A stretch of DNA of 35,927 nucleotides, taken from positions 1 through 35,927 of the forward strand of contig CADASF010000017.1 of the NCBI GenBank assembly GCA_902790465.1, written 5' to 3'. Both the position numbers and the translations under genes were made by a program. Positions within the stretch are counted from its first letter, which is position 1. The number at the start of each line of letters is the position of its first letter. The DNA comes from an uncultured bacterium. Lineage in GTDB: Bacteria; Vulcanimicrobiota; CADAWZ01. Below, in pieces: positions 1 to 35,927 of this stretch. A model generated the notes under the pieces. That model did no database searches. It was not told the DNA's origin and worked only from the letters and a program-made list of their open reading frames with translations.

Positions 1-1
1 T

Positions 2-1471
2 TTAAAAGCCGAACCAAATGCTGATGATAAAACAAAATTTACTATAAAAGTAAATGAAAATGTAAAAATAAAGGCTGTCCTTACCTATGACAATGAAGGA
101 AATTTGCTTGATTACTTCTCCAGTTACAATGGTATAGAAGCGACAAACAGCAATTTTAATATTGATTTTGAAAACAGCAAAGACAATGAAGAAGGTTTTG
201 CTGATGGTACTGGAACAGAAAGAGATCCTTTTATAATCTCCGCTCCAAGGCATTTTGTCAACATAAATAAAAAAGATGCTCAAGGCGATTATCTATATTT
301 AGGTAAAGAAAATACATACTTCCAACAGACTGAAGACCTCGATTTTACACACCTCACAGGACTAAAAATTGTCAATGCTGATGACGACAAAGACATCACT
401 ATTGAAGAAAATAACAAAAAAGCTCCATTTTATAATGAAGGGCATGGAATAACGCCTATTGCTGAAGCTATAAATAATGAAAAAGCAATCGAACTTAAAG
501 GAAGTTATGACGGAACAGACCATGTTATAGATGGAATATATCTTGTAAATCCTCAACAAAATACAATAGGACTATTTACAAGATTAACTGATGGAAATAT
601 CAAAAATTTAACGATTGGCAAAAATTCAATTATATTTATTGACCAAAATAACGAAAATTATTCTAATAATACTATTGAGCTCAGTGGATTAGTTGGATTT
701 TCCAAAAATTCAACTTTTGAAAACTGCACCAATAATGCAAAAATAATAGTCAAAAATATAGAAGCAAAATATATAATGATATGTGGATTAGCCAATTCAA
801 CCAGTGATTGTGAATTAAAAAAATGTACAAGTAATGGAAATATCTTACTGGATAACTGTAATATATCTAATTATTGTAACATATATGGAATAAATTCGAT
901 GTCTAATAATTGTGATAACTGCACAAATAAAAGGAAGATTACTATAAATAATTGCAATATATCATATGGTAATTTCTATGGAGGATGCAATTTTAATTCT
1001 AACAATTATGAAAACTGTATAAATGAGGGATATATCAAAGTTACAAATAATGATTTAAAATCTTTATGCATTGCGGGTTGTACATATTCAACACAAAATA
1101 TAACAAATTGTAAAAATACAGGAAATATCGAAGTTACAGGAAATAAAATTAATAACCTTCAAGTTTCAGGAATAGCAATTAGTTTTAAAAATGGAACAAA
1201 TTGTACAAATGATGGACATATCAGTATAACAAACAACAAACCATTAAGTTCATCGAGTTGGATTTATATTGCTGGAATAGTTGATACGGTTAGCTCAACA
1301 ATGACAGGCTGTATAAACAATGGATATATTACATATAATGAAAATACACTAAATGCAAGTTTTAAAATTATCAACGGATTAAATGGTCAAATGAATTATG
1401 ATGGCACAATAACTGATTGTGTAAACAACGGAACAATAACCATTGACGGAGTTGTACAACAAGAGCAATAA
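2..1471 (+). CDS. Surface/adhesin-like protein with GLUG-like Cys-Asn repeats, 3' part
   Basis: The reading frame is open from the window edge, so this is the C-terminal 489 residues of a larger protein; a TTG at 104 is internal and need not be a start. After a stretch GTERDPFIISAPRHFVNIN (the G-T-x-x-x-P-y-x-I pattern that commonly precedes GLUG repeats), there is a run of about eight degenerate repeats of about 32 residues. Each has a core such as NCTNDGHISITNN, NCKNTGNIEVTGN or DCVNNGTITIDG. This periodicity suggests a parallel beta-helix or solenoid. The repeats are rich in Asn and Cys. No membrane anchor or sorting signal is seen at the C-terminus, which ends QQEQ. By analogy to GLUG-motif proteins it is probably secreted or surface exposed, perhaps an adhesin. 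Function is inferred from repeat type only, and the N-terminal export signal lies outside the window. Confidence 0.75.
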   Translation, partial: LKAEPNADDKTKFTIKVNENVKIKAVLTYDNEGNLLDYFSSYNGIEATNSNFNIDFENSKDNEEGFADGTGTERDPFIISAPRHFVNINKKDAQGDYLYLGKENTYFQQTEDLDFTHLTGLKIVNADDDKDITIEENNKKAPFYNEGHGITPIAEAINNEKAIELKGSYDGTDHVIDGIYLVNPQQNTIGLFTRLTDGNIKNLTIGKNSIIFIDQNNENYSNNTIELSGLVGFSKNSTFENCTNNAKIIVKNIEAKYIMICGLANSTSDCELKKCTSNGNILLDNCNISNYCNIYGINSMSNNCDNCTNKRKITINNCNISYGNFYGGCNFNSNNYENCINEGYIKVTNNDLKSLCIAGCTYSTQNITNCKNTGNIEVTGNKINNLQVSGIAISFKNGTNCTNDGHISITNNKPLSSSSWIYIAGIVDTVSSTMTGCINNGYITYNENTLNASFKIINGLNGQMNYDGTITDCVNNGTITIDGVVQQEQ

Positions 1472-1501
1472 AATCAAAAGTAAAAAATATCACAAAAAAA
1501 C

Positions 1502-1544
1502 AAATAAGCTCCAGTTGGTGATAATACCCAGCTGGAGCTTATTT
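1502..1544. terminator. Bidirectional terminator between convergent genes
   Basis: A 17-bp stem (1502-1518 with 1528-1544, one G-U) around a 9-nt loop begins AAATAAGCTCCAG. A/T-rich tracts lie on both sides, so it can end both the plus-strand surface-protein gene (stop at 1471) and the minus-strand tamB unit (stop at 1565). Confidence 0.85.
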
Positions 1545-1564
1545 ATTTTACATTGACTTTCAAT

Positions 1565-4500
1565 CTAAAATTTTCTATATGACTGCACCCAAAGGCGAAG
1601 TCCACCATTTACATCTTGTGCTACTCTCACAAGCATACCTCTTGAAAATCTATATTCAACACCTATCAAATTATGATATTTACCAAGAACATCTCCTGAA
1701 TATTCATAAGTCATTAAAACTGTCTCTTTCTTATTCAAAGCCCTTGCAAGTCTCACTGTCATATAACCATTTTCATTAAATTCAACAGACATATCTGACA
1801 ATCCTAAAGACCTATTTAGTGAATTTAAAATAGGACGCATAACACTAAATTCAAGCATACTATTCATTGCCATTTGGTTCATATAACTATTTGCCATATT
1901 TGAAAAATTGGCTTGACTTCTTCCTCCAACATTTCCAGATAAAACATCTGAAGAGGATACATTTGTATTTGTTCCTTCAAGTTTTATATTAGGAGAATCC
2001 ATATATCCTGTTACAGTCAAATAAGAAGTATATGTTGAGTATTGTGACTCACCTGTTACAAGAACTTTTGGAATAAAATAATCTTTAGGTTTAAATGAAA
2101 CAAGTCCACTATTGACTTTAAAAGGAGCAGATACAAGAGGAATGACAACAGTACCTTTTGAAAGTCTGATTTTACCTTCAAGTTCAGGCTTTTCCATCAC
2201 ACCTTTTGCAACTAAATCTCCCTTTGTCTGAACTTGTGATGATAAAAATGTTGCCCAAACTCCATCACCTATTCCCAAATTCATATCAAGAGCTGTTCCT
2301 TTGAAAAAGTCAGGAATATATTTATCGAGATTGTACTCTTTCTTTTTAGATCTCTTTTTTATCTCATCATAAATGACATCATCATCTTCATCGCCTTCAT
2401 CTTCATCTCCAGCTTTTCTGACCTTTGGCTTAAAATCACCTGCAAATAAGATCTTATTTTTGTCCTCTTCTTCTTTATTCTCTTCCTCACCAGCAAACAT
2501 TTCAGGCGAAATCGTCAAAACTGAATCTTTTATGGCAACATTTCCTGTCAATTTTTTATCTTTGCCATCCATTTTAAAATTGACATCACAAGACATTTTA
2601 CCAGCAAAAAGCATTTTACATATTGCCTGTAGTTCATTTCCCTTAAAGGAAATATCCATACCCTTTAATTTCAACTTTTCTAAGTCGATATTTCCTCCAA
2701 GTTCAAAATTGCCATCTCCCATTTTGCCTTTTATATCTGTAAGTGCTATCTCTTGACCATTTATGACAATATCTCCATTTAACGCTTCAATCGGTGTTTT
2801 TAACATATTTGGCAATAATTTTCCATTTGAAAGATTTGCCTTGCCGTCAATAGATAGATCAGGAGCCATTCCAGTTATATCAAAATTAGCATTTATTTTT
2901 CCTGTCGAAGGTTCTGAAAGTGGGTATAGAACATTGAATACATCTAAATTAGAAGTTTTGAAACCAGCCTTCAAATCCATTGAACTTCTCTGTTTCAAGA
3001 AATCTTTTCTATAATATGGAATATCGCCTTTTATAAAAGCATTCAAATTCTCACCATTTAAATTTATATCTGTATTCAGTACCCCAGATTTATCATTTTC
3101 ATATATATATATTTCAGGAGTTGTTGCAATAAGTCCGACATCATCTTCATTTTTTCCAAGAAATTCTGTGTCAACTTCTTTTTCTTCACTTGTCATTTCC
3201 CAAGTCAAATCTCCAAGTGGTGTTTTTCCAAGTTTAATATCATTTATTTTACAATCAACATAAACATCAGGATTTCTGTAATTTCCATAAATTTTTGCAA
3301 AAATATCACATTCACCAGAAGGAACGAGATTTTCAGGCATTTCAAAAATTTCTTTTAAAAATGAAAGATTGATACCTGTTGATTTTAAATAAATACCCTC
3401 TTCATCACAACCGTCAAGTTCTCCCAACATTGTAAAACTTGCTTCTGGTGAAGCCAAACTTATATCAACATTTTTAAATCTTGCATTTACTCTGTCAATT
3501 ACAATTCCCAAAGAATCATAGGGCATATCGAGAAGTTTTCCATTTGTTGCTTTTAAATCTGTTTTTATTCTAATTTGTCGAGCTTTTCTCGATTTCATTA
3601 TAGCTAATTTGCCATTTACCTCACCTGTTATCAAAAGGTCTTTAGGATCGATAAAAGAAGATAAAAATCCAAGATCTCCTTTATTCACCTCTAAAGACAA
3701 ATCCATATCTTTAAAAAACTGGATTAATATATTTCTTCGAGGATTAAATTTTCTAAATGGAAGTCTCAATTCCGCAAAACCAGAAGCAGAATAAGATTCT
3801 TCTTTGTTTTTCAATGATATATTTTCAATATTTACCTTGCCACCGTCGTATAAAATATTACCCTCTACTGAGTCAAATTTATGACCTTTTAAAGAAATTG
3901 GGTCTGTAGCAAAATTGGCAGTAAAGATTGGATTTGTATGAGTTCCTTTTACATTTAAAGCTATTTTCATATTGCCTTCTGATTCTTCAGCTACAGAAAC
4001 AAAATCTTTTAAATATGAAATATCAGAATATTTTATAGAATCAGAATTCAAATTCAAATTGATTTCACCATTTGTTTTTATTGTACCGCCTCCGCTAACA
4101 ATACCTTCTGGAAGTTCAAAGTTAACATTTTCAAGATAGAGAACTCCATTTTTTGTTGCAACATCAGCAGTTATTTTATTTATCTTATGACCAGCAGCAA
4201 TGGCATTATCAACAACAACATTTCCATTTATAGAAATATTTTTTACAGTTCCTGAAATGTGTAGATCACCATCAAATCGACCACTTACTGGAATATCCTT
4301 AAAAGAAGAAATAGCGAGAAGTTTTTCAATATTTCCCCTTGTCGCTTTTATGTCAAAAGATATTGGAGAATTAGCTGTCAAACCTGTCTGACCAAGACCT
4401 GCAAAATTAGATGAACCTATAGAAAGATCAAAATGTTTTAAAGCCAAAATTTCGTTACCAAAAGAAACTGATGAAAACAGAGAAAACTTTTCATGTCCTA

Positions 4501-7096
4501 AAACTGCATCTGGTATAAAAAATTGACCAAAAGCTCTATATTTAGAATCTTCTGTCTCTTTTAATCGAAGTCTCAAATATGCGAGTCCCTGTAAACTTCT
4601 GATTTCAGAACCCTTTAAAAAGTCCCCCAATTCAACTCCAAAAGGCGTCAAATCGGCTTTATTTAAAAGGCTATTTACATTGACTGCAGATATATTTGCA
4701 ATCAAATCCTTACCATAATCTGTTATATATATACTTCCATCTTCACCATTTATAGCAATATCTTTTATGTCGAACCCCTCTTTGTCAATTACTGCTTCAA
4801 GATTGGCATTTGAAACTGGAATTTTAGCAACCGAACCATTTAAAAAAGAAGCAGAACCCAAAATTGAAAGTGCATCAAAACTTCCTGAAGCTATTGCTGA
4901 AATTTGTTCTACATTTCCCTGAAAAGCTCTATATGCACCTTTATCTGGAAGTTTTACAGTCGGATTTTGGACATCTGCATAAGCTATCAAAGATTTATTT
5001 TTGTCATTTTTAACTAAACCGCCAAATTTTCCAATAAGTCTTGTCATCTCTTTTTCTTGGTCTGTATAATTTCCAAACACATTGGAAACAAAGAAACAAC
5101 CATAATCATCTGATCCTGCTAAAGAACCTGAAAGACTTCCCTTAAATTCAGGAATATCCATACCTTTGGGAACCATACTTGAAAATGAAGATGAATCAAT
5201 ATTAGATACTTCAAAAGAAGCAGAAACTTGTTTATCTGAAGGTGATACTTGCCCACCTGTTTTTAATGTCATTCCCATTGTCTGACCAGTTGCGGAAAAG
5301 TCAACTATATCTGAATTTCCAGCTACTGGCACATTTATATTTGAAATAGAATATTGATTAAAATTCAAATTTGGAATATTTAAATTTCCACTGGCAACAG
5401 GATTTGTAGGATCGCCAAAAACAGAAGCCGTTCCTGAAACAGAAGTTGAAACACCTGAAGAATTGACTGCAAAATTATTTGCATCAACAGATGCATTAAA
5501 TTTGGAATCTTTTAAATCATAGACTGCACTTGATTTTACAGTTCCGCCATTTCCGCTTAAATATAAATTTGGAAGATATACAGAATTATCTGCAAAAAGG
5601 AAACCTGAATCAATATCACCTAATCCAGTTCCCATGGCAGAAACACCATATCCTTTTAGATCGCCTGAAACAGTCAAATTATCTATAGGACCAAAAACAA
5701 CGGCATTAAATCCAGCTGATGACATATTTACAGTAGAAGGAAGAAAATAAGGATAACCATTTCCTGAAGCAAATAACAAAACCTTTTTTGATGTTGGGAA
5801 AAACCAACCATGGGCATTCATATCAATGCCTTCAAATGAGCCTTTTAAACTGCTAAGATAAACCGAATTTTTAGTTGCTTCTGCTTCAACTGAATAAGAA
5901 GCAAGTTGCCCATAATTTGTATTTATCTTTTTACCATTTAATATTGCAGTTAATTTAGGTTCTTCAACAGTTCCTCCAACATTAAATTTGAGTTCAGAAG
6001 AACCACCAGAAACAAATTTATTTACTCCAAAACTTTTTACAAATGAATTTTTTAAAATTCTATCATGATTGATATTTGAAAGTTTTCCGTCAAAATTTAA
6101 ACTTTTTGAAGAGAAATCAGCTATATCTCCAGTAATGGAAAAAGGAGCTCCAAACAAAAAACCTGTGCATTTATCAAGTATAAGAGATTTTTTAGTTACA
6201 GAAGCGGATAGATTTATATTTTGTATATCTGTTCCAACCTCAGGAATCCTTATGTCTGTATCAGACATATGACAATTTCCATTGAAAAATAATTTATCAG
6301 CCAAAGTCTCTAATTCATCTGATGAAGCTCTTATTAGAAAATCTGCAGTTGCTTTTCCTTTTATGACTTTAAGTCCCCTCTCAGGAAGCATCATTGCGAT
6401 CCAAGAATGTAAATCAACATCTGATGAATTGCCCTTTATATTTACATAAGGATTTTCGATTGAATATTTGCCAGTTATATTCCAAATTGATTTTGACGGT
6501 GCTAATTCTGTTGCCTTTACATTTAAATCAAATCCATTTTTACCATCAAACTTAGAATTTAATTTTATGTTATCAAGTGATACAGAAATGGGCTTAAAAT
6601 CAATTCCATAATCTATATAGTTGAGTTTTCCATTTTTAACAATTATGTCGCCTTCAAATTTTATATTTGAATCTTTGAAATGTTTCTTTTTCTCTTCTTC
6701 TGTTTTCTTGATTATTGAAGCAAGATTTAAAATTCCATTTTTAGTGCGTTTGACATTTAAAGAAGGTGTATCTATTTCAACTTTCTTTATGGCATAACTT
6801 GGAGTTTTAGAAAAAAAGTCAAAAATTTTATAAGAAGCCTTAGCCTCTTTTATGTTTAAAATTTCTTCTCCAGTGTCATCTTTTACAGAAATATCTTTTG
6901 CATTTAATCCTTTTAATCCAACAGAAATATTGGCAATAGAAATATTTCCATTTAAATTCTTCTCAATTAGATCGGAAGTAAAGGTTGGCAGAGATTTCAT
7001 AAAAAATACAATGGAAATTATGAACAATCCCAAAATTGCTAAAGATACAAGAGAAATTATAACTTTTTTATTCTTAAAATCCAAAAATAAAAACAA
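1565..7096 (-). CDS. tamB: TamB-like translocation and assembly module / AsmA-superfamily inner-membrane protein
   Basis: This 1843-residue protein has one N-terminal membrane anchor (about residues 11-33) followed by a very long chain of beta-rich AsmA/TamB-type repeats, recognisable by the recurring pattern of G-x-hydrophobic-x-hydrophobic strands. It ends in a DUF490-type C-terminus with the terminal residues GLRLWVQSYRKF. TamB-family proteins span the periplasm and are implicated in outer-membrane protein insertion and in lipid transport to the outer membrane. An acidic and then basic low-complexity insert lies at about residues 1530-1590 (EEENKEEEDKNK, then KKRSKKKEYN), just before the conserved C-terminal domain. 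The likely start is a TTG at 7096, preceded by a weak purine stretch. It is the last gene of murA-mreB-tamB, 32 nt after mreB. No TamA/BamA partner is in the window. E. coli TamB is about 1260 residues, so this one is long. Confidence 0.85.
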   Translation of the reverse strand: MFLFLDFKNKKVIISLVSLAILGLFIISIVFFMKSLPTFTSDLIEKNLNGNISIANISVGLKGLNAKDISVKDDTGEEILNIKEAKASYKIFDFFSKTPSYAIKKVEIDTPSLNVKRTKNGILNLASIIKKTEEEKKKHFKDSNIKFEGDIIVKNGKLNYIDYGIDFKPISVSLDNIKLNSKFDGKNGFDLNVKATELAPSKSIWNITGKYSIENPYVNIKGNSSDVDLHSWIAMMLPERGLKVIKGKATADFLIRASSDELETLADKLFFNGNCHMSDTDIRIPEVGTDIQNINLSASVTKKSLILDKCTGFLFGAPFSITGDIADFSSKSLNFDGKLSNINHDRILKNSFVKSFGVNKFVSGGSSELKFNVGGTVEEPKLTAILNGKKINTNYGQLASYSVEAEATKNSVYLSSLKGSFEGIDMNAHGWFFPTSKKVLLFASGNGYPYFLPSTVNMSSAGFNAVVFGPIDNLTVSGDLKGYGVSAMGTGLGDIDSGFLFADNSVYLPNLYLSGNGGTVKSSAVYDLKDSKFNASVDANNFAVNSSGVSTSVSGTASVFGDPTNPVASGNLNIPNLNFNQYSISNINVPVAGNSDIVDFSATGQTMGMTLKTGGQVSPSDKQVSASFEVSNIDSSSFSSMVPKGMDIPEFKGSLSGSLAGSDDYGCFFVSNVFGNYTDQEKEMTRLIGKFGGLVKNDKNKSLIAYADVQNPTVKLPDKGAYRAFQGNVEQISAIASGSFDALSILGSASFLNGSVAKIPVSNANLEAVIDKEGFDIKDIAINGEDGSIYITDYGKDLIANISAVNVNSLLNKADLTPFGVELGDFLKGSEIRSLQGLAYLRLRLKETEDSKYRAFGQFFIPDAVLGHEKFSLFSSVSFGNEILALKHFDLSIGSSNFAGLGQTGLTANSPISFDIKATRGNIEKLLAISSFKDIPVSGRFDGDLHISGTVKNISINGNVVVDNAIAAGHKINKITADVATKNGVLYLENVNFELPEGIVSGGGTIKTNGEINLNLNSDSIKYSDISYLKDFVSVAEESEGNMKIALNVKGTHTNPIFTANFATDPISLKGHKFDSVEGNILYDGGKVNIENISLKNKEESYSASGFAELRLPFRKFNPRRNILIQFFKDMDLSLEVNKGDLGFLSSFIDPKDLLITGEVNGKLAIMKSRKARQIRIKTDLKATNGKLLDMPYDSLGIVIDRVNARFKNVDISLASPEASFTMLGELDGCDEEGIYLKSTGINLSFLKEIFEMPENLVPSGECDIFAKIYGNYRNPDVYVDCKINDIKLGKTPLGDLTWEMTSEEKEVDTEFLGKNEDDVGLIATTPEIYIYENDKSGVLNTDINLNGENLNAFIKGDIPYYRKDFLKQRSSMDLKAGFKTSNLDVFNVLYPLSEPSTGKINANFDITGMAPDLSIDGKANLSNGKLLPNMLKTPIEALNGDIVINGQEIALTDIKGKMGDGNFELGGNIDLEKLKLKGMDISFKGNELQAICKMLFAGKMSCDVNFKMDGKDKKLTGNVAIKDSVLTISPEMFAGEEENKEEEDKNKILFAGDFKPKVRKAGDEDEGDEDDDVIYDEIKKRSKKKEYNLDKYIPDFFKGTALDMNLGIGDGVWATFLSSQVQTKGDLVAKGVMEKPELEGKIRLSKGTVVIPLVSAPFKVNSGLVSFKPKDYFIPKVLVTGESQYSTYTSYLTVTGYMDSPNIKLEGTNTNVSSSDVLSGNVGGRSQANFSNMANSYMNQMAMNSMLEFSVMRPILNSLNRSLGLSDMSVEFNENGYMTVRLARALNKKETVLMTYEYSGDVLGKYHNLIGVEYRFSRGMLVRVAQDVNGGLRLWVQSYRKF

Positions 7097-7128
7097 TACG
7101 ATACACTCACTTTAATTTTTTATTTATT

Positions 7129-8115
7129 TTAGTACAACCACTCAATATTTCTTGCTTCTGCTTTGCCTGTTCCTATAGCTACACAAGTAATAGGATCGTC
7201 TGCAGACCGTACATTAACTCCTATTTGTTTTGTCAAAAATCTATCAAGACCCTTTAACAAAGCACCTCCACCTGTCATTATAATACCGCTCTCTTCAATA
7301 TCACCAGACAATTCAGGAGGAGTATTTTCAAGAACATCAACAAGAGCATCAAGTATTTTATATATAGGGTCTCTTATTGCATCTGCAATATCTGCAGAAG
7401 AAACAGGGACACAAGCAGGAAGATTTGTAAAAACATCTCTCCCTCTTACCTCTGTGGTCTTTACATTTTTATTGTCAAAAGAACAACCGAGAAGAATTTT
7501 CAAATCTTCTGCCACTCTTTCTCCAATAATCAAATTATGCTTATTTTTAAAATATCGCACAATAGCTTCATCAATCTTATTGCCTGCAACAGGAACAGAT
7601 GTTCCAACAACAGTACCACCAAGTGAAATAACAGCAATATCTGTTGTTCCCCCACCAATATCAATAACAGTCCCTGCATAAGGGCGGTCGACATCAATTC
7701 CTGCTCCTAGTGCTGCTGCAAAAGGTTCTTCTATAATTGCAACTCTTTTGGCACCTGCATTTATTGTAGCCTCTCTAACAGCTCTTCTCTCTACACTTGT
7801 AACAGCGGCAGGAACACAGATTATAACAGAAGGTCTAAAAAAATTAAATCCTCCTCCTGTAACCCTTTTGATAAAATATCTCAACATATATTCTGTTACT
7901 TCATAGTCTGCAATAACTCCATCTCTTATAGGTCTTATCGCCACTATATTTGTTGGAGTTTTTCCCAACATCTGTTTTGCCTGCTCTCCAACAGCAACAG
8001 TTCTATCTAAATTTTTATCTATTGCAACGACTGATGGCTCAGTGAGAACAATTCCACGGCCCTCAATATAAATGAGAACCGAAGCAGTTCCCAAATCAAT
8101 TCCAAGTGTCGTCAT
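7129..8115 (-). CDS. mreB: Rod shape-determining protein MreB
   Basis: This 328-residue actin-like ATPase polymerises under the inner membrane and directs lateral peptidoglycan synthesis. Visible motifs are the phosphate-1 loop GIDLGTASVLIY at the N-terminus, the phosphate-2 loop IDIGGGTTDIAVIS in the middle and the adenosine motif GGGALLKGL near the C-terminus. Length fits the family (about 330-350). The ATG overlaps the murA stop codon by one base (TAATG), so translation is probably coupled. mreC and mreD, the usual partners, do not follow; tamB does instead. Identification is firm, although Mbl-type paralogues cannot be excluded from one copy. Confidence 0.95.
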   Translation of the reverse strand: MTTLGIDLGTASVLIYIEGRGIVLTEPSVVAIDKNLDRTVAVGEQAKQMLGKTPTNIVAIRPIRDGVIADYEVTEYMLRYFIKRVTGGGFNFFRPSVIICVPAAVTSVERRAVREATINAGAKRVAIIEEPFAAALGAGIDVDRPYAGTVIDIGGGTTDIAVISLGGTVVGTSVPVAGNKIDEAIVRYFKNKHNLIIGERVAEDLKILLGCSFDNKNVKTTEVRGRDVFTNLPACVPVSSADIADAIRDPIYKILDALVDVLENTPPELSGDIEESGIIMTGGGALLKGLDRFLTKQIGVNVRSADDPITCVAIGTGKAEARNIEWLY

Positions 8116-9368
8116 TAATCGATCCTCCGAATATCTGCCCCAAGTTCAGCTAAAACAGATTCTATTTTTTCATGTCCTCTGTCTATAAATTCAAGTCCTG
8201 TTATTATTGATTCACCTTCAGCAGAAAGACAGGCACATATTAAAGAACCACCTGCTCTTATATCATGTGCTTTTACAGGAGCTCCAAATAATTTTTTTAC
8301 ACCTCTTATTATACATGTCCTGTCTGATACAGACATATTTGCTCCAAGTCTTCTCAATTCATCAACATACATAAATCTTCTGTCAAAAATATTTTCTGTA
8401 ACAATACTTGTCCCATCTGCTATTGAAAGAAGTGCAGTTATGACAGGCTGAAGATCAGTCGGAAAACCAGGATGTGGTGCAGAAATAATCTCTGTAGGTA
8501 ATATTTTATCTGATTTTTCAACAGTTATATAATCTTTTCCACAGACTATATTTTGTCCAGCATTTCTCATGGCATTTATAAAAGATTCAAGAAAATCTGG
8601 CCAAGTTCTTTTAACAGTTATAGTTCCTCTTGTTATTGCTCCTGCTACAAGATATGTTCCTGTCAAAATTCTATCAGGAATTATCTCATAAGAAAGACCA
8701 TGTAACTTTTTTACTCCCTCTATAACTATTGTACTACTTCCAATTCCAGTTATTCTTGCCCCCATCGTATTTAGAAACACTGCCAAATCGACGATTTCAG
8801 GCTCCATTGCAGCACTTTCAAGGACTGTTATTCCATCAGCTAAAACAGCAGCCATCATCGCATTTTTAGTTGCTCCAACACTGACACGACGAAATTGTAT
8901 TTTTTTACCTGTCAATTTATTTGCTTTGGCATGGACAAAGCCATGAACAAATTCCACTTCAGCTCCCAAATTTCTAAATGCATCCATGTGCATGTCAACA
9001 GGACGACTTCCCAAATTACAGCCACCTGGCAGAGATACCTTTGCTTCTCCCAATCTTGCCAAGAGTGGTCCTGTAACATCAAAAGAGGCATTCATCTTAC
9101 CAACAAATTCATAAGGAGGATAAAAATTAGTCAAATTTGAGCAGTTTATATACATCTCCCCTTTGCCCTCAAATTCAACTTTAGCCCCTAAACTCCTCAA
9201 AATATCTGCCATAATCCAAACATCACTTATATCTGGAATTCTCTTTAAATAGACATCTTCATCCGTCAAAATAGAAGCTGCCATTATTGGAAGTGCTGCA
9301 TTTTTGGCACCACTTACTTCTATTTCACCGCTTAGAGGATGTCCACCATTTATTTTTAAATATGACAA
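8115..9368 (-). CDS. murA: UDP-N-acetylglucosamine 1-carboxyvinyltransferase MurA
   Basis: This 417-residue cytoplasmic enzyme transfers enolpyruvate from PEP to UDP-GlcNAc, the committed step of peptidoglycan precursor synthesis. It has the N-terminal GAKNAALPIMAASIL substrate-binding segment. The active-site loop LPGGCNLGSRPVDMH retains the catalytic Cys, the residue alkylated by fosfomycin in other MurA proteins, so sensitivity to that drug is expected at the enzyme level. The start is a TTG at 9368: a GGGGTGA Shine-Dalgarno sequence sits about 7 nt upstream and no ATG is available in the conserved N-terminus. First gene of the unit murA-mreB-tamB; the A/T-only region upstream has several TATAAT-like hexamers. 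Confidence 0.95.
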   Translation of the reverse strand: MSYLKINGGHPLSGEIEVSGAKNAALPIMAASILTDEDVYLKRIPDISDVWIMADILRSLGAKVEFEGKGEMYINCSNLTNFYPPYEFVGKMNASFDVTGPLLARLGEAKVSLPGGCNLGSRPVDMHMDAFRNLGAEVEFVHGFVHAKANKLTGKKIQFRRVSVGATKNAMMAAVLADGITVLESAAMEPEIVDLAVFLNTMGARITGIGSSTIVIEGVKKLHGLSYEIIPDRILTGTYLVAGAITRGTITVKRTWPDFLESFINAMRNAGQNIVCGKDYITVEKSDKILPTEIISAPHPGFPTDLQPVITALLSIADGTSIVTENIFDRRFMYVDELRRLGANMSVSDRTCIIRGVKKLFGAPVKAHDIRAGGSLICACLSAEGESIITGLEFIDRGHEKIESVLAELGADIRRID

Positions 9369-9520
9369 AAAAAATCACCCCAAAAATAAAAATATAGAAT
9401 ATATATTAAAATATAATATATTAATGTTTATATTTATTAATAATAGATTATACAACATTATACTAAATAAATGCAAGAAAAAATTAGAATAAAGATTTTT
9501 TAGAAGGAAATTTTTTTAAA

Positions 9521-9623
9521 TAAGTCTAAACTAAATTAAGACTTATGACGGATAACGTCAGACAAAAAGATAAAAAGGAGGGAGCGGGGCGACCAGCTAC
9601 GAGGTGGCTTACGCACAAGACCT
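9521..9623 (+). promoter_or_regulatory. Structured 5' leader with hairpin between Shine-Dalgarno and start codon
   Basis: Three hairpins can be drawn. P1 pairs TAAGTCT (9521-9527) with AGACTTA (9539-9545). P2 directly abuts it: TGACG (9546-9550), loop GATAA, CGTCA (9556-9560). After an A-rich linker comes a strong Shine-Dalgarno, AAGGAGGGA (9575-9583). P3 follows at once: 9584-9594 pairs with 9603-9614 (10 pairs including two G-U, one bulged A, one G-G mismatch, loop AGCTACGA). Only 9 nt (9615-9623) separate P3 from the ATG, and no other ribosome-binding site is near it. The 9577-9614 part is much richer in G+C than its surroundings. I recognise no riboswitch class. Confidence 0.6.
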
Positions 9624-10361
9624 ATGAAAAAAATTCTCATAGCAGAAACAAATGCACTTATAAAAGATATTCTTGCAACAGCATTTACAGATCTGCAGGG
9701 TTTTGAAGGAGAAGTGATCTTTGCTGATACACCAGACGAAGCGTTAAATCTAATAAAAAATCAATCTCCAGACATATTTCTAATTTCGGATGGAGAAGAA
9801 TTTGATGACATTGAAACAATTTACAACAATGCAAGAAAAACCGCTTCAAATATTCCATTTGTAATTTTATATACTTTAGGTAAATCGGTCGATTATATAG
9901 ATACTGAAAATCCTGAAGTTATAAATATACTTCTGAAAAAGCCTTTCAGTGTCATAAAACTATTGGGAATAATAAAAGGATTATCAGAAGGAAGAATAAA
10001 TGAAATAGAACTCATAGAAGAACCTTTTGACAAAGAGTCATTTATAAAGGAAGCTATAAAATCAGGGCGTCTAAATGTTCCTGAAATTTTGAGAGACAAA
10101 GAAGAATTTGCAGGATTACTTCCAGATGAACTATATACTAAAAAAGAAGATAATTCCCCAAAAATCGAACTTGATGAGCAACCCCAAAAAGAAGTAGAAG
10201 AAGAACCCAAAAAAGAAGAAAAGCCAAATCTCTTTTTAAATTTTGAACGCAATTTCACAAATAAAAAAGAACCTGAAAAAACTAATCAAGAGACAGAATC
10301 TTCACAGTCAGGAAATGTATTTTTAAGTGCAATGAAATCTCTTGATGATTGGGATGAATAA
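9624..10361 (+). CDS. Receiver-domain (CheY-like) protein with acidic C-terminal tail
   Basis: Residues 1-125 look like a response-regulator receiver: KKILIAETNALIKDIL (strand 1 and helix 1), a candidate phospho-acceptor Asp56 at the end of strand 3 (PDIFLISDGEEF), and the Lys-Pro of strand 5 at KKPF (105-108). The usual acidic pair after strand 1 is reduced to Glu8-Thr9, so metal binding and phosphorylation may be weakened. There is no DNA-binding output domain. Residues 125-245 are charged and probably disordered (many Glu and Lys), ending in a short motif FLSAMKSLDDWDE that may be a docking peptide. Translation probably depends on the structured leader upstream. The stop overlaps a possible upstream cysS start, so it may be co-transcribed with cysS and rlmB. 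Partner kinase unknown. Confidence 0.7.
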   Translation: MKKILIAETNALIKDILATAFTDLQGFEGEVIFADTPDEALNLIKNQSPDIFLISDGEEFDDIETIYNNARKTASNIPFVILYTLGKSVDYIDTENPEVINILLKKPFSVIKLLGIIKGLSEGRINEIELIEEPFDKESFIKEAIKSGRLNVPEILRDKEEFAGLLPDELYTKKEDNSPKIELDEQPQKEVEEEPKKEEKPNLFLNFERNFTNKKEPEKTNQETESSQSGNVFLSAMKSLDDWDE

Positions 10362-10371
10362 AAATTCAATT

Positions 10372-11808
10372 ATGAAGATATCATTTTACAACACATTGAC
10401 AAAAAAAATAGAAGAATTTAAGCCAATAAAAGAAGGGCATGTAAATTTATATACTTGTGGACCAACAGTATATAACTTTGCACATATTGGCAATTTGAGA
10501 TCATATTGTGCAGAAGACCTTCTAAAAAGAACATTGACATATTTTGGCTACAAAGTAAAACATGTCATGAACATCACGGATGTTGAAGACAAGATAATAA
10601 AAGGCTGTATAAAAGAAAAGAAAACAGCAAAAGATTTTACAACTCCATACATAAACGCATTCATGGAAGATATAACATCCATGAACATGATAAAAGCTGA
10701 CATCTATCCAAAAGCATCTGAACATATTGATGAAATTGTAAAAATAATAAAAGTTCTTCTCGCCAAAGGTATAGCTTACAAAGGTGAAGACGGAAGCTAT
10801 TATTTTTCCATTGAAAAATTTCCAAAATATGGTCAGCTTATAAATCTCGAAAGAGATGAGATGAAAATCGGTGTCAGAATCAATAATGACGAATATGGCA
10901 AAGACAGAGCTTGTGATTTCGCACTTTGGAAGGCATGGGATGAAAAAGACGGCGATGTATTTTGGGAGACTGAACTTGGAAAAGGTCGCCCTGGTTGGCA
11001 TATTGAATGTACAGCCATGAGCCTGAAATATTTGGGAGATACATTTGACATACACATGGGCGGTGTTGACAATATATTTCCACACCATGAAAATGAAATA
11101 GCACAATCAGAAGCATATACAGACAAAAAATTTGTAAATTATTGGATTCACTGTGAACATCTTCTTTCAGAAGGTCAAAAAATGAGCAAATCTCTCGGCA
11201 ATTTTTATACATTGAGAGACCTAAGTCATGGCAAAAATCAAGTTGGTAAAAAATTCAGTCCAGAAGCTCTAAGGTATTTTTACATATCAAACCATTACAG
11301 AGCAAAGCTAAATTTCACATTAGCAGGTCTTGAATCGGCAGAAAAGACACTTGAAGGGCTTAGATCATTCGTCAAAAGAATGAGAAATGTCGATCTCGAA
11401 AAGTCAGAAAATGACGAAGAGGTCATGGTCAAAATTGAAGAGACAAAATCTAAATTTGAAGAGAAAATTGCAGAAGATCTCAATACACCTCAAGCGATTG
11501 CAACTATATTTACAATGATAAATAAGGTAAATACGCTAGATAGTCATGGTCAAATTTCAAAAAAAGTTGCTCAAAAAATAATCGATTTTCTCAAAAAAAT
11601 AGATGAAATACTCGGTGTAAATATCGTAATTGAAAACGAAGAAACAGAAATTTTGCCAGAAGAAATAGAAAAATTGATTGAAGAAAGACAACAGGCAAGA
11701 AAAGCTAAAAACTTTGTAAGAGCAGATGAAATACGCAATATCTTGGCTAATAAAGGCATTATTCTCCAAGATACACCCAAAGGAGTGTCATGGTCAATAA
11801 AGAAATAA
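10372..11808 (+). CDS. cysS: Cysteinyl-tRNA synthetase
   Basis: This 478-residue class I aminoacyl-tRNA synthetase charges tRNA-Cys. Visible are the zinc-ligand Cys29 in [11 protein letters not shown], the HIGH signature as HIGN (38-41), the WHIECTAM and [11 protein letters not shown] zinc and active-site segments, and the KMSKS loop as KMSKSLGN. I chose the ATG at 10372 because [19 protein letters not shown] aligns with the normal N-terminus of the family. In-frame ATGs at 10342 and 10354 would add 10 or 6 unusual residues, and the one at 10354 overlaps the preceding stop as ATGAATAA. The 3' end overlaps rlmB by 19 nt. cysS followed by rlmB is a familiar arrangement, for example in Firmicutes, but the intervening mrnC gene found there is absent. 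Confidence 0.95.
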
Positions 11809-12536
11809 TTTACGGCAGAAATTCAGTTCTCGAAGCATTAAAATCGCCAAGAATAACAGCAGAAAAACTGTATATTCCACAGACGGAAGTCGATCCAGCA
11901 CTTGCAAAGATAAGAAGGCTTGCTGAGAGTATGGGGATTCCATGTAAATCAGCAGACAAAAAGAAACTCGACGACATGGCAAAAAATGGCAACCATCAAG
12001 GCGTTGTTCTCAAAGTGGCAGTGAGATCTTATACAACTTATGAAGACCTTCTTGCAATTCCCCAAAAAAAGAACGAAACACCATTCTTTTTGGGTTGTTT
12101 CCAAGTACAAGACCCACACAATTTAGGGGCATTGATAAGGACAGCAGACGGAGCTGGAGTTCATGGCATATTGATCCCCAAAAATAAATCTGTTGGATTG
12201 ACAGGAGCTGTTTCCAAAACGGCTTCAGGAGCAGATGCCTATGTGCCTGTGTGCAGAGTTGATAATCTATATGAGACGATCCTCGACATGAAAAAAAGAG
12301 GCATTATTATAATAGGTTCATGTCCATTTAAAGAGGCAGATTGTATTTCATACAGAGAGGCAGATTATTCAAAACCTATATGTATATTAATTGGTGCAGA
12401 AGGAAGAGGACTTGACAAAAGGCTTTTGAGTACATGTGATGTAAAAGTTCATATCCCATTAAAAGGAAGTGTTGAGTCATTAAATGCCTCTGTGGCAGGC
12501 GGATTGCTGATGTACGAAGCTATGAATTCAAGATAA
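11790..12536 (+). CDS. rlmB: SpoU/TrmH-family 23S rRNA (guanosine-2'-O-)-methyltransferase, RlmB type
   Basis: This 248-residue SPOUT-class methyltransferase has an N-terminal substrate-binding domain ([14 protein letters not shown]) and the three SpoU motifs: motif 1 around NLGALIRTADGAGVHGILI, motif 2 ILIGAEGRGLD and motif 3 IPLKGSVESLNASVAGGLL. These form the trefoil-knot SAM site. The best match is RlmB, which methylates G2251 of 23S rRNA in E. coli; target specificity cannot be read from sequence. The start at 11790 lies inside cysS and has a good Shine-Dalgarno (AAAGGAG, about 4 nt upstream). Last gene of the plus-strand run, followed by a strong hairpin terminator. Confidence 0.88.
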   Translation: MVNKEIIYGRNSVLEALKSPRITAEKLYIPQTEVDPALAKIRRLAESMGIPCKSADKKKLDDMAKNGNHQGVVLKVAVRSYTTYEDLLAIPQKKNETPFFLGCFQVQDPHNLGALIRTADGAGVHGILIPKNKSVGLTGAVSKTASGADAYVPVCRVDNLYETILDMKKRGIIIIGSCPFKEADCISYREADYSKPICILIGAEGRGLDKRLLSTCDVKVHIPLKGSVESLNASVAGGLLMYEAMNSR

Positions 12537-12545
12537 TAGTCATGC

Positions 12546-12583
12546 AAAAACAGCCCCGAAAAATATTTTTCGAGGCTGTTTTT
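12546..12583. terminator. Bidirectional terminator between rlmB and the pseudopilin pair
   Basis: AAAAACAGCC (12546-12555) pairs with GGCTGTTTTT (12574-12583), with further A/T pairing inside. A-run and T-run flanks allow use from both strands. Confidence 0.88.
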
Positions 12584-12592
12584 ATTTGTATA

Positions 12593-13552
12593 TTAATTAT
12601 TTAATGGAGCTACTGTAGAACTTACCTGAAGACAATAATCATCCAAATTCTCTTTTTTATCATTTATGACAGTTGCTGTAGAAGTACCCTTAATACCTGC
12701 ATAAAAATCATCTACTGAATTGCCAACTTCCAATGTTTTTGGTTTTGATTTATTGAGATTAGGCTTAAATATCTTTATATAATATGAGACAGTATAAGCA
12801 TTATTTTTATTAGCACTAAAAGCCAATATATTTTTTGACAAAATCTTGTCAAAAGGCGATTTTGAAGAATTTACACTACTTAAAGTCTTTGAAGACAAAG
12901 ATGTTAATATTGAATCACTCCATGAATCGTTCAAATTAGTTATAACCACACTAGGCAATGAAGGTCCCTTATACCACTTTTTTATTAAATATCTATGCGG
13001 ACAAATGTCACTGTCATTAGTTGCTCCAAAAATATCTTCACAAAGTGAACATGATGACTGTTTAGCAACAAAATATGCAACAAAAAAATTATTGTTAAAT
13101 TCTGGTATATGATTTACCTTGTCATCAGTAGATGTTCCCCCACCTGTACTACCTGTACCAGTATTAGTAGATGTATCAAGTTTCAAAGAATAATCAAATT
13201 CATTTTCCCAAATAGTATATGTCTCTGTATTGGTATTTAAGGATTTATAACTTGCATAAGAAGGACATACTATATATCCATTACCTTTATAATCCGTTTT
13301 TAAATCATCACACTTAATACCAGAGATATTAGAATTTCGAATAGAATTATTTATATCTAAAACAGCTTTTGTCATCTCTCTCTCAGCTTCTGTTTTTCCA
13401 TCTACTTCTTTCCAAGATTTCAAACCAACATTTAAAATCACACCTAATACAATAGATATCAATGAAAAAACCATTATAGAGACAATGAGTTCAATTAATG
13501 TAAAGCCATTCTTTTTAATTTTTCTGCTCATTTTTATCATCTTTCTATACAT
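12593..13552 (-). CDS. Pseudopilin, GspJ/PulJ-like, with Cys-rich insert
   Basis: The 319-residue protein starts with a class III (prepilin-type) signal: a short basic leader, then G|FTLIELIVS with the Glu at +5, and a hydrophobic helix that would form the pilin core after prepilin peptidase cleavage and N-methylation. The C-terminal domain is large for a minor pseudopilin and low in similarity to anything I know. It holds a compact cluster CSLCEDIFGATNDSDICPHRY whose CxxC...CxH spacing could bind zinc or form a disulfide. The gene overlaps the upstream pseudopilin by 8 nt, so the two are co-translated. A Gly/Thr/Ser linker (TGTGSTGGGTSTDD) sits mid-protein. Role: probably a minor component of a type II secretion or type IV pilus-like machine; the ATPase and secretin are not in the window. 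Confidence 0.75.
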   Translation of the reverse strand: MYRKMIKMSRKIKKNGFTLIELIVSIMVFSLISIVLGVILNVGLKSWKEVDGKTEAEREMTKAVLDINNSIRNSNISGIKCDDLKTDYKGNGYIVCPSYASYKSLNTNTETYTIWENEFDYSLKLDTSTNTGTGSTGGGTSTDDKVNHIPEFNNNFFVAYFVAKQSSCSLCEDIFGATNDSDICPHRYLIKKWYKGPSLPSVVITNLNDSWSDSILTSLSSKTLSSVNSSKSPFDKILSKNILAFSANKNNAYTVSYYIKIFKPNLNKSKPKTLEVGNSVDDFYAGIKGTSTATVINDKKENLDDYCLQVSSTVAPLNN

Positions 13553-14168
13553 CTTTAGAAATAATGCGAGATAATCTCACAAATTTATATCCTTCATTTA
13601 AATTAGTTGTCATTCCTTTAAACTCTGCTAAATCTTTTAAATCAGAATCACTAATATATACATCTTTTACACTTTCAAATTTATTTTTTAGTCTATTTAA
13701 AAATTGCATATTATTTGCAACATTGACAGAAGATGTCGTTGTACTATTACCAGCTCCATCAGTAGTCGAAGTTGTTACAACATCTCCAGCCCACCAAAAG
13801 ACCAAAACATCTACAAAAAACAGCTCCATATCAATAGGGGTTGAATAATTATTTCCAGATATTGCAGATATCTTTACAAGCCAATAATAATCACTTTTTC
13901 CATTTCTTTCTCTTCCTATTAAAATATAAGGATGCTCAGGCGTAATAGGTAAATCTGTTATTTGTTTTCTCAAGTCACTGTTTTTATCACCTGCAACTTC
14001 ATTCAATTTACTTTCTGCTACCTGTGAAGCAATAGTTATATCAACACCTTTTGCAGATACCGTCATCATATAGCTATAAAATATTATCACCATAACTATA
14101 ACTAAAGATATTATCGCTATCGAAAATAAAACTTCTATTATTGAAAAACCTTTTTTATTTCTATTCAT
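13545..14168 (-). CDS. Pseudopilin, GspI/GspV-like prepilin-type protein
   Basis: A 207-residue protein with a clear prepilin signal: MNRNKKG|FSIIEVLFS, Glu at +5, followed by a hydrophobic helix to about residue 33. The rest is an uncharacterised globular domain with a Ser/Thr-rich loop (TTSTTDGAGNSTTTSS). It is the first gene of a two-gene minus-strand unit with the next pseudopilin, and is divergent from the secreted EF-hand protein at 14402. Minor pseudopilin of a type II/IV filament machine by signal sequence; subtype assignment is tentative. Confidence 0.75.
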   Translation of the reverse strand: MNRNKKGFSIIEVLFSIAIISLVIVMVIIFYSYMMTVSAKGVDITIASQVAESKLNEVAGDKNSDLRKQITDLPITPEHPYILIGRERNGKSDYYWLVKISAISGNNYSTPIDMELFFVDVLVFWWAGDVVTTSTTDGAGNSTTTSSVNVANNMQFLNRLKNKFESVKDVYISDSDLKDLAEFKGMTTNLNEGYKFVRLSRIISKDV

Positions 14169-14230
14169 TTATTAAACCTATACTATCTATGTATTTAATA
14201 TATTTAACGGTATAATTATATAATATATTT

Positions 14231-14251
14231 CAAATTAAGTCAAATTAAGTC
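14231..14251. repeat. Short tandem repeat in a divergent promoter region
   Basis: Two 10-nt units TCAAATTAAG stand side by side and a third partial unit follows, in the 233-bp region between divergent genes. It could be a repeated operator half-site, but nothing shows which protein would bind. Confidence 0.4.
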
Positions 14252-14326
14252 AAAATTGAAAATAAATGAAATATAAAAAAGACATAACCGTAATAAAATA
14301 TTCATATTTTGTTAACAAGTATTTTT

Positions 14327-14401
14327 TATAATAAAGCCAGAAACAAAACAGGAAACAATACCTGTAAAAATATATAAAAAATTACAAAGGAGAATAAAAT
14401 T
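14327..14401 (+). promoter_or_regulatory. Promoter -10, leader hairpin and strong RBS of the secreted protein gene
   Basis: A consensus TATAAT lies at 14327-14332 with no good -35. The leader contains a small hairpin ACAGG-(8 nt)-CCTGT at about 14348-14365 and ends in a strong Shine-Dalgarno AAAGGAG 9 nt before the ATG. The combination suggests a well-expressed gene. Confidence 0.5.
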
Positions 14402-15622
14402 ATGAAGAGACTCGTATCATTGGCACTCGCTGGAGTTTGTGCATTAGCATTTGTAGCAGCATCAGATGCAGCAACAACAATAAGACAAGGTAACAAGATT
14501 GTAAATACAACAACAAAAGAAACAACAACTTGGAAAGTTAACGGAAAAGATGTAGACCATCAGTCAACAGTATATGCAAATACAGCATCAAATAGCTATT
14601 CTTGGAAGAGTGGCGGTTGGATTCTTGATTACATCTATTCAAAAGATATCACAAGATCATCAGTAGTATTTGAAAACCTTAAAAAAGCATTGAACAATCC
14701 ATATTCAGACCTCGTTCCTTCAATCGTTGGTGAACAAACAACAGTTGGTCTTCATGAAGTAAAAGTTAGACAACAAGGTGATGACAGTCTTAATGCATAT
14801 TCAAGTGCAGATTGGACAAATGTTGCTTCAGTAGCAAACAATGTAATCCCTGGCAGATGTGCAAGAATGGATGGAGCACAAGATGCAGGTGGTGTAGATA
14901 CAGATGCAGTTGAAGAAGAAGCTGAAGAACGTGAAACAGGATTAGATGATGCTATATCAACAGATAGCAAGAGCTTTGTCTCACATCTTGGAACACAAAC
15001 AAATGATAATGTATCATTCAAAGTAGTTGATGGACAGCTTATTGAAATACATGATGTAACTTTGACATATCTCTCAGAAAAAACAACAATCGTTTCAGTT
15101 AGCCAGAATAAATATGTATCTCCACTCGTTCTTGATATGACAGGCAATGGCGTACTCCAAGCTTCAAACGGTCAGAATATGCCAGGACATCCAGTAGTAA
15201 AAACAAATATGGTTCTTGCAGATTTCTACGGTGATGGCTTTGAAATCGGTATGGAATGGGTTGGTCCACAAGATGGTCTTCTCGTAGCTCCAAAAGCAGA
15301 TGGTTCAGTTGATATGAGCAGCCTCTTTGGTACAGCTGGCGGATATGAAACAGGATATGAAAAACTTTCTCTCTATGACAACAACAACGATGGTTTAGTC
15401 AATGGTGAAGAACTTGTTGGTCTCTCAGTATGGCAGGATGCAAACGGAAATGGTGTTGCAGATGCAGGAGAAGTTAAAACAGTACAAGAACTCGGAATCA
15501 CAGAGATTTCTCTCAATGCCAATGCACAGTTTGTAAGCTCATTCACAATGAATGGCAAAACAAACAAGATGTGGGATTGGTGGCCAAATGCAGTTGAAGT
15601 CGTAAAACTTTCAGCAAAATAA
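14402..15622 (+). CDS. Secreted protein with RTX-associated calcium-binding (EF-hand-like) domain
   Basis: The 406-residue protein starts with a Sec signal peptide (MKRLVSLALAGVCALAFVAA, probable cleavage near ASDA|A). Residues about 240-395 match the domain found in large RTX-type calcium-binding proteins: PLVLDMTGNGV, then a D-F-x-G-D-G-F segment, W-V-G-P-Q-D-G-L-L, an S-L-F-G segment, and two EF-hand-like loops DNNNDGLVNGEE and DANGNGVADAGE, followed by ELGITEISLN. Here the domain stands alone after a unique N-terminal half, with no nonapeptide RTX repeats. Codon use is more regular and GC slightly higher than in neighbouring genes, and the strong RBS agrees with high expression. It is divergent from a pseudopilin pair, so it may be a substrate or surface partner of that machine (inference). 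A strong terminator follows directly. Confidence 0.8.
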   Translation: MKRLVSLALAGVCALAFVAASDAATTIRQGNKIVNTTTKETTTWKVNGKDVDHQSTVYANTASNSYSWKSGGWILDYIYSKDITRSSVVFENLKKALNNPYSDLVPSIVGEQTTVGLHEVKVRQQGDDSLNAYSSADWTNVASVANNVIPGRCARMDGAQDAGGVDTDAVEEEAEERETGLDDAISTDSKSFVSHLGTQTNDNVSFKVVDGQLIEIHDVTLTYLSEKTTIVSVSQNKYVSPLVLDMTGNGVLQASNGQNMPGHPVVKTNMVLADFYGDGFEIGMEWVGPQDGLLVAPKADGSVDMSSLFGTAGGYETGYEKLSLYDNNNDGLVNGEELVGLSVWQDANGNGVADAGEVKTVQELGITEISLNANAQFVSSFTMNGKTNKMWDWWPNAVEVVKLSAK

Positions 15623-15646
15623 GCCAAATGTAAATAGATAAGTTCG

Positions 15647-15677
15647 AGTGGCTTTGAATTAAATTCAAAGCCACTTT
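15647..15677 (+). terminator. Rho-independent terminator of the secreted protein gene
   Basis: AGTGGCTTTGAATT (15647-15660) is complementary to 15662-15675; with a realistic loop about 12 bp form, followed by TTTTTC. Confidence 0.9.
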
Positions 15678-15837
15678 TTCTATTTCTTATAAATATATAT
15701 CCGTTTTCTTTATCCTCTATATATCCCCTATTACGAGTGTATGCAAAAAAGTCTGTAAATAAAAAATATTGAAAAATAGTAGTAAATATAAGGTTCTTCT
15801 ATGTTACAATAAAATAAATTGTAAAAAAATAGGAGAA

Positions 15838-16104
15838 CTAAAAAAAAAAAGAAAGAAGTCCATCATGTTCGAATGACAGATGGAAAACGCAAAATCATCG
15901 CTCAGCTCTTGGAAGAATATGATATAAAAAAAATGCTAATGTGATATTCACGAAGCATTGAAAGATTTATTAGGTGGAACATTAGAGGAAATGTTGGAAG
16001 CTGAAATGGAAAATTATTTAACATATCCTAAATATGCTCGCTCTTCCTCTAAAAACGCTCGCAATGGTTATAAGCAGAAAGAAATAAAATCCAGTTTGTG
16101 GTAA
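15838..16104 (+). pseudogene. IS256-family (Mutator-like) transposase, N-terminal remnant
   Basis: Translation in pieces gives KEVHHVRMTDGKRKIIAQL, then LEEYDIK, stop at 15942. After a frame change at 15943 it continues DIHEALKDLLGGTLEEMLEA, EMENYLTYPKYARSS and KNARNGYKQKEIKSS, ending in a stop at 16102-16104. This is the conserved N-terminal region of IS256-family transposases (ALKDLLG...EMLEAEM...Y.KY...RNGY). The start codon after AGGAG has been lost, there is at least one frameshift near an A8 run, and the DDE catalytic core (roughly the last 300 residues) is missing. Non-functional relic of an insertion sequence; its left end probably lies in the A/T-rich stretch from about 15735. Confidence 0.88.
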
Positions 16105-16121
16105 ACTATCTTTTTAGATAT

Positions 16122-16283
16122 TTATAGCAATTTTTATAAATATTAAGAAAATAAAATAATATATTATATTATATTATATTTTACTTTGGTGTGTATGGAA
16201 CGAAATCATGAGCTTGCAAAGGTCTGTAGTGAGTGTATTACACACCAAAGTAAATTTGCACTAATTTTGAAAATTGCTTTAAT
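16122..16283. repeat. Interrupted copy of a small palindrome-ended insertion
   Basis: The left part (about 16122-16154) and right part (16251-16283) together match, on the opposite strand, the small element at 29296-29359. The 28 nt at 16251-16278 are identical to the reverse complement of 29300-29327, and AATATTAAGAAAA (16139-16151) matches the other half. Here the two parts are separated by about 100 bp that include an AT dinucleotide-like run and a hairpin (16180-16254). Confidence 0.65.
16180..16254. repeat. Perfect 16-bp inverted repeat around a 43-nt core
   Basis: TTTACTTTGGTGTGTA at 16180-16195 is the exact reverse complement of 16239-16254. The core has mixed composition unlike the A/T-rich surroundings. 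It is nested inside a copy of another small repeat, so it looks like a tiny non-autonomous insertion or a collapsed element reduced to its ends. Confidence 0.65.
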
Positions 16284-16314
16284 ATTTTAAAATATACAAA
16301 AAAGCCTCTATTTA

Positions 16315-16536
16315 TAAGAGAGAGGTCATTGCGAGGGAGCCGTGCGACCATGGGGCAATCTAAACCGCTTAATTTTAATTTAGTAATTTATTAAATTGAT
16401 CACGCATCTCATTCTAAATAAAGGCGATCGACTCAATTTTTAAGTAAATAATAATTGTACAGGCTTAGATTGCCACGGCTACGCCTCGCAATGACAAAGT
16501 GGCAGTGTACAGGCATATATTGGATAGTTTATAGCA
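16315..16536 (-). repeat. REP-like composite element, copy 1 (full length)
   Basis: About 220 bp, in reverse orientation relative to the copies at 29385 and 35521. Each end carries a REP-like segment GTCATTGCGAGG...GTGGCAATCT, and the two ends are inverted relative to each other. The 35 nt at 16422-16456 are the exact reverse complement of 35601-35635. No coding capacity. Confidence 0.8.
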
Positions 16537-16609
16537 ACTTTTTATTTACTTATTTTTTAAAATTAACTAGCACAACTAGTTAATTTACGAAGATTATATA
16601 AAATACAAA

Positions 16610-16646
16610 TCGGGGCTGTGAAAAACTAGTTTTTTCACAGCCCCGA
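16610..16646. terminator. Bidirectional terminator downstream of the 852-residue PilX-like gene
   Basis: A perfect 16-bp stem (TCGGGGCTGTGAAAAA at 16610-16625 with 16631-16646), loop CTAGT, with T-rich tails. It ends the minus-strand gene whose stop is at 16671. Confidence 0.85.
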
Positions 16647-16670
16647 CTTTTTTTATAACTCTATACTATT

Positions 16671-19229
16671 TTATTCTCCACCGACAAAAGAAGAAAGAAA
16701 TCTCAATTTAGTTTGAATTCCAGTATCTTTAAAAAATGGAACATAATCTGGATCATAAGTCAAATTTACTTTTGATGCAGTTATATCCAAATCTCCATCA
16801 CAGGTAATCAATGCTCCAATTATATCAAAAGCAGTAGCTCCAATATTAATCTTTATACTCCCTTTTTTGGAATAAACAGTACCGACTAATGATGTCTTAG
16901 AGACATAAATATCACTTGCTAATTTTTTTTCATCTTCTGAAAGAGCTTTTTTGGCATTATCAGTATCTGTCAAAGTAGCATTATTTGATGAACTTCCATT
17001 TTCTTCATTAACTGATTTAGCAAGTTCTAAATTTAGCTCACTATATGTCCCCATATTATCTTTTGTATATTCAGGTAATTCCCTTAAATCATATTGATTC
17101 TTATTTCCCTCTGATGTATAAATATTAGTTGTACCAAAATCAAGTTTTCCACAAAAATAATACTTTCCATTTACCTGTACAAATAGGTTAAAATCTTTAG
17201 CACTGTTAGTTCCTTCAGCGTGTGAAATATAAAACTCTTTATCACCTATTGATGTAAATTTTTTACGACATGAAGTAGTATTATCATTAAATCCAAAAAC
17301 AAATTGTAAATTACGATCTAATCCAGTATAATTATCTATATCGCCTTCGTTTTTTTCTATTAAACCAGTCATATCCTTAATAATTGATATTTTAGGACTA
17401 TTATCTTTATTAGCACCATTACCACCAGTATTTACACAAGGTATATAATAATGATCACCATTAATATTCAAATCATATAATTTATCAATATATTGAGCAA
17501 ATTCTGTTCCATCCAAACAAATTGGCGTACAAGTAATGCCAACATTAGATAAATCAGTAGTAAAAGAACTACTACCAGTTTCTTCATTTGTATTTATTGT
17601 GGAATCAACATCATCAGCAACTAATCCAAGTTCAAATCTCTTTATTTGATTATTTGAAAGAGTAGGCTCTGAAGAATTACTATTGTTAGAGTTAGTAATA
17701 AAATTAAATTGCCTTCTTAAACTTCTATTACTCAAATTTTTCGCTCTGTTTATGTTTATATCTTCTTCAGCATAAATAGTAACTTTTTGTTCTTTATCAA
17801 CTTCAAGTGCAGAACCTGCATTTATATCTATATTTTTACCTGCTACCAAATTTCCATTACCAACAACTTCACCTCTTATGTTTATGCTTCCCTTTTCACT
17901 AACAATACTTCCCTTATTCAACTGAAAATCAACAGTTGAAGTTTCCATTGAATATCTATTTTTATCAAACTTATCTATAACGACAAAATTTACATTGTCT
18001 GTTACATTGACATTACCATTTACTGTAATTGTTCTCGATTGAAAACCTGCTATATCAGATTTACCAAAACTAATTGCACTATTACTTGCTATATCAGCAT
18101 TACTAAGAACATCAGTAAAATTTTCATTTTTAATAGCATTTATCAAAGTATTACTTGCATTTTTTGCACCCAATTCTTTTTCATTTACATAAACCCATTT
18201 TGCCTTCATCTCATCTTCTGAAAAATCTCTGAGATATACATAAGAACCTGGGTCTAAAGAAAAAGAACTTAAAGTAGTATCAAGATTGCCTTTGGCATCT
18301 TGCATACTCAAATCATTTAAATTGCCTGTATCTATTATAGCCGTTTGACTTACTGAAAGGTTAGAAGCATGATTTGTATCTGTTATTGCAGATTTATCAA
18401 ACTTGCCATTTATTGTAACTTTATTTTTTAAATTCAACAAATTTTCTACACTACAATTGCCAGCAGTTAACTTGACATCTTTAGTACATTTTCCATCACT
18501 ATTAAAAGCATTTATTTGCCCAGGATATTTATCATCAACATGATATATATTCAAAAGATAATTATCATCTTTATAAATACTAGTATCCTTAACACCTGAT
18601 GTTATATTTATATCTCCACCAATAGTTGTTCCATTGTCAACAGCACTTGGTCCATTTGATGTCACAAAAGCCTCTACATATCTCACTGATTTTCCACAGA
18701 CACCTTTTGAGACAATATATACACTATATGGAGGAACATTTCTTCTGACGCCCTTGGACATATCTTTATCTATCTGAAATGTTGAATTAACATTATTTAC
18801 AGATAAATATTTGCAAGCAGAAGATGCATGTTTATAATTTGTATCACCACCATGATTAGCTACAGAATTATCTTTAAAAGAAACAGAAAATTTTGATTTA
18901 TAATCGTTATTAGATGTAGCTCCTATATATCCAATAAGATCATTATTATTGTAATTAACTAAAAATCCACTGGCAGGAGAATTTGGAACTTTCTTCTTAT
19001 AACCAGACAAAGAATATGTTCCAAAAGACTTGTCTTTCTTTAATTCCCCTCTAACAAAATCAATACCTGACAATGCTGCCATATATGCCTCTTCTGACTG
19101 CATTGAAGCAGTACCAGACAGAAGAGCCATTTTGCCTTGTGTTGCTATCAAAGTCGCAATCATGACAATGACAGTTACAAATAACATTGTCGTTATCAAC
19201 ACAATACCATGTCGATTTTTCCTTTGCAT
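16671..19229 (-). CDS. Large PilX/GspK-like minor pilin protein
   Basis: An 852-residue protein with a basic leader and hydrophobic segment, MQRKNRHG|IVLITTMLFVTV, resembling prepilin-type signals of PilX or GspK type, which lack the usual Glu at +5 (Thr here). After the helix, SGIDFVRGELKK is typical of PilX-like proteins. The remainder is rich in short repeated beta-strands (for example GSINIRGEVVGNGNLVAG), suggesting a beta-solenoid, and ends near a segment IIGALITCDGDLDI. That segment resembles IYGALVCG of the 627-residue protein upstream, so the two may be paralogues. The start is supported by GGGGAGTG 8 nt upstream. A probable promoter lies about 110 bp upstream, so it is transcribed separately from the gspF cluster. 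Probably a tip or minor component of a type II/IV filament machine, unusually large. Confidence 0.65.
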   Translation of the reverse strand: MQRKNRHGIVLITTMLFVTVIVMIATLIATQGKMALLSGTASMQSEEAYMAALSGIDFVRGELKKDKSFGTYSLSGYKKKVPNSPASGFLVNYNNNDLIGYIGATSNNDYKSKFSVSFKDNSVANHGGDTNYKHASSACKYLSVNNVNSTFQIDKDMSKGVRRNVPPYSVYIVSKGVCGKSVRYVEAFVTSNGPSAVDNGTTIGGDINITSGVKDTSIYKDDNYLLNIYHVDDKYPGQINAFNSDGKCTKDVKLTAGNCSVENLLNLKNKVTINGKFDKSAITDTNHASNLSVSQTAIIDTGNLNDLSMQDAKGNLDTTLSSFSLDPGSYVYLRDFSEDEMKAKWVYVNEKELGAKNASNTLINAIKNENFTDVLSNADIASNSAISFGKSDIAGFQSRTITVNGNVNVTDNVNFVVIDKFDKNRYSMETSTVDFQLNKGSIVSEKGSINIRGEVVGNGNLVAGKNIDINAGSALEVDKEQKVTIYAEEDININRAKNLSNRSLRRQFNFITNSNNSNSSEPTLSNNQIKRFELGLVADDVDSTINTNEETGSSSFTTDLSNVGITCTPICLDGTEFAQYIDKLYDLNINGDHYYIPCVNTGGNGANKDNSPKISIIKDMTGLIEKNEGDIDNYTGLDRNLQFVFGFNDNTTSCRKKFTSIGDKEFYISHAEGTNSAKDFNLFVQVNGKYYFCGKLDFGTTNIYTSEGNKNQYDLRELPEYTKDNMGTYSELNLELAKSVNEENGSSSNNATLTDTDNAKKALSEDEKKLASDIYVSKTSLVGTVYSKKGSIKINIGATAFDIIGALITCDGDLDITASKVNLTYDPDYVPFFKDTGIQTKLRFLSSFVGGE

Positions 19230-19346
19230 AAAATATCACTCCCCTATATTTTAATTTTTATATTTAAATATATTTATAAATTTTATTTCAAATTTTAATT
19301 TTATTTTCTGCCATTAATAAAATTAGAGTTTAGTTTATTTGTTTAC

Positions 19347-19374
19347 ATTATACCTCAATCATATTATAACACAA
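19347..19374 (-). promoter_or_regulatory. Probable promoter of the 852-residue PilX-like gene
   Basis: On the minus strand TTGTGT (19369-19374) and TATAAT (19347-19352) are spaced by 16 bp, leaving a leader of about 110 nt before the start at 19229. Confidence 0.4.
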
Positions 19375-19380
19375 AAACAA

Positions 19381-19422
19381 AAAAAAATCATCAAAAAATA
19401 AATATTTTTTAATGATTTTTTT
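19381..19422. other. A/T-only hairpin
   Basis: AAAAAAATCAT (19381-19391) is complementary to ATGATTTTTTT (19412-19422), with further A/T pairing inside. It could be a weak terminator between the gspF cluster and the next gene, but there are no G-C pairs to speak of. Confidence 0.3.
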
Positions 19423-19440
19423 ATAATATTATTTCAAATT

Positions 19441-19582
19441 GGGACTGTGAAAAAAGTATTTTTTTATATAATTTTCGTAAATTAACTCTTTGTGTTAGTT
19501 AATAAAAAAGTGCTTGAGATTGCCACGGTCGCATAGCTCCCTCGCAATGACATCGCCTCTATTTACTTTTTTTCACAGCCCC
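19441..19582. repeat. Terminator-like hairpin arms split by a REP-like half element
   Basis: The arms GGGACTGTGAAAAAAGTA (19441-19458) and 19564-19582 (reverse complement GGGGCTGTGAAAAAAAGTA) match the intact terminator at 16610-16646. Here they are 105 bp apart. Between them are a piece (about 19461-19501) similar, in reverse, to 16561-16598 and the right half of the composite repeat (19508-19556, GAGATTGCCACGG...CCCTCGCAATGAC). The gap between genes (19230-19704) otherwise holds only A/T-rich DNA and two copies of ATTATTTCAAATT (19428-19440 and 19681-19693). Confidence 0.65.
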
Positions 19583-19704
19583 TTTTGCAAATTAATTTTT
19601 AACCACTCAACTATAATTTTGCACTTTATTTTCTGAATGGCAGATAATTTTATTAAAATTTGAAATAAAATTTTAAAAATATTATTTCAAATTATAAATC
19701 TAAC

Positions 19705-21549
19705 TCAAATATCACTCCAAAATGTAAGCATTGGCACACCTATAGTTCTATTCAAAAAATCTATATTTTCAGCACTATAAGTTATATCCAAATAACTTAT
19801 ATTCACAGACTCATCATCAACTTCAAATAACTTATTTTTAAAATAAATATTAGAATCATCTACTTCATCATCAAGACCACACACAAGAGCTCCATAAATC
19901 TTCATCCTACACAAATCTTGTTCATTTGAATTCAATTTAGGTTTAGTCACAACCTTTAAACTCTTTCTGCAGGCCAAAGCCCCCTTAAAAACAGATTGTG
20001 GTGAATCATCTGTAAGCAGAACAGGTTTTAAATATATATTCTCATTTGAATATATAGCCAATCTATCTTCTGCAGATTCAATATAAGCCCCTGATAAAAA
20101 TATATTTCCCATTACGACAATAGATGTCTTTGTCCCCTTCAAATAAGGAATAGAACATTTCAAATCTTCTTCATTGGTATTACGATTGTTTATTCCCCTA
20201 AAATAACCCTTATTTTCTGAGCGAGCTATTAGATAATTAATATCATTTGTTGAAGTTCTTAAATTTTTGGAATCCCCTATCAATATAAGATCTCCATTTA
20301 TATAAATAGTACAATTTCTCGCCTCTATTCCAAATGATAAAAATTCTTCATTCTCTTCTTTCTCTGGTTCATCTTTAAAACAAGAAGGAAATGCAATTAA
20401 TGTTCCATCTATCGTATAGGCAGAATCACTCGACAAAGTTGGATTAGACATTTCTACTTCACAATTTGTCCCTGCCAACTTCAAATTTTTCTTTAAGAAA
20501 TAAACATTTCTATTCTTTCTCAACAACTCATTAATATGTTTTGACAAAGCAGAAGTTGTCTCTTTCATCCATTTTTTATCTTCTGTATTATATACAGATA
20601 AAAGATATTCATCTATAGTCATACCTTGTAAATATGATTTTATATTACCAATAACTTCAAAATTTAAAAGATAATCGTCAATAATTTTAGGTTGTGACTC
20701 TCTAAATAGAGAGACAATGGCATTATTTACCCCAGATGTATAAAATGTATTTTCTGTGTGAAGAACACTTCCCCTATGATTTTTCTCTGAATCAGAATCA
20801 AAAGAAATTCCAAGTTTCTTTTCATTATTATGTTGAAAACTATCTGCAACCCTGTATCCATTTTTTGCATAATTTGGATTTACTTCATAATTTGAAATCT
20901 TTTTTAATATCAAATCTCCATCAATTTTAGGTGGAAAACAATCATTATTTTTGACAGAAATACCAATATTTCCATCTTTATAATTTGAATATATATCTCC
21001 ATCAATTATACTTCCACTTCTTATATCAGCCCTATAATTTCCTGAAGAAAGGCAAAATGGCCATTTTTTTGATATTACTGCCCTAAAAACTTTTCGTTTA
21101 CTATTTGAAACAGCAGATATTTTCAAATCCATAGAATAAGCAGGCACATCATCTGATGAAAAACTTCCATAAAAATTACATTTTGAAGAATATTTACCAC
21201 CATTAAAATCCATTTTAACTTGGCAATCTCTATCTATCTCAAAAGAAGGATCAAAAGATGGATCAAATTCAAAATTTTCTCCTCCGAGAACTATATTTTC
21301 CCAATCTTTCTCCAATAAATTCTTTAATTGTGAAGAATTACTTTTGTATTGTTTAGCTTGAAGTCTGTATAAAATCTGTGCTTTTGCAGATGAAGATATA
21401 AAATTAAGACGGTTATTTAAAATTTCATCATTTGCAGAATTTAATATTATACAGGATAATCCAGCTATAGCAGATGCTATTGTCATAACAAGTGCTGAAA
21501 CTGTCAATACAAACATCATATTTCCTCTGTTTTTAATTTTTTTCAACAT
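19705..21549 (-). CDS. PilX/GspK-like minor pilin protein
   Basis: Starting at the ATG at 21549 (GGAAGG about 8 nt upstream and 2 nt after the preceding stop), the protein has 614 residues: MLKKIKNRGNMMFVLTVSAL, then a hydrophobic helix. This resembles PilX or GspK N-termini with no Glu at +5. A longer reading from 21588 would add 13 residues out of frame with good RBS context. The body is beta-rich with repeated segments such as NCTIYINGDLILIGDSK and IYSNENIYLKPV, and near the end IYGALVCG echoes the 852-residue protein downstream. Last gene of the cluster gspF - pseudopilin - pseudopilin - this. Probably a minor pilin with a large exported domain; no enzyme motif seen. Confidence 0.65.
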   Translation of the reverse strand: MLKKIKNRGNMMFVLTVSALVMTIASAIAGLSCIILNSANDEILNNRLNFISSSAKAQILYRLQAKQYKSNSSQLKNLLEKDWENIVLGGENFEFDPSFDPSFEIDRDCQVKMDFNGGKYSSKCNFYGSFSSDDVPAYSMDLKISAVSNSKRKVFRAVISKKWPFCLSSGNYRADIRSGSIIDGDIYSNYKDGNIGISVKNNDCFPPKIDGDLILKKISNYEVNPNYAKNGYRVADSFQHNNEKKLGISFDSDSEKNHRGSVLHTENTFYTSGVNNAIVSLFRESQPKIIDDYLLNFEVIGNIKSYLQGMTIDEYLLSVYNTEDKKWMKETTSALSKHINELLRKNRNVYFLKKNLKLAGTNCEVEMSNPTLSSDSAYTIDGTLIAFPSCFKDEPEKEENEEFLSFGIEARNCTIYINGDLILIGDSKNLRTSTNDINYLIARSENKGYFRGINNRNTNEEDLKCSIPYLKGTKTSIVVMGNIFLSGAYIESAEDRLAIYSNENIYLKPVLLTDDSPQSVFKGALACRKSLKVVTKPKLNSNEQDLCRMKIYGALVCGLDDEVDDSNIYFKNKLFEVDDESVNISYLDITYSAENIDFLNRTIGVPMLTFWSDI

Positions 21550-21551
21550 AA

Positions 21552-22241
21552 TTATTTCCTTCCATTCATCATTTCTGTAGAAGAACATAAATATTTATTT
21601 TTACCCTTGTCTGTCTTATATGAAATATTAACCGATATACAACCATCATTAAATTGATTAGGATTATCATAGCAAATAGATGTAATATCGTCTATAAGTA
21701 ATCGAATATATTTTCGATTAAAATTCAAAGAATCAACTGAATTTACTGCAAATTTATTTATAAAATTTGTTCTTTCATCGATATTAAAAATATTGTCATC
21801 TTCAACTTTTGGATATAATCTCATCAAATAAAGAGAAAATTCTTCCGATTTATTTTTTGATTTCACAGGATATATTACTGTAATATTACTCCAATTTACA
21901 TCTGAATTTATTGACCTTTTTTTAAAACCAACTTTATCACTGTTCATCCCCTTTGAAGTAACAGTTCCCTCTTCATCAACTGGCGAAATAAACGAAACGA
22001 CTTGGGATTGTTTAGAATCAAAAGATTGAGAAAATAAAATAGAAGATGAATCACATTTAGAAAATTCGGAATTTATGATTCTGAGTGCAACAGATATCTT
22101 CTTTATTTTCATAACAGAGGAATCAAGCTCACTCCAAATCTTTCCACTTGGAACTAAAATATTGAAAGTTATAGATAAAATAGAAACAGTTATAGCCATT
22201 GAAACAATTAACTCTGATATTGTAAATCCCCTATGTCTCAT
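21552..22241 (-). CDS. Pseudopilin, GspJ/PulJ-like
   Basis: Starting at the ATG at 22241, preceded by AAAGGTGG, the 229-residue protein begins MRHRG|FTISELIVSMAI: a short prepilin leader, cleavage between Gly and Phe, Glu at +5, and a hydrophobic core helix. A GTG at 22253 is a less likely start. The rest is a globular domain without recognised motifs, consistent with a minor pseudopilin. It sits 14 nt after the upstream pseudopilin and 2 nt before the PilX-like gene. Confidence 0.75.
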   Translation of the reverse strand: MRHRGFTISELIVSMAITVSILSITFNILVPSGKIWSELDSSVMKIKKISVALRIINSEFSKCDSSSILFSQSFDSKQSQVVSFISPVDEEGTVTSKGMNSDKVGFKKRSINSDVNWSNITVIYPVKSKNKSEEFSLYLMRLYPKVEDDNIFNIDERTNFINKFAVNSVDSLNFNRKYIRLLIDDITSICYDNPNQFNDGCISVNISYKTDKGKNKYLCSSTEMMNGRK

Positions 22242-22255
22242 ATTTAACACCACCT

Positions 22256-22810
22256 TTAAATAGAATCCTCTGTTCCCTTATATTTTAGAACTCTTCTTGA
22301 GTATCCAAGCCTTTTTATCTTTTTTGAAGAAGTAAAATCTGGCTCACTTAAATTATTTTCATCCCAAAATAAATCAACAGATATATCAGCAAGAAAAAAT
22401 GGCATAGAATCAATGTCATATTCACTCTTTACTTTTCTGTATGTAACTATATATTTAAATAAAATATCTGTTGTGTCTGAATGAAAATTAAATGTTCCTG
22501 AATTCATATCTTCAGAAGACTTTTGAAATATATTAAATCCCAAACTAAACTTTTCAGATGAATTCAATGCCTCATCAATAGTCGAATAATTTGGAATCAT
22601 TGTATTTGTCGAGAAAAAATTATTTGGAACAGTGTTTTCACACACAATATTTAAAATCTTTACAGCTTCTCCAGAAGCTATATGAAAATTTTCAGCATTA
22701 GATGAGGCTCTCAAAACAGAAGGTAACATTCCAGCGATAAAAAACATTACAATAGACAGCAAGAAAACAGAAACAGTTGTTTCCAATATAGAAAAACCCT
22801 TATTTTTCAT
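22256..22810 (-). CDS. Pseudopilin, GspI/PilV-like
   Basis: I place the start at the ATG at 22810 because GGGAGG lies 5 nt upstream and gives a normal prepilin leader MKNKG|FSILETTVSVFL with Glu at +5. An upstream reading from 22897 would add 29 residues lacking any RBS. The product has 184 residues: hydrophobic helix to about residue 30, then a small globular domain. It lies between gspF and another pseudopilin, as a minor component of the same machine. Confidence 0.75.
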   Translation of the reverse strand: MKNKGFSILETTVSVFLLSIVMFFIAGMLPSVLRASSNAENFHIASGEAVKILNIVCENTVPNNFFSTNTMIPNYSTIDEALNSSEKFSLGFNIFQKSSEDMNSGTFNFHSDTTDILFKYIVTYRKVKSEYDIDSMPFFLADISVDLFWDENNLSEPDFTSSKKIKRLGYSRRVLKYKGTEDSI

Positions 22811-22897
22811 AAATCCTCCCATAGTCTTATTTTTATTATTGGAAAATATTTTGATATAGATATAACCCAAATAATTGCGACACCAGAAAATAAACAC

Positions 22898-23938
22898 TTA
22901 TAACGATGACACCAAATTATAAATCGGTGTCAATAATCCACCTGCAAAAACTCCTGCAATTATCCCCATAAAAGAAGTTACAACAGGCTCAATCATCTTT
23001 TCATATCCAACTATCAAATTTTCAGCCTCTCTTCTATAAAAATCAGCCCCTATATCAAAACTATTTTCCAAATGTCCTGATTCTTCTCCCATTCTGATAA
23101 ATCCAGTCATAATTTTAGGCAAATACTTATCTGAGGCTTCAGCAAGAGATTCTCCATTTATTAGTGAATCTTTTATAGAACTTCCAATAGTCATCATAGT
23201 ATAATTTCCTGCAGAGGCACTTGCAGTATCAATAGAATCTAAAATATTTTCTCCACTCTTGTGCATTAAACTCATTATCTCACAAAGTCGAGTATAATTT
23301 TTGAATTTTACAAATTTTCCAAAAATTGGGCTATGCCACAAAAACCAATCTAAATGATATTTGTTATTTTTTGACCATTTCGAAAATAAATAACCAAAAA
23401 ACAATATAGAAATTATTGTTATTATTATATTTACAGGATTTGAAATAAAACGGCATAATGAATAGACAATATTTGAAAGAAAAGGAATTTTGCCTCCAGT
23501 TGATATTATAAAAGGAAAAAGATTATTGCATACAAAAACGGAGGCAATCAAAAATATGATCGAAGCAAAAGAGAATATTAAGAGAGGATATAAAACACCA
23601 GTTTGAAATCTTCTTTTCAATCTTATATTTTCTGTTATCAAATAAGAACATTTCAAAAGGACATCACTTAAACCATCTGAAAATTCAGAAGCTCTTATCG
23701 AATGAATTTCCGATTCAGAAAATTGTTCTGGATATTTTTCTAAAGAATCAGAAAAAGAATTTCCAGAAATTACACTCACATATATGTCTTTCACAATCGA
23801 ACACATATACGAGGTATATTGTTGCTCTTTCAAAATATCAAGGGCATTGGATAGACTTATTCCTGATTTTATCATTATAGAAAGATGATTATAAAATTCT
23901 GCTATATGATTTTCAGGAATTTTCTTTTTGAAGAACAT
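22898..23938 (-). CDS. Type II secretion / type IV pilus inner-membrane platform protein, GspF/PilC family
   Basis: This 346-residue polytopic inner-membrane protein contains two GspF domains: residues about 10-130 (FYNHLSIMIKSGISLSNALDIL) and about 205-330 (TRLCEIMSLMHKSGENILDSI). Each is followed by hydrophobic segments (about 115-145, 160-185, 315-340). The second domain retains the typical GFIRMGEESGHLENSFDIGADFY signature. It forms the platform that couples the cytoplasmic ATPase to pilin assembly. It is slightly short for the family (about 400). First gene of a four-gene unit, with RBS AAAGGAGG and a predicted CRP-type activator site upstream. The cognate GspE/PilB ATPase is not adjacent, unlike the usual E-F order. 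Confidence 0.9.
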   Translation of the reverse strand: MFFKKKIPENHIAEFYNHLSIMIKSGISLSNALDILKEQQYTSYMCSIVKDIYVSVISGNSFSDSLEKYPEQFSESEIHSIRASEFSDGLSDVLLKCSYLITENIRLKRRFQTGVLYPLLIFSFASIIFLIASVFVCNNLFPFIISTGGKIPFLSNIVYSLCRFISNPVNIIITIISILFFGYLFSKWSKNNKYHLDWFLWHSPIFGKFVKFKNYTRLCEIMSLMHKSGENILDSIDTASASAGNYTMMTIGSSIKDSLINGESLAEASDKYLPKIMTGFIRMGEESGHLENSFDIGADFYRREAENLIVGYEKMIEPVVTSFMGIIAGVFAGGLLTPIYNLVSSL

Positions 23939-23978
23939 ATTATAATTTTCCTCCTTTATTTGATTTATAAATAATATA

Positions 23979-23984
23979 ATTATA
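23979..23984 (-). promoter_or_regulatory. -10 hexamer of the gspF operon
   Basis: TATAAT on the minus strand. The implied transcription start is about 23972 and the leader is about 34 nt with AAAGGAGG near its end. There is no recognisable -35, fitting an activator-dependent promoter. Confidence 0.5.
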
Positions 23985-24005
23985 ATATGTTCGATTTTAA
24001 AAATA

Positions 24006-24021
24006 TGTGATCTAGATCACA
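24006..24021. promoter_or_regulatory. Perfect CRP/FNR-superfamily palindrome upstream of gspF
   Basis: TGTGATCTAGATCACA is a perfect 16-bp palindrome identical to the E. coli CRP consensus half-sites TGTGA/TCACA with a 6-bp spacer. Its centre (24013.5) falls 41.5 bp upstream of the start implied by the TATAAT at 23979-23984, the class II activator position. Confidence 0.65.
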
Positions 24022-24029
24022 AAATCGAA

Positions 24030-24118
24030 GTTTTTTTTGATTTTTTTTATTTTTTTTTGAAAAAAATATTCGAGTAGAGATTTTTTTTAAAATACAAATA
24101 CAATATTAATATTTTTGA
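24030..24118. other. Phased A/T-tract region upstream of the activator site
   Basis: Repeated runs of T and A (many of seven or more) make up almost all of this stretch between the activator palindrome and the terminator. It may be intrinsically bent or act as an UP-element-like region. No gene is present. Confidence 0.35.
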
Positions 24119-24135
24119 AAAAAATTTCGATAAAA

Positions 24136-24163
24136 AAAAGAGTGTGAAAACTCACACCCTTTT
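24136..24163 (-). terminator. Terminator of the kinase-FHA operon
   Basis: GTGTGA (24142-24147) pairs with TCACAC (24152-24157), extended by AAAAG/CTTTT on both sides. On the minus strand it is followed by a T-run. It separates the signalling operon (last stop at 24185) from the gspF operon. Confidence 0.75.
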
Positions 24164-24184
24164 AAAATTTATATTTTTTAAAAA

Positions 24185-25219
24185 TTATTTTTTCGATTCA
24201 TAATATTTTTTCTCAGCTTCTTTTATTTCATTGTGAATCTTAGCAGCTTCATCAAATTTTTTTGTTATAACGCAGAAATATTTTTCGATATATTTTTTGG
24301 CAATATTAGTAGGAACTAAACCAGGTTCTGTGAGTATATCACAAAAACTGTTCAAATCCTCATCTCCACAAAATGGAGGTTTTAAATTCTTTATTTTAAA
24401 GATTTCTTCTATTGTTGTCAAAGCAACATCTGTAGCTTTTAATTTTTTCCTCATTATCTCTCTTCTTACATCTAATTTTACGAGTATCAAAAGAGATTTT
24501 AACTCATCATTGTCTTCTGCTGAAAAAGACTTTCGCTCTTTTTCATTTCCATATTTTCTCTTATATAATTCAACTACTTTATCAGAAATTTTCCCTTTTC
24601 TTCCAACAGCAATGAGGAAATCATTAAAATCCTCAAATTCATCTGTACGAAATGATAAAAATTTATTTAAATAAGGTTCCAACTCTTCATCTTCTAAATT
24701 TTTTCTTTTAGCAGATGATTTCAACTCTTCCCTAAAACTGTCGATAAGTGAAAACAATTTTGACGATTTTTCCAAAACATCTTTTGAATTATTCTTTTTG
24801 ATTTTCTTTTTGATATTTTCAAGATTTATATCACTCAAAACTTTCTTTGATTCCATATCTTTTTCTTTTTTATCCATTTCGATATAATGAGTGATATATG
24901 CATGAAGATATTCTTCAAGAGCTTTTTTCATACGGGCTCTAACAGATTTTGCAGTAGTTCTTCCACAATCAACTATAGCAGCATTTCTCTCTCTTGCATC
25001 GCTTATAACTTTTTCGATATCAGAACATCTCATTGGTTCATGAATCATAATAGGAAAACTTAAACTCAAAGTTTCCTCTGGAATTGGAATATCAGCCATA
25101 TCCATTTTTACAGGAGATATTGTAAAAAATGAAGCATAATAAACTTTTTTATCATAGGAATTGTCTGTCCAATAAAATAAAGCCGATGCCTTTGGTGTTC
25201 CTTGAATAATTTTTATCAT
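24185..25219 (-). CDS. Unrecognised protein, third gene of the kinase-FHA operon
   Basis: I do not recognise this 344-residue protein. Residues 1-95 form a compact predominantly beta segment (MIKIIQGTPKASALFYWTDN, later LSFPIMIHEPMRCSDIEKVI) with a Cys-Gly-Arg (IVDCGRTTAKSVRAR) at about 93-107. The remainder is highly charged and helical with a coiled-coil-like character (ENIKKKIKKNNSKDVLEK; EAAKIHNEIKEAEKKYYESKK at the end is also helical). There is no signal peptide or membrane segment, so it is probably cytoplasmic. It begins 15 nt after the FHA gene and ends before a terminator, so it belongs to the same operon as the pseudokinase and the FHA protein and may act in that pathway (inference). 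Confidence 0.7.
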   Translation of the reverse strand: MIKIIQGTPKASALFYWTDNSYDKKVYYASFFTISPVKMDMADIPIPEETLSLSFPIMIHEPMRCSDIEKVISDARERNAAIVDCGRTTAKSVRARMKKALEEYLHAYITHYIEMDKKEKDMESKKVLSDINLENIKKKIKKNNSKDVLEKSSKLFSLIDSFREELKSSAKRKNLEDEELEPYLNKFLSFRTDEFEDFNDFLIAVGRKGKISDKVVELYKRKYGNEKERKSFSAEDNDELKSLLILVKLDVRREIMRKKLKATDVALTTIEEIFKIKNLKPPFCGDEDLNSFCDILTEPGLVPTNIAKKYIEKYFCVITKKFDEAAKIHNEIKEAEKKYYESKK

Positions 25220-25234
25220 AAAAAAATCTCCTTA

Positions 25235-25936
25235 CTAAAAACCTGTTTTTCTCTCTGTCGTATCGTCTGAAAAATCAAAGCCTTCACCAGTTGGAAGGCG
25301 TTCTGTCAGACTTCCAGTTCTCAAAGTGCCAGTTTTCGTTTCAGTAGCAACAATTTCTTCTGGTTCTGGTACAAAAATAGGTTTTAAAATTTTTATATCA
25401 AAATATTTATCGCCAATCATTATTCGATCTGAATCTTGAAGAAAATGCTGATTTATCCTCTGATTATTTACAAACACGCCATTTTTTGAATTCATATCTG
25501 TTATTCTATAGCCTCTTTCTGTCTTCATAATCTCGGCATGCTGTCTTGAAATTGATTCATCATTTATGAGAATATCACATTTAACATCTCTTCCAATTAT
25601 AAATCTATCTTTACTTAAAGGATAGCCACTTTTTATAGCTCCATCTTCTGGCATAAGCCAACCCCAAATATTGCTATCAATACTCGAAATAGAATTGCCA
25701 ATCTCTGAATCTTTTGGTTGTTCTGTCTCGGTAATAGAATTATCATCAGATTCATCATCATTTGAATCTGACAATAAATGCCCTACAGTTACAAAAATTG
25801 CAACAGTTACACAAAAAATAATAAGACATACACTTTTATCTACAAAATGTTCATAATGTAAAAATCTTGTAAGAAAAAATCCAACCCCAGAACCAATCAA
25901 AAAAGATATAATATAAAATAAAATACGCTTTATCAT
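25235..25936 (-). CDS. Membrane-anchored FHA-domain protein
   Basis: This 233-residue protein has two N-terminal hydrophobic segments (about 4-26 and 36-57), an acidic linker (SDSNDDESDDNS), and one FHA domain at about 105-185. The phosphothreonine-binding residues are present: GRD (125-127), S-R-x-H in ISRQHAEI (140-143) and N-S-K-N-G (159-163). The C-terminal tail is rich in threonines in a repeating setting (TKTGTLRTGSLTERLPTGEG, then DDTTERKTGF) and looks like a target for Ser/Thr phosphorylation. Its start codon abuts the stop of the kinase-fold gene (TAAATG), so the two are translationally coupled. The domain should face the cytoplasm and bind a phosphothreonine, perhaps its own tail or a partner. 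Confidence 0.85.
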   Translation of the reverse strand: MIKRILFYIISFLIGSGVGFFLTRFLHYEHFVDKSVCLIIFCVTVAIFVTVGHLLSDSNDDESDDNSITETEQPKDSEIGNSISSIDSNIWGWLMPEDGAIKSGYPLSKDRFIIGRDVKCDILINDESISRQHAEIMKTERGYRITDMNSKNGVFVNNQRINQHFLQDSDRIMIGDKYFDIKILKPIFVPEPEEIVATETKTGTLRTGSLTERLPTGEGFDFSDDTTERKTGF

Positions 25937-26923
25937 TTAAAATCCTCTAAAGAAAAAATAATACCCTAAAAAACAAATTATAGATAACAAAATAATAGTT
26001 ATAATAACAAAAAAATTATTTCCAGAAGATTTTGGCTCAGAATATTTAGAAATCTTTCCCTTTGAAGAACTTTTTGTTTTTTGTTTTGGTTTAACACATG
26101 AAGATATATGTTTTTTCATTTCTGTTATAGAAGAAAAACGTTTCAACGGATTCAATTCAAGAGCTCTTTTTAAAATATCTCTCAAATTTGGAGAAACCGA
26201 AGGATTTATCTCATCAACAGGCTTTATTGGAGTTTTTTCTGCGAAATTCATAACAGGATTAACTTTTGTCAAAGCATGATACATAAAAGCTCCAAGAGAA
26301 AAAACAAGAGAACGAGAATCAAAAGTTGGATTTTCTGGATCATACTGTTCAGGAGCAGCATATTCATTTGCTCCCAAAGCCCCGATTGCATCAAGGGCTG
26401 AATCTGCGTAAAAAATCCTTGCAAGCCCCATATCTGTTACTTTAATATCTCCATTTGGTGTCAAAATTATATTTCCCATATTAAATTCTTTAAAAAATAC
26501 AGGAGGAATCTTTTGAGAAGATAAATACATAAACAAATCTGCAATCTGCAATCCCCAATTAACAACTTGTTCCTCAAGAAACGGCTCTACTCTACTTTCA
26601 AGTAAAGAACTCAAATCAGCTCCTGGAATAAAATCTCTTACAATGTACAAATAAATTCCATCTGCAAAAAAATCTATAACTTTTGCAAAAACAGGATGAG
26701 ATAATCTTGAAAGGATTGACGATTCTTTTAAAAATTTATTTATAATTGACATCCTCTCAATTGGATTATTAGAGACTGTCTGCATTTCTCTTATAGCCCA
26801 AAATCTACCTGGCATGTGAATATCTTGACTGTAATATATATTCACTATAGGAGCTTCATATATCGTTCTTTCAATCTTATATCTTGATTTTAAAATACTT
26901 CCAGAACTTAAAATAGAAGACAT
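25937..26923 (-). CDS. Membrane-anchored Ser/Thr kinase-fold protein, probable pseudokinase
   Basis: Residues about 15-275 follow the bacterial Ser/Thr kinase fold of the WAIKEM...PPIIFRDLKPSNIML type, but key residues are changed. The glycine-rich loop has no glycines (RTIYEAPIVNIYY). The VAIK lysine is Arg45 (FWAIREMQ). The catalytic loop HRDLKPxN reads FKEFNMGN (144-151), so the catalytic Asp is Glu146 and the loop Lys is Asn148. The DFG Asp is kept as DMG (164-166), as is the helix C Glu67 in FLKESSILSRLSHP. A basic Ser/Lys-rich linker leads to a single C-terminal membrane segment (about 302-325). It is the first gene of an operon with an FHA protein and an unrecognised gene. Inference: a catalytically weak or inactive kinase acting as a sensor or scaffold; an active enzyme with an unusual site is not excluded. 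Confidence 0.8.
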   Translation of the reverse strand: MSSILSSGSILKSRYKIERTIYEAPIVNIYYSQDIHMPGRFWAIREMQTVSNNPIERMSIINKFLKESSILSRLSHPVFAKVIDFFADGIYLYIVRDFIPGADLSSLLESRVEPFLEEQVVNWGLQIADLFMYLSSQKIPPVFFKEFNMGNIILTPNGDIKVTDMGLARIFYADSALDAIGALGANEYAAPEQYDPENPTFDSRSLVFSLGAFMYHALTKVNPVMNFAEKTPIKPVDEINPSVSPNLRDILKRALELNPLKRFSSITEMKKHISSCVKPKQKTKSSSKGKISKYSEPKSSGNNFFVIITIILLSIICFLGYYFFFRGF

Positions 26924-27092
26924 ATTTAAACCTAAAAAAGTTATAATATTATAAAAAATAGTTAATTTGTCATATTTCGCCTAAAGAGATTGAAAACCTC
27001 CCTAAATTCAATAATAAATTCATCGTAAAGGATTTATTTTTTATAGAATAGAAAAGTATAAGAAAACGAGAAGAGAAGAAGGATTGAAGGAT

Positions 27093-29270
27093 ATGATTTC
27101 AAAATTCGAATTTGAAAAAGAATTAAATGATAAACAATTAGAAGCTGTTTTGGCAAAAGACGGTCCACTTTTAATTTTAGCAGGTGCTGGAAGTGGAAAA
27201 ACAAGGGTTTTGATGTATAAAATAGCTTGGTTGATAGAAACAGGTTCAGCAAGACCTGGAGAAATATTGGCTGTAACATTTACAAATAAAGCAGCAGATG
27301 AGATGAAATCAAGAATTGCAAAAATGCTTCCTGACAGCAATTTCCCATATGTAAATACATTTCACTCATTTTGTGTAAAAGTTTTAAGAGGCTCTAATTT
27401 AGATAATCCATTTAATATATATGATGACTCGGACAAAAAATCTCTACTTAAAGACATTATAAAACAAATGGAATTAGATGAAAATGACTATTCACCTGCC
27501 AAAATATCTTCAATAATATCAAGTTACAAAAATAGAATGCAAGGTCCAGAAGATATTGAGCAAACAAGCATTGAAAGCATGAATTTAACAAATATTTATA
27601 AAACATATTTAACTAAAATGAAATCAAACAATGCTTTTGATTTTGATGATCTCATAATAAACGGATACAAAGCATTCAAAAATGATGAACCATTTGCTGA
27701 CAATCTTAGAAAAAGATTTAAATATGTTCTAATAGATGAGTATCAAGACATAAACACAGCTCAATATATGCTTGTAAAAGAAATATGCAGAGAAAATAAA
27801 AACATAACTGTTGTAGGAGACGATGATCAGAGTATTTATCGTTTTAGAGGAGCAGATATGTCGATAATGCTCCGTTTTGAAAAAGACTATCCAGATGCAA
27901 AAGTTGTGAGATTAGAACAAAATTATAGATCTACAGGCAAAATACTTGAAGCAGCCAATGCCCTAATGACCAACAACAAAATGAGAAAGAAAAAAACACT
28001 GTGGACAGATAAGGGCGATGGTGAAAAAATTAATCTGATGGTATATCAAGACGGAAAAACAGAAGCCCACAGTGTCATAATGAAAATAAAAGAATTATAC
28101 AAAAGCAATCAGTACAAATATGGAGATTTTGCGGTATTATACAGAACAAATTCTCAATCAAGACTTTTTGAAGAAGCATGTCGTCAAGAGGGCATTCCAT
28201 ATAGAATAATAGGGGCCAATTCTTTTTACAATGCCAAAGAAATAAAAGACATAACGGCATATTTGCATTTAGTATTGAATAAAAAAGACAATGTTGCATT
28301 TAAAAGGATAATAAATGTTCCGAGAAGAGGCATCGGAGAATCTGCAATAAGACGAATAGAAGAATATGCAGAGGAAAGCGAAATTTCTCTTTTTGAAGCT
28401 ATTGAGGAAATGGTCGGTTTTAGTGCAAAACAGACAGAAGAAATAGAGAAATTCATAAAATTAATCAAAGACACAAGCGAAATAGCAGAAGAAGCCGATG
28501 CATATACAGCTGTAAAATTTTTGATAGATGAATCAAAAATAAAAGAGAGTTTTTACAACGAAAAAGGTGAATTGATAAGTGCTGAATATCTAAACAGAGA
28601 AGCAAATGTCGATGAATTTATAAACTCTGCACAAGATTATATCACAACTTATGCTGATACATCTCTTGCAGGATTTATGGCAAATATATCTCTTCAATCT
28701 GATTTAGACCATTATGACGAAAATGAGGGAACTGTCAGTCTTATGACTTTCCATTTAACAAAAGGTCTTGAATTTCCAGTTGTATTTTTGACAGGAATTG
28801 AAGATAAGATTATTCCACATTTTATGTCTATATCAAGTCAATCTGGAATTGAAGAAGAGAGAAGACTTTTCTATGTTGGAATAACAAGAGCAGAAAAATT
28901 GTTATTTATGACTTATGCACTAAAAAGAATGAATAGAGGCATGATGGATTATTCACATCCTTCAAGATTTCTTTCAGAAATTCCACAAAGTTGTATCAAA
29001 AAAATAGAAGACAGAAGAATTCCACCGAGAAGTATTGTTGGAAAATATCACAACTCATCTACTATTTCATCTTTAAAAGGGCAGAGAAATATATTTGATG
29101 ATTCTGGAATGAGTAAAACGCAAGAAGTATCATTTGAATCAGGAGATCAAGTAAAACATCTAATTTTTGGAAAAGGTATTGTTCTTTCATCAAAAAATGG
29201 CACTTCTAAAGTCGATTTTTTGGGAAAAGGAGTAAAGACAATAGTAAATTCGTTTTTGAGCAGAATTTAG
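27093..29270 (+). CDS. pcrA: UvrD/PcrA-type ATP-dependent 3'-5' DNA helicase (SF1)
   Basis: This 725-residue superfamily I helicase acts in nucleotide excision repair, mismatch repair and removal of recombinase from DNA. All helicase motifs are visible: Walker A AGAGSGKTRV (Lys36), Ia VTFTNKAADEM, II LIDEYQD, III VVGDDDQSIYRFRGAD, IV EQNYRST, V LMTFHLTKGLEFPVVFL, VI EEERRLFYVGITRAEKLL. Motif V has Thr where Ala is usual (HxAKGLEF). The C-terminus (VKHLIFGKGIVLS...KVDFLGKGVKTIV) is the tudor-like domain of PcrA that contacts RNA polymerase. I chose the ATG at 27093 over a TTG at 27084 because AAGAAGG then lies at a workable distance. ligA follows on the same strand, but separated by 719 bp of repeats. 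Confidence 0.92.
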   Translation: MISKFEFEKELNDKQLEAVLAKDGPLLILAGAGSGKTRVLMYKIAWLIETGSARPGEILAVTFTNKAADEMKSRIAKMLPDSNFPYVNTFHSFCVKVLRGSNLDNPFNIYDDSDKKSLLKDIIKQMELDENDYSPAKISSIISSYKNRMQGPEDIEQTSIESMNLTNIYKTYLTKMKSNNAFDFDDLIINGYKAFKNDEPFADNLRKRFKYVLIDEYQDINTAQYMLVKEICRENKNITVVGDDDQSIYRFRGADMSIMLRFEKDYPDAKVVRLEQNYRSTGKILEAANALMTNNKMRKKKTLWTDKGDGEKINLMVYQDGKTEAHSVIMKIKELYKSNQYKYGDFAVLYRTNSQSRLFEEACRQEGIPYRIIGANSFYNAKEIKDITAYLHLVLNKKDNVAFKRIINVPRRGIGESAIRRIEEYAEESEISLFEAIEEMVGFSAKQTEEIEKFIKLIKDTSEIAEEADAYTAVKFLIDESKIKESFYNEKGELISAEYLNREANVDEFINSAQDYITTYADTSLAGFMANISLQSDLDHYDENEGTVSLMTFHLTKGLEFPVVFLTGIEDKIIPHFMSISSQSGIEEERRLFYVGITRAEKLLFMTYALKRMNRGMMDYSHPSRFLSEIPQSCIKKIEDRRIPPRSIVGKYHNSSTISSLKGQRNIFDDSGMSKTQEVSFESGDQVKHLIFGKGIVLSSKNGTSKVDFLGKGVKTIVNSFLSRI

Positions 29271-29295
29271 AGGCGAAATTAACTCGTTGTGCTAT

Positions 29296-29359
29296 TTACA
29301 GCAATTTTCAAAATTAGTGCAAATTTATTTTTTCTTAATATTCGCGAAAATTGCTGTAA
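29296..29359. repeat. 64-bp insertion with perfect 14-bp terminal inverted repeats
   Basis: TTACAGCAATTTTC (29296-29309) is the exact reverse complement of 29346-29359. The equivalent position beside copy 1 of the composite element (reverse complement of about 16550-16575) lacks it, so it behaves like an insertion into the repeat flank. An interrupted copy lies at 16122-16283. Confidence 0.7.
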
Positions 29360-29384
29360 TTTAAAAAAATAAGTAAATAAAAAG

Positions 29385-29607
29385 TTACTATGAATTATCC
29401 AATATATGCCTGTTTACTGCCACTTTGTCATTGCGAGGCTTAGAAATAGTTAAAATCCTAACGGATTTTAAAACAATATCCCCCATAAAGGGGGAAGCCG
29501 TGGCAATCTAAGCCTGTAAATTATTATTTACTTAAAAATTAAGTCGATCGCCTGTATCGTAGAATGATGTAGCTGGTCTGTTTAATAAATTACTAAATTA
29601 AAATTAG
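29385..29607 (+). repeat. REP-like composite element, copy 2, with an internal insertion
   Basis: The left half matches copies 1 and 3 (GTCATTGCGAGGCTT, then AGCCGTGGCAATCTAAGCCT), and 29519-29553 differs by one base from a 35-nt block identical in the other two copies. The right REP-like end is missing: the copy stops after the ATAAATTACTAAATT segment and meets GCGTGTTGGTAAAC. About 54 bp inserted at about 29441-29495 carry two small hairpins. Confidence 0.75.
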
Positions 29608-29820
29608 GGCGTGTTGGTAAACTTTATTTCTTATAAATTTACACTGTTTATTTTCAGCTTACGCCACTTTTTGGATATAAGATGTTCACTAGACCATTTT
29701 TTCCTCTTAAAAAATACTAAATTATAATAACAATCATTCGTTTTCTAAGTAAAATTTGCATGGAACTACTGTAGAAAAATGGATATCGTTCCAGTATTTT
29801 TTCTCCTTGAAGCAAATAAG

Positions 29821-29843
29821 CTCCTAAATTTTTAATTTAGGAG
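29821..29843. other. Perfect 10-bp hairpin upstream of ligA
   Basis: CTCCTAAATT (29821-29830) pairs with AATTTAGGAG (29834-29843) around TTT. There is no clear T-run on the 3' side in either direction, so it is not a standard terminator. Confidence 0.4.
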
Positions 29844-29938
29844 AAAAAATTAAGGCAAGGAGCGAATTTGTTACATTATACCCAAAAAGTTTATTTTTCT
29901 TGCTAAATAGTACATTTTTCAAAAATTGATTTCCGTGA

Positions 29939-33303
<3,365 letters not shown>

Positions 33304-33306
33304 GAC

Positions 33307-35484
33307 ATGAACAAAAGGAAAGATATAAACATACAAAAATTAAAACCAATAAAAACAATCTCTTCCTCATATTCATATTCCCTTTTTTATGCCCAAGATA
33401 AAGAAACTAAAGAAATATTTCTTGTAAATAGAATAAATAAAAATCCAATTCCACCCAAAAATAAAAAAAGATATGCAGAAATTTATTTTGAAAACAATTC
33501 CGAATTAAAGAAAAAATATAGAAAACTTTCAGACAAAGTTTTACAAGAAATAACAACACAAGCTATACAATCACAATTATATATCTACAGAAAATTACTA
33601 AAAAGAGATTATGCTCCCAAAAATTATATTGAAATTGAATATGGTTCAGAAATATATTTTATATTCCAAGACATACCACAAACAAATATAAAAGATTTCT
33701 TTGCAAAAGAAGAAAATATAAATGACGATGACACAATAAAAGAAGTTTTCCACTCATTTATAGAAATTTTTGCAGATTTATACGATTTTGAAGCAGGCGA
33801 ATTAATCTATCAATTCTCTTCACCAGAAGAAATATTGATAGACAATTCAGGAATATTTTTGTTAAATTTATTTTCCTGTCGTTTTATAGAAGATACAGAT
33901 GATTATTCAAATATTTGGCAACAGTTGATTTTAAATGAGACATCAAAGCCATATTTGCCAATAGAAGGCTATAAAAATGATCGTTCTGAATTTTATGCAC
34001 TCGGAGCTATTTTTTATGAAGCAGTTACAGGAATAAAAATTCAAAATTCAAATGAAAGAATATCTTCAGATAAATATACACCTATAAGAGACATTGATGA
34101 AAGTTTTCCAATAGAAATAGACAAAATAATATCTTTCTGTACAGAACCTTTAGAAGATAGAAGATTTAAAAATTTCCAAGATTTACAAAATGCTTTTTCT
34201 TCAAATCAATTTGGAAAAATTCTTTTGACATTTCAAAATCATAAAAATAAAGAAATAAAAATACTCGATTTTGATACTGTAAAATCAGGTGAGACAAAAT
34301 CAGTAAAAATTTCTGTAAAGAAAAAAGAAAATATAGAAGCTATCCCTTTTTTGATGGATACAAACTATATCAAATGGACAAATATTCCTCAACGAGGACA
34401 AACACCAACATTTAAATTTGAAAAACAAGAAACCACACAGGATGAAATGTTGGGAGAAATAATATTAACTTTTCCCAAAGAACTGCCTTTAGGGGTTTAT
34501 GAAGGAATTTTAAAATTTAAAACAACTTATGGTGAAACAAAAATAAAAATTTATGCACAAATAAATTCAACACCATTATTTTTAAAACCATTTTTTGGAA
34601 TCTTATATGCTTTTATTTTTTTCTTTTCAATATATGCCTTTAGACCAGCAGAATATTCACTTACAAATAAAACTGTTTGGAATTTTAGCATGTGGAATTT
34701 AATAAAAGAAGAGACATTTTCAGCAGGTCAAATGACTCTAGATGTAACAGATTCAAGCTATTGGAAAATATATACTGACGATGGCGTAAAAGTCTATATT
34801 AAAGACAAAAATTTTAATATTTCATTCGAAAAAAATACACAGTATCAAAAGGCAAAAATAATATCATCTGCATATATTCCTACTTGTGCAGATTTAGATA
34901 TTAATTTTACGATAGATTCATCAAACAAAGGACTTTTTGAAAACATAAAATCGAAAATATTTTCGACAAATTTATATTTTGCAGAATTGACAAATATTGA
35001 AAATAAAGGAGTAAATATAAGGGTAAAAAGTGGAAAAGGTGAAAGAAAAGAAGAGATAAAAACTTCATATCCACTCGATATAAAAATTAAATATTCTGCT
35101 TCTGATTATAAAATAAAATTTACAATAAATGAGCAAACAAGAGAATTTAATGAATTCATTTTTGATGATGTTGCATTTGTCATTAGTGCAGAAAATTTTA
35201 AAAAATATGATGCTTCAAGCTGTAGTTTTAAAAATTTACAAATAAAGACAGGGGCAGTATTAAAGAAAATTCCGCCTTATATTATGACCTGTAATTCAAA
35301 ATTGCCTATGTATGCAAAAACAGATGGAAAAAAAATAAATTATTATACTGAAATTGGTGAATATCTTACAATATTGGAAGAGAGAAAAGGGCTTGTAAGA
35401 GTTAGAAAAAATGGATATAAGGCTGGTTATGGAGAAGGTTGGGTGAAAAAAAATCAATTAACTTTGCCAAAACCTGAGGGATAA
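33307..35484 (+). CDS. Pseudokinase-like membrane protein with Ig-like, lectin-like and SH3 domains
   Basis: A 725-residue protein with these regions: residues 1-300, a very degenerate protein-kinase fold. Late features are legible (DRSEFYALGAIFYEAVTG matches the D-x-x-S-L-G helix F region; PLEDRRFKNFQDLQNAF matches the C-terminal lobe). The catalytic loop reads YQFSSPEEIL instead of HRDxKPxNIL, and DFG is lost (LLNLFSCRF). Residues 305-420 are beta-rich and Ig-like (ILDFDTVKSGETKSVKISV). A membrane segment covers about 427-446. Residues 455-650 are a beta domain, perhaps concanavalin/LamG-like. The C-terminal 70 residues form a bacterial SH3-type domain (LTILEERKGLVRVR, ending GYGEGWVKKNQL). 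SH3 domains of this kind often bind cell wall. The topology would place the kinase-like part inside and the sensor domains outside. It is co-transcribed with ligA-rarA by spacing. Domain names other than the kinase fold and SH3 are tentative. Confidence 0.72.
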   Translation: MNKRKDINIQKLKPIKTISSSYSYSLFYAQDKETKEIFLVNRINKNPIPPKNKKRYAEIYFENNSELKKKYRKLSDKVLQEITTQAIQSQLYIYRKLLKRDYAPKNYIEIEYGSEIYFIFQDIPQTNIKDFFAKEENINDDDTIKEVFHSFIEIFADLYDFEAGELIYQFSSPEEILIDNSGIFLLNLFSCRFIEDTDDYSNIWQQLILNETSKPYLPIEGYKNDRSEFYALGAIFYEAVTGIKIQNSNERISSDKYTPIRDIDESFPIEIDKIISFCTEPLEDRRFKNFQDLQNAFSSNQFGKILLTFQNHKNKEIKILDFDTVKSGETKSVKISVKKKENIEAIPFLMDTNYIKWTNIPQRGQTPTFKFEKQETTQDEMLGEIILTFPKELPLGVYEGILKFKTTYGETKIKIYAQINSTPLFLKPFFGILYAFIFFFSIYAFRPAEYSLTNKTVWNFSMWNLIKEETFSAGQMTLDVTDSSYWKIYTDDGVKVYIKDKNFNISFEKNTQYQKAKIISSAYIPTCADLDINFTIDSSNKGLFENIKSKIFSTNLYFAELTNIENKGVNIRVKSGKGERKEEIKTSYPLDIKIKYSASDYKIKFTINEQTREFNEFIFDDVAFVISAENFKKYDASSCSFKNLQIKTGAVLKKIPPYIMTCNSKLPMYAKTDGKKINYYTEIGEYLTILEERKGLVRVRKNGYKAGYGEGWVKKNQLTLPKPEG

Positions 35485-35485
35485 A

Positions 35486-35499
35486 GCGTGTTGGTAAAC
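35486..35499 (+). repeat. Junction motif GCGTGTTGGTAAAC, second copy
   Basis: Identical 14-nt motif to 29609-29622. Here it begins one base after the stop codon of the preceding gene and leads into a composite element; at 29609 it follows one. A looser match lies at the end of the IS256 remnant (TTGTGGTAAAC at 16096-16106). Confidence 0.55.
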
Positions 35500-35520
35500 A
35501 TATTTTTGCATATTTAAAAT

Positions 35521-35739
35521 TTGCTATAAACTATCCAATATAGCCTGTACACTGCAACTTTGTCATTGCGAGGCTTTAGCCGTGGCAATCTAAGCCTGTA
35601 AATTATTATTTACTTAAAAATTGAGTCGATCGCCTATATTTAGAATGGTCTAGCCAATCTATTTAATAAATTACTAAATTTAAATAAAGTGGTTGAGATT
35701 GCCACGGTCGCACAGCTCCCTCGCAATGACCTCACCTCT
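35521..35739 (+). repeat. REP-like composite element, copy 3 (full length)
   Basis: The left end is GTCATTGCGAGG...GCCGTGGCAATCT and the right end GAGATTGCCACGG...CCCTCGCAATGAC, inverted relative to each other. The central 35 nt (35601-35635) are identical to copy 1 in reverse. Directly downstream of the pseudokinase-like gene. Non-coding. Confidence 0.8.
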
Positions 35740-35830
35740 AAAAAGTGGCTAATTGGTAGTTTTTCCTCTATATATTACGGCAATTTATTTTAATTTTAAG
35801 TTTGACAAGTGCAAATTATCTTGCTTTTAA

Positions 35831-35927
35831 GTGAAGCTATGCTCGGCTAAAGACCGACCATCTTCTGATTGGAAAGTAGCTGTTGCTTCACAAGTCTAAG
35901 CCTCAGAAATGGGAGCTATGTTGAATT
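35831..35927 (+). other. GC-richer hairpin region at window end, unassigned (possible RNA or decayed gene end)
   Basis: Composition rises sharply relative to the flanking A/T-rich DNA. GTGAAGC (35831-35837) is complementary to GCTTCAC (35885-35891), enclosing a small hairpin TCGG (35843-35846) with CCGA (35854-35857). A plus-strand reading frame VKLCSAKDRPSSDWKVAVAS is followed by stops. This could be the 3' end of a decayed transposon gene such as an IS200/IS605 tnpB with its right-end RNA, or an independent structured RNA. I cannot decide; it is cut by the window edge. Confidence 0.3.

What the first reader, a model, noticed from the sequence alone, without database searches (positions are those of the whole stretch)
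9521..9626. Shine-Dalgarno and AUG separated by a hairpin that would restore spacing when folded
The only strong Shine-Dalgarno of the receiver-domain gene (AAGGAGGGA, 9575-9583) is 40 nt from the ATG at 9624. The whole excess is one hairpin (9584-9614, 10 pairs); folding it leaves 9 nt, a normal spacing. Two more hairpins (9521-9545 and 9546-9560) abut each other upstream and could stack. In phage T4 gene 38 a hairpin between Shine-Dalgarno and AUG is known to play this role. Here the arrangement would make translation depend on folding, hence on temperature, a ligand or a protein. I know no riboswitch class with this layout.
Basis: partly seen in the sequence, partly recalled or inferred. 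Interest (0 to 1): 0.62.

Follow-up and report, generated by a model that had tools for sequence, protein, structure and literature searches.

The report
Hairpin-bridged ribosome binding site
The ribosome landing site of one bacterial gene lies about 40 letters from its start codon, too far for normal use, and a stable RNA hairpin, kept in a sister species, would loop out the excess as in two genes of phage T4; a neat but not unprecedented arrangement, here suggested for a bacterial chromosome gene.

Summary
AAGGAGGGA (9575-9583) is separated from the ATG at 9624 by 40 nt. A 31-nt hairpin (9584-9614, 10 pairs, -12.4 kcal/mol) abuts the SD and leaves 9 nt. In a 436-kb sample of the genome (309 genes) strong SDs mostly sit 4-13 nt from the start. 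This gene's -40..-1 stretch is the only GC-rich one (65% against a mean of 25%). The sister species (G001, L009) has AAGGAGG, a 26-nt hairpin of different sequence abutting it, and again exactly 9 nt to the ATG. Random drift of the same size keeps this layout in 1.3% of simulations. The family-level relative (G002) has no such hairpin, and its SD is 15 nt from the ATG. The best reading is a "split" ribosome binding site as in phage T4 genes 38 and 25, arisen within this genus. Part of the window hairpin resembles a genus-specific REP-like repeat (106 copies), but the sister copy does not. Only two species carry the layout, so the evidence is suggestive, not proof.

The parts
9575..9583 (+). 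Distal Shine-Dalgarno AAGGAGGGA
   Evidence: AAGGAGG identical in sister species (L009 2957-2963); predicted duplex with canonical anti-SD -11.3 kcal/mol
9584..9614 (+). Spacer hairpin, 10 pairs (GCG/CGC, GGGC/GCUU, ACC/GGU; bulged A9611, G-G mismatch)
   Evidence: orthologous 26-nt hairpin at L009 2966-2991
9615..9623 (+). Remaining 9-nt spacer between hairpin and start codon; CC 9621-9622 can pair weakly with GG 9577-9578 of the SD
   Evidence: 9 nt in both species; SD GG to CC pairing probability about 0.64 in both, worth only about -1 kcal/mol
9624..10361 (+). Response-regulator-receiver-like gene, 245 aa, start ATG; first gene before cysS-like and rlmB-like genes
   Evidence: Response_reg only E 0.013, below the Pfam cut-off; MKKILIAE / MKSILIAE start shared by three species
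9472..9533 (+). Conserved upstream block, probably promoter region
   Evidence: 92% identical to G001 over 62 nt; AGAAGGAAA...AAATAAG also in G002; no consensus promoter proven
9520..9559 (+). Two abutting upstream hairpins (9520-9546, 9547-9559), lineage-specific
   Evidence: Stable in the window only; not predicted in L009 or L014
9601..9606 (+). Second SD-like sequence GAGGUG inside the hairpin
   Evidence: Aligned spacing 19, outside the genome's main range; not kept in L009

Best explanation
A split ribosome binding site. The 30S subunit binds AAGGAGG at 9575-9583; the hairpin 9584-9614 stays folded and is looped out, so the AUG at 9624 lies 9 nt beyond the hairpin (11 nt by aligned spacing), within the genome's usual range. 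The fold is constitutive, not a switch. Shown: sequence layout, predicted fold, conservation of SD, hairpin position and 9-nt remainder in the sister species, and absence of the hairpin in the more distant orthologue. Inferred: that the ribosome uses this SD, that the hairpin helps initiation, that the 16S anti-SD is canonical, and that the arrangement arose in the ancestor of this genus.
For: Layout and stability. Orthologue L009: AAGGAGGAA, then GCGGGCC-N10-GGCUAUCGC, then 9 nt, then ATG. Effective aligned spacing is 11 in both, against 4-11 for most strong SDs in 436 kb. Drift simulation: 1.3% retain a hairpin of at least this stability abutting the SD with 9 nt left. In the 309-gene sample it is the only start found without an SD 3-14 nt upstream that has a strong distal GGAGG-type SD. 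The 5-nt length difference between species and the lack of any in-frame ATG/GTG/TTG before 9624 speak against a longer protein start. Hairpin pair probabilities are near 1 in context. Precedent: T4 gene 38 (22 to 5 nt) and gene 25 (27 to 11 nt), PMC3014915.
Against: Only two species have the layout. The G001 hairpin is only moderately stable (-6.3 kcal/mol, z -1.4), and 6.5% of its shuffles do as well with a suitable spacing. No clean compensatory pair was found, because the upper stem pairs in a shifted register. The SD GG can pair with CC before the AUG (probability about 0.64), which could reduce access. 16S rRNA was not found in G000-G003, so the anti-SD was not read. No expression data.
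Confidence: 0.6

Rival explanations
1. The hairpin represses: SD GG 9577-9578 pairs with CC 9621-9622 around the hairpin, holding the SD and the region before the AUG in an extended stem that must be opened, possibly under control.
For: The GG to CC clamp is predicted in both species at probability about 0.64, and CC lies at the same distance from the AUG in both.
Against: The clamp is 2-3 pairs worth about -1 kcal/mol against about -11 for SD with anti-SD; most of the SD lies in an open internal loop; no further conserved element suggests a ligand or protein site.
Confidence: 0.13
2. Remnant of a genus-specific REP-like palindromic repeat that inserted between SD and AUG and was tolerated because it folds. 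This concerns origin and is compatible with the best explanation.
For: GAGGGAGCGGGGCGACC matches the repeat GAGGGAGCTGTGCGACC at 15 of 17; 13 of 20000 shuffles with the SD fixed match as well; both repeat and hairpin occur in G000 and G001 and not in G002.
Against: Without the SD part the similarity is weak (824 of 20000 shuffles); the sister species' hairpin shows no similarity; the repeat's outer stem ATTGC/GCAAT is missing from the leader.
Confidence: 0.15
3. The hairpin is incidental: initiation uses the internal GAGGUG (9601-9606) or needs no SD, and AAGGAGGGA is unused.
For: GAGGUG has almost the same anti-SD energy; 30 of 309 sampled starts show no SD of 4 nt or more at 3-14 nt.
Against: GAGGUG has an aligned spacing of 19, beyond the 4-13 of nearly all strong SDs, lies in the folded hairpin, and is not kept in the sister species, whereas AAGGAGG is.
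Confidence: 0.2
4. A riboswitch or thermosensor with three hairpins.
For: Three predicted hairpins in the window, z -3.7 for 9515-9640.
Against: The upstream two are not predicted in either orthologue; no Rfam match; the spacer hairpin is stable across 20-55 C; single-copy leader, with no second gene found carrying it.
Confidence: 0.04

Closest known systems
Phage T4 gene 25 split ribosome binding site (Nivinskas 1999; Malys and Nivinskas 2009, as reviewed in PMC3014915)
   Same: Hairpin between SD and AUG reduces a 27-nt gap to 11 nt; conserved among close relatives and absent in distant ones, as seen here between genus and family
   Different: Phage gene at an intercistronic junction with reporter and DMS evidence; here a first gene of a bacterial operon with a 40-nt gap, a different sequence, and prediction only
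Phage T4 gene 38 (PMC3014915)
   Same: Gap of 22 nt reduced to 5 nt by a hairpin between SD and AUG
   Different: Shorter gap; phage gene; no sequence relation was looked for beyond the layout
E. coli thrS split ribosome binding site (PMC3936740)
   Same: The ribosome accommodates a folded hairpin inside its binding site
   Different: There, to my knowledge, the hairpin separates an upstream single-stranded domain from the SD/AUG domain and serves autoregulation; here it separates SD from AUG

Membership tests
Split (accommodated) ribosome binding site of the T4 gene 25/38 type | SD too far from the AUG for normal use | tested here: met
   Aligned spacing 42 against 4-13 for nearly all strong SDs in 436 kb
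Split (accommodated) ribosome binding site of the T4 gene 25/38 type | Stable hairpin wholly between SD and AUG that restores functional spacing | tested here: met
   Predicted fold leaves 9 nt in both species
Split (accommodated) ribosome binding site of the T4 gene 25/38 type | Structure conserved in close relatives | tested here: inconclusive
   Kept in the one other species of the genus, 1.3% by drift simulation, but only two sequences and no clean compensatory pair
Split (accommodated) ribosome binding site of the T4 gene 25/38 type | Breaking the hairpin lowers initiation | not testable with these tools
   Needs reporter fusions
Known riboswitch or RNA thermometer (Rfam) | Match to a family covariance model | tested here: not met
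   No match at gathering score in the whole window; only a chance minus-strand NEAT1_2 match at E 0.82 in the leader
Genus-specific REP-like repeat | Core sequence and ATTGC/GCAAT outer stem | tested here: not met
   15 of 17 core match, but no outer stem, and no similarity in the sister species' copy

The most novel reading that the evidence does not exclude
A REP-like genomic palindrome inserted between SD and AUG in the ancestor of this genus and was kept as a working hairpin-bridged ribosome binding site, after which its sequence drifted while its fold and the 9-nt remainder were held.
Probability: 0.12. Interest if true: 0.6.

Novelty: new member of a known kind. Interest (0 to 1): 0.38.

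Why it matters
If true, it is a case in a bacterial chromosome, kept in two species, of a layout that I could document with SD and AUG on either side of the hairpin only in phage T4 genes (the literature search was limited to open-licence full text). It bears on how much structure the 30S subunit tolerates between SD and AUG, and on start-site annotation: gene finders that look only 5-15 nt upstream would score this start as lacking an SD.

Tried and rejected
Rfam scan, gathering and permissive: nothing relevant. Longer protein from an upstream start: no in-frame ATG/GTG/TTG, and the spacer differs by 5 nt between species, so no shared frame. A leader peptide GTG 9604 to TGA 9627 overlapping the ATG exists in the window but is not conserved in L009. 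Thermosensor: pair probabilities nearly flat with temperature. Genome-wide copies of the leader: none besides the orthologue. The upstream conserved motif as a regulon signal: no second strict copy in 436 kb. 16S rRNA was not found in G000-G003, so the anti-SD could not be read. L010 and L011 are distant receiver proteins (31-33% identity); L010's leader is not comparable and L011's was not examined. Taxonomic naming of RUG13696 failed.

Full report
The region. The window is contig C17 of a 3.05-Mb draft genome, about 31% GC in the 436-kb sample. The finding lies in the intergenic stretch between a murA-like gene on the minus strand, followed by mreB and a TamB-like gene, and a plus-strand operon whose first gene is a 245-aa receiver-like protein, followed by genes that look like cysS and rlmB (the last two named from their sequence, not searched). 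The receiver assignment is weak: Response_reg E 0.013, below Pfam's cut-off.

The observation. AAGGAGGGA lies at 9575-9583 and ATG at 9624, with 40 nt between. The stretch 9584-9614 folds into a 10-pair hairpin of -12.4 kcal/mol; in the local ensemble its pairs form with probability 0.96-0.99 at 37 C except one G-U pair at 0.53. Nine nucleotides remain. A shuffle of the 40-nt spacer gives an equally stable fold with suitable remaining spacing in 1.4% of cases, so the fold alone is only moderately unusual for its composition. What is unusual is the composition: 65% GC where the mean of 309 genes is 25%; no other sampled gene reaches 57.5%.

Is the distance abnormal for this organism? In 309 sampled genes, SDs of 6 nt or more sit mostly 4-11 nt from the start (aligned to the last G of GGAGG), nearly all within 13. 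The receiver gene's is at 42, or 11 if the hairpin is looped out. Starts were chosen by a simple rule that favours nearby SDs, so the distribution is somewhat idealised. The few other distant cases have a nearer SD, look like internal starts, or have only a weaker or isolated match.

Related species. The protein has relatives only in its family: G001 (same genus, 70-81% identity over the matched part, record RUG13696, by its name a rumen assembly, loci L009/L013) and G002 (62%, L014). No match was found in G003 (69% complete) or in the other, more distant genomes searched (3 of 58 with a match, the window's own included). In G001 the leader reads AAGGAGGAA, GCGGGCCAAACAGAAAAGGCUAUCGC, AUAAUGCCA, AUG: the same SD, a 26-nt hairpin directly abutting it, and again exactly 9 nt to the start shared with the window protein. 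An in-frame ATG six nt upstream, giving MPMKK, is also possible there. The lower stem GCG/CGC is identical. The upper stem keeps pairing, but in a shifted register, so there is no textbook compensatory pair. The 5 nt that differ in length fall inside the hairpin. Applying the observed 11 substitutions and two deletions at random to the window spacer gives a hairpin at least as stable, abutting the SD and leaving exactly 9 nt, in 1.3% of 20,000 trials. In G002 the SD-like GAAAGGGAG is 15 nt from the ATG, with only a marginal hairpin of -1.6 kcal/mol. The long, structured gap therefore looks like an innovation of this genus.

The upstream hairpins. They are stable in the window (z -4.8) but not predicted in G001 or G002. 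The first overlaps the 3' end of a block 92% identical to G001 (9472-9533) that is partly shared with G002 and is more easily read as promoter region; this is inference, since no promoter consensus stands out.

Is it a switch? The spacer hairpin is predicted folded from 20 to 55 C in both species. The SD's GG can pair with CC just before the AUG in both species with probability about 0.64, but that clamp is worth about 1 kcal/mol against about 11 for SD with a canonical anti-SD. Nothing points to a ligand or protein. A constitutive bridging hairpin is the simplest reading.

A similar repeat elsewhere in the genome. Searching the genome for near copies of the SD-hairpin segment found a genus-specific palindromic repeat, consensus GTCATTGCGAGGGAGCTGTGCGACCGTGGCAATCT, with 106 copies in G000, 34 in G001 and none in G002-G004. 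The leader shares 15 of 17 letters with its core. With the SD held fixed, 13 of 20,000 shuffles match as well; without the SD part, 824 of 20,000 do. The sister species' hairpin shows no similarity. Origin from this repeat is possible but not shown.

Comparison with the known. T4 genes 38 and 25 have the same design: SD-AUG gaps of 22 and 27 nt reduced to 5 and 11 nt by a hairpin, with mutational and probing evidence and, for gene 25, a phylogenetic pattern of presence in close and absence in distant relatives (PMC3014915). E. coli thrS shows that a ribosome can accommodate a folded hairpin within its binding site (PMC3936740). The present case works, on paper, like gene 25; without mutational data it is a candidate member.

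Limits. Two sequences with the layout, predicted structures only, 16S not recovered, a sample rather than the whole genome for the background, and a limited literature.

Noticed in passing
window 16332 (+), 19545 (-), 35724 (-); 106 places in G000, 34 in G001: Genus-specific REP-like palindromic repeat GTCATTGCGAGGGAGCTGTGCGACCGTGGCAATCT; several copies lie in a longer element with inverted flanks GCCTCTATTTAGAA ... TTCTAAATAGAGGC (MITE-like) followed by GATCGACTCAATTTTTAA. Absent from G002-G004.
   Followed up: partly
window 9472-9533: Upstream block 92% identical to the sister species, with AGAAGGAAA-N6-7-AAATAAG also in the family-level relative; a possible promoter of unusual type; no second strict copy in 436 kb.
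   Followed up: partly
window 9604-9627: A short frame GTG GCT TAC GCA CAA GAC CTA TGA overlaps the receiver gene's ATG as ATGA, a layout typical of translational coupling; not conserved in L009.
   Followed up: partly
L009 3001-3825: C-terminal part of the sister receiver-like protein carries near-perfect repeats (EEKPNIFSSFMNEDDNN) not present in the window protein.
   Followed up: no
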